A stretch of DNA of 64,000 bases, from assembly GCA_023269235.1 (NCBI GenBank), contig JAHFTW010000004.1, forward strand, positions 1-64,000. Reading direction: 5' to 3'. A program made the translations under genes and the position numbers. The notes beneath the pieces are model-generated. The model was given only the letters and a program-made list of their open reading frames with translations, ran no database searches and was not told the origin of the DNA. Source of the DNA: Thermoplasmata archaeon. GTDB lineage: Archaea; Thermoplasmatota; E2; JACPAO01; JAHFTW01. Shown piece by piece: positions 1 through 64,000 of the stretch (position 1 is its first letter; every line of letters begins with the position of its first letter).

Positions 1-656
1 GCCGCGGCCGGCTCCGCGGGCGCGGCAGCCTCGGCCTCCGAGGTCGGCTTTGGTTCGCGCGGCGCCCGCGGCTCGCGGGGCTGCCGAGGCCCGCGCGGCT
101 GGCGCTCCGGCCGCGGCTCGCCAGGCTGTCCCGCCTCGCCTTCGGGCCGCGGCTGGCGGGGTTGATTGCGCTGCCCCGGCTGCTTGGGCTTGCGCTGTTG
201 GTTGCTCTGCCGGCGCGGGCCTTCGCCCCAGTGGCGCACCGGGTCGGCGCGCGGCTGCGGCATGACGATCTCGGGGTCCAGGTCGGCCGCGAGGAACACC
301 TTGGTGTCCCACTTCCATTCCAGGGAGATGATGCCCGTCTCGTCCGAGACCGCCACGGTGTAGCCCTGGAACCGGATGGGGCGCCCCGTGGCCGGGATGC
401 CAAGGTAGTCGCCACCATGCGTGCCGAAGAAGTTCCAGGCGATGACGTAGCGGCCGGAGCCGCCGGTGGGCTCCAGAACGAAGGCGCCGTCGGGGAACCC
501 GGCCCAGAAGGATTCCAGAAGGGCGATCTGCGCGTCGCGGTCGAGGCCGCGGCCGTTGGCCTTGCCGACGAAGGCGGGGGAGAGGGCGGCGCGCGCGCCG
601 GCGGCGTCGCGGGCATGGACCGCCGCCACGAAAGCGGGGACCGGGCTGGGGCTCAT
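1..656 (-). CDS. SnoaL-like domain protein with Pro/Arg/Gln-rich tail (C-terminus off the window)
   Basis: The gene starts at an ATG whose complement is at 654-656 and runs off the left edge with no stop. The first 130 or so residues resemble the SnoaL-like/ester-cyclase fold: an N-terminal helix with repeated Ala-Arg, the segment FWAGFPDGAF, then GRYVIAWNFFGTHGGDYLGI and a strand ending SLEWKWDTKVF. SnoaL-like proteins are small NTF2-fold dimers with varied or no catalysis, so no substrate can be named. From about residue 145 the protein becomes low complexity, dominated by Pro, Arg, Gln and Glu with repeated PRQPRE-type units, and probably disordered. The gene is divergent from the methyltransferase at 718. 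Confidence 0.7.
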   Translation of the reverse strand, partial: MSPSPVPAFVAAVHARDAAGARAALSPAFVGKANGRGLDRDAQIALLESFWAGFPDGAFVLEPTGGSGRYVIAWNFFGTHGGDYLGIPATGRPIRFQGYTVAVSDETGIISLEWKWDTKVFLAADLDPEIVMPQPRADPVRHWGEGPRRQSNQQRKPKQPGQRNQPRQPRPEGEAGQPGEPRPERQPRGPRQPREPRAPREPKPTSEAEAAAPAEPAA

Positions 657-717
657 GGGTTCGGCGAGACACCCACAGGCCAAAGCGGTTATCTTCCGAG
701 CCGCTCAATCGAAGACG

Positions 718-1563
718 ATGGTCGAACCGCGCGAGCCCAAGGAGAAGGACGGGGACGACGAGAGGCGCAAGCCGGCCCGGAAGGCGAAGTCCCCCAAGGT
801 CGCCAAACCAGGCCCCAAAGCCGAACCGGGGCATCCCCGGTTGCCGGTGCGCCGTGAGCGCAACAGCCTGTTCTTCGACGCCTACGACGGCACGCCGCCG
901 TGGGACATCGGCCGCGCCCAGCCCGCCTTCGTCGAGCTGGCCAACATGGGGCAGATTGAAGGGTCCGTCCTCGACCTCGGCTGCGGCACCGGCGACCTGG
1001 TGCTCGAGATGGCCGAGGAGGGCCATGAGGCGTGGGGCGTGGACTTCGTGCCGCGCGCCATTGACCAGGCCAAGGTCAAGGCCCGCCTTCGTGGCATGGA
1101 GGGGGAGGCGACCTTCCTCGTCGGCGACGCCCTCGAGGTCGAGCACCTCAACCGTACTTTCGACACCGTCCTCGACTGCGGCCTCTTCCACACCTTCAGC
1201 GACCCCGAACGGGAACTGTACGAGCAACAGCTGCGCGCCGTCACCCACCCCGGAAGCCGCGTCCACATCATGGCGATGAGCGACTGGGAGGACGATTCCT
1301 GGGGCGGCCCGCGCCGCGTCACGCAGGCCGAGCTCATGGACACGTTCCGCGACGGCTGGCGCGTCGAGGACATCGTCGAGGCCCGCTTCCTGGTGCTGCC
1401 GGGCTACAATGTGCGGGCGCACGCTTGGCTCGCGAGCTTCGTGCGCGAAGCCGCCCCTGGCAGGAAAGTGGCTCGCAAGGCGGTGCCGAACAAGCCCATC
1501 AAGAAGGCCGTCAAGGCGGCGCCCGCTCCGAAGGGCGGTAAGGTCGTCGAGGCCGCGGCTTAA
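718..1563 (+). CDS. class I SAM-dependent methyltransferase
   Basis: A 281-residue protein. I chose the ATG at 718 over upstream in-frame codons because the upstream stretch overlaps the divergent gene. Residues 1-45 are Lys/Glu-rich and probably disordered. The Rossmann core follows with motif I VLDLGCGTGDLVLEMA (SAM binding), an acidic strand end (GVDFVPRAI) and a motif resembling DTVLDCGLFHTF. This arrangement resembles the methyltransferase-11/25 and thiopurine-methyltransferase-like groups, which act on small molecules, but the substrate cannot be read from sequence. The C-terminus is another Lys/Ala/Pro-rich tail. It stands alone between a divergent gene and a small zinc-ribbon gene. 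Confidence 0.85.
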   Translation: MVEPREPKEKDGDDERRKPARKAKSPKVAKPGPKAEPGHPRLPVRRERNSLFFDAYDGTPPWDIGRAQPAFVELANMGQIEGSVLDLGCGTGDLVLEMAEEGHEAWGVDFVPRAIDQAKVKARLRGMEGEATFLVGDALEVEHLNRTFDTVLDCGLFHTFSDPERELYEQQLRAVTHPGSRVHIMAMSDWEDDSWGGPRRVTQAELMDTFRDGWRVEDIVEARFLVLPGYNVRAHAWLASFVREAAPGRKVARKAVPNKPIKKAVKAAPAPKGGKVVEAAA

Positions 1564-1586
1564 TCCCCGGCCGCCGGTTCCCCGCC

Positions 1587-1841
1587 ATGGCCGACATCAG
1601 CGCCTGCATGCGGTGCGGCTCGGCCGACCTCCGGGTCCCCGGGCTGCGGGATGGGGTCCTCGTCGGCCAGGCGCAGGATTTCGGGCGCTGGAGCTGCAAC
1701 CGCTGCGGACTCACGGCGACGCCCATCCTGTTTGACGACGAGGCGGCGCGGCTCGAGTACGAGGCGGAGCGCGCCAAGGACCCGGACCGCAGTTGGCCCG
1801 CGACGGGGTGGCCGGCGTTCCACCGCCCCCGGAAACCGTGA
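1587..1841 (+). CDS. small zinc-ribbon protein, function unknown
   Basis: An 84-residue protein starting 24 bases after the methyltransferase. Two Cys pairs (CMRCGS at residues 7-12 and CNRCGL near 37-42) would form a four-Cys zinc ribbon; the rest is short, acidic and Arg-rich. There is no recognised family beyond the zinc ribbon. Codon use matches the neighbouring core genes (G or C at third positions), which supports a real gene. It could be co-transcribed with the methyltransferase. Confidence 0.6.
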   Translation: MADISACMRCGSADLRVPGLRDGVLVGQAQDFGRWSCNRCGLTATPILFDDEAARLEYEAERAKDPDRSWPATGWPAFHRPRKP

Positions 1842-1858
1842 CAGGCTGCTTCGACCTC

Positions 1859-1865
1859 TTTTATA
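1859..1865 (+). promoter_or_regulatory. TATA box for the sdhCDAB operon
   Basis: The sequence TTTTATA in an otherwise GC-rich region is centred about 32 bases before the ATG at 1894. With the usual archaeal TATA-to-start spacing of about 26 bases, transcription would begin near 1888. That leaves almost no leader and makes the upstream GTG at 1876 unlikely as the start codon. Confidence 0.6.
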
Positions 1866-1893
1866 GCCCCTTTTCGTGCGCGCCTTGAGGGGC

Positions 1894-2283
1894 ATGTACC
1901 AGCTCAAGGAAGGCCAGATCGCCTACATCCTGCACCGCGTCACCGGCGTCGCGGTCATCCTGTTCCTGTTCGTCCACCTGGTGGAGAACTTCTTCCTGCT
2001 CATGGGCCCGGCCGCCTACAACGCCGCCATCGGCATCTACGACCACTGGTGGTTCCGCCTCGGCGAGTTCGCCCTCATCGCCGCCGTCGTGTACCACTCG
2101 CTCAACGGCCTGCGCATCATCACCATCGACTTCTGGCAGCGCTCCACGAAGTACCACAAGCAGATGTGGTACGCGGTCATGGCGCTCTCCGTCGTCACGT
2201 GCGCCTTCGTGGCGTACCGGATGCTCTGGCTCTACCCGGGCTGGCCCTGGATGGCGCACGCCTCCGCTGGGGTGGCCCCATGA
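1894..2283 (+). CDS. sdhC: succinate dehydrogenase membrane subunit C (cytochrome b-type)
   Basis: A 129-residue membrane anchor. The ORF is open from a GTG at 1876, but the TATA box at 1859-1865 places the transcript start after that codon, so I prefer the ATG at 1894 (MYQLKEGQ). The N-terminus has the family pattern: the YILHRVTGVA segment followed by the first membrane helix with HLVENFFLL. A second helix carries YHSLNGLRII, where the His is the usual heme b ligand, and a third ends near residue 115. It anchors SdhAB and passes electrons to quinone. Its stop overlaps the sdhD start (ATGA). Confidence 0.88.
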   Translation: MYQLKEGQIAYILHRVTGVAVILFLFVHLVENFFLLMGPAAYNAAIGIYDHWWFRLGEFALIAAVVYHSLNGLRIITIDFWQRSTKYHKQMWYAVMALSVVTCAFVAYRMLWLYPGWPWMAHASAGVAP

Positions 2284-2669
2284 GCAGCTCCACCTACCTC
2301 GCCGGCTCCGTGAAGCCAAGCAGCAAGGGCGAGGTGCGCCTGTGGTACTTCATGCGCATCTCCGGGCTGATGCTCACCTTCCTGGTCCTCTTCCACCTGT
2401 GGCTGAATCATATCCACACCGAGGTCGGCAGCCTGAGCTACGACCTCGTCGTGAAGCGCTTCGGCTACTACCCGTTGCTGCGCGTCATCGACTTCCTGAT
2501 GCTGACGCTCGGCCTCGGCCACGGCGTCAACGGCCTCAAGCACATCATCGACGACCGCGTCCACGAACCGGGCAAGCGCGCCTTCTGGCTCAGCCTGCTT
2601 CTCGTGACCTTCACGGTCTTCCTCGCGGCCGGAACGGCCGTCCTCTTCGTCCTCCCCGGAGCCACCTAA
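2280..2669 (+). CDS. sdhD: succinate dehydrogenase membrane subunit D
   Basis: A 129-residue second membrane anchor, translationally coupled to sdhC by an ATGA overlap. Three hydrophobic helices are visible, with [11 protein letters not shown] and [15 protein letters not shown] in the first and [16 protein letters not shown] in the second. The H-x-x-N-G-L-K/R pattern matches the heme-binding helix of SdhC/SdhD proteins. The subunit forms the quinone-reducing part of complex II with SdhC. It is one base away from sdhA. Confidence 0.88.
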
Positions 2670-2670
2670 C

Positions 2671-4425
2671 ATGGCCTACCACAAATTCGACGCCATCGTC
2701 GTCGGCGCCGGCGGCGCCGGCCTCATGGCCGCCTACGAGCTCAGCAAGAACAAGGACCTCAACGTCGCGGTCCTCACCAAGCTCTACCCGGTGCGCAGCC
2801 ACACCGGCGCGGCGCAGGGCGGCATCTCCGCGGCCCTCGGCAACGTCGGCGAGGACCACTGGGAGTGGCACGCCTACGACACCGTCAAGGGCAGCGATTT
2901 CCTGGGCGACCAGGACGCCATCGAGATCATGACGCGGGACGCGCCCGAGACCATCATCCAGCTCGAGCACATGGGCCTCCCCTTCGACCGCCTCCCCAAC
3001 GGCAAGATCAGTCAGCGCCGCTTCGGCGGCCACACGCGCGACCATGGCAAGGCCCCCGTCGAGCGCGCCTGCCACAGCGCCGACCGTACCGGGCACGCCA
3101 TGCTGCACACGATGTACCAGCAGTGCCTGAAGAACGGTGTCCGCTTCTTCAACGAGTACCAGGTCCTCGACGTCGTCGAGGCGAAGGACGCGAAGGGCAA
3201 GAAGGCAATCGCGGGCGTCGTCGCCTACCAGATGGAGACCGGTGAGGTCCACACCTTCCACGCCAAGGCGACGATGTTCGCCGCCGGCGGCTACGGCCGC
3301 GCCTGGAAGGTCACCTCGAACGCGCACGCCCTCACGGGCGACGCGGTCGCCATCAGCATGCGCCACGGCATCCCCATCCAAGACGCCGAGTTCTACCAGT
3401 TCCACCCCACCGGCCTGTGGCGCATCGGCGTCCTGCTGTCGGAGGCCGTCCGCGGCGAAGGCGGCATCCTGCGCAACTCCTTGGGCGAGCGGTTCATGGA
3501 GAAGTACGCGCCCACCATGAAGGACCTCGCCAGCCGCGACGTCGTCAGCCGCGCCATCTACACCGAGATCCGCGAAGGCCGCGGCATCGGCCCGAAGGGC
3601 GACCAGTACGTCGTCTGCGACGTCACGCACCTGGACCCCGAGGTCATCGACAAGAAGCTCCCCGAGGTCACCGGCTTCGCCCGCACCTACCTCGGCATCG
3701 AGCCCAAGACCGAGCCCATCCCCGTCGCGCCCACCGCGCACTACGCCATGGGCGGCATCCCGACCAACGTGGACGCCGAGGTCGTGGCCGACAACAGGGG
3801 CACCACGGTCACCGGATTCTTCGCGGCCGGCGAATGCGCGTGCGTCTCCGTGCACGGCGCCAACCGCCTTGGCACCAACTCGCTGCTCGACCTGGTCGTC
3901 TTCGGACGCCGCGGCGGACGCCGCATGGCCGAGTTCTGCGCCAAGGCCGACCACCTCAGTCTCCCCGTCGGCCCGCAGGCCGCCGCCGAGGCGCAAATTA
4001 AGGCGCTCCTGAACGGCTCCGGCAAGGAATCCGTTTTCAAGCTGCGCGAGGAGATGCAGGTCGCGATGATGGACCTGTGCGGCGTGTACCGCACCGAGGA
4101 GTCGCTCACCAAGTGCCGCACCATCATCCAGGCCCTGCGCCGCCGCGTCAAGGACATCGCGGTCTCCGACAAGGGCAAGCTGTTCAACACCGAGCTTCTC
4201 GAGGCCCTGGAACTGGGCTACCTGCTCGACATCAGCCTCGCCGTCGTCGAGTCCGCGCTGGCCCGCAAGGAATCCCGCGGCGGCCACGCGCGCGACGACT
4301 TCCCCAAGCGCAACGACCAGGCGTGGCTCAAGCACACGCTCGCCACCATCACCGGCGACGCCATCGCGCTCGACTACAAGCCCGTCACCATCACCCGCTA
4401 CCAACCCGTGGAGCGTGTCTACTGA
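2671..4425 (+). CDS. sdhA: succinate dehydrogenase flavoprotein subunit
   Basis: A 584-residue catalytic subunit that oxidises succinate to fumarate with covalent FAD. Residues 8-20 hold the FAD-binding [10 protein letters not shown] motif. [17 protein letters not shown] (around residue 45) has the His of the histidyl-FAD linkage. FHPTGLW and the segment [20 protein letters not shown] are typical of the fumarate reductase/SDH family, and [17 protein letters not shown] belongs to the capping domain. The length is normal. It lies within sdhCDAB and its TGA overlaps the sdhB ATG by one base. Confidence 0.96.
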
Positions 4426-5198
4426 TGAACACCGAAACCATCCACCAGACCGTCACGCTGCGCGTCGCGCGCCACAACCCCGAGGCCGGCGAGACGAAGC
4501 CGCACTGGGAGACCTACACGCTGACGGAGGTCAACCCGATGGACCGCGTCCTCGACCTTCTCTTGCGCGTCAAGGGCGAACAGTCGGGGAGCCTTGCGTT
4601 CCGCAAGTCCTGCGCGCACGGCATCTGCGGCTCCGACGCCATGCAGATCAACGGCCGCAACCGCCTCGCCTGCAAGACCCTCGTGCGCGAGCTGGGCAAC
4701 GGTCCCATCACCGTGGAGCCCCTCAAGGGCCTCGCCGTGAAGAAGGACCTCATCGTGGACATGGATCCGTTCTTCGAGTCCTACAAGTCCGTCATGCCCT
4801 ACCAGGTCACGACGCACGAGCCCTCCGGCCGTGAGCGCCTCCAGTCGCCCGAGCAGCACGCCAAGATCGACGACCAGTCGAAGTGCATCATGTGCGCCGC
4901 GTGCACCACCTCCTGCCCCAGCTTCTGGGCGAACGACCAGTTCGTCGGCCCCGCCGCCGTCGTCCAGGCCAGCCGCTTCCTCTTCGACTCGCGTGACGAG
5001 GGCAACAAGGAGCGCCTCGAGGTCCTCAACGACTACACGGGCGTCTGGCGCTGCCGCACCGTCTTCAACTGCGTCGAGGCCTGCCCGCAGGGCATCGACA
5101 TCACCAAGCACATTGGCAACGTCAAGAAGGCCATCCTCTACGGCACGACGGACTTCGTTCCCGACGAGTCGCACGCCGGCCACGACCACCCGCACTGA
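4425..5198 (+). CDS. sdhB: succinate dehydrogenase iron-sulfur subunit
   Basis: A 257-residue electron-transfer subunit. All three clusters can be traced: the 2Fe-2S site (SCAHGICGSDAMQING then LAC), the 4Fe-4S site (CIMCAACTTSCP) and the third cluster (CRTVFNCVEACPQGID). Spacing is as in classical SdhB with a 3Fe-4S third cluster, not the archaeal Cys-rich SdhE type. It carries electrons from SdhA to the SdhCD heme/quinone site. The C-terminus is His-rich. It is the last gene of the operon. Confidence 0.95.
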   Translation: MNTETIHQTVTLRVARHNPEAGETKPHWETYTLTEVNPMDRVLDLLLRVKGEQSGSLAFRKSCAHGICGSDAMQINGRNRLACKTLVRELGNGPITVEPLKGLAVKKDLIVDMDPFFESYKSVMPYQVTTHEPSGRERLQSPEQHAKIDDQSKCIMCAACTTSCPSFWANDQFVGPAAVVQASRFLFDSRDEGNKERLEVLNDYTGVWRCRTVFNCVEACPQGIDITKHIGNVKKAILYGTTDFVPDESHAGHDHPH

Positions 5199-5256
5199 GC
5201 GTCCGTGGCCCTGCGCGGCCGATATGCTTTAGCGCACGCCCTTCGCATCGCCCGCC

Positions 5257-6105
5257 ATGGGCAAGCTCGCCAACTCCTGGGCGCTCACGAAAGCCAGCCT
5301 CGCCGTCGTCCGGAAGGACAAGGAGCTTCTCTGGCTGCCCGTCCTGAGCCTTGCCGCCACCGTCGCCTCGTTCCTCCTCGTCGTGGGCATCGGCTTCAGC
5401 GTCCCGCACCTCTACTTCACCGCGATGGACGCGCAGGGGAACGGCGGGACCTTCACGCCGATGGGCATCGCCGCCTCCGCGGTGCTCTACTTCCTGCTCG
5501 CGTTCGTCCAGGTCTTCTTCGCGGCCGCTATCCTGGCCGGCGCCCATGAGCGCCTCTCGGGCGGCGACCCCACCGTGGGCTCCTCCGTCCGTGCCGCGTG
5601 GAAGCGCCTTGGTCGTCTGCTGGCCTGGTCGTTCGTCGTCGCCACCGTGAATCTGCTCCTGCAGATGCTGCGCGAGCGCGGCGGGGCGGCCGGCAAGGTC
5701 GGTTCCGCCTTCGGCAGCCTGGCGTGGAACCTCCTGACCTTCTTCGTGCTGCCCGTCCTGCTGTTCGAAGAAGTCGGCGTCGGGGCCGCGTTCGGCCGCT
5801 CAGGGGCGCTCTTCAAGAAGACCTGGGGCGAGACCGTCCTCGGCACCGGCGGCATCGGCGCCGTCTTCGCCCTGGCGTTCTTCCTCATCGTCCTGCTGGT
5901 CATGCTGCCCATTACCTTTGTGCAGTCGCCGTTCATCGGCCTGCCCCTCGTCGGTGCCGGCATCGCGGCGCTGGCCATCCTGGTGACGCTGGGCATCGTC
6001 GTGCAGGGTGTCTACAAGGCGGCGCTCTACCGCTTCGCCACCACCGGCCAAGGGGGAGCCGGGTTCACGCCCCAACAGCTCGGCGGCGCCTTCGTCCCCA
6101 AGTGA
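5257..6105 (+). CDS. polytopic membrane protein, DUF6159-like
   Basis: A 282-residue protein with about six hydrophobic segments. The amphipathic N-terminus (MGKLANSWALTKASLAVVRKDKELLWLPVLS) followed by a helix, and the central block LLFEEVGVGAAFGRSGALFKKTWGE, match the DUF6159 group found in archaea and bacteria. That family has no established function. A CTTTAG element at about 5228 is near the right distance for a short-leader transcript starting at the ATG. It lies downstream of sdhB but probably has its own promoter. Confidence 0.7.
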   Translation: MGKLANSWALTKASLAVVRKDKELLWLPVLSLAATVASFLLVVGIGFSVPHLYFTAMDAQGNGGTFTPMGIAASAVLYFLLAFVQVFFAAAILAGAHERLSGGDPTVGSSVRAAWKRLGRLLAWSFVVATVNLLLQMLRERGGAAGKVGSAFGSLAWNLLTFFVLPVLLFEEVGVGAAFGRSGALFKKTWGETVLGTGGIGAVFALAFFLIVLLVMLPITFVQSPFIGLPLVGAGIAALAILVTLGIVVQGVYKAALYRFATTGQGGAGFTPQQLGGAFVPK

Positions 6106-6152
6106 CCGGCTCTCCCACAACGCCTTTAGCCCAACGCCGCAAGCCGCCCCCG

Positions 6153-7589
6153 ATGCGCCTTCTGGTCGCCACCCTCCTCGTCGTCGCCCTCCTCGCAGGG
6201 TGCGCCAAGCCGGCCCCATCCTCGAACTCCTCCGCCCAGGTGGAGGCCCCGCTCGTCCCCGCGGACCTGTCGGTCCTCTCCGGCAACACCACGAAAGCGC
6301 TCCCCGCAGCCTTCGGCGGCGGCTTCCACATGGCGTGGAAGGACACCGGCTTTGACGGCGCCGAGCCCAACATCGGCATCACGCCGGCGGGCAACGCCTT
6401 TATCACAGCCTTCTCCACGGTCATCCGCTCCAAGGACGTCGGGCAGACCTGGGAGGCCACCGTGGACCGCACCGTCGCCCCCACCACGCTCGACCCCATG
6501 CTCTGGGTGGACCCCGCCACGGGCCGCGTCTTCAGCAACCAGCTCAACGTCGCGTGCGCCTGGCTCTCCTGGTCCGACGACGAGGGCGACTCCTGGACCC
6601 CGAGCCCGGTCTCGTGCGGCCTGCCCGCCATCGACCACCAGAAGTTCGCGAGCGGCCCCTACTCGGCCTCCTCCCCGCTCGCCCCCGCCGCAGGAAATCC
6701 CCTGTACCCGAACCACGTCAGCTTCTGCTACAACAAGATCGGCGGCACCTTCTGCGCCGTGAGCGTGGACGGCGGCATCCACTTCGTCCTCGACAACCTC
6801 GTGGACACCGCCCCCATCGGCCCCTCCATCGCGACCGACCGCTCCTGCGGCGGCATCAACGGCCACCAGAAGTACGCCCCCGACGGCACCATCTACGTCC
6901 CCTACGGCCTGAACTGCGGCATCGCCTTCGTCGCCGTCTCCACGGACTCCGGCGTCTCCTGGACGCTGCACCGCCTCGGCTTCCCCCAGTTCGAGGCCGA
7001 CCCCTTCATCACCGTCACGAGCGACGGCACGGCCTACTACATGTGGCGCGACGACACGCAGCGCATGAAGCTCATCCGCTCGCACGACCGCTTCGCCACC
7101 TTCGACGGCCCCTTCGACATCACGCCGCCCGAGGTCACCGGCACGATGTTCGCCGGCCTCACCGCCGGCTCCCCCGGCCGCATCGCGTGGTCCTTCCTCG
7201 GCCACACCACCCCGTACACGGGCGACCCGCCCTCGGCGACCTTCGTCAACGCCACCGCGCGCTGGCACCTCTACGCCGGCATGAGCCTGGACGCCGACGC
7301 CGCCGAGCCCACCTTCGTCACCCAGCGTGTCACCCCCGCCGACGACCCCGTCCAGGTCGGCCCCATCTTCGAGGGCGGAGGCGGCGACCCGTCGCGCAAC
7401 CTGCTCGACTTCATCGACATGCACACCGGGCCCGATGGCCGCCCGTGGATCGCCTTCACCGACGGCTGCACCTCGAAGGCCTGCAAGACGCCCGACGCGA
7501 AGCCGAGCGACTCGCGTGACGCCCAGATCGCGGCGGCCTGGATGCAGTCTGGCCCGTCGCTCTTCGCGGACAAACCGCGCCTGAGCTAA
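6153..7589 (+). CDS. secreted lipoprotein with sialidase/BNR-like beta-propeller
   Basis: A 478-residue protein. The N-terminus is a signal peptide with lipobox (VVALLAGC, Cys at about residue 17), predicting a lipid-anchored extracellular protein. The body has repeated BNR/Asp-box-like turns such as RSKDVGQTWEA, WSDDEGDSWTP, VSVDGGIHF and VSTDSGVSWTL, which mark six-bladed propellers of the sialidase or sortilin type. Catalytic sialidase residues cannot be confirmed, so a glycan-binding or unknown role is equally possible. A CTTTAG element at 6124 is a candidate promoter, which would make the transcript nearly leaderless. Confidence 0.75.
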   Translation: MRLLVATLLVVALLAGCAKPAPSSNSSAQVEAPLVPADLSVLSGNTTKALPAAFGGGFHMAWKDTGFDGAEPNIGITPAGNAFITAFSTVIRSKDVGQTWEATVDRTVAPTTLDPMLWVDPATGRVFSNQLNVACAWLSWSDDEGDSWTPSPVSCGLPAIDHQKFASGPYSASSPLAPAAGNPLYPNHVSFCYNKIGGTFCAVSVDGGIHFVLDNLVDTAPIGPSIATDRSCGGINGHQKYAPDGTIYVPYGLNCGIAFVAVSTDSGVSWTLHRLGFPQFEADPFITVTSDGTAYYMWRDDTQRMKLIRSHDRFATFDGPFDITPPEVTGTMFAGLTAGSPGRIAWSFLGHTTPYTGDPPSATFVNATARWHLYAGMSLDADAAEPTFVTQRVTPADDPVQVGPIFEGGGGDPSRNLLDFIDMHTGPDGRPWIAFTDGCTSKACKTPDAKPSDSRDAQIAAAWMQSGPSLFADKPRLS

Positions 7590-7681
7590 GCCTCAGCCGA
7601 CGAGCCGCTCTTTCGGGTGGACGCCCCACCCGAGGAATCCACCGCCCGCCGCGCCGCCCGCCGTAGGTCTTGCGTCGCTTC

Positions 7682-9616
7682 CTACGAGACCGTGGCCGTG
7701 ATCTGGAGGCCGCTGCGCTCCGCGGCATCTAGCGCCAGCCCTTCCGGCGAGTCCGACTTGAAGCGCAAGCGGCCTTGGTTGCTCGCGGTGGCCTCGCCGA
7801 TGACGGCGCCCTCGGCCTCGACGCGGTACACTTGGCCCGCCTTCGCGCCGTCGACGAGCACGAAGATGTTGGTGCTGGCGCGCTTGACGCGCACGCGCGG
7901 CACGCCGGCTGCGCCTCGCGGGCCGCTGGAGCGTGGCCCTGCGTCGCGCCCGCCGTCCCAGCCGCCCTGGTAGCGGTCGTCCTCGCGGTTGGCGCGCGGC
8001 TTCTCGGCCAGCGCCTTGATGTCGAGCCGGATGCCGAGCTTGCGCTCCAGCATCTGGACGGTGCGGCCGCCTTTGCCGATGAGCATGGGGACCTCGGATT
8101 CGTCGACCATGACGGTCGCCTTGCCGCCGCGCACGGTGACCTCCATGCGCCCTTGCACGTTCTTGCGCAGGACGCGGCTCAGTTCCCGTTCGGCCAGCTG
8201 GTTCGACGGGTCCTTGGCGGCTTTCGCGTTCTCGAGCGGCATCACGACGATCTGCTCGCCGTACGTGTAGAGTTCGTAGACCGGTTTGTTCTCCAGGACG
8301 TCCTTGACGACGACGACGGGGCGGGCGAGGTCCTCCATGACCATGCCTTCGGGGACCTTGACGGTGAACTCCAGTTCCAGGACTTGGCCGATGCGGCCGG
8401 CGTCGATGAAGAGGACGGTGTCCACGACCTGGGGGATCATGCCCAGATCGACGCGGCCGATGAGGCGCTGCACGGCGTCGATGGCTCGGTTGGCGTGCGT
8501 GACGCCGAGGAGGCCGACGCCGGCGAGGCGCATGTCGCCAAAGACGCGGAAGTCCTCGGTCGTGCGGACTTCGTCGTACACGACGTTGTCGGGGCGGACA
8601 AGCAGGATGACGTCGCCGGTCCACTTCATGTCGCGGTCGAGGGCGCCGTACTGCGTGACCTCCTTGGGGACCTGCAGGTCGCGCGGCTGCTCCATCGTCT
8701 TGACGACGCGCTTGAGGCCGTGCAGATGATCCGCGACGGCGGCGGCGAAGGTGGACTTGCCCGACCCGGGCGGACCCGCGATGAACACGCCGCGGCTGTG
8801 GCCTTCAAGCCGGCTCAGGATGTCCTCGGTGAGCTCATAGTCGGCGATGTGCTTCTTCGCGATGGGGCGCACCGCGGTGAGCTCGAGGCCGTCGCTGAAC
8901 GGGGGTTGCGCGATGGTGATGCGCATGGGGCCGACCTGGAGGACGGTGCAACCGTGCTTCTCCATCTCGATGAAGGAGTTGTAGTCGCGCTTGCAGTGCT
9001 CGATGCACTCGCGCACGATGGCGCGCAGCTCGCTGTGCTGCATCTCCTTCGTGCCCTTCGCCTCGTAGACGACTTCACCGGGGCGGCCGCGCTTGACCAT
9101 CGGCACGCAGTCGGCCTTGAGATGCACCGACATCGTCATCGCGTCGAAGAACGCCCACAGCTTGAGGCCCGTCAGGTCCGGGTTCTCCTGCACGATGGGG
9201 CGGACGTAGTGGTGGCGCACGCCCTGCGCGGCGGCGGCATGGGCGCTGACGCGGTCCGAGGTGACGTAGAGCGCCTTGTGCTCGACCGCGGCGTCGCGGA
9301 TGCGGGCGTCGATGGCGCCGGACTTGGCGCGCTCGATCTCATCGGCGGAGGGGCGCACACCGACAAACTGCACGGACACCGTCCCGTCCTTGGCGAGCTT
9401 CTGCAGATTGGCGAGCTCGTCGAGGCCGGCGAACCCGGTCTCCTGGCCGCGGTTGGCCTGCGCCTCCAGCTCCGCGAGGGCGGCAAGGGGAACGAGGACC
9501 TTGGCGCCCGCGAACTGCCCGGACCGCACCAGCTCCGTGATGCGGCCATCCACGAGGACGGAGGTGTCGGGGACGAGGACTTCAGGCACGCCTCTGGGAA
9601 GGGGAGCCGTCCCCAT
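7682..9616 (-). CDS. PIN domain-ATPase-KH protein (PINA/COG1855 family)
   Basis: A 644-residue archaeal conserved ATPase. Order: PIN domain (residues 13-135, starting VPDTSVLVDGRI with its acidic residue, later VTSDRVSAH), then a VirB11/PilT-type ATPase with Walker A GPPGSGKST near residue 280, then a KH-like domain (SEVPMLIGKGGRTVQ) near 510, then a basic Gly/Arg linker and a small C-terminal domain. The Sulfolobus homologue PINA is a hexameric ATPase reported to act on Holliday junctions with Hjc. I infer a similar DNA-processing role here. It is alone on the minus strand, 44 bases from the transporter gene. Confidence 0.88.
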   Translation of the reverse strand: MGTAPLPRGVPEVLVPDTSVLVDGRITELVRSGQFAGAKVLVPLAALAELEAQANRGQETGFAGLDELANLQKLAKDGTVSVQFVGVRPSADEIERAKSGAIDARIRDAAVEHKALYVTSDRVSAHAAAAQGVRHHYVRPIVQENPDLTGLKLWAFFDAMTMSVHLKADCVPMVKRGRPGEVVYEAKGTKEMQHSELRAIVRECIEHCKRDYNSFIEMEKHGCTVLQVGPMRITIAQPPFSDGLELTAVRPIAKKHIADYELTEDILSRLEGHSRGVFIAGPPGSGKSTFAAAVADHLHGLKRVVKTMEQPRDLQVPKEVTQYGALDRDMKWTGDVILLVRPDNVVYDEVRTTEDFRVFGDMRLAGVGLLGVTHANRAIDAVQRLIGRVDLGMIPQVVDTVLFIDAGRIGQVLELEFTVKVPEGMVMEDLARPVVVVKDVLENKPVYELYTYGEQIVVMPLENAKAAKDPSNQLAERELSRVLRKNVQGRMEVTVRGGKATVMVDESEVPMLIGKGGRTVQMLERKLGIRLDIKALAEKPRANREDDRYQGGWDGGRDAGPRSSGPRGAAGVPRVRVKRASTNIFVLVDGAKAGQVYRVEAEGAVIGEATASNQGRLRFKSDSPEGLALDAAERSGLQITATVS

Positions 9617-9659
9617 AACCGTGGTGATTGTCGGTGCGCCGTTTCCAGTGGAACCGCGC

Positions 9660-10670
9660 TCAGGGCTCGCCGGGGGGCCGCGCCTCGACGACGGCGGAGG
9701 CCGCGGGTCCCTTGGAAACGGGCTTGGCGCGCAGTTTGTCCACCGTGATGAGGACCACGGCGGCGACGATGAGGAGCGTGGCGGCCGCCGTCTTGGGCCC
9801 GAGCGCCTCCCCGGCGAGCGCCGCCCCGAGCAGGACGGCGACGATGGGGTTCACGAACGCGTAGGTCCCCGCGACGGCAGGCGGGACGTTGCGCAGGATC
9901 CACGCGTAGGCGCTGAAGGCGACGATGGAGCCGAAGACGACGAGGTAGAGCCAGGACCACCAGCTCTTGGCGCTCACGGTGGAGAGGTGGAAGCCGCTCG
10001 CCTCGCCGCGCACGAGGGCGACGGTCGTGATGAGAAGACCCCCGGCGATGAACTGCAGCGCGACGTTGCGCAAGAACGGAAGGCGCGTGCGGTTGCGGCG
10101 CGAGAGAAGGGACGCGGCGGCCCAGCACGCGCAGCCCAGCATGACGCCGAGCAGGGACATCAGGCCGAGGTCGCCCTTCCAGCCTTCCTTGGCGGAGGCG
10201 AGCAGCGCGACTCCCGCGACGCCGGCGATGAGCCCTGCGATGACGAGGAACCCGGGCCGTCGGCGCAGCTGGATGGACTCGAAGACGACGAGCCAGAGCG
10301 GCACCGCACCCACAAGCAGGGCCACGACGGCGCTCGGGAGGTAACGCTCGCCCAGCACGACCATGCCGTTGCCCATCAGGAACAGGAGGCCGCCGAGCAG
10401 GAAGGCCCAGCCCCAGTCTTGCCGGGTGGGCGTGGCCTGTTGGCCGGGCGCGGGGCGGGCGAACGGCCACAGCAGGGCACCGGCCACGAGGTAGCGGGCG
10501 CCCACCATCAACAGCGGCGGCATCGTCTCGATGGTCCACAGGATGGCGAGGTACGTGCTGCCCCAGATGACGTACACCGTCGCGAAGGCGGAGAGCAGGA
10601 GGGTTCGCGGTGGCGCCACGGCGTTCGGAGCACGCCGGGCGACTTCAGGTTGGGTTCGCACCAGTGCCAC
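9660..10670 (-). CDS. EamA-family (DMT) transporter
   Basis: A 336-residue inner-membrane protein with ten hydrophobic helices in two EamA repeats. The first repeat begins at VYVIWGSTYLAILWTIE, the second at LLGVMLGCACWAAASLLSRR. RYLVAGALL and AYAFVNPIVAVLLGA fit the family. Members export amino acids, purines or other metabolites; the substrate is not readable here. The C-terminal 30 residues are polar. It precedes the PIN-ATPase gene on the same strand. Confidence 0.88.
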   Translation of the reverse strand: MALVRTQPEVARRAPNAVAPPRTLLLSAFATVYVIWGSTYLAILWTIETMPPLLMVGARYLVAGALLWPFARPAPGQQATPTRQDWGWAFLLGGLLFLMGNGMVVLGERYLPSAVVALLVGAVPLWLVVFESIQLRRRPGFLVIAGLIAGVAGVALLASAKEGWKGDLGLMSLLGVMLGCACWAAASLLSRRNRTRLPFLRNVALQFIAGGLLITTVALVRGEASGFHLSTVSAKSWWSWLYLVVFGSIVAFSAYAWILRNVPPAVAGTYAFVNPIVAVLLGAALAGEALGPKTAAATLLIVAAVVLITVDKLRAKPVSKGPAASAVVEARPPGEP

Positions 10671-10691
10671 ACGCCGGCCAAGCGATGCGGG

Positions 10692-11522
10692 TTAGCGCGG
10701 ATTGTGGACCGGGACGCCGGCCTCGTTGGCCCACGCCGTTGCCTTCTGGCGCAGGGCCCCGTTCATCCCCTTGTGGTGGAGGTGCAGCCCGGCGCAGCCC
10801 GAGGTCTGCTCGACCGCGTGGCGCAGCAAGGCGACCGGGTCGGCGGCGGCTTCGAGACCGTGGTTGGGGATGAGGTGGCCGAAGTCGGCCTCCCCGGCCA
10901 GCGCCATGTCCGTCGCGCGCGGCGCGTAGTGACCGCCCCCGACGCCGACGAGGACGGGGCCCGCGCAGCGCCCGTCGCCCGCGAGGACGTCGAGGATGGC
11001 GTTGGCGACCGCCTGGCCGGAGGCGGGGTCGCCGTACCACGTGGCGTCGGAGCCGATCTCCACGAACAACGTGGGGAAGGAGAGGAACGGGCCGTGGTGC
11101 GTCGCCTCGTACGCGACCTGGTGCGGCAGCCCGAGCACGCTGGCGTGGTGCCGCATGCGGCGCAGGAGGGCGCCCATGTCGCGGGGGGCCGCGGGCACGA
11201 GCTTGCCGGGGTGGCCGCCGTAGCGCGCCTCGCCCGGGTTGCCGATCGGGTGCACGGTCAGGCTCGGTGTCCCCGACGCGGCCGCGTGCTTGGAGAGGAA
11301 CCAGACATCGCGGATGGGGAGGGCCGTCGCGCGCAAATCGGCGTCGAGCGCCTCGTCCGTGATGCTCGGGCCGTCGATCTGGACGAGCAGGGCCTCGCTG
11401 CGGGCCCAGAACGGGTGGCCGCGGAACGTCCTGCCGGTCTCCTCCCAAGTCCCCGACGCCAGCAGCCGGTCGCGCAGGTTCACAGAGGCCGCGTCGCCGC
11501 GATTGCAGACCAGGACGCGCAC
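10692..11522 (-). CDS. dtdA: D-aminoacyl-tRNA deacylase, archaeal type (DtdA/GEK1)
   Basis: A 276-residue enzyme that hydrolyses D-amino acids mischarged on tRNA. The archaeal/plant DtdA fold is recognisable by WFLSKHAAASGTPSLTVHPIGN near residue 75, the block YEATHHGPFLSFPTLFVEIGS near 145, VGVGGGHYAPRATDMAL near 195, and the C-terminal GLHLHHKGMNGALRQ. These His- and Glu-rich blocks hold the metal site in the family. It is unrelated to bacterial DTD. The stop lies 22 bases before the exporter start, so the two may be co-transcribed. Confidence 0.93.
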   Translation of the reverse strand: MRVLVCNRGDAASVNLRDRLLASGTWEETGRTFRGHPFWARSEALLVQIDGPSITDEALDADLRATALPIRDVWFLSKHAAASGTPSLTVHPIGNPGEARYGGHPGKLVPAAPRDMGALLRRMRHHASVLGLPHQVAYEATHHGPFLSFPTLFVEIGSDATWYGDPASGQAVANAILDVLAGDGRCAGPVLVGVGGGHYAPRATDMALAGEADFGHLIPNHGLEAAADPVALLRHAVEQTSGCAGLHLHHKGMNGALRQKATAWANEAGVPVHNPR

Positions 11523-11595
11523 AGGAGGGCGACCTCGGGCGACCTCATGGCCTCGCCGCTTCGTCTATCAACCCCCTCGGGCATGGTTTCGCGCC

Positions 11596-12774
11596 ATGGC
11601 ATTCGGACGCAAGAAGACCAAGCAGGCCGCCGACGACGGCGCGGAGCAGACCCTCGAGGCCGACGTCCCCGTCGAGCAGCGCGGCACCATCTCGCTCGTC
11701 CTCGAGCCCGGGCGCGTCAAGCACGTCCACTTCGACGGCCGCAACGCCCCTGCGGCGCCTGCCCCCGAGCCGCGCCCGGAGCCCGTCGCCCTCCCCGAAG
11801 CCGCGCCCGCGCCGGTCCCTGCTGGCCGCCGCAGCACGCTCTACGAGACCGACCGCGGCAACCAGGTCGTCGCCTACGAGTCCGGCGACGACCGGAAGTT
11901 CGCCACCACGAGCCCCTGGGGCGAGCGCCCCTTCGACCCCGCCACCGACGTGGACCCGCTCGTCAAGGACGTCCCGCTGGAGCGCACGTACCATGAGGTC
12001 ATCCCCGTCGCCCCCGTCGAGCAGGTCCCCCCGCGCGTCGTCGAGTCGGCCTGGGAACCCGCCGGCGGCCCGCGCGTCCGCACCCTCAAGTCCACGGAGC
12101 CCAAGAAGGCGAAAAAGGCCCGGAAGGCGCGCAAGCCCACCCGCAAGCCGGTCGTCCGCAAGGTCAAGCGCGCTCCGCGCAAGCCGCACAGCGACTTCCC
12201 CGGCGACGACCACCTTGTCATCGACCTCGAGGGCATCGGCCCGGTGTACGCCAAGCGCCTGCAGAAGCAGGGGGTCTACACGACGAGCCGCCTCGCGTTC
12301 GAGAAGCCCGGCAACCTCGCCAAACGCATCAAGGCTCCCCGCAAGCTCGTCAAGAACTGGCGCAACATGGCCGAACTCATCAAGGTCAAGGGCATCGGCA
12401 AGCAGTACGCCGAGGTCCTGGTGCGCGCCGGCGTCAAGGGCATCGACGACCTCAAGCAGCGTGAGCCCGAAGCCCTGTCCAAGAAGGTCAACAAGTTCCT
12501 GCGCAGCGTGGACACCACCGTCATCGGCACCGGCGTCCATGCCAAGCGCGCCAAGGGCTGGATCAAGGCCGCCAAGCCCATGCGCCGCCGCCCCATCCCC
12601 GTTCCCCGCAAGGGCCCGCCGCAGACCGAGACCGTGAAGGGCTTCATCCAGAAGCTCCCCAAGTACGGCTCCAAGCCCAAGAAGGCCGCCAAGGCCAGCA
12701 AGGCGAAGGCGAGCCGCAAGCCGGCGCGCAAGGTCGCCCGGAAGGCCAAGAAGGCGACCCGCAAGAAGCGCTAA
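11596..12774 (+). CDS. helix-hairpin-helix (DUF4332-like) protein with histone-H1-like basic tail
   Basis: A 392-residue protein that does not match a characterised enzyme. Residues 1-150 are acidic and Pro/Ala-rich. Residues 165-195 are Lys/Arg-rich (KKAKKARKARKPTRKP). Residues 205-330 carry two helix-hairpin-helix repeats with DLEGIGPVYAKRLQKQG and IKVKGIGKQYAEVLVRAGV, as in DUF4332. Residues 355-392 are nearly all Lys, Ala, Arg and Ser, like a histone H1 tail. The combination suggests sequence-independent DNA binding, perhaps nucleoid packaging or repair. The ATG at 11596 is chosen because earlier codons overlap the divergent dtdA. Confidence 0.75.
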   Translation: MAFGRKKTKQAADDGAEQTLEADVPVEQRGTISLVLEPGRVKHVHFDGRNAPAAPAPEPRPEPVALPEAAPAPVPAGRRSTLYETDRGNQVVAYESGDDRKFATTSPWGERPFDPATDVDPLVKDVPLERTYHEVIPVAPVEQVPPRVVESAWEPAGGPRVRTLKSTEPKKAKKARKARKPTRKPVVRKVKRAPRKPHSDFPGDDHLVIDLEGIGPVYAKRLQKQGVYTTSRLAFEKPGNLAKRIKAPRKLVKNWRNMAELIKVKGIGKQYAEVLVRAGVKGIDDLKQREPEALSKKVNKFLRSVDTTVIGTGVHAKRAKGWIKAAKPMRRRPIPVPRKGPPQTETVKGFIQKLPKYGSKPKKAAKASKAKASRKPARKVARKAKKATRKKR

Positions 12775-12829
12775 GCCGCCTCGTCTTCCTGGGCCAACAG
12801 GTTTAGGACGGGAAGCCGTCGCCGCGCCC

Positions 12830-14623
12830 GTGCTGGAAGCCATCGCGCTCGACGGGCGCGGACGCTGCATGACGTGGAGCCCGAGCGAGGGCTCCCGCGT
12901 GCGCACGCCCGGCCTCCTGTGGCCGGACACCACGTTCGCCTCGCCTCCCGCGTGGGTCGACGGCGTCCTCACCGGCAAGCCCGGCACCCACCCCGGCAAG
13001 GTCGAGTTGGTCTCGGGCGGCACCTGGTTCTACCCGACCGGCGCCACCGGCCCGCTCGTCGTCCCGCCGACGCAGCCGGCCCCGTCCACGAAGGTCCAGG
13101 TCGTCCCCGTCGGCGACGAACTCGCCATCTTCCACGACGCCGCCGGATGGGCCAGCAACCCCAAGGTGCTCATCCCCGCCTTCATCGAGGCGCGTCGCGA
13201 GGCCACCCCTGGCCGCCTGCTCTGGGCGCCCGGCCTCGGCACACCCGAGGACTACGCTCTCTGGTGCTACCTCGGCGTGGACCTCTTCGACGCGAGCCCG
13301 CTTCTGCTCGCCGCCCTGCGCGGCCAGGCCCTCACCACCGACGGCACGATGGACGCGGTCTCCGCCTCCCGCGCCGTCGGCGACGGCAAACCCTGGGGCG
13401 AGGCCGAACTTCTTGCCCACAACGTCGAGGCCGCGCGCCGCGAGATCGAGAAGATCCGCATGGCCATCGAGACGGGCACCCTGCGCGCCCTCGTCGAACG
13501 CCGCTCCGCCAGCAAGCCGGCGAGCGTCGAGCTCCTGCGTCGCTTCGACCGCGAGCACGGCTACCTCGAGGCCGCCGCCCCGCACCACCGCACCGCGACG
13601 CTGCCTGCCATGACGGTGGACGCGCTCTGGATGCCGGAGGTCGAGTCGTTCCGCCGCCGCCTGCGCGGCAGCTACCAGCCCCCGTCGGCGCCCATCCTGG
13701 TCCTTCTGCCTTGCAGCCAGAAGAAGCCCTACAAGATCAGCCGCAGTCATCGCGCCTTCCAGCGTGTCCTGGACGAGTCCGGCATCCGGCACCTTGTGCA
13801 CGAGGTCATGATCACGAGCCCGCTCGGCCTCGTGCCGCGCGAGCTGGAGGAGGTCTACCCCGCGCAGGCGTACGACATCCCCGTCACCGGCCACTGGCTC
13901 CGGGACGAGGAGGCCATCGTGCGCGAGCAGCTCGCCGCCATCCTCGTCAAGGGGCAGTACAAGCACGTCATCGTCCACTCCGGGCAGGCCACCTTCGACG
14001 TCCTGCGCGACCTCCTGCCCGAGGAGACGCGGCATACCTGCCTCCACCACCCCACGCGGGGGGATGACCTCGCGCGTCTCGCCGCCGAGCTCGCCCGCGT
14101 CAAGGCCCTGCTCACGGAAGGAGTCCCGCGCCATGAACGCAAGCTCGCCGACCTGCGCGCCCTCCTGTCGTTCCAGTTCAACGAGGCCGTCGCCGCCGAG
14201 CTCACCGATGGCGCGGTCGCGCACGGCCGCATGCCCTTCGTCAAGCTCGACCGCGCCAACGTCCAGGTCGGCATGACGACGCTCGACCGCGGCGTCGTCT
14301 CGCTCACCCTCGACGGCGCGCAGGCGCTCGCCAAGCACAAGACACGCCGCGTCTTCATCGGCGACTTCACGCCCAAGAAGACCAGCACCCTCTTCGCCGT
14401 CGGCGTCACCAGCGCCGACCCCGACGTGCGAGCCGGCGACGAGGTCGCCATCGTGCGCGCCTCCGACCCCGCGAAGGTCCTCGGCTGCGGCGTCGCCCAG
14501 ATGGACGCCGCCAGCATGACGCACCTCAAACGCGGCGTCGCCGCGACTCTCCGCCATCTTGTCGGCGAGGCCAAGCCCGCTGCGCCGGTTCCCACGGTTT
14601 CCGAGAAGGAGGTCGTGGCATGA
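12830..14623 (+). CDS. arcS: archaeosine synthase alpha (TgtA2/ArcS)
   Basis: A 597-residue enzyme of archaeosine (G+) synthesis at tRNA position 15. It acts on preQ0-modified tRNA made by TgtA. The N-terminal half is a TGT-like domain without the full catalytic set; the middle carries the ArcS signature PC-x3-KPY-x2-S-x2-H (LPCSQKKPYKISRSH, near residue 295). The C-terminal 80 residues are a PUA domain (RGVVSLTLDGAQALAKHKTRRV, then VRAGDEVAIVR). The start is GTG at 12830. It overlaps raSEA by ATGA, consistent with a complex of the two products. Confidence 0.93.
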   Translation: MLEAIALDGRGRCMTWSPSEGSRVRTPGLLWPDTTFASPPAWVDGVLTGKPGTHPGKVELVSGGTWFYPTGATGPLVVPPTQPAPSTKVQVVPVGDELAIFHDAAGWASNPKVLIPAFIEARREATPGRLLWAPGLGTPEDYALWCYLGVDLFDASPLLLAALRGQALTTDGTMDAVSASRAVGDGKPWGEAELLAHNVEAARREIEKIRMAIETGTLRALVERRSASKPASVELLRRFDREHGYLEAAAPHHRTATLPAMTVDALWMPEVESFRRRLRGSYQPPSAPILVLLPCSQKKPYKISRSHRAFQRVLDESGIRHLVHEVMITSPLGLVPRELEEVYPAQAYDIPVTGHWLRDEEAIVREQLAAILVKGQYKHVIVHSGQATFDVLRDLLPEETRHTCLHHPTRGDDLARLAAELARVKALLTEGVPRHERKLADLRALLSFQFNEAVAAELTDGAVAHGRMPFVKLDRANVQVGMTTLDRGVVSLTLDGAQALAKHKTRRVFIGDFTPKKTSTLFAVGVTSADPDVRAGDEVAIVRASDPAKVLGCGVAQMDAASMTHLKRGVAATLRHLVGEAKPAAPVPTVSEKEVVA

Positions 14624-15738
14624 GCAACCCCGAAGCGATGACGGTGGAGCCCGCGGCCCTGAAGGTCGTGGATTACAACGTCGTCAACAAGGAGCTCAAC
14701 GCCGAGGCGCGCGCCCTTCGCTCCAAGATCGCCATGCGCTGGGAGCCGGGCGACCTCACCGAGTACATCCGCTGCTGGTCCGAGGAGGACGTCCTCGACA
14801 ACCGCCCCTGCCAGGCGCTCGTGGTCATCCTGAAGACGCGCGGCTGCACATGGGCCCTGGCCGGCGGCTGCACCATGTGCGGCTACGCCAACGAGTCGGC
14901 GTGGACCAAGGTCGGCGAGGAAGAACTGGTCGCCCAGTTCGAGCGCGCCTGGAAGAAGTACAACAACGAGGAGCTCGTCAAGATCTACACCTCCGGCTCC
15001 TTCCTCGACCGCTTCGAGGTCATGCCCGGCGCGCAGAAGCGCATCCTCTCTATCATCGGCCAGAAGCCCAAGAAGGTGGCGTTCGAATCGCTGCCTGGCT
15101 TCGTCACCGATGAGGCGTTCGCGCCGCTCGACGGCATCTGCCAGAAGCTCGAGGTCGGCATCGGCGTCGAGTCCGCCAATCTCCTCGTCCTGCGCGACTC
15201 CATCAACAAAGGCCACTCCTTCGACGCGTTCCCCATCGCGGCCGCCGCGTGCAAGCGCCACGGCGTCTCCGTGAAGTCGTACCTGATGTGCAAGCCGCCG
15301 TTCCTGAAGGAATCCGACGCCTTGACCGACGCGACGCGCACCATCATCGCCGCCGCGCCGCACGCCGACATGGTGAGCCTGAACCCCACCAACATCCAGG
15401 CCAACACGCTCACCGACGCCCTGCACAAGCGCGGCAGCTACCGCCCGCCTTGGCTCTGGACCATCGTCCAGGCGCTCCTCGACGGCCGCACCGCCGCCGA
15501 GGCCGCCGGCTTCAGGGGCATGCTCAAGTCCGACGTCATCGCCGCCGGCCAGTCCCGCGGCGCGCACAACTGCGGCACCTGCGACGAATCGGTCGCGGGC
15601 TACCTCAAGAAGTACAAAGCGACGCAGGACAAGAAGTGGCTCGCTGAGTGCCTCGCCAAGGTCGAGTGCCGGTGCCGCCGCGAGTGGCAGCTCACGCTCG
15701 AGCTTGGTCCGCTCATCCCGGTGTACGCGAGCCTCTAG
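14620..15738 (+). CDS. raSEA: archaeosine biosynthesis radical SAM protein RaSEA
   Basis: A 372-residue radical SAM protein. The cluster motif is RGCTWALAGGCTMCGY (C-x7-C-x2-C, near residue 70), as in RaSEA rather than the standard Cx3Cx2C. Later Cys in HNCGTCDES and KVECRCRREW may bind additional metal. In archaea, ArcS adds lysine to preQ0-tRNA and RaSEA cleaves the adduct to archaeosine. The ATGA overlap with arcS supports this partnership. The product ends with the family-typical segment around LTLELGPL. Confidence 0.93.
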   Translation: MSNPEAMTVEPAALKVVDYNVVNKELNAEARALRSKIAMRWEPGDLTEYIRCWSEEDVLDNRPCQALVVILKTRGCTWALAGGCTMCGYANESAWTKVGEEELVAQFERAWKKYNNEELVKIYTSGSFLDRFEVMPGAQKRILSIIGQKPKKVAFESLPGFVTDEAFAPLDGICQKLEVGIGVESANLLVLRDSINKGHSFDAFPIAAAACKRHGVSVKSYLMCKPPFLKESDALTDATRTIIAAAPHADMVSLNPTNIQANTLTDALHKRGSYRPPWLWTIVQALLDGRTAAEAAGFRGMLKSDVIAAGQSRGAHNCGTCDESVAGYLKKYKATQDKKWLAECLAKVECRCRREWQLTLELGPLIPVYASL

Positions 15739-15739
15739 C

Positions 15740-16990
15740 ATGGCCGAGGTCGCCGCCCCCGCATCGGTCCCCGCGCCTGTCGTGCTGAAGCTGGAGCCCG
15801 CGCACGTCCTGTGCGACCGTTGCCTCGGGCGCCGCCTCATCGGCGCGGCCGGGTTCGACGCGCAGGCGGCGAAGGCGCGCGAGGTCCGCACCTGGGCCGA
15901 GGTCCCGGAGCCCAAGTGCCCCGTCTGCGAGGGCGCCTTCGAGGACGCGCCAAAGTGGCTCGCCGTCGCCCTCGAGGCCGCAGCGCCCTTCCAGTTCGCG
16001 ACGTTCCAGGCCGGCACGAAGTTCCCCAGCCCATGCGAAGGCCTGGAAAAAGAGATCTCGAGGGCGATGGGGCAGGAAAAATCGGGCGAGAACATCCGCA
16101 CCGAAGCCAACCGCTGGCTCGCCACGGCCATCGCGAAAGCCACGGGCGCCACGACGTCGCCGGAGGGTCGCCCCGAGCTGGTCCTCGACGTGGACACGCG
16201 CTACTGGTCCGCCACCGCCGAGTCCAACTCCGTCTTCGTCAAAGGCCGCTACAACAAGTTGCGCCGGGACATCCCGCAGACGCACTGGCCCTGCCGCCGC
16301 TGCACGGGCAAGGGCTGCTGGGAATGCAACGACACCGGCGTCACCTACGCGGAGTCCGTCGAGGACGCCATCGGCGAGCCCGCCGAACCCCTGTTTGGCG
16401 CCACCGGGTTCAGCTTCCACGGCGCCGGCCGCGAGGACATTGACGCCCTCATGCTTGGCACCGGCCGCCCCTTCATCCTGGAGCTCAAGAACCCGCGTCG
16501 CCGCGTCGCCGACCTCCCCGAACTGGAGTCGCGCATCAACGCCGTGACCGCTACGAGCGGCGCCGCCGTGCGCGACCTGCGCATGGCCGCGCCCGAGGAG
16601 GTCGCCGCCATCAAGGAAGGCGAGTACGGCAAGGAATACCTCGCCCACTGCCTCGCCGAGACGGCGCTTGCCAAGGCGAAGGTCCTGGAAGTCGCCGCCG
16701 CGCTCACGGGCGTCGCGCTCGACCAACGCACCCCCGACCGCGTCAGCCACCGCCGCGCGGACCTGGTGCGCAAGCGCACGCTCCACAAGGTCACGCTCGA
16801 GGCCATGGAAGCCGACCCCGGCGTCCGGTTCTCGCTGCGCGTCCACGCCGAGTCCGGGACCTACATCAAGGAGATGGTGAACGGCGACGAAGGCCGCACC
16901 ACGCCTTCGTTCGCGGCCCTTGCCGGCGTCCCGGTGAAGGTCGAGTTTCTTGACGTCGTTGCTATCTTGGACGACGCTCCGGCCGCCTAG
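15740..16990 (+). CDS. pus10: tRNA pseudouridine synthase Pus10
   Basis: A 416-residue enzyme making pseudouridine 54 and 55 in tRNA. The N-terminal THUMP-containing part has Cys pairs (CDRCLGRRL and CPVCEGAFE). A second Cys cluster (CRRCTGKGCWECNDTG) sits in the middle, as in archaeal Pus10. The catalytic region is HGAGREDIDALMLGTGRPF, with the nucleophile Asp in the REDID segment, followed by KNPRRR. The C-terminal GTYIKEMVNGDEGRTTPS matches the family. It starts one base after the raSEA stop, so arcS-raSEA-pus10 read as one tRNA-modification operon. Confidence 0.94.
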   Translation: MAEVAAPASVPAPVVLKLEPAHVLCDRCLGRRLIGAAGFDAQAAKAREVRTWAEVPEPKCPVCEGAFEDAPKWLAVALEAAAPFQFATFQAGTKFPSPCEGLEKEISRAMGQEKSGENIRTEANRWLATAIAKATGATTSPEGRPELVLDVDTRYWSATAESNSVFVKGRYNKLRRDIPQTHWPCRRCTGKGCWECNDTGVTYAESVEDAIGEPAEPLFGATGFSFHGAGREDIDALMLGTGRPFILELKNPRRRVADLPELESRINAVTATSGAAVRDLRMAAPEEVAAIKEGEYGKEYLAHCLAETALAKAKVLEVAAALTGVALDQRTPDRVSHRRADLVRKRTLHKVTLEAMEADPGVRFSLRVHAESGTYIKEMVNGDEGRTTPSFAALAGVPVKVEFLDVVAILDDAPAA

Positions 16991-17760
16991 GCCTTCGTCA
17001 AGCCCCATCGCCGCCGGACAAAGCGCTCCAGGCGCGCGAACAGGAGGCGCTCGAACGCGGAGCCGAGCACCAGCACCGCCACCATCGTCCCGAACACCTG
17101 CGCCACGTTGAGGAACTCGCGGCCCTGGTTCAGCAGGAACCCGAGCCCCACGCTCGCGAAGACGATCTCCGCGCCGATCAGGCTGCGCCACGCGAACGAC
17201 CACCCCACTTTCGCGGAGGAGACTAGGTGCGGGGTCGCGGCCGGGATAGTGACGCGCACCAGGAGCCGAACGCCGCTCACGCCCATGTTGCGGCCGGCCT
17301 TCGCGTAGAGCGGCGGCACGAGGGAGAAGGCGTCCACGAAGCCCATCGTGATGGCGAACACCGAGCCGATGACGGTGACGAAGTAGAGCGCGTTCTCGCT
17401 GAAGCCGAACCAAAGCAGCGCCACAGGCACCCAGGCGATGCCGGGAAGGCTCTGCAGCCCGAGCAGGAGCGGCTGGACCCCCCGGCGGAGCCAAGGGATG
17501 AGCACCAGCAGGGCCGCGAGGATGGCGCCCAGCACGAGCGACAGGAGGAACGAGATGCCCAGACGCGTCAGCGTGGCCGTGAGCGAGGGCAAGAGCTGGC
17601 CCGAGCGGGCGAGGGCGACGAGACTGCGCGCCGCGTCGAGCGGCCCCGGGAAGAGGAAGTCCGGGTAGAGATGGAGCCGATGCGCGGCTTCCCATGCCAG
17701 GACGAGGACGGCGAGGACGATGAGCGGCGGCCGCACGCGCGCCCAGCGCGACAGGGTCAC
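16987..17760 (-). CDS. ABC transporter permease, nitrate/sulfonate/taurine type
   Basis: A 257-residue integral membrane protein with about six helices. The start is the GTG at 17760, which overlaps the ATPase stop (GTGA). The earlier in-frame sequence is out-of-frame ATPase coding. The EAA loop is recognisable near GRNMGVSGVRLLVRVTIPAATPHL, and the C-terminal GWSFAWRSLIGAEIV and GLGFLLNQGREFLNV segments match SsuC/TauC. It would pair with the ATPase and binding protein upstream. It converges on pus10 with a 4-base overlap. Confidence 0.9.
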   Translation of the reverse strand: MTLSRWARVRPPLIVLAVLVLAWEAAHRLHLYPDFLFPGPLDAARSLVALARSGQLLPSLTATLTRLGISFLLSLVLGAILAALLVLIPWLRRGVQPLLLGLQSLPGIAWVPVALLWFGFSENALYFVTVIGSVFAITMGFVDAFSLVPPLYAKAGRNMGVSGVRLLVRVTIPAATPHLVSSAKVGWSFAWRSLIGAEIVFASVGLGFLLNQGREFLNVAQVFGTMVAVLVLGSAFERLLFARLERFVRRRWGLTKA

Positions 17761-18578
17761 CGGGGCAGGCGCAGCCAATCGAGCTCCTCCACCAGGGCGT
17801 TCTTGATGAGGCGGGCCGCCTCGATGACGAGCGGGTCCTCGATGTTGCGCGGACGCGGCGCGGTGATGCGGAAACTGGCCTTGATGGTTCCCGGGCGGTG
17901 CGAGAGGACGATGACCCGGTCGCCGAGGCAGGCCGCCTCGCGCACGTTGTGGGTGACGAAGAGCGTGGTGTGGCGCTGCTGCGCCCACAGTTTCTGGACG
18001 AGGGCGAGCATCGCGTCGCGCGTCTGCGCGTCGAGGGCCGCGAACGGCTCGTCCATGAGCAGCAGCTCCGGCTGCAGCGCGAGGGCGCGGGCGAGGGCGA
18101 CGCGCTGCTTCATGCCGCCTGAGAGCTCATGGGCGTGCGCCTGCGCGAACTCCTCAAGCTGCACGAGGTTGAGGTATCCCTTGGCGCGCTCGCGGCGTTT
18201 GCGGCGGCTGAGCCCGGTCCCCTTGAGCCCGAACTCGACGTTCGCCTGCGCGCTGAGCCAGGGGAAGAGCGCCCCTTCCTGGAACATGAGGATGCGGTCG
18301 CGGCCTGGTCCCGTGATGGGCTTTCCGGCGGCCTCGAGGGTGCCCGACGTGGGCGTCTCGAGCCCGGCGACCAGCGAGAGCAGCGTGGACTTGCCGCAGC
18401 CGGACGGCCCCACGATGACGACGAACTCCCCCGGGGCGACGTCGAGGTGGATGTTGCTCAGCGCCTCCAGGGGCCCCGCGTTGGCTTGGTGGGTGTGGCT
18501 GAGCCCGGCGATGCGCAGGGCCGGCGGCACGGTCGGGGCGGCCGGGGTCGGCGAGTCGGGCTTGGCGGAAGTCGTCAT
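17757..18578 (-). CDS. ABC transporter ATP-binding protein, nitrate/sulfonate/taurine type
   Basis: A 273-residue ATPase. Walker A is GPSGCGKST near residue 59, the signature is ELSGGMKQRVALARALA near 154, Walker B is LLLMDEPFAALD and the switch His lies in LFVTHNVREAA. The sequence GRDRILMFQEGALFPWLSA is typical of SsuB/TauB/NrtD. It energises the permease at 16987. The binding protein gene is 6 bases upstream in the same operon. Confidence 0.93.
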   Translation of the reverse strand: MTTSAKPDSPTPAAPTVPPALRIAGLSHTHQANAGPLEALSNIHLDVAPGEFVVIVGPSGCGKSTLLSLVAGLETPTSGTLEAAGKPITGPGRDRILMFQEGALFPWLSAQANVEFGLKGTGLSRRKRRERAKGYLNLVQLEEFAQAHAHELSGGMKQRVALARALALQPELLLMDEPFAALDAQTRDAMLALVQKLWAQQRHTTLFVTHNVREAACLGDRVIVLSHRPGTIKASFRITAPRPRNIEDPLVIEAARLIKNALVEELDWLRLPR

Positions 18579-18584
18579 GGCGTC

Positions 18585-19628
18585 CTAGGGCGTCCCGATG
18601 GCGGAGAGGCCGCGCGCGGCGCGGGCGGCGTTCAGGAGGTCGAGGCGGTACATGGCCACGACGGGAGGGATGGCCCCGGACGGGATCCCGAGGTCGCGGG
18701 CGTCCTGCGCGTCCTTGAGGAAGCTCGCGGCGAGCGGGTCGTCGGTGAACGTGAGCTTGGCGAAGGCGGCCGCGAGGAGGTCGTCCCCCAGCCGTTGGCC
18801 GGTGGCGGCCTGGATTCCGTCGTTGATGGTGGCGAGGACATCGGCCCCGCCGTCGCGCACGGCGGCCGTGGCGGCGACGTGGGCGTCGAGAAGGCGACGG
18901 ACGGTGCCGGGGTGGCGGTCCAGGTACGTTTGGGTGGTCACGAGCTGCGTCGTGACGAACTGGCCGTCCGGCCACAGGCTGCGCTCGTCAAGGAACTGCA
19001 CGCCGTGGCCGTCGCGCTCCAGCCGCGTCGCCCAAGGTTCCGGCACCCAGGCGCCATCCACCTGCCCGCGGGTGAACAAGGCGAGGATGTCCGGGTTGGC
19101 CGCGTTGATAACCTGCACGGAGCCGCCTTTGTCCGTCGTCGACTGGCCGCGCGACTGGAGGTAATGCTTGAGGCTGATGTCCTGCGTGTTCCCGAGCTGC
19201 GGGCTCGCGAAGGTCTTGCCTGCGAAATCCCCGTCCGCCTTCAGGACTAGGTCAGGCTGGACGATGAAGCGTGCCCCGCCCGAGGCGGCACCTGCCACGA
19301 TGACGACGACGCCGGGGCCCGCGACCGCGAGGGCGTTGAGGGTCGGGCTGGGGCCGACGTAGGTGGCATCGACACGCCCGGTCAGGAGGGCGCCAATCGC
19401 CGTGGGGCCGTCGAAGAACTTGGTCGCCTGGACCTTGACCTCGGGGCCAAGCGCCTTCGCGAAGAGGCCGGTCTGCAGTCCGTACAGCGCCTGGGCATGC
19501 GTCAGGTTGGGGAAATAGCCCAGGCGCAAGGTGCCCGGGTCGTCCGTCTGGACGCAGCCGGAGGCAGCCAACGCCCCGGTGACGAGCAGGGCCAAGGCCC
19601 AAGCTGGCCGGATGGGGACCCCCGTCAT
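18585..19628 (-). CDS. ABC transporter substrate-binding lipoprotein (SsuA/NrtA-like)
   Basis: A 347-residue lipoprotein. The start at 19628 gives a signal peptide with lipobox (GALAASGC) and sits about 27 bases from a TATA element, so the mRNA is probably leaderless. The fold is recognisable from LRLGYFPNLTHAQALYGL, FDGPTAIGALLTGRVDATYVGP, VIVAGAASGGARFIV and VDGAWVPEPWATRL, as in sulfonate, nitrate or taurine receptors. The ligand cannot be fixed. It is the first gene of a three-gene importer operon, divergent from rpl21e. Confidence 0.9.
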   Translation of the reverse strand: MTGVPIRPAWALALLVTGALAASGCVQTDDPGTLRLGYFPNLTHAQALYGLQTGLFAKALGPEVKVQATKFFDGPTAIGALLTGRVDATYVGPSPTLNALAVAGPGVVVIVAGAASGGARFIVQPDLVLKADGDFAGKTFASPQLGNTQDISLKHYLQSRGQSTTDKGGSVQVINAANPDILALFTRGQVDGAWVPEPWATRLERDGHGVQFLDERSLWPDGQFVTTQLVTTQTYLDRHPGTVRRLLDAHVAATAAVRDGGADVLATINDGIQAATGQRLGDDLLAAAFAKLTFTDDPLAASFLKDAQDARDLGIPSGAIPPVVAMYRLDLLNAARAARGLSAIGTP

Positions 19629-19651
19629 CCAGCTTCCATCCCCCCCGTGGT

Positions 19652-19658
19652 GATAAGC
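19652..19658 (-). promoter_or_regulatory. TATA box of the ABC importer operon
   Basis: On the minus strand the sequence reads GCTTATC. It is centred about 27 bases before the ATG at 19628, which places the transcription start on or next to the start codon (leaderless mRNA). Confidence 0.5.
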
Positions 19659-19731
19659 GCTCCTCCAGGGCCTCCGGTGCCTCCTGGGGCCCTCCTGGAC
19701 CAGTTTGCTCCCTGCGGCCGGAGCAACGGCT

Positions 19732-19737
19732 ATAAGG
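19732..19737 (+). promoter_or_regulatory. TATA box of the rpl21e-rpoF operon
   Basis: TATAAG stands in GC-rich sequence 70 bases before the L21e ATG. It predicts a start near 19761 and a leader of about 45 bases, longer than most promoters in the window. That fits a ribosomal protein gene with a translated leader. Confidence 0.5.
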
Positions 19738-19806
19738 GTCCACACGTCGCCGCAGGACACCGCGTGCGGTCACCTCTAGGGAGGCCGCCGACATAAGAGG
19801 ACCACC

Positions 19807-20103
19807 ATGCCCGTCCGCTCCAAGGGACTCCGCTCGAAGACCCGCCACCTGCTGCTCAAGGACCCCAGCAAGCGCGGCGTCCTGCCGCCTAACCGCGTGC
19901 TCGCCCAGTTCCCCGTTGGCTCGTCCGTCGCCATCAAGATGGAGCCCAGCCAGCTCAAGGGCATGACCCACAAGCGCTTCCAGGGCCTGACTGGCAAGGT
20001 CGCCGGCAAGCAGGGCGATGCCTTCGTCATCGACGTCCTGCACGGCAACATGGCCAAGACCCTCGTCGTTCGCGCCGAGCACCTCATCGCCATCACCCAG
20101 TAG
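19807..20103 (+). CDS. rpl21e: 50S ribosomal protein L21e
   Basis: A 98-residue archaeal/eukaryotic ribosomal protein, at the family's usual length. Recognisable parts are the basic N-terminus (MPVRSKGLRSKTRHLLLKDP), the KRGVLPPNRVLAQFPVGSSVAIKM block and the C-terminal segment GNMAKTLVVRAEHLI. It begins the operon with rpoF and the DUF655 gene, an order that is common in archaea. rpoF follows after 12 bases. Confidence 0.96.
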   Translation: MPVRSKGLRSKTRHLLLKDPSKRGVLPPNRVLAQFPVGSSVAIKMEPSQLKGMTHKRFQGLTGKVAGKQGDAFVIDVLHGNMAKTLVVRAEHLIAITQ

Positions 20104-20107
20104 GAGG
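20102..20107 (+). promoter_or_regulatory. strong Shine-Dalgarno site of rpoF
   Basis: AGGAGG begins just inside the L21e stop codon and lies 8 bases before the rpoF ATG. It shows that internal genes of operons here use Shine-Dalgarno initiation, whereas many first genes look leaderless. Confidence 0.7.
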
Positions 20108-20115
20108 ATTTTCCC

Positions 20116-20481
20116 ATGTCCGACGCTGACGTCATCCTCGAGGAGACGGTGGAGGCCGGCCGCCTGGTCAGCCTCGCCGAGGTCAAGGCCATGCTCGAGA
20201 AGGCCGGCGAGGGCCGCGTCGAGCTCACCTACGAGCAGAAGATCGCCCTCGAGCACGCCCGCCGCTTCGCCCGCGTCGAGCCCAAGGTCGCGCAGGCCAT
20301 CGTGGCCGCCGTCCAGAAGGCGCTCCCCGACGTGGAGGCCAAGTTCGCCGTCCGGGTCGCCGACCTGCTCCCCCAGCACGCCGACGACGTGCGCGCCCTG
20401 TTCCAGAAGTCCCGCCATGACCTCTCCGACGGCGACGTCGCGAAGATCATCGCCATCGTGGACGAGAACTACACTCCGTAG
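20116..20481 (+). CDS. rpoF: DNA-directed RNA polymerase subunit Rpb4/RpoF
   Basis: A 121-residue subunit that forms the stalk of archaeal RNA polymerase with Rpo7. The protein begins with the short strand DVILEETVEAGRLVSLAEVKAML. It ends with the helical HRDC-like part (LLPQHADDVRALFQKSRHDLSDGDVAKIIAIVDENY), the hallmark of Rpb4 proteins. Position between rpl21e and DUF655 is the conserved archaeal arrangement. Confidence 0.93.
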   Translation: MSDADVILEETVEAGRLVSLAEVKAMLEKAGEGRVELTYEQKIALEHARRFARVEPKVAQAIVAAVQKALPDVEAKFAVRVADLLPQHADDVRALFQKSRHDLSDGDVAKIIAIVDENYTP

Positions 20482-20489
20482 GTGACGCC

Positions 20490-21089
20490 ATGGAAGACAA
20501 CGTGTACATCCTGGACTACCTGCCGCAGGGCCGCCCCGACGCCCCGCCGTCGCGCCGCGAGCCCACCCTGATGGGCATGGGCGAGCAGCAGTTCACCCTC
20601 TTCGAGCTCAGCCCCAAGCCGGGCGCGAGCTTCACCATCGGCGACAAGGCCTACGTCGGCAAGGACGTCGAGGGCCGCACGCTGGTCCAGAAGATCCGCG
20701 GCCGCATCGCCTACCACGAGCTGACCCCCGCCGCGCACGGCGAGCTGCCGTACGTCATCGAGGAGATCATCAAGGCCGACGAGAAGCGCTTCGTGGGCTT
20801 CTTCAACACGGCCCCCAGCATCTCGGTGCGCTACCACGCCCTCGAGCTCCTGCCGGGCGTCGGCAAGAAGACCGTCGAGCACCTCGTCCAGGAGCGCAAG
20901 AAGCCCTTCGAGTCGCTTGCCGACATCGAGGCGCGCGGCAAGATCGCCAACCCGCTCAAGGTCATCGTCGGCCGCGTCCTGCACGAGCTGCAGGACCCCA
21001 CCGAGAAGTACCACATCTTCGTGCGCCCCCCGGCCCGCGAGGACGAGTGGCGCGGTGGCGGCGGCTACGGCGGCCCCCGGCGCACTTAG
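20490..21089 (+). CDS. DUF655 family archaeal protein
   Basis: A 199-residue protein of the archaeal DUF655 family, normally encoded next to rpoF and ksgA. The N-terminal half carries an OB-like strand pattern (FELSPKPGASFTIGDKAYVGKD). The C-terminal half has a helix-hairpin-helix (ALELLPGVGKKTVEHLVQERKK, near residue 118) followed by the IANPLKVIVGRVLHELQDP segment. Nucleic-acid binding is likely, but the family's function is not established. The 20-residue C-terminal tail is Gly/Arg-rich. Confidence 0.92.
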   Translation: MEDNVYILDYLPQGRPDAPPSRREPTLMGMGEQQFTLFELSPKPGASFTIGDKAYVGKDVEGRTLVQKIRGRIAYHELTPAAHGELPYVIEEIIKADEKRFVGFFNTAPSISVRYHALELLPGVGKKTVEHLVQERKKPFESLADIEARGKIANPLKVIVGRVLHELQDPTEKYHIFVRPPAREDEWRGGGGYGGPRRT

Positions 21090-21103
21090 GCCAGGCAATC
21101 GCG

Positions 21104-21109
21104 CTTAAG
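21104..21109 (+). promoter_or_regulatory. TATA-like element for the SDR gene
   Basis: CTTAAG in GC-rich sequence is centred 26 bases before the ATG at 21133. It predicts a leaderless transcript and supports this start over the TTG six bases upstream. It also suggests that the SDR gene is transcribed separately from rpl21e-rpoF-DUF655. Confidence 0.45.
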
Positions 21110-21132
21110 CCCAGCAGGCTCCCTTCTTGGGC

Positions 21133-21981
21133 ATGGCCAAAGCTTCGCGCATCGCCCTCGTCACCGGCGGCACCTCCGGCATCGGCAAGGCCACAGCCAC
21201 GGGTCTCGCGAAGGCCGGCTTCCACGTCGTCCTGCTCGCCCGCGACGCCGCGCGTGGCCGTGCCGCCCTGAAGGACATCCAGGCCGCCGTCCCCGGCGCC
21301 TCCTTGGAGCTGCTGGCCGGCGACCTGGCGTCGCAGGCCTCCGTCCGCAAGGCCGCCGCCGCGTTCGCGAAGGCGCACGGGCGCCTCGACGTCCTCGTGA
21401 ACTGCGCAGGCGTCTTCCTGCCCGAACGCCAGGTCACCGAGGATGGCGTGGAGACCACCTTCGCCACCAACTACCTCGGCTCCTTCCTGCTCACGAACCT
21501 GCTGCTGCCGAGCCTGCGCAAGGCGTCCCCGAGCCGGGTCATCAGCGTCGCCTCCCGCTACGGCGGCGCCGCCCTCGACTTCGACGACCTGCAGATGGAG
21601 CGCCGCAAGTTCAGCTACATGAAGGCCGTCCCCGCGAGCAAGCTGGCGCAGGTTCTCTTCACGCAGGAGCTGGCGCAGCGGCTGGCGGGCTCAGGGGTCA
21701 CGGCCTACGCCGTCCATCCGGGCCTCGTCGCCAACACCAAGCTCCTCGACCAGACGGGCGGCTTCTTCCGGTGGATGACGAACCGCATGGGTGGCACGCC
21801 GGAGAAGGGCGCGGACACGCCGGTCTGGCTCGCGACCGTCCCCGCGGCCGAGGCAGCCGCCCTCAACGGCATGCTGGTGTCGAAACGCAAGGCCATGAAG
21901 ACGCCAGGGCAAGGCTCCGACCCCGCCGCCCGCAAGCGGCTCTGGCAGGAAAGCGAGCGGCTCGCACCCCTCAAAGGCTGA
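21133..21981 (+). CDS. short-chain dehydrogenase/reductase
   Basis: A 282-residue NAD(P)-dependent oxidoreductase resembling the retinol dehydrogenase/protochlorophyllide-reductase-like SDRs. The cofactor motif TGGTSGIGKATA is near residue 13. The NCAGVF strand lies near 92 and TNYLGSFLLTNLLLP near 113. The catalytic pair is displaced: VASRY (Ser near 138) is followed by a YMKAVPASKLAQV helix rather than a canonical YxxSK. The substrate is unknown. The gene interrupts the conserved run from DUF655 to ksgA. Confidence 0.85.
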   Translation: MAKASRIALVTGGTSGIGKATATGLAKAGFHVVLLARDAARGRAALKDIQAAVPGASLELLAGDLASQASVRKAAAAFAKAHGRLDVLVNCAGVFLPERQVTEDGVETTFATNYLGSFLLTNLLLPSLRKASPSRVISVASRYGGAALDFDDLQMERRKFSYMKAVPASKLAQVLFTQELAQRLAGSGVTAYAVHPGLVANTKLLDQTGGFFRWMTNRMGGTPEKGADTPVWLATVPAAEAAALNGMLVSKRKAMKTPGQGSDPAARKRLWQESERLAPLKG

Positions 21982-22078
21982 CCGACCGCTCCAAATCACC
22001 GCACCCCATAGGGTCCCTGTGCAGCCTCCCGACCCCTTTCGGCAGCGGCGGCCGCACAAGCAGGAGGGCGGCACGGAC

Positions 22079-22918
22079 GTGTCCGGCTTCCGCAACGCAA
22101 CCCCCGGCGTCCCGGGGCATCGCCAGCGCAAGGACCTCGGACAGCATTTCCTGCGCGACCTCGGCGTCCTCGACTCCGTCGTCGCGAGCGCAGGCCTGGC
22201 GGAGGGGCAGCGCGTCCTCGAGGTCGGCCCAGGCCCTGGCAACCTCACCGACCACCTGCGCCACCGTGTCGGCCCTACCGGCAAGGTTGTCGCCATCGAG
22301 GCCGACCCGACGCTCGCCGCTGCCCTCATGGGCCGTTGGCCCAACGTCGAGATCGTGACGGCTGACGCCGTGCAGACCGACCTCGCGGCGCTCGGCCGCT
22401 TCGACCGCATCGTCGCCAACCTGCCCTACCTCATCTCGGGCCCCATCACCGTCGCGTTCCTCCAACTCCTGCGCGACCCAGCGACGCGCTGGGACCGTGC
22501 TGTCCTGATGTACCAGAAGGAGTTCGGCGACCGCCTGCTCGCCAAGGCGGGCGACGACGCGTACGGACGCCTCAGCGTGCACGCCGCGCGCCAGGTCGCG
22601 GTGCGCAAGGTGCGCGACGTCCCGCCGGGGGCCTTCGACCCCCCGCCCGCGGTGGACTCCATCGTCGTCGCGCTCGAGCCGCACGCCGCCCCGCCCTTCG
22701 CGGTCGCCGACGAGCGCCTGTGGACCGCCGTCGTGGACGGTGCGTTCCAGCAGCGCCGCAAGCAGATGCGCAACACCATTCCCCCCGCCGTCGCTGGGCT
22801 TGGTGTCCCGAAGGAGAAGGCGATGGCGGCCCTCGACGCGATGGGCCTCGCCTCCGAGCGGCCGGAGCAGGTGGCGCCCGAGCGCTTCGCCGAGCTCGTG
22901 GGGCGGCTCGCGGCATGA
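22079..22918 (+). CDS. ksgA: 16S rRNA (adenine-N6,N6)-dimethyltransferase KsgA/Dim1
   Basis: The enzyme dimethylates two adjacent adenines near the 3' end of 16S rRNA. I chose the GTG at 22079 because GGAGG lies 11 bases before it and it gives 279 residues, close to the family norm. An in-frame GTG at 22019 would add 20 polar residues. Motifs: KDLGQHFLRD, the SAM site EVGPGPGNLT, ADAVQTDL, and the catalytic VANLPYLIS. The QQRRKQMRNTI block is in the C-terminal rRNA-binding domain. It overlaps hemK2 (ATGA). Confidence 0.93.
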   Translation: MSGFRNATPGVPGHRQRKDLGQHFLRDLGVLDSVVASAGLAEGQRVLEVGPGPGNLTDHLRHRVGPTGKVVAIEADPTLAAALMGRWPNVEIVTADAVQTDLAALGRFDRIVANLPYLISGPITVAFLQLLRDPATRWDRAVLMYQKEFGDRLLAKAGDDAYGRLSVHAARQVAVRKVRDVPPGAFDPPPAVDSIVVALEPHAAPPFAVADERLWTAVVDGAFQQRRKQMRNTIPPAVAGLGVPKEKAMAALDAMGLASERPEQVAPERFAELVGRLAA

Positions 22919-23535
22919 GGTGGACCGGCCCCGATGGGCACGCCTACGCCATCGTCCTCGACAAGGACGTCTATCGCCCGAGCGACGACACGTTCCTGCT
23001 CGCCAAGGCGGTCCACGCCAACGTGCGGCCGGGCGAGCGCTTCCTCGAGGTCGGCTGCGGTTCTGGGCTCGTCAGCCTGGTCGCCGCCCGCGCCGGTGCC
23101 GACGTCGTGGCCTGTGACCTCAACCCGCACGCCGTCGCCGCGACGCGCCGCAACGCCGCCGAGAACCGCCTCGCGCTCACGGCAGTGGAGTCCGACCTCC
23201 TGACCGCGGCGCCGGGCCCCTTCGACGTCGTCGCCTTCAACCCACCCTACCTCCCGACTGGGCCCGAGGAAATCTTGCCAGGCCCGCTCAACCTGGCGTT
23301 TGACGGCGGGCCAGACGGCAACGCCACGGTCCTGCGCTTCGCCGAGCAGGTCGGCCGCCTTCGCCCCCCGCCCCGCCTCATCCTCGTCGTGCACTCCAGC
23401 CTCGCCGACCCGGTCGCGTTGGAGGACGCGCTGGGCAAGCTGGGCTACAACTGCTCGGTCGTGGCCGAGGAGAGCCACTTTTTCGAGCGGCTCGCGGTGC
23501 GGGCGTTCAATCGTCCTAGCCAATCGTCATCGTGA
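22915..23535 (+). CDS. HemK2/Mtq2-like protein glutamine methyltransferase
   Basis: A 206-residue SAM methyltransferase. Archaeal and eukaryotic HemK2/Mtq2 methylates the Gln of the GGQ motif in release factor aRF1. Seen here: YRPSDDTFLLAKAV near residue 20, the SAM site EVGCGSGLVSLVAA, DLNPHAVAATRRNA, and the catalytic NPPYLPTG near 112. Coupling to ksgA by ATGA follows a conserved archaeal gene pair. The 3' end overlaps the convergent lipoprotein gene by 20 bases. Confidence 0.9.
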   Translation: MRWTGPDGHAYAIVLDKDVYRPSDDTFLLAKAVHANVRPGERFLEVGCGSGLVSLVAARAGADVVACDLNPHAVAATRRNAAENRLALTAVESDLLTAAPGPFDVVAFNPPYLPTGPEEILPGPLNLAFDGGPDGNATVLRFAEQVGRLRPPPRLILVVHSSLADPVALEDALGKLGYNCSVVAEESHFFERLAVRAFNRPSQSSS

Positions 23536-24343
23536 CGGATGTCCCCCGTGCGCCGCAGTTGCGGAACGAGGCGAGGGTGGCACCGTCAGGCACCACGCCC
23601 TCGATTACGGCGGGGTCCTTCGTGACGGCCAGGACGGGGAGGCGGGTTGCGCCCTGGAAGAAGAAAAGGTCATCTTCCAGGTTGTCGGGAGTGAAGGCCG
23701 AGAACACGGCCTTGAAGGGATGGCCCGGCGCCGCGGGGTCGAGGTTGCGTGCCGCGGAGATGACTCCGTCGCCCGTCCCATGATCTGCCGTCTCGACCAA
23801 TCCGCAACCAGCGACGCCGACGGTCCACGAAACTGTGAAGGTCTGGATGACAGCGCCTGAGGAGGCCGCGGCCGGCGCGGCAACCTTGACCAGAAGAGTC
23901 CTGTTGGCGATGAGCACACCGTCGCTGACAACCAGTCTCGAGGTGTAGTTTCCGACGGCGGCATAGACGTGCGTGACGTTCGCGAGTGGCAGCTTGCCGG
24001 TCGCGTTGACGGTCTTGTCGCCGAAACTGAGGATGAAGGTGAGGTTGTCCTTGTCCGCGTCGGTGGCGTTGAAGGTGAACTTCGCCTTGAAGGCGGTCAC
24101 ATTGGCCTTGAAGGAGTTGATGACGGGGGCCGCGTTGGCCGTAGAGCCGGCCGCGGTCGCGCCGGACGAAGAGGTCGCCGCGCCCGTCGCGGTCGAGGCG
24201 GAGGTTCCAGCGCTGCTCGAGTTCTGGGTTCCGGACGAGGACGACCCGGCCAGGGTGGACGAGCTGGAGTCCGACTTGCTCGCGCAACCGGAGAACACTA
24301 GAGTCGCCACGAGGGCGATGCTAAGCAATGCGACACCACGCAT
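23516..24343 (-). CDS. Ser/Thr-rich lipoprotein with PKD-like domain
   Basis: A 275-residue secreted protein. Signal peptide and lipobox (ATLVFSGC) occupy the first 20 residues. Residues 22-72 are a Ser/Ala/Thr/Gly-rich linker, a likely O-glycosylated or disordered stalk. Residues 75-160 look like a PKD/cadherin-type beta domain (FTFNATDADKDNLTFILSFGD, then VTHVYAAVGNYTSRLVVSDG). The C-terminal 100 residues have two Cys and no recognised domain. Surface adhesion or substrate binding is a reasonable guess only. Confidence 0.75.
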   Translation of the reverse strand: MRGVALLSIALVATLVFSGCASKSDSSSSTLAGSSSSGTQNSSSAGTSASTATGAATSSSGATAAGSTANAAPVINSFKANVTAFKAKFTFNATDADKDNLTFILSFGDKTVNATGKLPLANVTHVYAAVGNYTSRLVVSDGVLIANRTLLVKVAAPAAASSGAVIQTFTVSWTVGVAGCGLVETADHGTGDGVISAARNLDPAAPGHPFKAVFSAFTPDNLEDDLFFFQGATRLPVLAVTKDPAVIEGVVPDGATLASFRNCGARGTSVTMTIG

Positions 24344-24393
24344 GGTCGTCTCAGGGGGAACCAGGGCTGAAAAGCCTTGTGGGGCCGCCCGGC

Positions 24394-25659
24394 TCAGGCC
24401 AGCAGCGCGTGTTGCTCGGCAACACTCGCGACCGCGAAGGCGGCGTTGTCGAGGCGGGTCCAGGCGCCGACCTCCGTCATGCCGGGGCCGGTGATGGCGA
24501 GGCCGACGGGTTTCTCGAAACGGAGCGCGAGCTCCTGCAGGGTCTTGGCGGTGGCGTGCGCGATGAGCTCGTCGTGGCGCGTCTCGCCCTGGATGATGCA
24601 GCCGATGACGATGACAGCGTCCACGTCGTCGCGCTTGAGGAGGTGCTGGGCGGCGAGCGGCGTGTCGTAGGCGCCGGGGACGCGCACGTGGGCGGCGAGG
24701 CTCAGGCCGAGGCGGTCGATCTCGCGGCGCGCCTTGGCGAGCATGGCGTCCGTGATGGCGAGGTTGAACGTGGCCTGCACGACGCCGACGCGGCAGGAGT
24801 CGGGGCCCTTGGGCTGCGGGGCGGGCCGAGGGGCGTCGCTGAAGTGCGGTTGGGAGGCTTGCACAGGTTGGGAAGGCCGCGGCGGCAGCGGCGACGGGGT
24901 GGGGGGCGGGAGGATGACCTCCTCGCGGTGGCCCTCGTCGTGGTGGATGACGGTCTTGATCGGGCCGTTCTCGACGGGCTCGCTCATCACGACGTCCGGG
25001 GCCGCGACGGCGGTGGCGGCGACGTCGGCCTGGGCGTCAAGCTCGGCGGCGTCCTCCTCTTGCTCGGTCGGCTTGGGGCGCGAGGGCGGGTCGTACACGG
25101 CGAAGCGCTTCGGGGTGACGACCTCGGCCTGCGGCTCCGGCATGCGGGCGAGGATGTCGGCCGCCCTGGGGGTGGAGGGCTCGCTGCGCAGGCCACGACC
25201 GGTGCGCGGGTTCTGGTCGAGGCCGGGGCGCTGGAACACCTCGAAGAGGCCGGTGTCCTCGACGGTCTCGGAAGGGGGCGGGAGGGGTTTGTCGGTGCGG
25301 GCGTGCGCCGGGGGCACGGAGCGCGCCGGCTGGCCGGGAAGGGACGGGACAGGCCAGCTCGCCGGGGCCGCCGAGCCGCCGGGGGCAGGGCGGGGAATCT
25401 CGGGGACACCGATGCCCTTCGCCAGGTTCGCCTTCGTCATGGGAGGCGTCGGGGCGTTGGGGTCCTTGGGCGGGAACTGGTAGCCCGCCTCCTTGAGGCC
25501 CTTGGACTTCCCGATGGGGCGGCCATGCTCGTCGAGGCGCGGCGGGGCCGTGTACTCCTCGAACTCGGGGGTCGCGTCCACCGTGCCGGCGGCAGCGGCG
25601 CGGGGGTCGGGCTGGCCCGCCTTGAGCATGCGCTCCACCTCCTTGCGGTCCAGTGCCAT
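24394..25659 (-). CDS. ribH: 6,7-dimethyl-8-ribityllumazine synthase with long disordered N-terminal extension
   Basis: The last 140 residues of this 421-residue protein are lumazine synthase. They have VGVVQATFNLAITDAM, VRVPGAYDTPLAAQHLL, VDAVIVIGCIIQGETRHDELIAHAT (catalytic His region) and EKPVGLAITGPGMTEVGA. The enzyme joins 5-amino-6-ribitylaminouracil to a C4 phosphate. Typical RibH proteins are only about 140-160 residues. Here residues 1-275 are an extra Pro/Ala/Glu/Asp-rich segment with short motifs and no fold I can name. The ATG at 25659 starts the extension. It is downstream of ribC and upstream of no other flavin gene. Confidence 0.88.
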   Translation of the reverse strand: MALDRKEVERMLKAGQPDPRAAAAGTVDATPEFEEYTAPPRLDEHGRPIGKSKGLKEAGYQFPPKDPNAPTPPMTKANLAKGIGVPEIPRPAPGGSAAPASWPVPSLPGQPARSVPPAHARTDKPLPPPSETVEDTGLFEVFQRPGLDQNPRTGRGLRSEPSTPRAADILARMPEPQAEVVTPKRFAVYDPPSRPKPTEQEEDAAELDAQADVAATAVAAPDVVMSEPVENGPIKTVIHHDEGHREEVILPPPTPSPLPPRPSQPVQASQPHFSDAPRPAPQPKGPDSCRVGVVQATFNLAITDAMLAKARREIDRLGLSLAAHVRVPGAYDTPLAAQHLLKRDDVDAVIVIGCIIQGETRHDELIAHATAKTLQELALRFEKPVGLAITGPGMTEVGAWTRLDNAAFAVASVAEQHALLA

Positions 25660-25717
25660 CCCAATCCCCTGGACGCCTACCTGGCTTGAAGGTTTTGAGT
25701 TCTGTGCCTGGGTCGTC

Positions 25718-26371
25718 TCAGGAGGGGCGCAGGTGGCGGGTCTCGCTCCGCTTGGGGTCGGCGGCGCCGAGGTCGCCGAAGCCCTGGCGTTGGCCCGTGC
25801 CGGCGCGCTTGACCAGCTCCTCCGGCTTCTCAAGGAGCCAGAAGGCGTTGACGGCGTGCTCCGCGACGCGGTTCTCGGTGACCTGGATGAGCTGCGCGTC
25901 GTCCTTCGCCTCGTCCATGTGGACGAAGACCTCCAGGATGTGCGACGAGGTCAGGAGCTGGGCCTGCGCGATGGCGAGGCTCGCCTCGTGGCCGCACTGC
26001 TTGTCAATGGGCTCGGGGCCGACCATGCCGCAGGCGACGACGATGGCGCAGCCGTCCTCGATGAGACGCTGGGCGGCGACGGCGAGGTCCTTGAAGCCGG
26101 GGACGGTGCGGCGGATGACGCGGCTCCCGGGGATGCCGAGGCCTTGGAGGGTGCGCACGGCGATGGCGCCCATGTTGGTGGTGCTGAACGTGGTGTCGAC
26201 CACGCCGTAGACTGGGGCGCCGGACGGCGTGCCCGTGGCCGTGGACTGCGTGGTGCTGGGCTTGTTGGCCAGGACCTCGTAGCCGAGGCGGCGCTCGATG
26301 GAGCGGGCCGTGACGGTGCGCGTGGCGGGGGCCGTCGGCTGCTCCTCCGGCGGCTTCCACATGAATCCCAT
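25718..26371 (-). CDS. ribC: riboflavin synthase, archaeal type
   Basis: A 217-residue enzyme, evolutionarily related to lumazine synthase, that dismutates two lumazines to riboflavin. Signatures: YGVVDTTFSTTNMGAIAVRTL, VIRRTVPGFKDLAVAAQRLIEDG, CGHEASLAIAQAQLLTSSHILEVFVHMDEAKDD and HAVNAFWLLEKPEELVKRAGTGQRQGFGD. About 40 extra residues (Pro/Thr-rich) precede the catalytic fold, and the C-terminus is longer than usual. The ATG at 26371 is preceded by TTTAGC about 25 bases upstream (26393-26398), a likely promoter. It is co-directional with ribH, 58 bases upstream. Confidence 0.9.
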   Translation of the reverse strand: MGFMWKPPEEQPTAPATRTVTARSIERRLGYEVLANKPSTTQSTATGTPSGAPVYGVVDTTFSTTNMGAIAVRTLQGLGIPGSRVIRRTVPGFKDLAVAAQRLIEDGCAIVVACGMVGPEPIDKQCGHEASLAIAQAQLLTSSHILEVFVHMDEAKDDAQLIQVTENRVAEHAVNAFWLLEKPEELVKRAGTGQRQGFGDLGAADPKRSETRHLRPS

Positions 26372-26498
26372 GCTCCTCGGACCGTGGCCGGGAGCTAAAC
26401 CTTGCCGAACGGAGGCGGGGCCGCCCAGGCCCTTCGGGCGCGCGACGGAGCGAAGAACTCCCCAAAACGGCCAAATCCAACGACATGGCTGGAAAGGC

Positions 26499-26942
26499 AT
26501 GGCCAACCGGCCGCCCGCATGGCCCCTCCTCCTCATCATCGTCCTCGCCGCAGGGTGCAGCGCCCCGTCCGGCACGACGCCCAGGACGACGTCCACGACC
26601 GGGTCCACCGTCGAGCCTCAAGTGATCGGCGAAGGGAGCTACGTCCTGGGCCTCCCGGACAACGGTCCCGTCAAGGTCTTGGTGGGCCTGGAGTTCGAGG
26701 TTCCGGCCAACGCCACGCACCTCCAAGTTCTTCTGACGGCCACCCAGGGCGCCAGCTTCGGGTTCAAGGCGTCCGGCGTCGCGGGGTGCGACCACGCCTA
26801 CGCAAGCCCGCTCCTGCCTGACAGCCACCCCATCCTGTACACGTGCGACACGACGTCGGGCAGTCATCTCCTGCGGTTCACGGAGGATGGCGGCAACATC
26901 CATTTCGACGTCAGCGTGACGGCGTTGGCGCCTCAGGGGTAG
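26499..26942 (+). CDS. small secreted lipoprotein, function unknown
   Basis: A 147-residue protein with a signal peptide and lipobox (LLIIVLAAGC) and a short Thr/Ser linker. It then has one small beta-rich domain with two Cys pairs' worth of cysteines (VAGCDHAY, LYTCDTTSG). There is no recognised family. It is inserted between ribC and ribL on the opposite strand and its end overlaps ribL by 10 bases. Confidence 0.6.
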   Translation: MANRPPAWPLLLIIVLAAGCSAPSGTTPRTTSTTGSTVEPQVIGEGSYVLGLPDNGPVKVLVGLEFEVPANATHLQVLLTATQGASFGFKASGVAGCDHAYASPLLPDSHPILYTCDTTSGSHLLRFTEDGGNIHFDVSVTALAPQG

Positions 26943-27418
26943 AGGCTCTGGGACGCCGCCCGGGCGGCGACCTTCTCGATGATCTTGCGCGTGCCATCGA
27001 GGTCGCCCATGAAATGGGGCAAGCGAACCACTTTGCAAGGGACGCCGCGGGCGGCGCAGGCGGCGGCGACCTTGGCCTCGTCATAGGCCTGGTCGAAGCC
27101 GAGCGCGAAGACGTCGGGGCGCAACTCCTCGATGATGCGGTAGTAGTCGCCGTGGTGGCCAAGCACGGCCTGGTCCACGGCCTTGAGGGCCGCGACCATG
27201 CGGCGGCGGTGCTCCTCGGGCGTGATGGGGGCGTGCTTCTCGCGCGCCGCGGAGGCGTCGCGGGCGAGGACGACGACCAGCTCGTCGCCGAGCGCCCTGG
27301 CGGCCTCCAGCATCGCGATGTGGCCGGGGTGCAAGAGGTCGAAGACGCCGGTCGTCATGACGCGCACGTGCGGCCGCGGGGCGGACGCCTGAGGGGCGGT
27401 CGCGGCGGCCTCGTTCAC
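26933..27418 (-). CDS. ribL: FAD synthase, archaeal RibL type
   Basis: A 161-residue nucleotidyltransferase that adenylates FMN to FAD in archaea. The motif GVFDLLHPGH (near residue 23) is the cytidylyltransferase-type HxGH site, followed by LARDASAAREK and an R-x-x-M-V-A-A-L-K segment. ALGFDQAYDEAKVAAAC matches the archaeal enzyme. The start is GTG at 27418, overlapping the ribB stop (GTGA), so expression is coupled to ribB. An ATG near residue 20 is too close to the active site. Confidence 0.9.
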   Translation of the reverse strand: MNEAAATAPQASAPRPHVRVMTTGVFDLLHPGHIAMLEAARALGDELVVVLARDASAAREKHAPITPEEHRRRMVAALKAVDQAVLGHHGDYYRIIEELRPDVFALGFDQAYDEAKVAAACAARGVPCKVVRLPHFMGDLDGTRKIIEKVAARAASQSLYP

Positions 27419-28134
27419 GCCGGGACGGTCGCCTTCCACGCCGCGACGACGTCGGCGCCGGTCAAAAAGACCAACCCGTGCTTCTTGGCGTACGTCTGGG
27501 CGTCGGCCTTCGAGAGGGCGCGGCCCGTGCTGGGGTCCAGCATCTCGCAAATCGAGGTGCTCGGGACGAGGCCGGCAAGGCGCGCCAGCTCGAGCGAGAG
27601 CTCGGTGTGGCCTTGGCGCTTGGCGAGGCCGCCGGGGTGGCCGTTGAGGAGGATGGCGTGGCCGGGCGTGCGGAACTGCGCGCCGAACTCCTGCTGTGCC
27701 GCGTGGGCGGCCTTCGACCCGATGCCATCGAGAAAGCGTGCGAGTTCCGTGATGGTGAGGCTGCGGTCCCCGTCGGGAATTCCCGTGAAGGTCTTGCGGT
27801 GGTTGATGGTGATGCCGAAACTGGACTTTGAGGGGTCGTAGCGCAGGTCGTTGGCGCGCATGTGCGCGAGGACCGGGTGCGCGGCGCTCATCCCGGAGAG
27901 CAGGTCGGCGGCGAACGGGAGGCCGAGCTTCTGGTGGTGCTCCGGGGCGACGGTGGTGCACAGAAGGCCGCCGCCGTCGGTGCGCAGGGCGCGGATGGCC
28001 TCCGGGGTCGCGAACTGGGAGGCGACGACCATGTCGGTCTCGCCTTCGCGGCCGTCGGCGTCGTACAGGAGGACGATCTGGCCGGCCTGGAGGGCGGAGA
28101 GGGCGGCAGGCAGCGGGCCGGCGCTGGAGGGCAC
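27415..28134 (-). CDS. ribB: 3,4-dihydroxy-2-butanone-4-phosphate synthase
   Basis: The enzyme converts ribulose 5-phosphate to the C4 unit used by RibH. Family residues are seen in YDADGREGETDMVVASQFA, ALRTDGGGLLCTTV, FGITINHRKTFTGIPDGDRSLTI and FRTPGHAILLNGHPGGLAKRQGHTELSLELARLAGL. The start is uncertain: the ORF is open from a TTG at 28182, but no ATG exists and I favour the GTG at 28134, which leaves 239 residues. RibL follows with a GTGA overlap. An inverted repeat lies upstream at 28181-28201. Confidence 0.88.
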   Translation of the reverse strand: MPSSAGPLPAALSALQAGQIVLLYDADGREGETDMVVASQFATPEAIRALRTDGGGLLCTTVAPEHHQKLGLPFAADLLSGMSAAHPVLAHMRANDLRYDPSKSSFGITINHRKTFTGIPDGDRSLTITELARFLDGIGSKAAHAAQQEFGAQFRTPGHAILLNGHPGGLAKRQGHTELSLELARLAGLVPSTSICEMLDPSTGRALSKADAQTYAKKHGLVFLTGADVVAAWKATVPA

Positions 28135-28180
28135 GATGCCGTCCAGCCCAGGCGAGGATATCAAAGGTGAGTTTGGAGCC

Positions 28181-28201
28181 AAAAACGAGTAATTCGTTTT
28201 T
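28181..28201. repeat. perfect inverted repeat upstream of ribB
   Basis: AAAAACGA, then GTAAT, then TCGTTTTT: an 8-base perfect inverted repeat around a 5-base centre, in an A/T-rich patch. It lies 47 bases upstream of the proposed ribB GTG and overlaps the alternative TTG start. The position suits a repressor operator covering the promoter of the ribB-ribL pair. Confidence 0.55.
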
Positions 28202-28228
28202 CCAGGAGCTGGCTCCAGTGAAGCGCTC

Positions 28229-28285
28229 TAAAAACCAAAAAACGGGTTGGAAAAGCAGGAAAGAAGAAAGAAAAGGATGGAAAGA
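28229..28285 (-). terminator. T-rich termination region after rps17e
   Basis: Read on the minus strand after the S17e stop, this stretch contains repeated T tracts, including runs of six and five. It is the most A/T-rich piece of the core region, and archaeal RNA polymerase terminates at such U-rich runs. The same interval must also hold the ribB promoter. Confidence 0.45.
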
Positions 28286-28307
28286 GGAACCAGGGAAGCC
28301 GGCGCGC

Positions 28308-28541
28308 TTACGCGGCGGGCTTGCCCGACTCGGCGGCGGCCTCGACGGTCGCGGCCTCCCAGTTCTTCCGGTAGGTGGTGACGTAGCCGGCGATGCGGTT
28401 GCGGAAGACGGTGGTCTTGACGTCGGTCAGCTGGGCGACGACCTTCTTGTTGTGGTCGAAGTCGCCCGTGAACTGGTCGTTGTACTTCTTCACCAGGTCG
28501 ATCGCGACGCGCTTGATGTAGGTCTGGCGGATGTTGCCCAT
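28308..28541 (-). CDS. rps17e: 30S ribosomal protein S17e
   Basis: A 77-residue archaeal/eukaryotic ribosomal protein. The family signature covers most of the protein: [17 protein letters not shown], the [20 protein letters not shown] block, and [15 protein letters not shown]. The ATG is preceded by GGTGAT, complementary to the anti-Shine-Dalgarno region of archaeal 16S rRNA, and a TATA box lies at 28577-28585. It is a single-gene unit. Confidence 0.95.
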
Positions 28542-28576
28542 ACAATCACCGGATGGGAGTTCGTGAGAAGAAGACC

Positions 28577-28585
28577 GATATAAGC
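28577..28585 (-). promoter_or_regulatory. TATA box of rps17e
   Basis: Minus strand GCTTATATC is centred 40 bases before the S17e ATG. It predicts a 14-base leader just long enough to carry the GGTGAT ribosome-binding site. Confidence 0.55.
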
Positions 28586-28662
28586 TTCACCTGGAGGCCC
28601 CCAGGATAGACGGGCGCGGCCTTGGCGCATCCTTCATCATCGCGCACAGGGTCGTGCTCCGC

Positions 28663-28899
28663 ATGGGACGGCTAGCTTGGGGGGCGGCGACCACCACCGT
28701 CGCCGGCTTCCTCCTGCGCGTCGCCACCGCGACCCCGTCCGCCAACGCGACCTCGGATCCGTTCCTCGACAACGTCCCGTCGCTCGCCCTCAGCACCGCT
28801 GGCGCCAGCCCGGTCCTCTGGGTGCTTCTCGCGGTCGCGTGCTCCGGCCTCATCGCCGTCGGCTACTTCGCGTTCAAGCTGGCCCGCAGCCGGCTCTAG
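28663..28899 (+). CDS. small single-pass membrane protein with signal-like N-terminus
   Basis: A 78-residue protein (an alternative GTG at 28654 adds three residues). The first 25 residues are hydrophobic and signal-peptide-like, a short polar Asn/Ser segment follows, and residues 47-70 (PVLWVLLAVACSGLIAVGYF) form a transmembrane helix ending in basic residues. Codons are GC-rich at third positions like neighbouring genes. There is no recognised family. It is divergent from rps17e. Confidence 0.5.
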   Translation: MGRLAWGAATTTVAGFLLRVATATPSANATSDPFLDNVPSLALSTAGASPVLWVLLAVACSGLIAVGYFAFKLARSRL

Positions 28900-28922
28900 G
28901 GCGGCGACCGAAGATCCGGGTC

Positions 28923-29579
28923 GTGTTCGACGACCTGACGGCAAGGACCAAGAAGCCCGGCGGGCGATGGCGCCGCGTGCGTTGGACCGTGGCGTTGGTG
29001 GCGCTGCTGCTCGCCGGGTGCGCTTCTCAGGCGGTCCCGCCCGCCGCTGCCCCCGACGACGACGGGGTGAGCGCGACCGCGGTCCGCGTCGAGCCCACGA
29101 CCACCCGCCTCGACCGGTCCGGGGCCTTCGGGCTGGGCTTCTGCCCGAACGCGCTCCGCTCCTGCGACGCCCCAGTTCCCGTCCTTGCCAACACGTCCTG
29201 GAAGCAGGACGTGGCCGACGACGCGGCGCTCTTCTGGCGCGTCAACGCGACCCTTGCCTGGGACCGGCCTTGGGAGGTCGGCCTCGTGCTCCGGCTTGAG
29301 GCGCTCCACTCCCCGCAGTGCGGCGGCGAGAACGACACCGCCACGTGCGAGGGCACGCGCCTCCTCCTCAACATTCCTCCGGGCAACCCGGCCCGTCTCG
29401 CGGGCGAGTTCATCCTCCGACCGGGGGAAGACGGGTTGCGCGTCACCGCCGCCCCGGACTACCTGGGCAGCACCTTGGAAGGGAATTTGGCTTTCTTGCA
29501 CCCCGCCCACTTGGAAGGGACCATCCTTGCGTTCCGTCCCGCCGGCCCACCCGTGGCGCTTGACGTTGGGCAAGGCTGA
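28923..29579 (+). CDS. secreted lipoprotein, function unknown
   Basis: A 218-residue protein starting at GTG 28923. It has a basic N-terminus, a hydrophobic stretch with lipobox (ALLLAGC, Cys near residue 31), then a Pro/Ala linker. The mature part has two Cys pairs (FCPNALRSCDAP and QCGGENDTATCEG) and looks beta-rich. No family is recognised. An alternative start inside the Arg-rich region would give a more typical signal peptide. It follows the small membrane protein by 23 bases and precedes the fluoride channel. Confidence 0.6.
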   Translation: MFDDLTARTKKPGGRWRRVRWTVALVALLLAGCASQAVPPAAAPDDDGVSATAVRVEPTTTRLDRSGAFGLGFCPNALRSCDAPVPVLANTSWKQDVADDAALFWRVNATLAWDRPWEVGLVLRLEALHSPQCGGENDTATCEGTRLLLNIPPGNPARLAGEFILRPGEDGLRVTAAPDYLGSTLEGNLAFLHPAHLEGTILAFRPAGPPVALDVGQG

Positions 29580-29604
29580 TGCCGGCGCCAGGCTTGACGA
29601 GGTC

Positions 29605-29991
29605 GTGGACCTGCGCGACGTCGGCCTCGTGGCCGTGGGCGGCGCCCTCGGCGCGGTCGCGCGCTTTGCCCTCAGCGACGCCTGGCCGACGCGGCCTGGC
29701 GGCGTCCCATGGGCGACCTTGGCCGTGAACTTGGTCGGCGCGTTCGCCATCGGGGCGCTGCTGATGCCGTCCGGGATGGAGCACGGGACTCGCCTGTTCG
29801 TCGCCGTCGGCGTCCTGGGCGGCTTCACGACGCTCTCGACGTTCAGCTTCGAGGCGGTGGACCTGTGGCGCGGTGGCCACGCCGCCATCGCGGGACTGTA
29901 TCTCGCCGCGACGGGGGCGGGGGGGCCGCTCATGGCACTGGCAGGCTGGCGGCTGGCGGTGGCGTTCGGCGCGGGTTCGCCTGCCCCGTAA
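29605..29991 (+). CDS. crcB: fluoride ion channel CrcB/FluC
   Basis: A 128-residue four-helix protein; FluC dimers export fluoride passively. Signatures: VGGALGAVARFAL in helix 1, NLVGAFAIGALL in helix 2 (with the conserved Asn), and GVLGGFTTLSTFSFEAVDL in helix 3 with the Phe and Thr/Ser track and Na+ site. The start is uncertain: GTG 29605 gives the usual length, while a TTG at 29566 would overlap the preceding lipoprotein gene. Confidence 0.88.
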   Translation: MDLRDVGLVAVGGALGAVARFALSDAWPTRPGGVPWATLAVNLVGAFAIGALLMPSGMEHGTRLFVAVGVLGGFTTLSTFSFEAVDLWRGGHAAIAGLYLAATGAGGPLMALAGWRLAVAFGAGSPAP

Positions 29992-30001
29992 TTCCCATCG
30001 C

Positions 30002-31489
30002 TCAGAACAGCGACTTCTGCCCCGCCTTCGGCGAAGGCTTCTTCGTTTTCTCCGCTGGCGCGTCAACCTCGGCGTCGTCCGCAAGCGCAACCTTCGCCTT
30101 CCCCTTCGAGGGCTTCTCGTCGGCCTCCGGAGGGTTGGCGGCGGCGCGGATGGCCTTCAGGTTCACGCTGGTCCCTTCGGTGCCAAGCAGCATGAGGACC
30201 TCCTCGTCCTCCAACTCCAGTTCTTGCGTCATCGCGACGGCGAACTCGCGGTCCATTCGGAACAGCGCCGCGACGGTCTCGACTTGGTCCTGGCGCGCCT
30301 TGCGCTTGCTCATGTGCGTGAGGCGCCCGAGGCGGTTGGCGAGCTCGTCCTTGGCCTGGCGCACGCCCTTCGTGCGGCCCATCTTGCTGAGCCACTGCGG
30401 GAAGCCGAAGGGGACGAAGTCGCGGTACTCGTGGCGGCGCGCGGCCATGACGCCGATGGTCGCCATCTCGGAGGCGTAGCCCCACAGCGCGTAGTCCTGC
30501 GTGCGGCGCGTGCGGCCGAGGAACAGGTCGGCGCGCGCGAGGGCGTACGTGCCGGCGACGAGGTCGTGCGGGTCGCGGTACTCTTTCGGCAGGTTCTCGT
30601 TGATCCACAGCACCAAATCGTCCGGCGTGGCGTCGGTCTGGAAGGTCTCCTTCTTCAGTTCCTCGATGGAGCGGCCTTTCAGCACGTGGCGCACCAGGTC
30701 GAAGAGGCTCGTCTCGGTGTCGCGCGTGCCGAGCCCCTTGAGGTCCGCGAGCTTGAGGTGCGTGCGGCCTTGGCCGTGCGCCTGCAGGTCGCGCACCGCG
30801 GCGCGAAGGTCGCCCTCCGCTGAGATGGCGATCTGCTCGAGTGCGTCGCGGTCGGCGGCGAGGCCCTCCTCGTGCGCGATGCGCGCGAGCGCGGGCGTCA
30901 TGCTGCGCGCCTGGACCTTGCTGAACTTCACGAGCTCGGCGAGCGTCTTGAGGGCGGCGCCGGAGCCCTTCTCGAGCGCGTAGAGATCGTTGACGATGAG
31001 GAGGACCGGTTGGCGCGTGGCGCGGATGGTCTCCAGGATGGCGCCCTTGCCGCCGGAGTCGGAGAAGTCCTCGGTCTCGGTCTTGGCGCCCGGAGCGCGT
31101 TCGGTGAGGTTGTCGGCCTCGTCGAGGATGATGAGTTTGCGGCCGCCGTCGGAGCCGGTGGCGTGGAAGGAGCCGTCGGAGGCGAAGGTCTGGTGGACGG
31201 CACCCGCGAGCGCGACCTTCTGGATGGCCGAGGCGTTGCGGGCGTCGGAGGCGTTGAGCTCGATGACGGACCAGCCCATGTCGGCGGCGAGCGCGAGCGC
31301 GGCCGAGGTCTTCCCGGTCCCCGGCGGGCCGGCGAGGATCAGCGCCTTGCGGGCCGGCACGCCGCCCTTCCACGCCGCGCCCCATTCGCGCAGCCGCGCC
31401 ACGGCCGGGCCGTTGCCGACGAGGTCGGCAAGACCCTTCGGTCGGTAGCGCTCGGTCCAGTCCACGGAGGCGGGACCGGTTCGCTCCAT
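30002..31489 (-). CDS. rfcL: replication factor C large subunit
   Basis: A 495-residue clamp loader subunit that loads PCNA with RfcS. Near the N-terminus WTERYRPKGLADLVG is the RFC box; Walker A AGPPGTGKTS is at 53-62 and Walker B LIILDEADNL follows. The middle is the AAA+ lid and collar (SIEELKKETFQTDATPDDLVLWINENLP). The C-terminus is Lys/Glu-rich and ends in QKSLF, a short PCNA-interacting (PIP-like) motif. Length and domain order are normal for archaeal RfcL. Confidence 0.95.
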   Translation of the reverse strand: MERTGPASVDWTERYRPKGLADLVGNGPAVARLREWGAAWKGGVPARKALILAGPPGTGKTSAALALAADMGWSVIELNASDARNASAIQKVALAGAVHQTFASDGSFHATGSDGGRKLIILDEADNLTERAPGAKTETEDFSDSGGKGAILETIRATRQPVLLIVNDLYALEKGSGAALKTLAELVKFSKVQARSMTPALARIAHEEGLAADRDALEQIAISAEGDLRAAVRDLQAHGQGRTHLKLADLKGLGTRDTETSLFDLVRHVLKGRSIEELKKETFQTDATPDDLVLWINENLPKEYRDPHDLVAGTYALARADLFLGRTRRTQDYALWGYASEMATIGVMAARRHEYRDFVPFGFPQWLSKMGRTKGVRQAKDELANRLGRLTHMSKRKARQDQVETVAALFRMDREFAVAMTQELELEDEEVLMLLGTEGTSVNLKAIRAAANPPEADEKPSKGKAKVALADDAEVDAPAEKTKKPSPKAGQKSLF

Positions 31490-31502
31490 ATGATTGCTCG
31501 CG

Positions 31503-32870
31503 CTATTTCCGGACGAGCTTGGCGAGCTCGGCGGCCGCGACGACGATGGGGTCGTACACGGGGCTGAAGGGCGGCGCGTACGCGGTTTCCACCTCGGCGA
31601 GCTTCTTCGCGGTGAGGCCGGCCTGGATGGCGACGGCGGCGGTGTTGATGCGGAGGGCCACCTCCTCCGGGCCGGCGAGCTGGCAGCCCAGGAGTTTTCC
31701 CGTGCCCGGTTCGGCGACGAGCTTGAGCGCCATGTCGGCGACGCCGGGCATGTAGCCGGCCTTCGTCTTCGACTCGACGAGGTAGGCGACGGGGTCCATG
31801 CCCTCCTTCTTGGCCTCCGTCTCGGTGATGCCGGTCTGCGCGAAGGCGAGGCCGTGCACCCGCGTCACTTGCGTGCCAAGGACGCCCGGGAAGCTCATGG
31901 ATGGGGCAGGAATCTTGCTCAGGCTGGCCGCGATGTTGTCGCCGGCGACCTTGCCCATGCGGTTGGAGGGGAGCGCAAGCGCCATCGGCGTCGGGCGGCC
32001 CGTGACAAGGTGGCGCGCCGCGACGCAGTCGCCGGCGGCCCAGACGTCGTGGAAGTTGGTGTGCATGTTGTCGTCCACGAGCAGGTGGCCGGTCTTGGTC
32101 GAGTGCACGCCGGCCTTGACGGCGAACTGGGTGTTGGGCTCAACGCCCACGGCGACGACGGCGAGGTCCACGTCCAGGTCGTTCTTCGCCTCGACGCGGC
32201 CGAGGCCGCCCGGGGTCTTGCCGGGGGCGAAGCCCTTGACGTCGGCCTTGCGGTGCAGCGTGATGCCCTGCTCCTCGATCCACTCCTCGAGCCCGTCCGT
32301 CATGTCCGGGTCCATGCTGGAGAGGAGCCGCTCGCCACGGGCGAGGAGGTGGACGTCAGCGCCGAGCTCCAGGAACGCGGAGGCCATCTCGAGGCCGACG
32401 TAGCCGCCGCCCACGATGGCGACGCGGCGCGTGTCGGATTCGCGCAGGTGGCGGATGAGGCGCACGCCGTCGCCGACGTGGCGGATGGTGAAGACGCCGG
32501 CGAGGTCGCGCCCGGGGAACGGGTTGCGCGGCGACGAGCCGGTGGCGATGAGGAGCTTGTCGTACTGGATGGAGTCGCGGCCGGTGGGGCCGGCGAACGC
32601 GACCTCTTTGGTGTACGGGTTGAACGCGACGGCCTCGGTCTTGGCGCGGACCGTGATGCCGCGCTCGGCGGCGTCCTCCTCGGACAGCACGAGCAGTTGG
32701 CTCGGCTTCTCGACGGTTCCTTCGACGAGGTACGGGATGCCGCACGCGCTGTAGCTGATGTCGTGCCCGGCCTCGAGCACCTCGACCTCGAGATCGGGGG
32801 CGCGGCGCTTGGCTTTGCTCGCGGCGCTCATGCCGGCGGCGTTGCCGCCGATCACGACCAGCTTCGTCAT
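31503..32870 (-). CDS. CoA-disulfide reductase/NADH oxidase family flavoprotein
   Basis: A 455-residue FAD- and NAD(P)H-dependent oxidoreductase. FAD site VIGGNAAGMSAASKAKR is at the N-terminus. The redox-active Cys lies in SYSACGIPYLVEG near residue 43, the single-Cys type of CoA-disulfide reductases and NADH oxidases. The NAD site is VAIVGGGYVGLEMASAF, and WAAGDCVAA is the second FAD motif. The C-terminal dimerisation domain ends at LAKLVRK. Roles in thiol redox balance or oxygen reduction are possible. Confidence 0.9.
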   Translation of the reverse strand: MTKLVVIGGNAAGMSAASKAKRRAPDLEVEVLEAGHDISYSACGIPYLVEGTVEKPSQLLVLSEEDAAERGITVRAKTEAVAFNPYTKEVAFAGPTGRDSIQYDKLLIATGSSPRNPFPGRDLAGVFTIRHVGDGVRLIRHLRESDTRRVAIVGGGYVGLEMASAFLELGADVHLLARGERLLSSMDPDMTDGLEEWIEEQGITLHRKADVKGFAPGKTPGGLGRVEAKNDLDVDLAVVAVGVEPNTQFAVKAGVHSTKTGHLLVDDNMHTNFHDVWAAGDCVAARHLVTGRPTPMALALPSNRMGKVAGDNIAASLSKIPAPSMSFPGVLGTQVTRVHGLAFAQTGITETEAKKEGMDPVAYLVESKTKAGYMPGVADMALKLVAEPGTGKLLGCQLAGPEEVALRINTAAVAIQAGLTAKKLAEVETAYAPPFSPVYDPIVVAAAELAKLVRK

Positions 32871-32919
32871 CGCCCGCTCGCAGGCCGCGGGGGGCCCTTA
32901 ACCTGCGCGCTTGGTGGCC

Positions 32920-33312
32920 TTAGCGGCCCGAAGGCGGCGCGGACCCGGCGGTGGGCTTGGCGCCGACCTTGCAGAAGATGGCGCCCATGAGAAGGACGAC
33001 CTGGAGGGGCGGCAGGAGGGAGGCGGTGAGGCCGAAGGCGAAGGCGCCAGACAGGTCACCGCGCTTGGCGCGGCCGTAAGAGAGGAAGCCGAAGACGCTG
33101 CCCACGATGCCGATGGCCCCGAAGATGCCGTAGACGATGGGCAAGGCGCGGAAAATCGCCCCGGCATTGGGGCTCGAGGATGACGACGTGCTGGCGCCGA
33201 CCACGGCGAGCACGATGGCCATGATGACGACCACGGCGCTCGCGACCACCTGCATGATGGACCCCACCAGCAGAAGGATTTCCCCGGCCTTCGTCATCCC
33301 GTCGTTGCTCAT
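32920..33312 (-). CDS. small four-helix membrane protein, function unknown
   Basis: A 130-residue protein with hydrophobic segments at about 10-38, 55-75, 85-110 and a short amphipathic C-terminus. A Ser run (STSSSSSPN) lies between helices 1 and 2. Gly-rich helices (VYGIFGAIGIVGSVFGFLSYG) resemble DUF4064-like proteins but I cannot confirm the family. It lies between the flavoprotein and threonine aldolase genes. Confidence 0.6.
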   Translation of the reverse strand: MSNDGMTKAGEILLLVGSIMQVVASAVVVIMAIVLAVVGASTSSSSSPNAGAIFRALPIVYGIFGAIGIVGSVFGFLSYGRAKRGDLSGAFAFGLTASLLPPLQVVLLMGAIFCKVGAKPTAGSAPPSGR

Positions 33313-33333
33313 GCCGGCGGCAGCGGGGGAGGC

Positions 33334-34392
33334 CTACTTGAGAGGTCGCTTGGCCGGGCGCAGGGCGGCGATGCGCTCGAGGGCTTCCTTGCCGTCGGCG
33401 GCGGAGACGTTGCGGTGGGTGACGAAGCGCACGACCGGGCCGGCGTCGCGGCGGCCCGCCAGGATGCCGGCCTTCTTGCACGCCTCCACGAACCCTTGCG
33501 CGGTCCAGCCGGTGCCGGTCGTGTCGGCCATGACCATGTTGGTCTCCGTCGCGGCGACGTCCACGCCGAAGCCGAGGCCAGCGAGGCCTTTCGCGAGGGC
33601 CTTCGCGTTGGCGTGGTCGTCGGCGAGCCGCTCGACGCACGTGTCGAGGGCGACGAGGCCGGCGGCGGCGAGGTGGCCGGCCTGGCGCATGCCGCCGCCC
33701 AGCGTCTTGCGGGCGAAGCGGGATTTGGCGACGAAGTCGGCGCTGCCCGCGACGAGTGAGCCGACGGGGGCGCTCAGCCCCTTGCTCAGGCAGACCATGA
33801 CAGAGTCGGCGCCCTTGCAGAGCGACGCGACCGAGGCCTTGCGCGCGATGGCGGCGTTCCAGACGCGGGCCCCGTCGAGGTGGAGCGTGGCGCCGTGGTC
33901 GTGCGCGGCGTCGGCGATGGTCCGGGTCTGGGCGGCGCTCCAGGTGCGGCCGCCGGACCAGTTGTGCGTGTTCTCGACGGCGACGACCTTGACGTGGGCG
34001 AAGTGCGGGTCCCGGGGGAGCCAGAAGCGCTCCAGGTCGGCGGGGGCGAACGTGCCGGCCTTGCCGGGGACGGGGAGGACGGCGGCGCCATAGAGCAGGG
34101 CGGCGGCTCCGCCTTCGTAGAAGCTGATGTGGCTGTGCGTCTCGGCGACGATGGCGCCGTTGCGGCCGGTGTGGACCCAGAGCGCCGCCTGGTTGCCCAT
34201 CGTGCCGGTGGGGACGAACAGGGCGGCCTCCATCCCCAGCAGTTTCGCGACCTTGTCCTGGAGCCGGTTCACGGTGGGGTCGTCGCCGTAGACGTCGTCG
34301 CCGACCTCGGCGGTGGCCATCGCGTGCCGCATCGCGTCCGTCGGCTGCGTGACGGTGTCGCTACGGTAGTCAAGGACGCGGGGCCCGGCCAT
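33334..34392 (-). CDS. ltaE: low-specificity threonine aldolase
   Basis: A 352-residue PLP enzyme cleaving threonine or allo-threonine to glycine and acetaldehyde. Family sequence: [17 protein letters not shown] at the N-terminus, [39 protein letters not shown] and [11 protein letters not shown]. The PLP Lys is in [13 protein letters not shown] near residue 206. Length is normal. Some homologues act on other beta-hydroxy amino acids. Confidence 0.93.
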
Positions 34393-34434
34393 GCGCGGCC
34401 CAGCGGGAGGCCTGGTGTAAGGGTTGGCCTGCGC

Positions 34435-34587
34435 CTACTCGTCGGTCGCGTCGTCGTCGGCGTGGCAGACGGCGTAGAGGCGGCTGAAGTAGGCCTCGGC
34501 CTGGTCGGGCGTGGTGGGTAAGCCCATGGCGTAGCCATAGACCGGCGTGCTGGCAAGGGTTGCGAGGGGTTGGTCGTGAGACACCAT
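34435..34587 (-). CDS. very small acidic protein
   Basis: A 50-residue ORF with a good ribosome-binding site (GGTGAT six bases before the ATG, as for rps17e). It starts MVSHDQPLATL and ends in the acidic HADDDATDE. Codons have G or C in third position almost throughout, as in real genes of this genome. It lies 36 bases downstream of another mini-gene of the same type. No homology is recognised. Confidence 0.45.
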   Translation of the reverse strand: MVSHDQPLATLASTPVYGYAMGLPTTPDQAEAYFSRLYAVCHADDDATDE

Positions 34588-34623
34588 CGAAATCACCGGG
34601 TTTGCGTGGAGCCGGTGCGACCC

Positions 34624-34764
34624 CTAGAGGTCGTGGACGACGGGCTCGGGGTCCGCATGGTGGACGTTCTTCGCCTTCGCCAGGAAGCCGTCGAGCTCCT
34701 GGTCGCGGTGGACCTCGTTCCACTGGTCCTTCGTTTGCTGATGCAGATGCGCGTTGGGCTGCAT
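34624..34764 (-). CDS. very small protein with helical, charged sequence
   Basis: A 46-residue ORF (MQPNAHLHQQTKDQWNEV at the start) with strongly genome-typical codon use. A TATA element (34787-34793) is centred 26 bases upstream. It is His-, Gln- and Asp-rich, hydrophilic and helical. It probably forms a two-gene unit with the 50-residue ORF downstream. Function unknown. Confidence 0.5.
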   Translation of the reverse strand: MQPNAHLHQQTKDQWNEVHRDQELDGFLAKAKNVHHADPEPVVHDL

Positions 34765-34786
34765 GACCCCTCCTTTCCTGCCTGGT

Positions 34787-34793
34787 CCCTATA
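34787..34793 (-). promoter_or_regulatory. TATA box of the mini-gene pair
   Basis: Minus strand TATAGGG is centred about 26 bases before the ATG at 34764, so the transcript would be leaderless. It is the main evidence, besides codon use, that the mini-genes are expressed. Confidence 0.45.
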
Positions 34794-34832
34794 GCCTGTT
34801 TCGGGCAAGGTTCAAACGGTGGACAGAGCCCG

Positions 34833-35159
34833 TCAGGATTTCGGGGGCCCTTCGGGGGATTCCGGCCCGTCCAGGTCGGGGTCGTAGGCCCAAGGGTCAT
34901 GCGCCCGGTGCAGCCGCCACCCGCGCCAGCCCCACTCGGCCCCGGTCCCCACGACCGCGACAAGAAGGAGGACAATGGCCAAGGCGACGGGCGCGACGCC
35001 ACCCCAACGCGTGCCCGCGATGCGCGTCCCACCGCCGAGGACGAAGAGAAGGACCATGGCGACCACGAAGCGGTTGCGGGCCATGTCGCGGGCGGCGCGC
35101 AGCGCGGCCACGGCGTCGAGCGCCGGCTCAGAAGACGGCGGGCTCACGGTACTCGCCAT
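34833..35159 (-). CDS. two-helix membrane protein, function unknown
   Basis: A 108-residue protein with two transmembrane helices ([20 protein letters not shown] and [23 protein letters not shown]) and a polar C-terminus rich in Asp, Pro and Glu. The ATG at 35159 overlaps the mutase 3' end by 32 bases; a GTG at 35111 would avoid this. The overlap suggests co-transcription with the mutase. No family recognised. Confidence 0.5.
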
Positions 35160-36855
35160 GCACCTGGACCATCGCCTCGCGGATTTCCCCCAAGGTGCAG
35201 TAGGCGCGGCTCGCGTCAATCAGCGCAGGCATGAGGTTGGGCCGGCCCTCGATGCGGCCGGCCTCCTTGCTGCGGCCGGCCAGCGCGTCGCGTTCCAGCT
35301 CGCACGCCTTCGTGAGAGCACGCAGGGCGGCTTCGACTTTCTTGCCTTCGCGTTTGCGCTTGAGCTCCGCGAGCTCCTGGAGCTGGCGTTTCTCGCCCGC
35401 CTCGTCCACCCGGAGCAGGTCCGCGTAGGGTGGCTCGTCGATGCGGTAGTCGTTGAGACCGACGATGACGCGCTCGCCCCTCTCGATGGCGCGCTGCTGC
35501 TGGAACGCGGCCTCGGCGATCTCGCGCTGGAAGAAGCCGGACTCGATGCCGCGCACGATGCCGCCCATCTTGTCGATGCGGCGGAAGTAGTCGTTCGCCT
35601 TCTCTTCCATCTCGGTCGTGAGGGTCTCGAGGTAGTAGCTGCCGCCGAGGGGGTCGATGGTGTTGGCGACGCCGGACTCGTGCGCGATGATCTGCTGCGT
35701 GCGCAGCGCGATGCGGACCGCCTTCTCCGTGGGCAGGGCGAGGGCCTCGTCGAAGGAGTTGGTGTGGAGCGACTGCGTCCCGCCAAGGACGGCGGCGAGA
35801 GCCTGGAGGGCGACGCGGACGATGTTGTTCTCGGGTTGCTCGCGGGTGCACGACACGCCGGCCGTCTGGGTGTGGAAACGGAGCAGGAGCGAGCGCGGGT
35901 CCTTGGCGCCCTGGGCGACCATGAACTTGCTCCAGATGCGGCGGGCCGCGCGGTACTTGGCGATCTCCTCGAAGAAGTCGTTGTGCGCGTTGAAGAAGAA
36001 CGAAAGCCGCGGGGCGAAGGAGTCCACGCTCATGCCGCGCGCCTTGCCGCGGCGCACGTACTCCATGCCGTTGGCGAGGGTGAACGCGAGTTCCTGGACG
36101 GCGGTGCTTCCTGCCTCGCGGATGTGGTAGCCCGAGATGCTCACCGTGTTGAACTTCGGCGCGTGCTGGGCGCCCCACTCGAAGGTGTCGAGCACGAGCT
36201 CGATGCTCGGCTCAGGCGGGAAGATGAACATCTTCTGCGCCTGGTATTCCTTGAGAATGTCGTTCTGGATGGTCCCGGAGACCTGGTTGAACGGCACGCC
36301 CTGCTTCTCCGCCGCGCCGAGGAACATCGCCCACACCATCGGCGCCGGGCCGTTGATGGTCATGCTGACAGAGACGTCCTGGAGCGGGATGCCCGCGAAG
36401 AGTGTCTCCATGTCCTTCTGCGTGTCAATGGCGACGCCGACCTTGCCGACCTCGCCTTGGGCGAACTCATGGTCGGAGTCGTAGCCCTGCAGCGTCGGGA
36501 AGTCGAACGCCGTGGAGAGGCCGGTCGTGCCCTGCGCGAGGAGGAACTTGAAGCGCTCGTTGGTCTCGTGCGCGGTCCCGAAGCCGGCGAACTGGCGCAT
36601 CGTCCAAAAACGGCCGCGGTACATCGTCGGCTGCACGCCGCGCGTGAACGGGAACTCGCCGGGGAACCCAAGGTCACGCTCTGCGTTCCAGCCGACGCGC
36701 TCGAGGTCGTGCCGGTCGTACAGCCGCTCGACTTTCTGGTTCGACAGCGTCGTGAACTCCGGCTTGCGCTCCGGCGCCTTCTCGAGCGACTTGCGCAACG
36801 TCGTCTCCTCCCAGCGGCTCCGGGCCGACGCGTGCTCCTGGGACGCCTTGCTCAC
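35128..36855 (-). CDS. acyl-CoA mutase large subunit with isobutyryl-CoA mutase-type active site
   Basis: A 575-residue TIM-barrel subunit of the B12-dependent methylmalonyl-CoA mutase superfamily. It lacks the C-terminal B12-binding domain, which must be a separate small subunit elsewhere. Conserved blocks include [47 protein letters not shown] and [12 protein letters not shown]. The two specificity residues of methylmalonyl-CoA mutase, Tyr89 and Arg207, are Phe89 and Gln207 here, the pair found in isobutyryl-CoA mutases (Phe80/Gln198). I infer interconversion of isobutyryl- and butyryl-CoA or a similar substrate, not methylmalonyl-CoA. Confidence 0.88.
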
Positions 36856-36918
36856 GCCGCCAAGCAGGATTGAGGGCCGTATGAAGGGTGCGGACGCGGC
36901 CGTCGGCCAACCGGGCTC

Positions 36919-37620
36919 CTACCACGCGGCCAAGGGCTTGCCGAGCGCGGCCAGGACCGCCTCGTCGTCGGTGATGACGCACTCCACGCCGAGGGCCGCG
37001 AGCTCCTTGGCGCGGTCGGCGCGGTTGATCGTGTACGCCCCCAAGCGGAAGCCGGCCCCCAGGATGCGCGCGGCCTCGTCGGCGTCCAGGTAGTCGTGGT
37101 CTGCGTTGATCCAGCGCGCGCCAGCCGACCGCGCGGCGTCCAGGTCGTCCTCCTCGATGGGACCAAGCGCGATGAAACCGCGGGGCACGTGGGGCGCGAG
37201 CGCTTGGGCCTCCTCCAACACTTCCGGGTCCATCGCGGAGACGAGCGAGCGGGAGTCAAGGCCGTGGCGCGCGGCGAGTTCCAGAACGCCGACGAGTGCG
37301 GCAGGGGCCTTGACCTCCAGGTTCCACAGGCCGTCCCAGGCGCGCAGGCTCGCCATGAGGTCGTCAAGGCGCGGCACTGGACCGTCACGCGTGTCGAGGC
37401 CGGCCACTTCCTTCCAGTCGAGGTGGCTGATGCGGCCTTTGCCGTCGGTGGTGCGGTCCACGGTGGCGTCGTGCAGGACGACGACGTGGCCGTCGCGCGT
37501 CAGCCGGAGGTCCATCTCGATGGCCGGAAAGCCCGCCGCGACAGCGGCCCCGAAGGAGGCCATGGTGTTCTCCGCCTTGCGCGAGCTGAGGCCGCGGTGG
37601 GCGCAGGCGAACGGGGGCAC
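36919..37620 (-). CDS. glycerophosphodiester phosphodiesterase
   Basis: A 233-residue enzyme releasing glycerol phosphate from deacylated phospholipids. N-terminal motifs are CAHRGLSSRKAENTMASF (catalytic His, Arg, Glu), IEMDLRLTRDGHVVVLHDATVDRTTDG (metal-binding and second catalytic His) and later WNLEVKAP. C-terminal NRADRAKELAALGVECVITD is also typical. The GTG at 37620 is chosen because it gives standard length and follows the shared promoter; longer forms would overlap citrate synthase. In archaea the substrate may be an ether-lipid headgroup. Confidence 0.88.
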   Translation of the reverse strand: MPPFACAHRGLSSRKAENTMASFGAAVAAGFPAIEMDLRLTRDGHVVVLHDATVDRTTDGKGRISHLDWKEVAGLDTRDGPVPRLDDLMASLRAWDGLWNLEVKAPAALVGVLELAARHGLDSRSLVSAMDPEVLEEAQALAPHVPRGFIALGPIEEDDLDAARSAGARWINADHDYLDADEAARILGAGFRLGAYTINRADRAKELAALGVECVITDDEAVLAALGKPLAAW

Positions 37621-37698
37621 AGCCGCAACACGGCCTCGTCCGACTTGACCTTTCTGAGCGGCGGCCTTGAGGGACGAGACGAGGGGCTCCCCAAAGGC

Positions 37699-37705
37699 GT
37701 TAAAG
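37699..37705. promoter_or_regulatory. shared TATA region between GDPD and citrate synthase
   Basis: GTTAAAG is the only A/T-rich element between the two divergent genes. It is centred 34 bases before the citrate synthase ATG (8-base leader). On the other strand CTTTAAC can serve the GDPD gene with a longer leader of about 55 bases. Confidence 0.4.
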
Positions 37706-37735
37706 CCGCCTTTCGGTCGGCGACCAACCGGTGCC

Positions 37736-38923
37736 ATGATGACCGCCGCCCCCGCCCCCGCCAAGCCGACGCTCACCAAGGGACTGGAGGGCATCGTCGC
37801 GGCGCAGTCGAGCATCTGCTTCATCGACGGCGACAAGGGCGTCCTCTCCTACCGCGGCTACGACATCAACGAGCTGGCGCCGCACGCGACGTTCGAGGAG
37901 ACGACGTTCCTTCTCTGGGAAGGCCACCTGCCGACCAAGACCGAACTGGAGGAGTTCAACGGCGACCTCGTCGCCAACCGCGAGCTCCCGCCGATGGCGC
38001 TCAAGGTCCTGAAGGACGTCGCGAAGAGCATGGGTCCGATGGATGCCCTGCGCACCACGGTCTCCGCGCTCGGGGCCGGCCGCGCCGACGCGGACAAGTA
38101 CAGCGTCGACGTCGACCGCGCCAAGGCCATCGAGACGACCGCCCAGCTCGCCACCATCGTCGCGTACTACCACCGCATCCGCTTCGACAAAGAGCTTGTC
38201 CACCCCGACCCGAAGCTCAGCCACGCCGCGAACTTCCTCTACATGCTGACCGGCAAGAAGCCGACGCCCGCGGCGGAGCGGGCCTTCGACGTCGCCCTCG
38301 TCCTGCACGCGGACCACGACCTCAACGCGAGCACGTTCTCGGCCCGCGTCACCGCCGCGACGCTCGCCGACTACCACGGCGCCATCACGAGCGCCGTCGG
38401 CACCCTCAAGGGCCCCCTGCACGGCGGCGCCAACATCGAGGTCATGAAGGTCCTCCTCGAGATCGAGGCCAGCCACGAGGAGCCGAAGGAGTGGGTGCGG
38501 CACCAGCTCGCCAAGAAGCGCAAGATCCCCGGCTTCGGCCACCGCGTGTACAGCACGCTCGACCCGCGCGCCATCCACCTTGCCAAGCTCAGCAAGAGCC
38601 TTGGCGAGCAGGCCAAGGAGACGAAGTGGTACGAGATGTCGCTCAAGCTCCAGAAGGCCATGAAGGAGCAGAAGGACATCGACGCCAACGTCGACTTCTT
38701 CTCGGCCTCCAGCTACTACGTCATGGGCATCCCGCTCGACCTCTACACGCCCATCTTCGCGGTCAGCCGCGTCGCGGGCTGGTCGGCGCACGTTCTCGAG
38801 CAGCACGGCGACAACCGCCTCATCCGCCCGCTCTCGGAGTACACGGGCGAGCTCGGCAAGAAGTGGGTCCCCGTCAGCAAGCGCTCCAGCTCCGTTGTCG
38901 AGGCCAAGGCGAAGGCGGCGTAG
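37736..38923 (+). CDS. gltA: citrate synthase
   Basis: A 395-residue enzyme condensing acetyl-CoA and oxaloacetate. Catalytic blocks are seen: ALVLHADHDLNASTF (His), GPLHGGANIEVMK, GFGHRVYSTLDPRA (His) and NVDFFSASSYYVMGIP (Asp). Length matches the archaeal/Gram-positive short type. Two ATGs (37736 and 37739) are tandem. With SDH and a 2-oxoacid:ferredoxin oxidoreductase in the window it supports an oxidative TCA cycle. An MDR oxidoreductase gene follows 5 bases after the stop. Confidence 0.95.
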   Translation: MMTAAPAPAKPTLTKGLEGIVAAQSSICFIDGDKGVLSYRGYDINELAPHATFEETTFLLWEGHLPTKTELEEFNGDLVANRELPPMALKVLKDVAKSMGPMDALRTTVSALGAGRADADKYSVDVDRAKAIETTAQLATIVAYYHRIRFDKELVHPDPKLSHAANFLYMLTGKKPTPAAERAFDVALVLHADHDLNASTFSARVTAATLADYHGAITSAVGTLKGPLHGGANIEVMKVLLEIEASHEEPKEWVRHQLAKKRKIPGFGHRVYSTLDPRAIHLAKLSKSLGEQAKETKWYEMSLKLQKAMKEQKDIDANVDFFSASSYYVMGIPLDLYTPIFAVSRVAGWSAHVLEQHGDNRLIRPLSEYTGELGKKWVPVSKRSSSVVEAKAKAA

Positions 38924-38928
38924 GCGCG

Positions 38929-39951
38929 ATGAAAGCGGCTTATTTCGAGGCTCATGGACCGCTGGACGTCATCCAGGTCGGCGACCTGCCAGCCCCCGTC
39001 CTCGGCCCCGGCGACGTGCGCATTCAGGTGAAAGCGGCCGCGCTGAATCATCTCGACCTCTTCGTGCGCGACGGCTGGCCCGGCCTCAAGGTCCCGCTCC
39101 CGCACGTCGGTGGCACCGACCTTGCCGGGGTCGTCGTCGAGGTGGCCCCGGATGTCCGCTCGGTGCGCGTCGGCGATGAAGTCCTCGTCAACCCCGGCCT
39201 CAACTTCGAGGCGGGCCCCGACGGCCACCAGCGCATTCCGGCCGACGTCAGCATCGTGGGCGAGACGCGTTGGGGCGGCCTCGCCGAGCAGTGCGTCGTC
39301 CCGGCCACGCACGTCCTCCCCAAGCCGCACGACATGAGCTGGGAGACCGCGGCCGCGCTGCCGCTCGCCAGCATCACCGCGATGCAGATGGTCAAGCGCA
39401 AGGCCCGTGTCAAGCGCGGCGACCGGGTCCTCATCGTCGGCGCCGGCGGCGGAGTCGCCATCATGGCGCTCCAGATCGCGAAGGCGTCCGGTGCGTGGAT
39501 CTGCGCCACCACGGGCGGCGCCGACAAAGTCCTCAAGGTCAAGGCGTTGGGCGCCGATGTCGTCATTGACTACAAGGCCAGCTCCGACTGGAGCAAGGAG
39601 GCGTTCCTCGCGAGCGGCAAGAAGGGGTTCGACGCCATCATCGACTCCACGGGCACCGCGACGTTCAGCAAGTCGGTGCGGCTCCTCGGCCTCGGCGGCA
39701 AGCTCGTCACCTGCGGCGCCACCACAGGCGGCCTCTCCGAGGTGGACGTGAAGGCCATCTTCTGGCGCCAGCTCAGCATCCTCGGCTCCACGATGGGCAT
39801 TCCCCAGGACCTGAAGGATGCCATCAAGATGTGGGAGGCCGGCCAGCTCCGCGCCGTCATCGACTCGACCTGGAGCCTCGACCAAGTCCGCGACGCCATG
39901 GCGAAGATGGAGCGAAGCGAGCAGTTTGGAAAACTCGTCATTAAGCCTTGA
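38929..39951 (+). CDS. MDR-family quinone oxidoreductase/alcohol dehydrogenase-like protein
   Basis: A 340-residue medium-chain dehydrogenase. The N-terminal GroES-like part has ALNHLDLFVRDGWPG and HVGGTDLAGVVVEV. The NAD(P) site is VLIVGAGGGVAIMALQIAK near residue 165. The structural-zinc Cys cluster is missing, as in quinone reductases. FDAIIDSTGTATFSKSVRLL and C-terminal EQFGKLVIKP are family-typical. It is coupled to citrate synthase and converges on lysK with an 11-base overlap. Substrate unknown. Confidence 0.88.
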   Translation: MKAAYFEAHGPLDVIQVGDLPAPVLGPGDVRIQVKAAALNHLDLFVRDGWPGLKVPLPHVGGTDLAGVVVEVAPDVRSVRVGDEVLVNPGLNFEAGPDGHQRIPADVSIVGETRWGGLAEQCVVPATHVLPKPHDMSWETAAALPLASITAMQMVKRKARVKRGDRVLIVGAGGGVAIMALQIAKASGAWICATTGGADKVLKVKALGADVVIDYKASSDWSKEAFLASGKKGFDAIIDSTGTATFSKSVRLLGLGGKLVTCGATTGGLSEVDVKAIFWRQLSILGSTMGIPQDLKDAIKMWEAGQLRAVIDSTWSLDQVRDAMAKMERSEQFGKLVIKP

Positions 39952-41011
39952 TTGGCGGCACGACGACGGGGTTCGCGGCGAGGTTGTCGAAGAGCGTCGA
40001 TAGGACGCCAACCCCGTGTTCCAGTTCCGCGAGCTCGATGCGCTCGTGCGGCGTGTGGTCGAGGTGGGAGTCGCCTGGCCCGTAGGCGACCATCGGGACG
40101 CCGGGAAACCATCCCGCGAGGTGGTTGAAGTCGGCCGTGCCGGTCTTGTGCTTCAGCCGGGGGGCCATCCCCTGGGCGCGGATGGCCGTCTTGAGGTGCG
40201 CCACCAAGGGACTGCGCGGGTCTGTCGTCGCGGCCGGCATCGCCTCGGTCACCACGACCGCCCCCTGGTGCTGCTCGGCTATGGCGCGCAGGGCGGTCTT
40301 CGCGGCCGTCGTGGTTAGAGTCGGGGGAAGACGGACCTGGAAGCTTGCCTCCGCCATCTCGCGCAGGCCATCCGCGTGGCTCCGCAGCGCTCCGAGGCGA
40401 CCGTGGCACGTCGTGAAACCGTCCTCGAAGGCGAGATCGCGGGAAACTTGTGACCACCAGGCGACGAGCGCGTCGGACGCGCTTCCGCCCGGATGGCCGG
40501 CGTGCTGCGCTTCGCGTTCGACGGTGAAGGTGCCGCGCAGGATGCCCTTGTAGCCCAGCGTAATGCCGTCGGCGCCGCTTGGCTCCCCGACGAGGATGGC
40601 CTCAGGCCGCAGGTCGCGCGCGAGCGCCTTCGCCCCCGCGGAACCGCCCTCTTCGTCCACGCAGCCCGCGATGAGGATGCGCAGGGTCGGGTCGTCGAGC
40701 CGTTCGCGCGCGGCGCAGTAGGCTGCGACGAGAGGGGCCTTGGCGTCCACGCTGCCGCGCCCCCATAGTACGCCCTCCGCGATGCGAACCGGAATCGTGC
40801 CTGGCACGGTGTCCACGTGGCCCACGAAGAGAACAAGACGTTCGCCTCGGCCGGCCTCGGCGAGAAAGTTGCCGGCAGCGTCGGTGCGGACGCGGAACCC
40901 GTCGGCGCGCGCCTCCTCCTGCAGGAACGCGACGGCGGCCGCCTCGGAGCCGGTGGGGCTGGGAATGCGCACGAGGCGCTCCAGCAGGGCGGCGGGGCTC
41001 AGCCCAGGCAT
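39941..41011 (-). CDS. lysK: [LysW]-lysine/ornithine hydrolase
   Basis: A 356-residue M20-type zinc peptidase that releases lysine from the carrier protein LysW in the last step. Metal ligands lie in FVGHVDTVPG and GRGSVDAKAPL (His, Asp), AGCVDEEGGSAGAKAL (Glu) and GEPSGADGITLGYKG (Glu). The C-terminal GPGDSHLDHTPHERIEL holds the last His. It overlaps lysJ by 13 bases and ends the operon. Confidence 0.92.
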   Translation of the reverse strand: MPGLSPAALLERLVRIPSPTGSEAAAVAFLQEEARADGFRVRTDAAGNFLAEAGRGERLVLFVGHVDTVPGTIPVRIAEGVLWGRGSVDAKAPLVAAYCAARERLDDPTLRILIAGCVDEEGGSAGAKALARDLRPEAILVGEPSGADGITLGYKGILRGTFTVEREAQHAGHPGGSASDALVAWWSQVSRDLAFEDGFTTCHGRLGALRSHADGLREMAEASFQVRLPPTLTTTAAKTALRAIAEQHQGAVVVTEAMPAATTDPRSPLVAHLKTAIRAQGMAPRLKHKTGTADFNHLAGWFPGVPMVAYGPGDSHLDHTPHERIELAELEHGVGVLSTLFDNLAANPVVVPPIKA

Positions 41012-42171
41012 CGCGGCAGCACCTCCAGGAACTTGTCAAGGGTCGCGTCCTCCACGGTGAGCGGCGGGAGCAGGCGCAGGCCGGTGGTGCCTCCGCCAAG
41101 GACGAGGAACCCCTGCGCCTGAAGGGCGGTGATGGCGGGTTGCGGCTTGACGCGCAGTTCGATGCCGACCATCGCCCCCGAGCCGCGCACGTCGCGGACA
41201 AGAGGATGCGCAAGCGAGCGGATGCCGGAGAGCAGGCGTTCGCCGATGGCGTGGGCTCGCCAAAGGAGCCGTTCGTCGTCGAGGATGCCAAGCACCGCGG
41301 AGCCGGCTGCGCAGGCGAGCGGGGCGCCGCCGTACGTGGAGCCGTGGCCGCCGGGGGGCAGCCGCGCCGCAAGCTCCTCGGTCATGGAGCAGGCGCCGAT
41401 GGGTAGCCCGCCGGCGAGCCCCTTGGCAAGGGCGACAGCGTCCGGCACGACGCCGGACGGTGTGGCAGCCAGGAACGTCCCGGTGCGACCGAGGCCGGAC
41501 TGGACCTCGTCGAAGACCAGGATGGCGCCGACGTCGGTGGCCACGTCGCGGGCGGCGCGGAGGAACGACGCCGTCGCGGCGCGCACGCCGCCTTCGCCCT
41601 GCACGGGCTCGACGACGACTGCCGCCGTGTCACGCGGGACGGCGGACTTGAGCGCCTCCTCGTCATTGAACGCCACGAACTCGGTTTTGGGCAGCATGGG
41701 CTGGAACGGCTCGCGGAACGCCGCGCGATGGGTGACCGACAGCGCCGCGGCGGTGCGACCATGGAACGAATCGCGGCAGGCGACGAAGCGGCCTCGCCCG
41801 GTCGCGGCGACGGCCAGTTTGAGGGCGCACTCCATCGCCTCGGCTCCGGAGTTGGCGAGGAACGTCCGTGCGAGCTGGGATGGAAGCCGGGCGTGGAGCG
41901 CATCAAGGAACGCGGCGCGCTCGGGGCTCTGGATGCCGGCGGCGACATGGAGGAGACGGTCGGCTTGCGCCTGGATTGCGGTGACGACGCGCGGATGGTT
42001 GTGGCCGACGAGGGCGACGCCGTGGCTGGCCCCTCCGAGATCGGTGTAGGCGCGGCCGGCCGCGTCCCAGATCGTGGCGTTCAGGGCGCGCTCGGCGACG
42101 ATGGGCTTGGCGGCGAACCCGCGCAGGAGCCGCGCCTCGCCCCCGGGAAGGGTCGCCTGCGCAGGGCTCAC
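40999..42171 (-). CDS. lysJ: [LysW]-aminoadipate semialdehyde/glutamate semialdehyde aminotransferase
   Basis: A 390-residue class III PLP aminotransferase. The start is GTG 42171, overlapping the lysZ stop (GTGA). Key residues: GASHGVALVGHNHPRVVTA, FLANSGAEAMECALKLA, the segment DSFHGRTAAALS, LVFDEVQSGLGRTG and the PLP Lys in [15 protein letters not shown]. It transaminates the LysW-bound semialdehyde to LysW-lysine. Confidence 0.93.
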   Translation of the reverse strand: MSPAQATLPGGEARLLRGFAAKPIVAERALNATIWDAAGRAYTDLGGASHGVALVGHNHPRVVTAIQAQADRLLHVAAGIQSPERAAFLDALHARLPSQLARTFLANSGAEAMECALKLAVAATGRGRFVACRDSFHGRTAAALSVTHRAAFREPFQPMLPKTEFVAFNDEEALKSAVPRDTAAVVVEPVQGEGGVRAATASFLRAARDVATDVGAILVFDEVQSGLGRTGTFLAATPSGVVPDAVALAKGLAGGLPIGACSMTEELAARLPPGGHGSTYGGAPLACAAGSAVLGILDDERLLWRAHAIGERLLSGIRSLAHPLVRDVRGSGAMVGIELRVKPQPAITALQAQGFLVLGGGTTGLRLLPPLTVEDATLDKFLEVLPRCLG

Positions 42172-42977
42172 GCGACCACCGTTCCCTGGCCCGCGAGCGC
42201 GTCGGCGATGGGCGTGGCGCGGCGCGTATCCGCTAGAATGACACGACGAACGCCGCCTGCAAGCGCCTCTTGCGCGCCGAGGAGCTTCTTCTTGAACCGG
42301 CCCTGCGCGAGGGTCTGCGCCTCCGCGAAGGCGTCGCGGCCGATGCGGGGCACCAGGCTGGCGGGGTCGGCGGGGTCGCGCAGCAGGCCGGGGACGTTGC
42401 TCAGGATGACGAGCGTGCTCGCGCCAAGGGCGCAGGCCACGACGGCCGCGGCGCGGTCGTTGTCCACGTTGACCGCCTCCCCGGTGTCGGCTAGCGCGGG
42501 CAGGGTGAGGACGGGGCGGTAGCCGTTGTCCAGCAAGAGGCGCAGCAGGTGCGCGTTCACCGTGTGGACCTTGCCCGTCAGGTCGTCGCGGAGCATCAGG
42601 GTCCGTCCGCCCTCGACGATGCGGATGGCCTCCTTGCGCGTCGCCTGCCAGAGGCGGCCGTCCACGCCGGAGAGTCCCACGGCGTTGCACCCAAGCCGCT
42701 GCAGGCGCAGGACGAGGTCGTTGTTGACCTGGCCGCGGTAACTCATCTGCAGCAGCGCAAGGGTCGCGGCGTCGGTGGCGCGGCTAGTGTGGCCGCTCGG
42801 GCTCGTGACGTAGCGTGGCTCCTGGCCGACGCGGCGAGTGAGGGCGTCCATCGCGGCGTTGCCGCCGTGCACCAGGACCCAGGGCTCCGTCCGGGCGGCG
42901 AGCTCGCGCAGCAGGGGCTCCAGGTCCACGTTGGCGCCGCCTCCGACCTTCACGACGAGTACGTCCGTCATCGTCAC
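42168..42977 (-). CDS. lysZ: [LysW]-aminoadipate/glutamate kinase
   Basis: A 269-residue member of the N-acetylglutamate kinase family that phosphorylates the LysW-bound acidic side chain. The N-terminus VVKVGGGANVDLEPLL is the nucleotide-binding strand and loop; WVLVHGGNAAMDALTRRVG and the segment LPALADTGEAVNVDNDRAAAVVA are family-typical. VIGRDAFAEAQTL leads to the C-terminal RRVILADTR. It is coupled to lysY by an ATGA overlap. Confidence 0.92.
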   Translation of the reverse strand: MTMTDVLVVKVGGGANVDLEPLLRELAARTEPWVLVHGGNAAMDALTRRVGQEPRYVTSPSGHTSRATDAATLALLQMSYRGQVNNDLVLRLQRLGCNAVGLSGVDGRLWQATRKEAIRIVEGGRTLMLRDDLTGKVHTVNAHLLRLLLDNGYRPVLTLPALADTGEAVNVDNDRAAAVVACALGASTLVILSNVPGLLRDPADPASLVPRIGRDAFAEAQTLAQGRFKKKLLGAQEALAGGVRRVILADTRRATPIADALAGQGTVVA

Positions 42978-44017
42978 ACCGGGTGGAGCGGAATCTGCCC
43001 AAGGCCGTCCGTCTCCGGGAGGCCGAGGGCGACGTTCATGGACTGGACGGCGGAGCCGGCGGCGCCCTTGACGAGGTTGTCGAGGGCGCAGGTGGCGACG
43101 ATGCGGCCAGGGCCGTCGCCGGCCTCAGCGTGGAAGGAGACGTCCGCGAAGTTGCTGCCCGCGACGAGGTTCGGGTCCGGTCCGCGGTGGGTGCCGGCGC
43201 GCTCCTTGACGATGCGCACGAACGGCTCGTCCTGGTACTGCGCGCGGTACGCCTTCCACAGGGTCTTCTCGTCCGGCGCGGGGCCCGGCAGAAGGATGTG
43301 GCAGGTGGAGAGGACGCCGCGCACCAGCTCGACGGTGTGCACGCTTGCGTGGACGCGGGCGCCCGTCTCTTGCTCGACCTCGGCGGCGTGGCGGTGCGAG
43401 GTGGCCGCGTAGAGACGGTGGCTGCGGCTGCGCTCCGAGTGCATTCCCGCCGCGTTGACCTCGGCGCCGGCGGCGCTGGAGCCAATTTTCCCGTCCACCA
43501 CGACGCGCGCTCCTTCGAGGAGTCCTGCGCGGGCAAGCGGCAACAGGGCAAGGTTGGTCGCGGTGGCGAAGCAGCCAACACCCGAGATGAGACGGGCGCC
43601 CTTCACCGCGGCGCGGCGGGTCTCGGGCAGTCCATAGACGGCCTCGGGAAGCAGGTGAGCGGCGGTGTGGGGCGTGCCGTACCAGCGCTCGTAGGCGGCG
43701 GGGTCGCGCAGGCGGAAATCGGCGGAGAGGTCCACGACCACGCGACCGTCGCGCATCAGGTTCGGGACGACGGCCATCGCCTCCGTGTGCGGCGTGCAGG
43801 AGAAGATGACGTCTGCGTCGGGGAGCTTGTCGCGGGGCAGGAAATCCAGGGTCGTGGCGCCGCGCAGGTTGGGGTGGGCGCGATGGACCGGCTCGCCGGC
43901 GTGGCCTTGGCTCGTGACCCCGACGACCTCGATTCCAGGATGGCGCAGAAGGAGGCGGAGCAGCTCGCCGCCCGTGTAGCCTGAGCCGCCGAGGATGGCG
44001 GCCGTCCGCCGTGTCAT
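42974..44017 (-). CDS. lysY: [LysW]-aminoadipyl/glutamyl phosphate reductase
   Basis: A 347-residue ArgC-family reductase. The NADP site is AAILGGSGYTGGELLRLLLRHP at the N-terminus. Catalytic Cys lies in ISGVGCFATATNLALLPL near residue 150, and the His in the RSHRLYAATSHRHAAEVEQE block. It reduces the LysW-bound acyl phosphate made by LysZ. ATG at 44017 overlaps the lysX stop, so the ORF extension upstream is false. Confidence 0.93.
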   Translation of the reverse strand: MTRRTAAILGGSGYTGGELLRLLLRHPGIEVVGVTSQGHAGEPVHRAHPNLRGATTLDFLPRDKLPDADVIFSCTPHTEAMAVVPNLMRDGRVVVDLSADFRLRDPAAYERWYGTPHTAAHLLPEAVYGLPETRRAAVKGARLISGVGCFATATNLALLPLARAGLLEGARVVVDGKIGSSAAGAEVNAAGMHSERSRSHRLYAATSHRHAAEVEQETGARVHASVHTVELVRGVLSTCHILLPGPAPDEKTLWKAYRAQYQDEPFVRIVKERAGTHRGPDPNLVAGSNFADVSFHAEAGDGPGRIVATCALDNLVKGAAGSAVQSMNVALGLPETDGLGQIPLHPV

Positions 44018-44880
44018 GCCTTGGCCTGCCGGACGCAGTACTCGATGATCTTTCCTGGGATGTCCACGCCGGTCGGCGCGACGGAGTTGCGGAACTCCAT
44101 GGTGTGGTTGATCTCGTGGCACACCAATCCGGCGGACGTTTCCATCAGGTCGAGTGCGAGGACGCCTCCGCCGACGGCGGCCGCGGCACGCTGGCACAGG
44201 TCGTGCAGCTCCGGAGTGACGGGGCAGACGCTCGCCTTGCCGCCGCGCGCGGTGTTGGTGATCCAGTGCGGGCTGTTGCGCCAGATGGCCGCAATGGTCT
44301 CGTCACCGACGACGAAGGCGCGCAGGTCGCGGTGGAGGGTCGGCTCGCCGGCGGCGCCGAGCTTGTTGACGTACTCCTGGAGGTAGTACACCTGCTGGAC
44401 GGGGTTGGGCAACTCGGAGCGGTGCTCCAGGATCTGCTCGGCCTCGCGGCGCGAGTCCACGCGGGCGACCATGCGGGCCCAGGAGCCGGTCGTCGGCTTG
44501 ATGACGGCGGGGTACCCGAGCTGGTCGAGGGCGGCGAGGGCGGACTCCTGCTCGAAGGCGACCTTGGTCCGGGGCGTGGGGACGCCGGCGCGGCGCAGCT
44601 TGAGGCTGGTCTCCGTCTTGTCCGCGCAAGCGGCGGCGACGGCGTGGCGGTTGATGGCGGGGATGCCGTGCGCCCCGCAGAACTTGAGGACGTAGAGTCC
44701 GCGCGTCGTGCTGACGCTGCGCTCCAGCACCGCGTCGAACGGGAGCGCGCCCGGGTCCAGGTCGAGGATGAGGGTGTCGTCCTGGACGGCCGTGAACTGG
44801 ACGCCCTGGCGCTGCGCGGCTTCCTGGAGCATCTTCTCCTCGACGCGGCCGCGACTGTACACCATGCCGATGTGCGTCAT
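44014..44880 (-). CDS. lysX: LysW-aminoadipate ligase
   Basis: A 288-residue ATP-grasp ligase that joins the alpha-amino group of 2-aminoadipate to the C-terminal Glu of LysW. ATP-grasp features are YPAVIKPTTGSWARMVARVDS and YYLQEYVNKLG, with C-terminal LALDLMETSAGLVCHEINHTMEFRNS. The EF-x-NS segment followed by TGVDIPGKIIEY resembles LysX rather than ArgX, which I recall as having a GF pair there. That suggests lysine rather than arginine, though dual use is possible in archaea. Confidence 0.92.
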   Translation of the reverse strand: MTHIGMVYSRGRVEEKMLQEAAQRQGVQFTAVQDDTLILDLDPGALPFDAVLERSVSTTRGLYVLKFCGAHGIPAINRHAVAAACADKTETSLKLRRAGVPTPRTKVAFEQESALAALDQLGYPAVIKPTTGSWARMVARVDSRREAEQILEHRSELPNPVQQVYYLQEYVNKLGAAGEPTLHRDLRAFVVGDETIAAIWRNSPHWITNTARGGKASVCPVTPELHDLCQRAAAAVGGGVLALDLMETSAGLVCHEINHTMEFRNSVAPTGVDIPGKIIEYCVRQAKA

Positions 44881-44970
44881 GCGGGACCTACGCGGCGGCG
44901 CAGTGGCCGAGGGGGGCGGTGGCGAGAGGGTGAGGGGTTGGCCGGACGGGCTCCGGGCGGGGCGGGCGGT

Positions 44971-45159
44971 TCACTCGCCCCAGTCCTCTTCGGCGTGGGG
45001 GGCGAGCTGGACGAGCAGGGGCGTGAGGCTCACGACCTCCAGTTCGGCGCCGCAGCCGCGGCAGTCGAGGACCTCGCCGGCGAGCGTGGGCGTGATGGCG
45101 AGACGGGCCGCGCATTCCGGGCATTCGAGGGGGGCGGTTTCCAGGATGGTTTGGCTCAT
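44971..45159 (-). CDS. lysW: amino-group carrier protein LysW
   Basis: A 62-residue acidic zinc-finger protein that carries and protects lysine intermediates. Cys pairs CPECAARL and CRGCGAEL bind zinc. The C-terminus is EDWGE, whose last Glu is the attachment site. It starts the lysWXYZJK operon, 90 bases ahead of lysX. The leader between the TATA box near 45243 and this ATG is long and has a perfect inverted repeat. Confidence 0.95.
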   Translation of the reverse strand: MSQTILETAPLECPECAARLAITPTLAGEVLDCRGCGAELEVVSLTPLLVQLAPHAEEDWGE

Positions 45160-45187
45160 GGGGTCACCAGGGCGGCAGCTCGGTTCC

Positions 45188-45204
45188 GGAAACCGTTGGT
45201 TTCC
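45188..45204. repeat. inverted repeat in the lysW leader
   Basis: GGAAACC, GTT, GGTTTCC: a perfect 7-base inverted repeat with a 3-base loop, flanked by additional CCGG tetramers. It lies 29 bases upstream of the lysW ATG and downstream of the predicted transcription start, so it would form an RNA hairpin in the leader or act as a DNA operator. Confidence 0.5.
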
Positions 45205-45239
45205 TTCCGGATTTGCCAGTGCCCTTGCGACAAACCTGT

Positions 45240-45270
45240 CCTATATCTACGATTCTCGACTTTTTCGTAG
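45240..45270 (-). promoter_or_regulatory. lysW promoter region with TATA box and overlapping inverted repeat
   Basis: The only TATA-like sequence upstream of lysW is the run CCTATATCT at about 45240-45248 (plus-strand reading). CTACGA (45247-45252) and TCGTAG (45265-45270) form an inverted repeat with a 12-base spacer next to it, where a regulator could control access of TBP/TFB. The predicted leader is about 60 bases. Confidence 0.45.
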
Positions 45271-45310
45271 GATTAGAACCTCTTCGTGCGATTTTCGCAA
45301 GCCGGGAAGG

Positions 45311-46240
45311 TCAGCGCGCGCGGAACTCGTCGAGCCAGCCGTCGAAGCGCTTCTTGCTGTGGGCCAGCGCCTTGGCCGGGTCGGCGGCGGCTTGGACCGC
45401 GGAGGGGACGCCGGCGTCGGCGGGCAGCGGGTGCGCCATGTCGTGGAGCGTCGGGCGCGTCGCCTGGTACAGGATTCCCACGGGGACGTTCGCGCGGTCG
45501 TTGGCGACGCGCATCGCGGCGTCCCAGTCCGACGCGTCGTGGCCCGCGGCCGCGATGTCCTTCGTGTTGGCGCGGAAGAAGTCGTACGTGTTGACGAGGT
45601 TGTACGTCACGCAGGGGCTCTGCACGTTGACGAACGCGAAGCCTTGGTGCTTCACCGCCGCCTCGAGGATGGCGACCAGTTGCGCCATGTTGCCGCTGAA
45701 CGCTTGGGCGACGAACGTGGCTCCGGCGGAGAGCGCGAGGGCGAGCGGGTTGAGCGGGGCGGCGAGAGGGCCGAGCGGGCTGGCCTTCGTGCTCATCTCC
45801 ATCGGCGTCGTGGGCGAGGTCTGGCCCTTCGTGAGCCCGTACACCTGGTTGTCCATGACGATGTAGGTGAGGTCCACGTTGCGGCGCGAGGCGTGCAGGA
45901 AGTGGCCCAAGCCGATGCCGAAGCCGTCGCCGTCGCCGCCGGCCGCGATGACCGTCAACGCGGGGTTGGCGACCTTGACGCCCGTGGCGAGCGGCAGGAC
46001 GCGGCCGTGGATGCCGTGGATGCCGAACGTGCGGAAGTAGGCGGTGATGTTCCCTGAGCAGCCGATGCCAGTCGCGAGCACGGTCGTGTTCGGGTCGAGG
46101 CCGAGGTTGGCCGCCGCCTTCTGCATCGCGGTCAGGACGCCGAAGTCGCCGCAGCCTGGGCACCAGATGGGGTCCTTGCCCTTGAACTCCTTGAAGGTCA
46201 GCTTGGCGGAGGGCGACGGCGTGGGGGAGGGGGACTCCAT
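45311..46240 (-). CDS. korB: 2-oxoacid:ferredoxin oxidoreductase beta subunit
   Basis: A 309-residue TPP-binding subunit. DPIWCPGCGDFGVLTAMQKA at residue 25 and ATGIGCSGNITAYF supply 4Fe-4S Cys and the TPP pocket. GGDGDGFGIGLGHFLHA is the Mg-TPP motif, followed by DNQVYGLTKGQTSPTTP. It fits the two-subunit KorAB-like group, which oxidises 2-oxoglutarate or other 2-oxoacids to acyl-CoA with ferredoxin. The exact substrate is not readable. A 2-residue-overlap small membrane protein separates it from the alpha subunit. Confidence 0.9.
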   Translation of the reverse strand: MESPSPTPSPSAKLTFKEFKGKDPIWCPGCGDFGVLTAMQKAAANLGLDPNTTVLATGIGCSGNITAYFRTFGIHGIHGRVLPLATGVKVANPALTVIAAGGDGDGFGIGLGHFLHASRRNVDLTYIVMDNQVYGLTKGQTSPTTPMEMSTKASPLGPLAAPLNPLALALSAGATFVAQAFSGNMAQLVAILEAAVKHQGFAFVNVQSPCVTYNLVNTYDFFRANTKDIAAAGHDASDWDAAMRVANDRANVPVGILYQATRPTLHDMAHPLPADAGVPSAVQAAADPAKALAHSKKRFDGWLDEFRAR

Positions 46241-46491
46241 CAGTCGTCCACCTCCTTGCGGTCGTCGAGCAGACGGGCCGGGTACGGGCCCGCGACGGCG
46301 AAGCGGCCGAGGAAGCCGCCGACCGTGAGCGCGCCCACGCCGACGGAGCCGAGCGCGAAGCCGGCGAGCGGGACGCGCGTGCCGCCCGCCATGAACGCGC
46401 CCCACACCATCAGCGCCAAGCCGAGCGGCATCAGGACGAACGCCCAGACCATCATCTGGCGCGCCCACTGGCGACGGGTGGTGGCGGTCAT
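46240..46491 (-). CDS. small two-helix membrane protein within the oxidoreductase operon
   Basis: An 83-residue protein with two hydrophobic helices (MMVWAFVLMPLGLALMVWGAFMAGG and LAGFALGSVGVGALTVGGFLGRF) and a polar tail ending in DDRKEVDD. Its ATG overlaps the alpha-subunit stop (ATGA) and its stop overlaps the beta-subunit ATG by one base, so it is translated with the enzyme. No known family. Such a membrane partner is not part of normal ferredoxin oxidoreductases. Confidence 0.65.
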   Translation of the reverse strand: MTATTRRQWARQMMVWAFVLMPLGLALMVWGAFMAGGTRVPLAGFALGSVGVGALTVGGFLGRFAVAGPYPARLLDDRKEVDD

Positions 46492-48224
46492 GCCATGCCT
46501 CCGACGGCGTCCAAGATGCGGTCGCTGGCCATGGTGAGTCCGTCGTACTGCAGGACGCTGGTGAGCCGGTCGTGCACGGGAGCCTCCGACTTGACGAGGC
46601 GGGCAAGCTGCGCGAAGGCGTTGGCCTCCACGACTAAGAGGCGCGCGGAGCCGATGGCCGCGAGGAATTCCGTGCGCGGGAACGGCCAGAGAAGGCGGAC
46701 GGCGACGACCTTGGCCTTCACGCCGTTCGCGGCCAGGCGGATGGCGGCCTCGCGGCAGGCCTCGACCGTCGAGCCCCATGACACGAGGGCGATGGGGGCA
46801 TCGGCGGGGCCTTCGAGGGTGACGGGGCGGTCCACGGAGGCGGGGATGGCGGCCATGCGCGCCAGGCGCCGATCCACCATCGCGACGCGCAGGTGCGGCT
46901 GCTCGTTCGTGAAGCCGCTCGCGGCGTGCTCGGTGGAGTTGCTGTAGAAGCGGCCGCCGGGCTCGCCGGGCAGCGCGATGCGTTGGGGATGGGCACCCGG
47001 GTCCCCGTAGGGCGTGTAGGTCTGGTCCCACGACGACGAGCCGACGACGGCGGGGCTGGGTCCGCGCGGGGCGTGGCGCTTGGCCGCGGCGGCGACGTCG
47101 AAGGGCGCGGCGGTCTGCTTGAACAGGCTCATCTGCTGGTCCAAGGCGACGAACGTCGGGCAGCGCCACTGCTCGGAGAGCCGGAACGCCTCGGAGGTGG
47201 CATGGAACGCGTCGGCGACGTCGGTGGGGGAGAGGACGATGCGGACATGCTCGCCGTGGCCGCCGTGGATGAGGTGCCAGAGGTCCTCCTGGCCGTGCTT
47301 CGTCGGCATCCCGGTGCTGGGGCCAGGGCGTTGGCAGTCCACGACGACGAGCGGCGTCTCCGCGGAGCCGGCGAACCCGAGCGCCTCCGTCATGAGCGAC
47401 AGGCCGGGACCCGACGTCGCGGTGAGCGCCTTCGTGCCCGCGAAGCCGGCGCCGGCAAGCACGTTGGCGGCGGCAAGTTCGTCCTCCATCTGGAGCGCCG
47501 TGCCGCCGAGCGCCATGAGGCGGGGCGTCATGTACTCCAGGATGTCGCTGGCCGGCGTGATGGGGTAGGCGGCGGCGACGCGGCAGCCTGCGGCGAGCGC
47601 CCCGAGGGCCGCAGCCTCGTTGCCGGAGAGGAAGAGCGCTGGCGCGGTGCCCGGCTTGGGCGCGGAGAACTTCGGCGACTGCCCGAAGCGGGAGAGGGCT
47701 TCAGCGTGGCCGGCCTTGAGCGCGGCGCGGTTCTGCTCGACCACCTTCGCGCCCTTGGACGCGAACTGGTCCCCGACGCTGGCGAGCAGGGCATCGAGGG
47801 CGACGCCGAGCAGGGCCGCGGAGGCGCCGAGAGCGACCATGTTCTTCGCCTTCGCGAGGCCGGCGGCCGTGGCGAGCGCGGTGAACGGGAACGGCTCGAC
47901 GGTGGCGCCGTTGGTGGAGACGAACGGCCCCACGCCGTCGTCCAGGAGGATGAGCGCGCCCTTGCCCATCCGGGCATCCACGCGAGGCAGGACGGTCGCG
48001 TTGAACGCGAGCGCGAGGTCGATGCGCTCGGGCGGGCAGAGATGCCCTTCCGGCGTCAGGCGCACCGTGAACGTCGTGTCGCCGCCGCGGATGCGGCTCG
48101 GGAAATCGCGCTGCGTCGTCGGCCGGTAGCCGAGCGCCGCGAGGGCGCGGGCGAACGTCTCGCCGCCGGCCTCCAAGCCTTCGCCTGCGGTCCCCGCGAT
48201 GAGCCACGCGACGCCGTGCTGCAC
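46488..48224 (-). CDS. korA: 2-oxoacid:ferredoxin oxidoreductase gamma/alpha fusion subunit
   Basis: A 578-residue protein. The N-terminal ~185 residues are the gamma domain (GTAGEGLEAGGETFARAL, SRIRGGDTTFTVRL). The alpha domain begins near residue 205 with CRVAAAYPITPASDILEYM (YPITP motif) and ATSGPGLSLMTEALGFAG. The C-terminal SWGSTVEACREAA and LLWPFPRTEF close the fold. I chose the GTG at 48224 because it opens the conserved gamma-domain strand; a longer start would overlap the upstream gene. With the beta subunit it forms the KorAB-like enzyme. Confidence 0.9.
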   Translation of the reverse strand: MQHGVAWLIAGTAGEGLEAGGETFARALAALGYRPTTQRDFPSRIRGGDTTFTVRLTPEGHLCPPERIDLALAFNATVLPRVDARMGKGALILLDDGVGPFVSTNGATVEPFPFTALATAAGLAKAKNMVALGASAALLGVALDALLASVGDQFASKGAKVVEQNRAALKAGHAEALSRFGQSPKFSAPKPGTAPALFLSGNEAAALGALAAGCRVAAAYPITPASDILEYMTPRLMALGGTALQMEDELAAANVLAGAGFAGTKALTATSGPGLSLMTEALGFAGSAETPLVVVDCQRPGPSTGMPTKHGQEDLWHLIHGGHGEHVRIVLSPTDVADAFHATSEAFRLSEQWRCPTFVALDQQMSLFKQTAAPFDVAAAAKRHAPRGPSPAVVGSSSWDQTYTPYGDPGAHPQRIALPGEPGGRFYSNSTEHAASGFTNEQPHLRVAMVDRRLARMAAIPASVDRPVTLEGPADAPIALVSWGSTVEACREAAIRLAANGVKAKVVAVRLLWPFPRTEFLAAIGSARLLVVEANAFAQLARLVKSEAPVHDRLTSVLQYDGLTMASDRILDAVGGMA

Positions 48225-48264
48225 GACGCTTCGACAGGGGCCCAGGCCATCAACGCTTGGGTCG

Positions 48265-49254
48265 TCAAAGGGAGGCGGCACAGGAGGAGCAGAGCCGCGC
48301 TCCCTGCGGCTCCAGGTGCCCGCACGAAGGGCAGCGGACCTGCACCTCGCCGGGTCTGGCGCTCTTGGCGGCGCGGCCCAGCACCTCGACCGGCTGGAGG
48401 GCGGCGAGCCGGCGGCGCTCGGCGGCCTGCTCGGCGGCCTGCAGCGCTTTGGCTTGCTCTTGGCGCTTGCGCGCGAGCACCGCCTCTGTGGCCCGCATGG
48501 CGTCGGCCAGCCGTTGGCGCTCGCGCTCCGCCGATTCCTCCGCCGCTTGGGCCCGTCGCCTCAAGACCTCCTCCGCGACGACGCGCTTGGCTGCCTCGCG
48601 TTCGTCCTGGCGCTCGCGTTCGGCGGCGGTCTGCGCTTGGCCCAGTTGCCGGGATTCCTCGCGCAGGCGAAGCGTCTCCGCCGCCTGCTCGGTCTTCAGC
48701 TTGGCCACCGCGGCGGCCCGGGCCGCGGCATTGGCGAGCGCCTGCTGGGTGCGGCGCTCTGCGGCCTCGCGCTCCTGCTGGAGGAGGTCGGCCCGGCGCG
48801 CTTCGTCCCTTTGGCGGGCGCCCTCATCTTCGGCCTCCCGCTGGGCGTGTTCTTCGTCGGCGGCCTGCCGGGCCGCGGCCTCGACCGCGCGCTCTGCCTG
48901 CCGCGCGGCCGCACGCTGGGCCTTCGCCGTCGCGGTGGCCGCACGGTTGGCCTGGCGGCGTTGCTTCGCCTCCGCGTCGGCCTGGGCGCGGTCCGCCACC
49001 GCGCGCGCCAGAGCCTCGGCTTTGGTCCGGCGGGCTTGCTCCGCGTCCCGTTGCTTGGCGGCCTTCGCCTCGGAGGCGGCGGACGTTTTCCGCCGCGCCG
49101 CATCGTCTTTCTTGGCTTTGGCGGCCGCGCGCTCCGCGTCATCCGCCTGCGCCGCGGCCGCGCTTTGTGCCTTGCGCTCCCGCAGGCGCTGCAGCTCTTC
49201 CATGGCGCGTCGCCAGGCTTCCTCCTCGCGCGCGGTGCGGGGTCGGCTCGCCAT
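48265..49254 (-). CDS. Ala/Arg/Glu-rich coiled-coil protein with C-terminal zinc ribbon
   Basis: A 329-residue protein. Residues 1-295 are almost entirely Ala, Arg, Glu, Gln and Lys in heptad-like order (TolA- or MAP-like), predicting one long coiled coil or single helix of about 40 nm. The last 25 residues form a Cys4 ribbon (CPSCGHLEPQGARLCSSC). ATG at 49254 follows the upstream gene by 2 bases. Function is unknown; the long rod with a terminal ribbon suggests scaffolding. Confidence 0.7.
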   Translation of the reverse strand: MASRPRTAREEEAWRRAMEELQRLRERKAQSAAAAQADDAERAAAKAKKDDAARRKTSAASEAKAAKQRDAEQARRTKAEALARAVADRAQADAEAKQRRQANRAATATAKAQRAAARQAERAVEAAARQAADEEHAQREAEDEGARQRDEARRADLLQQEREAAERRTQQALANAAARAAAVAKLKTEQAAETLRLREESRQLGQAQTAAERERQDEREAAKRVVAEEVLRRRAQAAEESAERERQRLADAMRATEAVLARKRQEQAKALQAAEQAAERRRLAALQPVEVLGRAAKSARPGEVQVRCPSCGHLEPQGARLCSSCAASL

Positions 49255-49256
49255 GG

Positions 49257-49940
49257 CTACCGGTCGCAGACGCGGCAGAACCGGCCGCCGAGAAGCATGC
49301 GGCCGCAGCGCGGGCACCGGCCCGGCTGTCCCGCGTTGGTGAGCAGGAGCGCGGAGGCGGCGACGGGCGGCCTGTCCACCCAGACTCCCGTAGGACTCTG
49401 AGACGAGGCAGGAACGGTCGGTCGCGGGGACGCCACAGCGATCGGCTCGTCAGGGACCGAGGCCGCGAGGACGGAGGCGGCCAGGCCCCCGGTGGCGACG
49501 CCATCACGCGCGCCCAGCTCGGCAAGGCGCCGCCGCACAGCCTCCTCGACCTGCTCCTCCACGGTCTTTGGCTTCGGCTTGCGGAACGCGAGCTTCAAGC
49601 AGACGATGCCGGCGATGAGGAGGACGAAACCGACGACGTCCCAGACCATGCGGCCCTTCAGGCCCGCGATCGCGCCATCAATCTGCGCGCCCAGGTCGTC
49701 CGGGGGCGTGCCCCCGCCGAACGCGACCTTCATGATGGAAGCGAACGCCCCCGCGGGGGCCAGCCCGTAACCAACGAGCGAGACGCCAAGAAGGATTCCA
49801 AGGGCGCCACTCGCGGCGAGCGGGACGTTCGCCTTCGGTTTCGGCGCCGGCTCGAGGATGGCCTCATCGGTCCTGGTCTTGCCCACGCACGGCGACCGAC
49901 CCGTCGGCGAAGAACCTGCCGTCGCCACCGGCGCCTTCAT
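49257..49940 (-). CDS. two-helix membrane protein with C-terminal zinc ribbon
   Basis: A 227-residue protein. Transmembrane helices lie at about 42-65 and 103-120, then a Lys/Glu-rich helix (KPKTVEEQVEEAVRRRL), a Ser/Pro-rich linker, and a Cys4 ribbon at the very end (CPRCGRMLLGGRFCRVC). The ribbon matches that of the coiled-coil protein encoded 2 bases downstream, so the two probably act together. ATG at 49940 is preferred; longer forms would run into the tRNA gene. Confidence 0.65.
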   Translation of the reverse strand: MKAPVATAGSSPTGRSPCVGKTRTDEAILEPAPKPKANVPLAASGALGILLGVSLVGYGLAPAGAFASIMKVAFGGGTPPDDLGAQIDGAIAGLKGRMVWDVVGFVLLIAGIVCLKLAFRKPKPKTVEEQVEEAVRRRLAELGARDGVATGGLAASVLAASVPDEPIAVASPRPTVPASSQSPTGVWVDRPPVAASALLLTNAGQPGRCPRCGRMLLGGRFCRVCDR

Positions 49941-49989
49941 ATCAACCACCCAAGTCGCAAACATCGCCGCCGCAAGGCAGCTACACACC

Positions 49990-50063
49990 AGCGGGGTGGG
50001 GTAGCCAGGAGATCCCGACGGGCTCATAACCCGTAGATCAGTCGTTCAAATCGACTCCCCGCT
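49990..50063 (+). tRNA. initiator tRNA-Met (CAT)
   Basis: A 74-nt cloverleaf without CCA. Acceptor stem AGCGGGG/CCCCGCT, with A1-T72 as in archaeal initiators. The anticodon arm is ACGGG CTCATAA CCCGT, with three consecutive G-C pairs next to the loop, the hallmark of initiator tRNA. T arm AGTCG TTCAAAT CGACT. The D arm opens GGGTAGCC. No intron. The 3' half continues into a sequence that is repeated at 52927, so this tRNA is an integration site. Confidence 0.95.
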
Positions 50064-50114
50064 ATTCACTATCCAGCTCCGCTTTGAACGAACGGACCCG
50101 CTTTGAACGAATGG
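50051..50114 (+). repeat. tRNA-proximal copy of a direct repeat (att-like)
   Basis: The first 20 bases (50051-50070, spanning the end of the T arm, acceptor 3' strand and 7 bases beyond) match 52927-52946 with one difference; similarity continues weakly to about 50114. The repeat also holds two copies of CGCTTTGAACGAA spaced by 19 bases. This is the expected left boundary of an element integrated in the tRNA 3' end. Confidence 0.65.
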
Positions 50115-50164
50115 CGGGCCTCGATTTGTTCAAGCGGCCGGAGACACTCCGCGCGAGCCCACTT

Positions 50165-50170
50165 CATATA
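50165..50170 (+). promoter_or_regulatory. TATA box of the nuclease-like gene
   Basis: CATATA is centred 34 bases before the ATG at 50202 and predicts a start near 50194 with an 8-base leader. Confidence 0.45.
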
Positions 50171-50201
50171 GGCAGGGCAGGCGCTCGGGGGCCACGCGAC
50201 T

Positions 50202-51308
50202 ATGGCCGACCGGAAGCCGATCCTCGAACTCGGAGGCCCAAAACGGTTCGACCATCCGGAGGAGTTCCACCAAATCTTAGTCGAGCTCGCTCGCTGGGGA
50301 ATAGCGTCGCCGGCTAGCGACCTGGAATGGCTACGCAAGACAATCGGCGCCAAGTGGCGATGGGAGGCCGTTGGTGCGGTAGGGCAACTTATCGAAGCTC
50401 CAGGTCGGCGACACGGCCTGTTCCTGCAACACCTGCTTTCGCTTGTCCCCGCCCTCCGGCCTCTTTCCGTCTGTCCAGGATTCGAGAGGCTGATTCCTTC
50501 CCTCGTGAACGAGTCGGCCTACGACGCCACCATGTTCGAGCTCAGCGTTGCCATGCGTGTCGCCGAGAACGTATCGCCGTTCCAAATTGAGTTCAGCCCG
50601 GACGTCGTTGTTAAAGGCCGCAAGCGGCAGGCGGACATCGCCCTCAATCTTTCCCAACGAGTATGGGTTGAATGCAAAACGGTGCAGCCCCTGGAGCAAA
50701 GTTTCATCCAGGCACGACTAGGACGTCTCGGGGACGAATTCAAGCGCCTCATTCTTGCCCAAGGCCTTCCCGATCCAAATCCGCACATCGGCATCCATCT
50801 AAACGTGGGGGACGGCAAGGCATTCGAACGCCGTCTACCCGCATTGGCGGCTTCCCTCGGGCGGTTGGTCAGGTCGCAGGGATGGCAATCATTGATGGAT
50901 CATGACATCGACCCGACCGGCAAGGCTTGGCCAGCGGAAGGCCGCGAGGCCCGCGCAGGCATGGCCGGAATCCGCATTCCGCCGCTTTCGCCCAGCTTGC
51001 AGCCCCTACATTTCCATCATTCCATTGATTGGACTGCTTGGCAGTCGCGCAAGATCATCGATTTCATCAAGGAGGCCCTTGAACAACTGCCTCCAGGGGA
51101 GCCGCAAATCGTGTGCATCCGGACGCCCAATCCGCAAACGCATATCCAACGCGCCGAGCATTGGATCAAGGAAAGCCCGCGGGGCGAGAACGTGGCCGTA
51201 GTCCTCGTTGACTCAAACGAGACGACCGCAAGTTGGGTATCTAGACTGCGCCTGCCCGAATTGCTGACCGCAATCATCGGTTCGGTCAAAGAGAGCAACA
51301 CCGCCTAG
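50202..51308 (+). CDS. PD-(D/E)XK-like nuclease-fold protein, island-encoded
   Basis: A 368-residue protein with no named family. The strand pair RQADIALNLSQRVWVECKTV near residue 145 reads as a PD-(D/E)XK core: Asp in ADIAL, then ECK. A Glu-rich region before it (MFELSVAMRVAENVSPFQIEF) may supply the first acid. The C-terminal half has a strand-helix pattern (PQIVCIRTPNPQTHIQRA, then ENVAVVLVDSNE). The gene is more A/T-rich than the core, next to the tRNA, and converges with the RES gene with a 4-base overlap. Restriction, defence or mobilisation are all possible. Confidence 0.6.
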   Translation: MADRKPILELGGPKRFDHPEEFHQILVELARWGIASPASDLEWLRKTIGAKWRWEAVGAVGQLIEAPGRRHGLFLQHLLSLVPALRPLSVCPGFERLIPSLVNESAYDATMFELSVAMRVAENVSPFQIEFSPDVVVKGRKRQADIALNLSQRVWVECKTVQPLEQSFIQARLGRLGDEFKRLILAQGLPDPNPHIGIHLNVGDGKAFERRLPALAASLGRLVRSQGWQSLMDHDIDPTGKAWPAEGREARAGMAGIRIPPLSPSLQPLHFHHSIDWTAWQSRKIIDFIKEALEQLPPGEPQIVCIRTPNPQTHIQRAEHWIKESPRGENVAVVLVDSNETTASWVSRLRLPELLTAIIGSVKESNTA

Positions 51309-52072
51309 GCCGACAATGTTGAACGCGAGGCCGTTCCGTCAGTGGAAAGCCAAGGCATGGGTGGGGGTGCATCGCAAAAGACCGGCTTGCCAACGCCATC
51401 TGCAAGCGTAGTTGCCACGCTGCCTTCGCTCCACAATACCACATTGCTCCCGGCGGCCTGCTTGCCATCAGTGCGGAGCGCCGCTACACTATCGTAGATG
51501 GCGCCTGCAAAATGGCGCCGAGCGGCCGTCGCCAATACTTGAGTGCCAAGGTGTGGCGACGGACCGCGATTGCCGACGTCCCGGCGGATAGTGCCAGTCC
51601 ACATGGACAGATGCGCCAGGAGGGAACCTTGGGCCAGGGCCGCGAGCCGCAAGTCTAGCAGTTGTTGCGGCGGTACCCGGAACGCATGGAACGAGTAGTC
51701 AGTGGGATCAGTGTCCTGGAAGATTTCGAACGGAACGTCCTCTGGGCTAGTGCACGCATACCATGCATGCTCGTCAGCAGAGTGGAAGCGTGACCCCTTG
51801 CCCTTCCAGACGCCATAGAATTTCGCGATTGGTGAGTTGTCATACAGGTGCGTCGACCCGTGAACAACTACTCCTTCGAACGGGCTTGCCTGAGACTCAG
51901 CAATTTCCAAGACTAAGCGTTGGCGCCCAAGTTCATGGGCCTTACGTTCAATGTTCGTTTCCGGGAACTTGATGCCATAGTTGGCCAAGACGCGTGCCTG
52001 CAATTCAGGGGTCTCGGGATCGTCGGATGCCTCAACAAGAGGGAATCCTTTGCGCTGAATGAAGGCGGCCAT
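51305..52072 (-). CDS. RES-domain protein (putative NAD-degrading toxin)
   Basis: A 255-residue protein. RES-domain features are weak but ordered: GKGSRFHSADEHAWYACTSPEDVPFEIF near residue 90 (the R, Y and E positions of the active site) and GAIYDSVAALRTDGKQAAGSNVVLW near 205, matching the family's Gly-x-x-Tyr-x-Ser ... Asn-x-x-Leu end. RES toxins degrade NAD+. The N-terminus (MAAFIQRKGF) is extra. Its partner upstream by 7 bases is a PLD-like protein rather than the usual Xre-type antitoxin. Confidence 0.55.
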   Translation of the reverse strand: MAAFIQRKGFPLVEASDDPETPELQARVLANYGIKFPETNIERKAHELGRQRLVLEIAESQASPFEGVVVHGSTHLYDNSPIAKFYGVWKGKGSRFHSADEHAWYACTSPEDVPFEIFQDTDPTDYSFHAFRVPPQQLLDLRLAALAQGSLLAHLSMWTGTIRRDVGNRGPSPHLGTQVLATAARRHFAGAIYDSVAALRTDGKQAAGSNVVLWSEGSVATTLADGVGKPVFCDAPPPMPWLSTDGTASRSTLSA

Positions 52073-52079
52073 TGAAATC

Positions 52080-52832
52080 CTATGCGAGCGGCGTCGCAGT
52101 CGTCCAGACCTTATCGAAGAACGCGCGATCCTCCAGATCTGGTTCAAGCCGAATGGCCTCATTCTTGTGTAGGGAATTCAAGGACAGACCCAGTAGGAGA
52201 GATTGCCCCCCGCTCAGAAGCATGAAGCGACGATGTTCCGACCCTGACATGATTCGGATTTCACCCGTGATCTTGAGTTGTGCCAGCCACATGTCAAAGC
52301 CAGCCTTCGTCAGGGTGGGAATTTGCCCGGTGGTCTTCGCAGTACTCAGCACACGAACCCCGTTCGTTACCGTGCCCCGGCCGAACGAGAGAACCTTGAT
52401 CAGTTCAGCAAGAGACCGGTTTTCTAGGTAGGGGTCGAAAATGGCCTGTACGGTTTCTGTGCCGACAAGGCTCGAAATCGTTGCCAAGTTAGAGGCGGGT
52501 GAATCTTGAGCAAGGCGACCGGAGGTTGGCGACCTTGCCCACCCCGCGCCGAGCACACGCTGAGCAATTCCATCCACAGCGCTCCGAAGTTGGGCTGAAG
52601 TTGAGACATCTGCAATTGACCACGGTTGGCCGAATTCTTCGGCCTGCACTTGGCAGCCTCCGGCGGTAAGAACGAAGTTGATCCGCTGGCGCTCGGTCAA
52701 AGCAAGGACGAGGAAATGCGGCCCTTGAGAACCTTGGAAAACCTGGTAGCCGCGTTGGCTTTGTTCGGTGAGGTAGCGAACGACGTCGTCACGCCCAAGC
52801 GACGTAGCCGGCATCTGCGGGAACTCGTTCAC
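52080..52832 (-). CDS. PLD-like fold protein paired with the RES gene
   Basis: A 250-residue protein starting at GTG 52832. From residue 120 it shows the non-catalytic PLD pattern seen in small defence or helicase-associated proteins: QAIFDPYLENRSLAELIKVL, GVRVLSTAK, then GEIRIMSGSEHRRFMLLSGGQSLLLGLSLNSL with a single H-x-R-F element, and EDRAFFDKVWTTA. The N-terminal 90 residues are a separate alpha-beta domain. It could be an antitoxin or sensor for the RES protein. A CGTTTAGG element near 52880 could be its promoter. Confidence 0.5.
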   Translation of the reverse strand: MNEFPQMPATSLGRDDVVRYLTEQSQRGYQVFQGSQGPHFLVLALTERQRINFVLTAGGCQVQAEEFGQPWSIADVSTSAQLRSAVDGIAQRVLGAGWARSPTSGRLAQDSPASNLATISSLVGTETVQAIFDPYLENRSLAELIKVLSFGRGTVTNGVRVLSTAKTTGQIPTLTKAGFDMWLAQLKITGEIRIMSGSEHRRFMLLSGGQSLLLGLSLNSLHKNEAIRLEPDLEDRAFFDKVWTTATPLA

Positions 52833-53187
52833 GAGATTGAATGATCGACTGGTCTCTTAGCATTCGCGGACAGCCCCTAAACGGCGCCGCGATTCGACGC
52901 CCAAATCGAGCCTTTCCTGCTGAACCTCGATTCCCCGCTATTCACTTCCCAGCTCAGCCTTGAACGAATGGACCCGCTTGGGACGAACGCGAGGCCAATG
53001 GTTGGACGAGGTCCCCGTTACTAGTTGGAGGGCCGGCCGTCCTGAGGATGGTAGCCCAGGTCCCTTGCGTGCGAGGAGGGAGGATGGGCTCGTCCCGATT
53101 TGGCGGAAAAACTTATGGCCGACCGTTGTGTGCCACCTATGGGGACGCATTGGCGTCTTCCAACGAACCTGTGGAGGTTCGACGCAC
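52833..53187. other. intergenic region carrying the second att-like repeat
   Basis: A 355-base gap between the divergent PLD-like and HEAT genes. It contains the decayed tRNA 3'-end copy, a TATA-like ACTTATGG (53110-53117) and a Shine-Dalgarno GGAGGT before the HEAT gene ATG. Both strands have open frames here, but with poor codon use, and I see no gene. Confidence 0.5.
52927..52990 (+). repeat. second copy of the tRNA 3'-end repeat (att-like)
   Basis: TCGATTCCCCGCTATTCACT at 52927-52946 differs from the tRNA-proximal copy (50051-50070) by one base. The following 40 bases (CTTGAACGAATGGACCCGCTT) remain similar to the first copy. Together the copies flank 2.86 kb holding three genes, as expected for an element inserted in the tRNA gene. 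Confidence 0.65.
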
Positions 53188-54192
53188 ATGAGCTACGGAG
53201 CTACTGAACGCCTCGAAGAACAAGTGGACATCCTCGTACAGGATGCATCGCCGTCGGCCATCGTCCAGATGAGCCTGCTAGGGGCTCCCGCAGTCCCGCA
53301 TCTTGTAAAACGGCTCAACGAAGAGGAAACCGATGGGTACGGAAAGGTCGGACCAGCTCTCCCCGGACACAAGGCTGAGGCCGTGTCTCGGGCCTTGGGA
53401 ATGATTGGTCACCCCGCCGCGATTCCTGTCCTTGCAAAGCTCTTGCAGAGGGCTGACGATCGCAGTTACCGCGCCCCCGCGAATGCCCTTCGCAAGATTG
53501 GAACCAACGAAGCCCTTGAGACCTTGGTTTCCCGCTTGGACCTCTTTGACCCACGCCACGCCGTGGACACGCTGGAATCCTTCGGGGACAGTGGGACGCG
53601 CGCGGCGCTTCGACTAGTTTCAGAGGCAAAAGGCAAGGTTCAGCGGGTAGCCATGCATGTCTCAGTTGCACGAAATCCCGTCGAGTCAACCCCAAAACTC
53701 CTTCAGGTCCTGGGAAGCGGAGAGCCCACCAGCCGCATCCTTGCCGCAGGTTTGCTCGCCTCTTGCACGAATGTTCCAGCCAAGCCGCTCATGGACGCCT
53801 GGCAGCAATCCATCAAGGCCGAGAAGGCCGCCGCGGGCTATACGAATCGCCTCCCGGAGGATGAACGGTTTGCTGTGCGCGAAGACTACCAACGCAACGT
53901 TCTCGCGGCCATCTACTTCACCCAAAAGGCCGAGTCGGTGCCCGAAATGCTCCCGACTGCGGCCATTGAACTTGAGGTGGGGCGAACAGGAAGAGACAGT
54001 GTCCTTGGCATCATTGCCTGCTACGGCGACAAGGCGCTTCGCTTCCTCGAAGGCCGTTCAATTGAGTCGTATCCGGCCAGCCTTCATGCGGTTTGCAACC
54101 ACCTAGCCTATCGGATTCGCAATAACGGCCTCAGCTACCTGGCCAGCAAACTGGAAGTTGCTCCAAGCCAACGGGAGCATTGGGCGGTGTAA
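53188..54192 (+). CDS. HEAT-repeat protein, island-encoded
   Basis: A 334-residue all-helical protein. Repeats are visible, e.g. GHKAEAVSRALGMIGHPAAIPVLAKLL and RAPANALRKIGTNEALETLVSRL, typical PBS/HEAT units for protein binding. The start ATG 53188 has GGAGGT 12 bases upstream; upstream in-frame sequence is not convincing. Its end overlaps the PIN-domain gene, so the two probably act together. No enzymatic motif. Confidence 0.6.
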   Translation: MSYGATERLEEQVDILVQDASPSAIVQMSLLGAPAVPHLVKRLNEEETDGYGKVGPALPGHKAEAVSRALGMIGHPAAIPVLAKLLQRADDRSYRAPANALRKIGTNEALETLVSRLDLFDPRHAVDTLESFGDSGTRAALRLVSEAKGKVQRVAMHVSVARNPVESTPKLLQVLGSGEPTSRILAAGLLASCTNVPAKPLMDAWQQSIKAEKAAAGYTNRLPEDERFAVREDYQRNVLAAIYFTQKAESVPEMLPTAAIELEVGRTGRDSVLGIIACYGDKALRFLEGRSIESYPASLHAVCNHLAYRIRNNGLSYLASKLEVAPSQREHWAV

Positions 54193-55136
54193 GCTTGACG
54201 ACCATCGGGGACCAGAACCCCGGATTCGCCGCATCCTGGTCGAACGGATACCATCCGTTGGGAACAGCGAATTCAGTTGAAGGTCGCCTCTTCGTCGTAA
54301 TGTTGCATGCAGGGAACAAGCGCGGCGAGCCCTTTCTTCTTCCGAACACGCGCCGTCTTGCCGTGCTCGATGGCCGCGATGCAAGCCGTGGCAAGGCAGA
54401 GCCTGGGAAATGGCTGATTGGTCGGGCTGAGACCCTCCGCGGATCAAGGCACACTGCCTTCCACGTGTTGCAACGTCTCACGCCTGGCGCTCTCGCTAGA
54501 GCCCGTACCCAAGAGCGTTCAGATCTTCTCCGGCAGATGCTCGGCGCCCAAAGAGAGGCATTGGTCAGGCTCCGCGAGGGGCTCGAGACTGCGGAGCCCT
54601 CGGGACGACGGGATGAGTTCCGGACAACCTTGAATCGCGTGCTTGCCAACCGGGAACCTAACCCAGTTCGCGAATACGCAGAGCTTAGGCGTCCACTCCA
54701 GGACTATTGCAGCGAACTGCGTAGATCGAACCCGCGGCAGCGGGAGGTCGCTATCATCGACACCAGTGTTTTCATCGACGCTGACAAGAACCCCGACGGC
54801 GCCTCGAGGGAATTCCTTGATTGGGGTAGCGACGACTACGAGCTACTGACGACAGAAGGAGTTGCAGCCGAGCTTCGCGTCGGAGCCATGGCCGTCCCAA
54901 CCAACGTAAAGCTTGTTCCCGAGGCTCCCTTAACGGCAATGATTGTTGACGCAGGAATCGAGGTTGGAACAAGACGAAACAAGGCCATTTCACGAGTCGA
55001 CCTTGGGGCCGTTGCGACCGCTCTGGCCTGGAACCCAACTGCTCGCGTGGTCACACATGACGCCGACTTCTGGGCGGTACGAGATCTCCTGCTTGTCCGA
55101 GGAGGCCCCGAGTTCTACGTGGTCCGCCCTTGCTAG
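54180..55136 (+). CDS. C-terminal PIN-domain ribonuclease with novel N-terminal region
   Basis: A 318-residue protein. The last 130 residues are a PIN domain: VAIIDTSVFIDADKN (first Asp), TTEGVAAELRVGAM (Glu), RVDLGAVATALAW (Asp) and VVTHDADFWAVRDL (Asp), the four acids of the Mg2+ nuclease site. Residues 1-190 are unrecognised; 95-170 are helical and Arg-rich. The start is uncertain: TTG 54180 overlaps the HEAT gene, and a TTG at 54195 is an alternative. A VapC-like toxin or RNA-processing role is likely. Confidence 0.6.
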   Translation: MGGVSLTTIGDQNPGFAASWSNGYHPLGTANSVEGRLFVVMLHAGNKRGEPFLLPNTRRLAVLDGRDASRGKAEPGKWLIGRAETLRGSRHTAFHVLQRLTPGALARARTQERSDLLRQMLGAQREALVRLREGLETAEPSGRRDEFRTTLNRVLANREPNPVREYAELRRPLQDYCSELRRSNPRQREVAIIDTSVFIDADKNPDGASREFLDWGSDDYELLTTEGVAAELRVGAMAVPTNVKLVPEAPLTAMIVDAGIEVGTRRNKAISRVDLGAVATALAWNPTARVVTHDADFWAVRDLLLVRGGPEFYVVRPC

Positions 55137-55151
55137 TTGTCTCGTGCTATT

Positions 55152-55397
55152 TCAGCCGTCGGCCCGGGCCAACGTCTCTCGCACAAGCTCCAGAATCTGG
55201 CGGCGGAATCTTGGCGCCAACAGGTCTCGAACTTCTTCGAGGCTGAGCCTGTTGCCTTCCATGGCGGCGGTGCCGTACGCGTTCTTGGCCAGCGCATCTT
55301 GACGCAAACTGAGCGTTTGGATTTTGGACCACAGGCCGGGGTGAAGGCTGGCCGTGGCCCGGAGGCGGGATTCGAGGTCTGGTGGGATCACAACCAT
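55152..55397 (-). CDS. small protein with Fic-type inhibitory helix motif (fragment or antitoxin)
   Basis: An 81-residue protein. The segment YGTAAMEGNRLSLEEVRDLL matches the N-terminal part of Fic proteins, and TAAMEGN fits the (S/T)xxxE(G/N) helix that blocks AMP transfer in Fic enzymes and their antitoxins. The Fic catalytic loop HPFx(D/E)GN is absent here and in the flanking genes. It is therefore either the remnant of a broken fic gene or a stand-alone inhibitor. It lies convergent with the PIN gene. Confidence 0.45.
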   Translation of the reverse strand: MVVIPPDLESRLRATASLHPGLWSKIQTLSLRQDALAKNAYGTAAMEGNRLSLEEVRDLLAPRFRRQILELVRETLARADG

Positions 55398-55431
55398 AGA
55401 ACTCGACACCCATCTTGGATGTTGCCAGGGG

Positions 55432-55680
55432 TTAGCCGGTTGTTTCGGCCTCTTCCTGTGGGGTTCCGGACGACGACACTGCGAATTCGTAGGCATCCGC
55501 CGCGTTGCGTACCCGCCCCTGTCCACCCGCACTGTGGACGACGGCTTCTTCGGCTCCCCAAAGAGTGTAGAACAAGACTGCTCGGTGCAGGTCGGATGTC
55601 CAGACGCCTCGATCCGCGAAGAATTCCCAATCGGTTTGCGGGTTCTGGCGGGCGATGACCCACCTTTGGCGGAGGTCCAT
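55432..55680 (-). CDS. small hypothetical protein downstream of the recombinase operon
   Basis: An 82-residue protein (MDLRQRWVIARQNPQTDWEFFADRG at the start is too long to show fully) with a Trp/Tyr/Phe-rich first half and a polar second half ending in Glu/Thr. It begins 53 bases after the third recombinase stop in the same direction and may belong to its transcript. No family recognised. Confidence 0.4.
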   Translation of the reverse strand: MDLRQRWVIARQNPQTDWEFFADRGVWTSDLHRAVLFYTLWGAEEAVVHSAGGQGRVRNAADAYEFAVSSSGTPQEEAETTG

Positions 55681-55733
55681 GGGGGCGCATCAAACCGGCA
55701 ACCGTTTCACGAAATCGAGGGGGGAAGTGAAAC

Positions 55734-56909
55734 CTATCCGTAACCCAGGTCGTTGTCCTTTGTTGGCGGCTTGACGGCTTCGGACAGAAGGCCACGGCGA
55801 AGCTCGTCGTCGAATTCCTGCTGGGAGATCTTGCCGCGCTTGAGGTCGATGTACAGGGAGCCGATGCGTTCCGCAGGGGACTTTGACACGTTGACACCGG
55901 GAAGAAGATCGCGGCGAGCCATGCGGTCGTCGATGGTGGGCTGGTTGTAGTGTTTCTCGAAGATTTTTGCCGTGATTCCCAACTGTTCGCGCGCAAGGCG
56001 TGGGTTGTCTCGCGCCATGTGCGTGCCCACACTCTTGCGAGGAACATGGGTGGTTACGCGCTTGCGCAATCCCGCCAATTCGGCCAATTTGTGAAGACCT
56101 TCGTTGACCGTCTTGTACGTCACGACAGCCCCACGGGGACCCATGAGGAGAGGAGTTTTGTCCTCGCCTTGCCATGTACCGGCCTTGATGAGGAAGGCGC
56201 GCTGCTCCGCAATTGCGCGCAGGGCTCGATCCGTAACGAGCGCCTCGTGGGATTCCTTGTTCTTGACCTTGGGAAAATTGATGATCCCGCGGTGGAAATC
56301 TACCTGCTGGAACGTGGTTTTCGGGGAGCCAATTGAATCCCAACGTCCGGCGCTGCTCATGGCGACCTCGAGGAAGAGGCCGACCGCGTTGCGGTAGTGG
56401 GCGTTCTGCATTCCGAGCTCCGGAAGGTGGCTCAGCATGGCTTCCATGTCCTCGATTGTAAGGTGGTCGCCTTGCTTGGCGGTCTGGCGAAAGACCTTCA
56501 TTTTGAGGCAGCCGTCAGTGCCGGGTCGCTGGTCCCCTTGTCCCATTAGCAAATTTTGGACGGAATTCCAATCTTTCGAGAGGTTATGACAGTAATTTTC
56601 GGAGAGAATTTCGCTTTGGATCTGCGCTCTAAGAAACGCTCGGTATTCCGTGATGGACTTCGTGTCAACTGTCGCCATGTCGAGGCCGCGCTGGGCCAAG
56701 TCGCGGAGGATTTTGCAAAGCACCACAGTCTTGTTTCGCTTAGTGCTGGGCTCGAGGATGCGCTTAGCGTGAAAGTCCTCCATGATGAGATCGGCTGCCT
56801 GCTTTGGCGGAAGACCGGCGTAGCGGGCGCGGTCAATGACCTCGACTTTGGCTGCCTCGGGCGCCACGAAGGAGCCGAAGCTGGGCTTAGTGGACTTCGG
56901 GGTCGTCAC
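55734..56909 (-). CDS. tyrosine recombinase 3 of the island operon
   Basis: A 391-residue site-specific recombinase. I start it at GTG 56909 because the upstream frame overlaps another gene. The N-terminal SAM-like core-binding domain spans 20-160. Catalytic elements: Arg in SSAGRWDSIG, Lys in FPKVKNKESHE, His and Arg in TTHVPRKSVGTHMA, and the nucleophile Tyr in EKHYNQP. The second His is replaced (QLGITAK). The C-terminus has a SHOCT-like segment (GSLYIDLKRGKISQQEFDDEL). It is the most intact of three recombinase-like proteins of this operon. Confidence 0.75.
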   Translation of the reverse strand: MTTPKSTKPSFGSFVAPEAAKVEVIDRARYAGLPPKQAADLIMEDFHAKRILEPSTKRNKTVVLCKILRDLAQRGLDMATVDTKSITEYRAFLRAQIQSEILSENYCHNLSKDWNSVQNLLMGQGDQRPGTDGCLKMKVFRQTAKQGDHLTIEDMEAMLSHLPELGMQNAHYRNAVGLFLEVAMSSAGRWDSIGSPKTTFQQVDFHRGIINFPKVKNKESHEALVTDRALRAIAEQRAFLIKAGTWQGEDKTPLLMGPRGAVVTYKTVNEGLHKLAELAGLRKRVTTHVPRKSVGTHMARDNPRLAREQLGITAKIFEKHYNQPTIDDRMARRDLLPGVNVSKSPAERIGSLYIDLKRGKISQQEFDDELRRGLLSEAVKPPTKDNDLGYG

Positions 56910-57213
56910 GGACGTCCGCCTCCTCTTTGGCTTGACGGATGGGCAACTGGCCAAGGCCGCGGAGAACGTGGCGGGTCCGGACCTTCGGAGTCGCGGGAGT
57001 GCGGCCTTGGATTTGCCTCGAGGTGGCCTGCGCTTGCCATGACCTGGCAATCGCGGCGATGAGGTCCGTGACGAGGTCTTGGATCGCTTCATCGAGTTCG
57101 TCGACGGCATCGTCTTCCATGCTGCTTGCGCCCGTCTGGTCAAGCACTCGCTTGCGCAGTGTGGCCTTGCTTGCGTGATGGATCCCGTGCTTCGGGGGTT
57201 CGCGCTTGGTCAT
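56887..57213 (-). CDS. putative histone-fold protein in the recombinase operon
   Basis: A 108-residue protein. Residues 15-85 follow the histone-fold plan: a short helix with basic residues (SKATLRKRVLDQTGA), a loop, a long amphipathic helix (EDDAVDELDEAIQDLVTDLIAAIARSW), a loop with Arg-Thr, and a final short helix (PKVRTRHVLRGLG). The match is by pattern only. The ATG at 57213 is 8 bases after the nuclease stop; the 3' end overlaps recombinase 3 by 23 bases. It may fold DNA at recombination sites. Confidence 0.45.
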   Translation of the reverse strand: MTKREPPKHGIHHASKATLRKRVLDQTGASSMEDDAVDELDEAIQDLVTDLIAAIARSWQAQATSRQIQGRTPATPKVRTRHVLRGLGQLPIRQAKEEADVRDDPEVH

Positions 57214-57220
57214 GGGCGCC

Positions 57221-57718
57221 TCAACGAGGATTAGCGCCCTCGGGCGCTCCAGCTTGGTCATCACGGTCTTCACTGGCCGCCGGCGCGGCCCGCCCCACGG
57301 CCGCGCGGCGAACCACGTGGGCATGATCTCCGTCGATGGCCTGGTAGTTGTTGCAGCGGCGGTAAATCTGGAAGTACAGGGTCTGCCGGGGCTTGCCGTT
57401 GCGGCCATCCAGGCGCTTGCCGCCGCCAATCCAGCGCCAGATTTCCACCGAGTCGTGGGTATCGTTCCACGGGACGGCCTCAAGTTCGCGAATCTTGCGT
57501 CCGATGTTGCGGCCGCCCGTCACCTGAACCCAACGCGTTGGGCCCGAGTTCTTGGCGAGGAGGTCGATGCAGCCGAAGACGTCACTGGCGACCATAATCC
57601 ACCCGCGGCCCGTGCGAATCGGTGTTCGCGTGCAGCGATGCACCGTGTAGCCTTGGTCTTCGAGGATGCGGATGGCCTCGCGTTCGATGGCGGTTCCTTT
57701 GGCGACATTGTTGGCCAT
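57221..57718 (-). CDS. resolvase-like (PD-(D/E)XK fold) protein in the recombinase operon
   Basis: A 165-residue protein resembling Holliday junction resolvases of the Hjc type or related nuclease folds. It opens KGTAIEREAIRILEDQGYTVHRC (basic helix with Glu), then SDVFGCIDLLAKN (Asp) and RWVQVTGGRN. The last strand would normally read E/Q-x-K but here is QVT, so the catalytic Lys may be missing or shifted. The C-terminal 40 residues are Arg/Ala-rich. It lies 2 bases from recombinase 2. Confidence 0.5.
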   Translation of the reverse strand: MANNVAKGTAIEREAIRILEDQGYTVHRCTRTPIRTGRGWIMVASDVFGCIDLLAKNSGPTRWVQVTGGRNIGRKIRELEAVPWNDTHDSVEIWRWIGGGKRLDGRNGKPRQTLYFQIYRRCNNYQAIDGDHAHVVRRAAVGRAAPAASEDRDDQAGAPEGANPR

Positions 57719-57719
57719 G

Positions 57720-58958
57720 CTAGTCCTCCGCGAGAGCCAGTTCGGCGCCGAGCTCCAACCGAAGCTGGTCCGCGTCGAGGGGAATCGTGTTCGCGTTGCG
57801 CAGAGGGTGGCCGCAGTGACGACACGCCTGGTCCGCTAGGCCGTGTGGGCCGCGGCAGCGCGTGCAATACCTGCCCTTCGTTGGCTTGCCCTGGAGTTCA
57901 TCCATAATTTGGACGACTTCCTCGAGCCCCAGTTTCGTGTAGCGCATGCCCATTTGACTCATCGGGCTGTGTGCGAACTTGAGGCGCATGTCGCGATCTG
58001 AGTCTCCACTGGCTGCGGCCTGGTTGTGGCCGAGCCGGCGGAACGATTGCACCCCATAGTAGGGCAGTTTGGCCTTGCCGCAGGCACGCCGAATCAGGCG
58101 ATCAGCCGTCGCTCGGTGCATCGGGGCGCAGACTCCTTTGCTAGCCTGCCACGGATCGGGAAGGAGAGGGGCGTTGGGGTCGTCCTTCTTCGGATGCAAA
58201 GACAGCAGGTGGAGGAGGGCGTTTGTTTGGTCGCGGTTGTGGTAGAGGGTCACGGTCTTCTTGTTGCGGTAGCCGCGCGGCACGTCGACGGTGGCCAAGT
58301 CGCCCTCGATGCGCAGGTGTTTCCGGGCGGTGCGCAGGAAGGGTGTGCCGCGGGTGTGGGGAAGAATCTGGATTAGGTACGTAGCGGTGGCCTTGTGCAG
58401 TGCCGGGAGCCGAATTTTCGGGCAGGCAGCCAGCATCTTGACGCGGTGCTCCTCCTTGAGCCAAGTTCTCTTCCGGGGTCGGCCTTTTGGCAGGTCAATG
58501 AGGCCATCTTGGTAGACCAGGTTCCGCGCCTGCTCTTCGGCCTCCTTGGTTGTCACGCGTTGGCGAATCAGATGGAAGCGAACGTACTCGGAAAGTTGCT
58601 TCATCTGTTCACGGCGAGTGCTGGCCGAAACGGGCCGCATGCGAGTTTCGTGAAGCTTCGTTCCCGCCCGAGGGTACTGAGGCCATGCAGGCGTGTTTGC
58701 CCAAGCGCGTACGACTTCCTGGGACGGCGGTGCCAGCGAGGCGCTTCCGACCAAAGTGGCCATGCGGACCAGAGGCCGGAGCACGTCCTGAACCGTAGAG
58801 AGGGTCTTGCGGTTGCGCGCCAAGTTGGCCAAGTAGGCATGAACCTCGCGGACTTGTCGTTCCGTGTTCAAACGTGAAAGGTGACTCAGCACTTGCACTG
58901 CCTCGCGTCGGTGCCAGGTCTTCTTGACCCACGTTTCAATGTCGGGTGGCAGCTTCAT
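57720..58958 (-). CDS. tyrosine recombinase-like protein 2 with zinc ribbon
   Basis: A 412-residue protein. The catalytic region is recognisable at 200-345: Arg in ILPHTRGTPFLRTARK, Lys in YRNKKTVTLY, a shifted H-x-x-R in GVQSFRRLGHNQAAASG (Gln replaces His), a His in KFAHSPMSQ and Tyr in MRYTKLG. The C-terminus carries a Cys4 ribbon (CTRCRGPHGLADQACRHC). Related in plan to the upstream protein. TAG and ATG of adjacent genes lie in the same TAGCATG junction, suggesting duplication of coupling sites. Confidence 0.6.
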   Translation of the reverse strand: MKLPPDIETWVKKTWHRREAVQVLSHLSRLNTERQVREVHAYLANLARNRKTLSTVQDVLRPLVRMATLVGSASLAPPSQEVVRAWANTPAWPQYPRAGTKLHETRMRPVSASTRREQMKQLSEYVRFHLIRQRVTTKEAEEQARNLVYQDGLIDLPKGRPRKRTWLKEEHRVKMLAACPKIRLPALHKATATYLIQILPHTRGTPFLRTARKHLRIEGDLATVDVPRGYRNKKTVTLYHNRDQTNALLHLLSLHPKKDDPNAPLLPDPWQASKGVCAPMHRATADRLIRRACGKAKLPYYGVQSFRRLGHNQAAASGDSDRDMRLKFAHSPMSQMGMRYTKLGLEEVVQIMDELQGKPTKGRYCTRCRGPHGLADQACRHCGHPLRNANTIPLDADQLRLELGAELALAED

Positions 58959-58959
58959 G

Positions 58960-60219
58960 CTAGTTCACCTTCTCGACGGCGGCGATGGCGGCCCGGATGC
59001 GTTGCTCCAGGCTTTGTCCGTTGACCTCGAGCAGGTCAGCCACGTCGCGCATGATTTTGGCACGAATGGCGTTGGCTTCGCTCAGGACATCTTCGGTGAG
59101 CTCGGTTCCGCACACGGGGCAGTACTGGTCGCCGGCTGCGTTGTTTGGGTTGCCGCATCCGACGCAGGCAACTAGGCCTGCGTCCGGGCCGGCCTGGCGG
59201 GCGGGTCCCCCGATGGGTCGGCCGGCCTTCTTGGCACGGTCTGCGTAGTCTCGCATGTAGTAGACTCGGTTCATGCTGCCAACGCCCATGATGTGGCTGA
59301 GAAACTGGTCGGGAACAGCGCGGCCCGCTAGGTAGAGCAGGTAGGCTTCCTGCATGGTGCGCGTGTTGACGCCTCGGACGACGGCCTTCTTGGACCAAAA
59401 CTTGACTTTGTACGCGAGATGGGCGCGACTCATCGGCTTGGTGGAATCAAGGGGGTCCGGGAACAGGAACTGGCGTTCGGGTTCGTTTGCCTTGACGTGG
59501 CGCACGAAGGCGCCCATGGTCTTGGCTTCGTGGTGGATGGGAACGATGCGTTCGTCCGGCCAGTTCCTCGTTGGGGGGACGCGAAGCAGGGCTCGCCCGC
59601 CTTCGAAGAAGACGGCCTCCATGCGGATGGCGCGCAGGTCCTGGCTGTGCACCCCGGTCCCGCTGAGCAAGTCCAATTGCGCCTTGCCTTCCAGGTCGGT
59701 CAAGCCGCGCATCTTGGCGATGTCTTCCCAGGAGCAACCGAGGGGGCGGTTGCTTCCCCAGGCAAGGTTGGAGCTCATGATGGGCGCCCTCCGGAGGCCT
59801 TCGTCGGCGCCGAAGCGGCTCTGGAGAAAGTAGAGAACGAAGCGTTGGTGCTCGTAGGCGACTTGGTTGCTTAGTGTCTGCCGCGGTTGTTCCGGGTTGG
59901 GAGTTGTGCGGTCGGTGAAGTACTCGTTGAAGAACACATCATCGAGGCTTTCCAATTCGCGCTCGCCGGCCGCTACGAGGTAGCTGCCGACGGCTTGCAC
60001 ACGGTTGACGATGGTGGAGGTCTGGACGCGTCGATCGCGCTTCAATCCGGTGCGGCCGTCGGGTGCGGTGGGGAGTTCTGCCGTCCACTCCGCCAGCGCC
60101 AGGGCGTTGTCCTGGTTGGGCACACACAGGACCTTCGTCATGATGTGGCGGCGGTGCTCGGAGTCCGGGATGGCGGCTTCGATGATGGTACGGACCTTGG
60201 CTTCGTGTTCCGGGTTCAT
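58960..60219 (-). CDS. tyrosine recombinase-like protein 1 with zinc ribbon, catalytically degenerate
   Basis: A 419-residue protein with the same plan as its neighbour: N-terminal helical domain, catalytic-type domain (170-340) and a Cys4 ribbon (CVGCGNPNNAAGDQYCPVC) near 355-375. The recombinase boxes align but most catalytic residues are replaced: TGVHSQDL has His for Arg, NTRTMQEA lacks the HxxR pair, and IMGVGSMNRVYY lacks the second His while keeping Tyr. It is probably a non-cutting DNA-binding partner. ATG overlaps the preceding stop (ATGA). Confidence 0.55.
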   Translation of the reverse strand: MNPEHEAKVRTIIEAAIPDSEHRRHIMTKVLCVPNQDNALALAEWTAELPTAPDGRTGLKRDRRVQTSTIVNRVQAVGSYLVAAGERELESLDDVFFNEYFTDRTTPNPEQPRQTLSNQVAYEHQRFVLYFLQSRFGADEGLRRAPIMSSNLAWGSNRPLGCSWEDIAKMRGLTDLEGKAQLDLLSGTGVHSQDLRAIRMEAVFFEGGRALLRVPPTRNWPDERIVPIHHEAKTMGAFVRHVKANEPERQFLFPDPLDSTKPMSRAHLAYKVKFWSKKAVVRGVNTRTMQEAYLLYLAGRAVPDQFLSHIMGVGSMNRVYYMRDYADRAKKAGRPIGGPARQAGPDAGLVACVGCGNPNNAAGDQYCPVCGTELTEDVLSEANAIRAKIMRDVADLLEVNGQSLEQRIRAAIAAVEKVN

Positions 60220-60542
60220 GTTTCGTCCTCCTGGATGATGGGCAGCGCCGCGGCGCCCGACCCCAGGCGCCGCCGCGCGCCAAGTCGTTCCTTCAGGGCC
60301 CGGAGATGGTCGTGGAATCGCAGGCGCGTTGCCCGCAGCATCTCCTCATGGCCGGCGTGTCGGGGGTTCTGCTTCTGGGCCATGGCGTCGCAAAGGTCTT
60401 GGGCCAACGCGAGCCGGGTCTGCGGGGGTGCCGATGCAATCATGAGGTTGGCCGCCAGGCGCCGGTCCTCGTCCCAGAACGTCTCGCGCACAATGCGCAA
60501 GGCGACATCGAGTTGGTACTCGGCATTCCGCGTGAGGTTCAT
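60216..60542 (-). CDS. small helical protein C of the recombinase operon
   Basis: A 108-residue protein predicted to be mostly helical (NAEYQLDVALRIVRETFWDED, then LALAQDLCDAMAQKQ and RLRFHDHLRALKERLG), with Arg-rich C-terminal part. It is coupled to both neighbours by ATGA overlaps. No family recognised. Conserved small partners like this are candidates for directionality or DNA-binding factors. Confidence 0.55.
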   Translation of the reverse strand: MNLTRNAEYQLDVALRIVRETFWDEDRRLAANLMIASAPPQTRLALAQDLCDAMAQKQNPRHAGHEEMLRATRLRFHDHLRALKERLGARRRLGSGAAALPIIQEDET

Positions 60543-60868
60543 TTCCGGGCCCTCCGTTCTGCCAGGTCAGTGAGCAGGCGTGCCGCCTTGACGAGCGAAG
60601 CCGAATCGACCTTGGCTGGGTGGAAGTGCTCTTCGTCGGGGTCAGACGAGAACAGGGCGGCGAGGCGCAGCGCCATGAGGTGCCGGCGGTTCCACAGGTT
60701 GTCGGACACGTTTTGAGCTGCGTCCAGGGCCGCTTGCGGTCCGCGGAGGCGTCCGACCTCCTCGACCATGACCGTGAGCAGCCACAGGAAGGGGCCGTCG
60801 GGGATGACGTCGTCCAGGATGCGGCGAGCCGTGCTGACCTTGTAGGCCGGAGAGTCGGTCAGGTTCAC
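60539..60868 (-). CDS. small helical protein B of the recombinase operon
   Basis: A 109-residue protein starting at GTG 60868, overlapping the upstream stop (GTGA). Helical segments such as STARRILDDVIPDGPFLWLL and NRRHLMALRLAALF are visible; the C-terminus is a Leu/Ala/Arg helix. It resembles protein C in length and in the sequence of its start (NLT...). Unknown function. Confidence 0.55.
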   Translation of the reverse strand: MNLTDSPAYKVSTARRILDDVIPDGPFLWLLTVMVEEVGRLRGPQAALDAAQNVSDNLWNRRHLMALRLAALFSSDPDEEHFHPAKVDSASLVKAARLLTDLAERRARK

Positions 60869-61314
60869 GCCGGCACCCCCGGCTTGGCCGCTGTGGGCCC
60901 GTTCTTGCAACCGTACGGCCCACGTGTAGCGACGTTTGTTGTAGCGATGGAAGTCATCGACGACAAATCGTCGTTGGACGTGCGCGCCGCCATGGCGGCG
61001 CGCTGCTCGGCGTCATTCAGGCGCCCAATGGCTGCCTCAGTCTTGGCGCGCAGAGCGTCATCAAGGCAGGCGCCGGCACTGGCGGGCGTGTGGGGATGGT
61101 CGGCGCAGTAGGCGTTGGCGAACTCGATGAGTTGCGGCGGGGCCTGAACGGGCTTCAGGTTGGCAAGGCCCGTGGAGCCGGGGACGCGCGCGAGGATGGC
61201 CTCGCCGCAGATCCAGGACTCGGTGGTTAGGTGGGTGTGGCCGTGGGGAATGCAAAAGATGTGGCTAAGGGTCGCGAGGGCTGCGGCGTTGGTCTTGGTG
61301 ATTTGGAGACTCAT
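60865..61314 (-). CDS. first protein of the recombinase operon (A), function unknown
   Basis: A 149-residue protein. Near the N-terminus CIPHGHTHLTTESWICGEAI has His and Cys clusters that could bind a metal. A helical central part (TKTEAAIGRLNDAEQRAAMAAR) and a disordered Ser/Thr-rich C-terminus follow. A TATA-like TTGTAAAGC (minus strand, 61351-61359) lies 41 bases upstream of the ATG. It starts the eight-gene run that ends with recombinase 3. Confidence 0.5.
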   Translation of the reverse strand: MSLQITKTNAAALATLSHIFCIPHGHTHLTTESWICGEAILARVPGSTGLANLKPVQAPPQLIEFANAYCADHPHTPASAGACLDDALRAKTEAAIGRLNDAEQRAAMAARTSNDDLSSMTSIATTNVATRGPYGCKNGPTAAKPGVPA

Positions 61315-61350
61315 GCGAATCCAAACCGCAACTCGCTGCGCTCCTACTTG

Positions 61351-61359
61351 GCTTTACAA
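61351..61359 (-). promoter_or_regulatory. candidate promoter of the recombinase operon
   Basis: Minus strand TTGTAAAGC, the A/T-rich element between the 61396 gene stop and the 61314 start. It predicts transcription from about 61329 with a 15-base leader. Confidence 0.35.
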
Positions 61360-61375
61360 TGTACCTGCGGGCGAA

Positions 61376-61395
61376 CTGGCGGGCGATATCGCCAG
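61376..61395. repeat. inverted repeat upstream of the recombinase operon promoter
   Basis: CTGGCG (61376-61381) and CGCCAG (61390-61395) flank GGCGATAT, giving a 6-base perfect inverted repeat that ends exactly at the stop codon of the upstream gene. Possible operator or terminator stem. Confidence 0.35.
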
Positions 61396-61704
61396 TTACG
61401 CAGCGCGGCTTCCCAATGGGAAGCGAGGTTTTCGGGTTCCCCACGTGAGGACGAGCTGGTCCAAACCCTGCTCGATGTGACGAACATCAAGTAAAGGGTA
61501 ACGACGCACCCAATTCGGTAAGGCATCCCTTGTGGCCTTCGTCTCGGTTACGTACGCCTTTGAGCTCAGCTGGGCCAGATCTTGAATGAAGGAGGCGGTT
61601 GCCAGTTCGGCGTACGAAAGGGCCAGGACTGACAGGCGGCCGGGCTCGGCGACGTGAAAGAGCCTACGAAGCTCGTCAGTGCTCACCAGCTTTGCCGTGC
61701 GCAT
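61396..61704 (-). CDS. small hypothetical protein upstream of the recombinase operon
   Basis: A 102-residue protein (MRTAKLVSTDELRRLFHV) with helical N-terminus, a Tyr/Ala-rich central helix (VLALSYAELATASFI) and a basic Pro/Arg-rich C-terminus. It is the nearest gene to the operator-like repeat at 61743-61763 and could be a regulator of the island, although I see no helix-turn-helix. Separate promoter from the operon. Confidence 0.4.
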   Translation of the reverse strand: MRTAKLVSTDELRRLFHVAEPGRLSVLALSYAELATASFIQDLAQLSSKAYVTETKATRDALPNWVRRYPLLDVRHIEQGLDQLVLTWGTRKPRFPLGSRAA

Positions 61705-61738
61705 CCAATTCAGCGAAGTCTAGGGATGCGGTGTCGCA

Positions 61739-61763
61739 CTTATACCGCCCACTTCCGGCGGTA
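61739..61763 (-). promoter_or_regulatory. promoter with overlapping inverted repeat
   Basis: Minus strand GGTATAAG (61739-61746) is a good TATA box, about 38 bases before the ATG at 61704. TACCGCC (61743-61749) and GGCGGTA (61757-61763) form a perfect 7-base inverted repeat with a 7-base spacer that overlaps the TATA box, the usual position of an archaeal repressor site. Confidence 0.55.
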
Positions 61764-61799
61764 ATTCGGTTTTGGCGCGGGAGATGTCGAGACGAATCA

Positions 61800-61826
61800 G
61801 GGGTGCCAGACTTCCGGCGGTACCCC
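61800..61826. repeat. second copy of the operator half-site with own inverted repeat
   Basis: ACTTCCGGCGGTA at 61810-61822 repeats 61751-61763 exactly. It sits in a longer imperfect inverted repeat (GGGGTGCC ... GGTACCCC). Two exact 13-base copies 59 bases apart in one intergenic region suggest cooperative regulator binding, or element ends. Confidence 0.5.
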
Positions 61827-61880
61827 AAATCAAGGATTAGGTGCATCGAATTTTTCTGTCAGGTGAAATCGGCGAGACAC

Positions 61881-62651
61881 CTATGACTCGTTGGCAAGCA
61901 TTCTGTTCAACCAGGCCTCTGCTTCCGGTTGGTTTCGAAGATGGCGGTGAACTGCCAGGGCTGCGACTACTTCCAGCATCGCCGCGCAGGCCCAATCCAA
62001 CTCCTCCATGCGAGCCACGGCAGACTCCGGAGCAAGGCCCACGAAGGCTTGCGCTTCATCGCCAAGTCGGTCCAACATTCTAGCTGGTAGGGCTGGCTCC
62101 TCGACTTTCATGACGACCCGGATCCATCGGCGAAGATCCGCGCTCTCTTCTCGCCGATCATTTTGGGTGGTCCAAGCCGTGAATAGCATGCGCGCGGCAA
62201 CTTGGGCAGCGAAGTACGCGGACTTGGGCGGGTACTGTTGCAGAGTCTCCAATAGGCGTGGCCACGCTTGGCTGGGTCGACCGTGTACGGCCAGGCAGTG
62301 GGCCGCCTTCGCCATCGCGCCCCAGTCGGTAGCTGTGAACATGGGCCGGCAAGCGAGGATTGCGCGGGCCGCGCTGACTTGGATAAGTTGCCAGGGGTTG
62401 TCACGCCACCGTTCTCGGCTCCAGCTCGTTGCTCGTCCGCTCCAGACATTGAGGGCCTCTAGGGTTCGGATTACGGAGAGCAAGTGTTGCGGATTCGTGG
62501 GCTTGCGCAAATGAGCCGGGACGAACTGGATTAGTGCGGCCTTCTGCTCTTGGGTGAGCCCTGAGGTGAGACTCATTCGCAGCGCGACGTGGGCTTGTTC
62601 AATGGTGACCGCGGCTTGCAACTCACGAATTAGGCGTTGGTATTCGTCCAC
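61881..62651 (-). CDS. helical hypothetical protein at the island edge
   Basis: A 256-residue protein starting at GTG 62651. It is nearly all helical with Trp-rich segments (WSGRATSWSRERWRDNPWQLIQ) and TPR/HEAT-like amphipathic helices (DWGAMAKAAHCLAVHGRPSQAWPRLLETLQQ). Base composition is A/T-richer than the core, like the rest of the island. No enzymatic motif or family recognised. Confidence 0.5.
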   Translation of the reverse strand: MDEYQRLIRELQAAVTIEQAHVALRMSLTSGLTQEQKAALIQFVPAHLRKPTNPQHLLSVIRTLEALNVWSGRATSWSRERWRDNPWQLIQVSAARAILACRPMFTATDWGAMAKAAHCLAVHGRPSQAWPRLLETLQQYPPKSAYFAAQVAARMLFTAWTTQNDRREESADLRRWIRVVMKVEEPALPARMLDRLGDEAQAFVGLAPESAVARMEELDWACAAMLEVVAALAVHRHLRNQPEAEAWLNRMLANES

Positions 62652-62731
62652 GTTTTCAGCTCGGCGGGGCGGCAAGCCCCTCAACCCGGAGGGGCGCCGC
62701 CCCAAACTCAGTCTAGACAGCGGTTCTGAAG

Positions 62732-63844
62732 CTACAATACGCCGGGCGTGAACGTCTCGGTTCCGGCTTGCATGATGAGGTCCTGGATGTCGTTGGGCAG
62801 GCACCACGCGCAGCCGCGGTGCGTGAACGCGTAGTCGAGCATTTGGCCAACGTAGCTGAATTGGCAATTCGACCCGATGACCACGATGCTGCGCTCGATG
62901 ACACCCAGAGCGTGGCCGGCGGCGTCGACGACCGGGCTGCCCGAGTCGCCGCCCAGGCATTGGCCCTCAAATTGTGCGGTGCTGCCCCAGTGGAGGTGGT
63001 AGGGGTCAACGGGGAGAGCTTCACTCGGCGTAGCGATGCCTTCGCGCGGCCGCGTCATCTCCTGGACGTGGGGGACGGTGCCGGCGACGCCGGGGGCTGT
63101 CTCGCGGTAAATGGTGCCGCCCACCGTGTAGAGGTGGTCACCTGCGACGGGGTGGGTGCTCGTCGTGGGAGCCACGGGGCCGCCCCAGTGGTCGAGGCTG
63201 GGGTTGACGACGTGGGGGTCGACTTCGATGAGGGCGAAGTCGTTCTCGTAGCACGCTTCAACGTTGTGTTCGCCGATGAGCTTCATGGCGAGGTTGGAGT
63301 TGTAGACGAGGTGGCCGACGCTGGTGGCGGCCGCGGCATTCATCCATTGGAGGTTGGGGCCGAAGAAGGCGAGGCGTTGGTCGTTGGTGGGGTCCGCGGG
63401 GGCCGGGTCCGCGAGGGCGGCGCAATCGCCGCCGCTCTTGGGGAGGGCCGCGCAGTGGGCGGCGGTGCCGATGAAGACGCGCGTCGCGTTCGGGTTGGTG
63501 AACACGAAGTTGGCGGTGCAGTCGCCGTTCCAGGAGATGAATTGCACGCCGGGGTACACTTTGGCGTCCGCTTTCGGGGTCCAGCCGTCGTGTGTGAGGT
63601 TCCACGCGGGAGGCTGCGTGGTGTTCGTCGTCGAGTTGGTGGTGGGGTGCGAGCTCGTCGAGGATGAGGAGCTGGGCGGCGACGAGGAAGCGGAGGACGA
63701 GTGGCTGCTCGTCGAGGATGCCGAGGTGGTCGTCGTAGTGCCGGACGTGTCGGTGCCGGTGATGGGCGCGGTGGGCGCGTCGTGGGCGGAGCTGGTGCAC
63801 CCGCTGAGCAAGGCAACCAGGGCAACGAAGACGAGGAACTTCAT
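62732..63844 (-). CDS. trypsin-like serine protease lipoprotein
   Basis: A 370-residue secreted protein. Signal peptide and lipobox (VALLSGC), then a 55-residue Thr/Ser-rich stalk (runs of TTTTT and SSSS). The S1 chymotrypsin-like domain follows with IGTAAHCAAL (His), YENDFALIEV (Asp) and CLGGDSGSPVVD (nucleophile Ser), plus paired Cys. It is GC-rich like the core. Its ATG overlaps the stop of the truncated gene upstream (ATGA). Confidence 0.85.
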   Translation of the reverse strand: MKFLVFVALVALLSGCTSSAHDAPTAPITGTDTSGTTTTTSASSTSSHSSSASSSPPSSSSSTSSHPTTNSTTNTTQPPAWNLTHDGWTPKADAKVYPGVQFISWNGDCTANFVFTNPNATRVFIGTAAHCAALPKSGGDCAALADPAPADPTNDQRLAFFGPNLQWMNAAAATSVGHLVYNSNLAMKLIGEHNVEACYENDFALIEVDPHVVNPSLDHWGGPVAPTTSTHPVAGDHLYTVGGTIYRETAPGVAGTVPHVQEMTRPREGIATPSEALPVDPYHLHWGSTAQFEGQCLGGDSGSPVVDAAGHALGVIERSIVVIGSNCQFSYVGQMLDYAFTHRGCAWCLPNDIQDLIMQAGTETFTPGVL

Positions 63845-64000
63845 GGCCTAGTCCACGTGATTTCCTGCGCACGATTCAATGCAGCGTACCGCTTCTTGTT
63901 CCAGTCGGCGCCCCGACGGTTCCAATCACGCTTTTCTTCCTCACTTAGCGGATCATCGCCGGGGCTAGTCGGCCGATGATGAGCAAAAGTCGCCCGCGCC
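63841..64000 (-). CDS. C-terminal end of an unidentified protein (5' part off the window)
   Basis: An open frame enters from the right edge and ends with a TGA that overlaps the protease ATG. The 52 visible residues are charged and Trp/Arg-rich (EEKRDWNRRGADWNKKRY, ending TWTRP). Too little is visible to name it. The overlap suggests co-expression with the protease. Confidence 0.4.
   Translation of the reverse strand, partial: ARATFAHHRPTSPGDDPLSEEEKRDWNRRGADWNKKRYAALNRAQEITWTRP

Follow-up and report, generated by a model that had tools for sequence, protein, structure and literature searches.

The window analysed here, a 64,000-nt stretch of the genome designated G000, carries genes for RibB, a RibL-like protein, RibC and RibH, all on the same strand and with RibH last; a small plus-strand ORF lies between RibL and RibC. 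The RibH (lumazine synthase, LS) gene is a single ORF at positions 24394–25659 of the minus strand, running from ATG to TGA and encoding 421 amino acids, and its extension begins directly downstream of RibC. The N-terminally extended LS described at this position in the initial annotation is real: one ORF spans it, the coding bias persists throughout, and the core matches LS profiles. The extension, previously estimated at approximately 275 residues, is indeed long, although its size is about 286 residues instead. The features of the locus are listed in Table 1.

Table 1. Features of the RibH gene and the neighbouring riboflavin genes in the window.
Feature	Position	Strand	Evidence
N-terminal extension of RibH, residues 1–286, Pro/Ala/acidic, mostly disordered	24802..25659	-	GC3 0.93, low AlphaFold pLDDT, no Pfam match
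Predicted N-terminal helix, residues 5–13	25621..25647	-	AlphaFold pLDDT 84–88 over residues 1–20
Short motif PEFEEYTAP, residues 31–39, bounds approximate	25543..25569	-	Matches EFEVYT of G002; excess over shuffles
Second motif copy GLFEVFQRPG, residues 137–146	25222..25251	-	Excess over shuffles; cf. DEFEVYTRKG in G002
Possible third motif copy, degenerate, around FAVYDPP, residues ~182–192	25084..25116	-	Looser pattern; weak
Possible helix, residues 199–211	25027..25065	-	AlphaFold, low to moderate confidence
Possible beta-hairpin, residues 234–250	24910..24960	-	AlphaFold pLDDT 70–80; absent from G005 model
Lumazine synthase core, residues 287–421 and stop; F298, H362 and R402 kept	24394..24801	-	PF00885, TIGR00114, pLDDT ~96, Foldseek, conserved columns
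RibC, archaeal riboflavin synthase, ~50-residue N-terminal extension, start 26362 or 26371	25718..26362	-	TIGR01506 3.9e-48; starts, GC3
RibL-like FAD synthetase (cytidylyltransferase), start approximate	26936..27535	-	PF01467 4.3e-19
RibB, DHBP synthase	27415..28182	-	PF00926, TIGR00506

In terms of fold, the C-terminal part of RibH is an LS. Residues 289–411 matched PF00885 (8.5e-31; 107.2 bits against a cut-off of 26.7), and the protein scored 108.2 bits with TIGR00114, above the equivalog cut-off of 84.6. The core was modelled by AlphaFold with a pLDDT of approximately 96, and a Foldseek search retrieved the Aquifex aeolicus LS (1.6e-12), all 50 matches listed being LSs. The catalytic residues of LS are Phe22, His88 and Arg127 (PMC12871164), and F298, H362 and R402 of the window protein are taken as their equivalents from their positions in conserved motifs, not from a residue-by-residue structural superposition. 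H362 and R402 occupy columns that are invariant across the surveyed relatives, and F298 belongs to a near-invariant FN pair; the protein is likely to be enzymatically active. The core nevertheless evolves fast, with a terminal branch of 1.99 changes per site in the gene tree, and otherwise conserved positions 372, 373, 396 and 415 have been lost. The core fold, the catalytic residues and the RibC–RibH gene order are thus the same as in archaeal RibH (6,7-dimethyl-8-ribityllumazine synthase; PF00885, TIGR00114), whereas the ordinary RibH of the surveyed relatives has only around 135–165 residues and that of the window has some 286 more at its N-terminus.

The codon-position GC content of the extension (0.76/0.55/0.93) was close to that of the core (0.74/0.46/0.95), and GC3 was at least 0.83 in every 30-codon block. 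This bias is continuous with that of the core and supports translation of the extension. An ORF of 453 amino acids on the plus strand (24328–25689), antisense to RibH, showed an inverted codon pattern and was dismissed as a shadow. The first ATG of RibH (25659) has a moderate Shine–Dalgarno sequence (−4.9 kcal/mol), and 15% of in-frame positions were equal to it or better. No ATG was found immediately upstream of the core, and the sole in-frame start near there is a GTG at residue 266 (Shine–Dalgarno −1.7 kcal/mol); the window RibH has no credible internal start.

Residues 1–285 had no match in Pfam, and the whole protein had none in PHROG. Among the 43 called genes of the window, RibH contained the longest disordered run predicted with the simple TOP-IDP scale (128 residues; runner-up, 79). 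The AlphaFold pLDDT was below 50 over much of residues 24–231, so that the earlier description of the extension as disordered holds for most of its length, but not for the structured islands predicted at residues 1–20 (pLDDT 84–88), 41–50 (79) and 231–260 (70–80). Proline (19.5%) and alanine (12.5%) are prominent in its composition, and PEFEEYTAP is the sole EFE.[YTS]T-type site in the G000 genome. Elsewhere in the window, a called gene at 11239–12774 (511 amino acids), whose 5′ part may contain overcalled sequence, has a helix-hairpin-helix/DUF4332 region after a predicted disordered run of 79 residues. Consecutive genes at 55734–61314 score poorly for codon usage; they include one for a phage-integrase-family protein (PF00589), and the run is perhaps an integrated element.

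Extended RibH proteins were sought in a class-wide survey of 80 genomes, in the phylum (390 Thermoplasmatota genomes, 361 of which had a match) and in 80 further contig loci. Besides that of G000, two genuine extensions were found among the matches listed from the 390 genomes, and none among the 80 further loci; a first contig scan with the full-length window RibH as the query gave 0 matches. RibH was not found in the incomplete assemblies of G001, from the same family, and G003, from the same order. The homologue check proposed in the initial annotation showed an extension in two genomes, G002 and G005, and nearly all relatives lack the arm. The RibH of G002 (same order; JAHWKR010000034.1, isolate 0813_bin23) has 331 amino acids and a TTG start that overlaps the RibC stop, with a Shine–Dalgarno sequence (−13.4 kcal/mol) stronger than that of any in-frame position tested. 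In G005 (HGW-Thermoplasmata-1, same class; PGXE01000044.1), RibH has 380 amino acids and a distal ATG preceded by AGGAGG (Shine–Dalgarno −8.3 kcal/mol). In both genomes, the extended gene lies directly 3′ of RibC and still has an ATG precisely where the core usually begins; in G005 this ATG follows a Shine–Dalgarno-like stretch (−7.0, with 11% of positions equally good).

Long RibH frames in twelve other genomes (G335, G265, G079, G032, G116, G218, G297, G295, G293, G382, G307 and G026) were rejected as out-of-frame read-through because their codon pattern breaks at the core start, unlike that of the window RibH; the long frame of locus L094 was also read-through. Locus L039 of G003, which carries EFEVTT, looks by eye like a glycine dehydrogenase and not RibH. 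Separately, loci L104, L124 and L144 are archaeal-like RibH genes on MAG contigs that bear the labels Candidatus Binatus soli and Deltaproteobacteria, reflecting either transfer or binning error. In G001, an EAL-like ORF that looks bacterial by eye (L043; G001:C371, 8085–8636) follows RibC at the contig end, in the place expected for RibH, and this contig is possibly chimeric.

The arms of the three extended proteins are about 200–290 residues long and differ in composition, being Pro/Ala-rich in G000 and G002 and Glu-rich in G005 (Glu 20.7%). The AlphaFold model of the G005 protein has a helix at residues 5–32, a long low-confidence stretch and then a helix leading into the core, so G000 and G005 have in common an anatomy of N-terminal helix, disordered linker and LS core. 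A short F-E-[V/E]-[Y/F/T] motif recurs in all three, as PEFEEYT and LFEVFQ in G000, DEFEVYT in G002 and three copies of EDFEVTS in G005. These copies exceeded the shuffle expectation (2 vs 0.012, 1 vs 0.011 and 3 vs 0.08, respectively), although the pattern was derived from the same three proteins, which makes the p-values optimistic, and those of G005 form a near-tandem repeat. The other window proteins contained one such site in 13,383 amino acids. The motif was not seen in other disordered tails across the G000 genome, where matches fell in other proteins, mostly enzymes that by eye look folded, and in the 390 genomes the repeat motif gave only isolated, chance-level matches outside G005, a control pattern likewise matching 4 genomes. 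Similarity between the extensions was weak and partly composition-driven (p = 0.02, 0.64 and 0.01). The three have no alignable domain in common, only the small motifs and, in two of them, an N-terminal helix. Homology of the helices of G000 and G005 was not significant (p = 0.51), and a single origin of the extension was not recovered, since G000, G002 and G005 do not fall together in the RibH gene tree, which is unreliable on this point given the very long G000 branch.

The Pro/Thr-rich N-terminus of RibC that had been flagged as unusual also proved genuine: it comprises approximately 50 residues with GC3 of 0.93–1.0, and no start codon occurs from −49 to the core. However, RibC starts at the core in G002 and G005, so that among these three genomes the RibC extension is confined to G000. 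It is therefore not part of a conserved pair with the RibH arm, nor does it look as though the two had co-evolved as partners.

The termini of LS lie at the outer capsid surface in Bacillus subtilis and A. aeolicus (PMC7369331), and T=1 LS shells are about 16 nm across (PMC13376624). If a 60-mer is assumed, sixty RibH tails amount to 1.82 MDa and approximately 2200 nm3, whereas a whole 16-nm sphere holds approximately 2100 nm3. Because the tails would exceed the volume of the entire sphere, they could not lie inside a T=1 shell if such a 60-mer forms. Of the two roles suggested at the outset, to decorate or to fill a capsid-like shell, external decoration is plausible, in keeping with the surface position of LS N-termini, and filling is unlikely. 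Recruitment of cargo or other flavin enzymes, which the initial annotation also suggested, may be a role of the arm.

LS is one of the best-studied protein cages and is commonly used as a scaffold for display, and engineered LS nanoparticles with N-terminal fusions tolerate long additions, which are shown on the outside; those constructs are man-made, whereas the window RibH is natural. The bacterial LS/riboflavin synthase (RS) compartment of A. aeolicus and B. subtilis likewise involves a shell-type LS of the riboflavin pathway, but there a C-terminal signal on RS draws that enzyme into the shell, whereas at this locus LS itself carries the appendage. Such packing of RS via its own C-terminal signal has been predicted for bacteria only, among 166 organisms (PMC13376624), and archaeal RS is a pentameric LS paralogue (PMC7369331). 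The adjacent RS at our locus is RibC, not a trimeric RibE-type enzyme with a C-terminal cage-localisation signal. The arrangement of a helix and short motifs on a flexible linker resembles the disordered arms of CsoS2 and encapsulation peptides in scaffold/cargo systems, as a functional analogy for which no sequence relation is claimed. Bacterial microcompartment shell proteins (PF00936) were not found in the genomes of G000, G002 and G005, nor encapsulin (PF04454) in those of G000 and G005; G002 has one encapsulin (L183; G002:C59:26991–27749; PF04454, 1.3e-87).

Two readings of the arm deserve the most weight. The one we tentatively prefer is a working LS with a flexible, translated arm that tethers externally by its short motifs. 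It agrees with the coding signal, the distal Shine–Dalgarno sequences of G002 and G005, the catalytic set, the motif excess, the common anatomy and the surface position of LS termini; against it stand the lack of an arm in nearly all relatives, the weak arm-to-arm similarity and a tree that splits the three proteins. It is hardly ahead of an almost equally possible view, in which the arm serves as a non-specific brush, either entropic or for solubility, or arose as a nearly neutral expansion of low complexity that is tolerated since LS N-termini face the solvent; no specific partner would be involved. The genome-dependent composition, the lack of an alignable domain, the patchy distribution and the fast-evolving G000 core would all suit this view, whereas the motif excess in all three arms and the helices predicted in two would not, and long disordered stretches are not a general habit of this genome, no other called window gene having a disordered run of more than 79 residues.

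The remaining explanations are less probable. The arm may be a propeptide or regulatory leader that is cleaved or bypassed, leaving an ordinary LS of ~150 residues as the working enzyme; in G002 and G005, internal initiation would perhaps yield two products. The ATG at the core start of both, with the Shine–Dalgarno-like site of G005, points in this direction, but the window RibH has no ATG there and its GTG at residue 266 lacks a Shine–Dalgarno sequence, and we regard this explanation as unlikely. Slightly less likely still is control of self-assembly, in which the motif or hairpin segments would bind LS itself, supply a missing edge beta-strand and steer assembly towards larger shells, shell–shell linkage or filaments. 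An edge beta-strand at the N-terminus is present in bacterial LS and is not known in archaeal LS, and the alternating, strand-like pattern of the motifs and the predicted hairpin would fit, although the hairpin is missing from the G005 model. Least likely by far is a start-site or assembly artefact, in which translation of RibH would not include the upstream part: high-GC genomes do yield long spurious frames, as in G335 and G265 among others, but the codon-position pattern here is continuous with the core, the arms come from three independent assemblies, and in both G002 and G005 a strong Shine–Dalgarno sequence precedes the distal start.

Under the tethering reading, the RibH core would assemble as other LSs do, with the arms projecting from the outside of the shell. 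The F-E-[V/E]-[Y/F/T] motifs and the N-terminal helix would then act as low-affinity, high-avidity tethers to partner proteins or to other shells, and tethering would cluster the late enzymes of the riboflavin pathway, the adjacent RS not being of the type that bacteria pack in the cage. An outside route of pathway clustering in archaea is conceivable, because RS packing is predicted for bacteria only and archaeal RS is a pentameric LS paralogue. The fullest form of this idea, a cage enzyme that organises the riboflavin pathway with its own multivalent, motif-bearing outside arms as an archaeal alternative to bacterial RS encapsulation, is improbable on present evidence. No LS with such an arm was described in the open-access literature searched, outside which most subscription journals fall. 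If its long arms do point outwards, this natural LS would allow a test of whether pathway clustering in archaea works from the shell exterior, and would also provide a natural model for display scaffolds.
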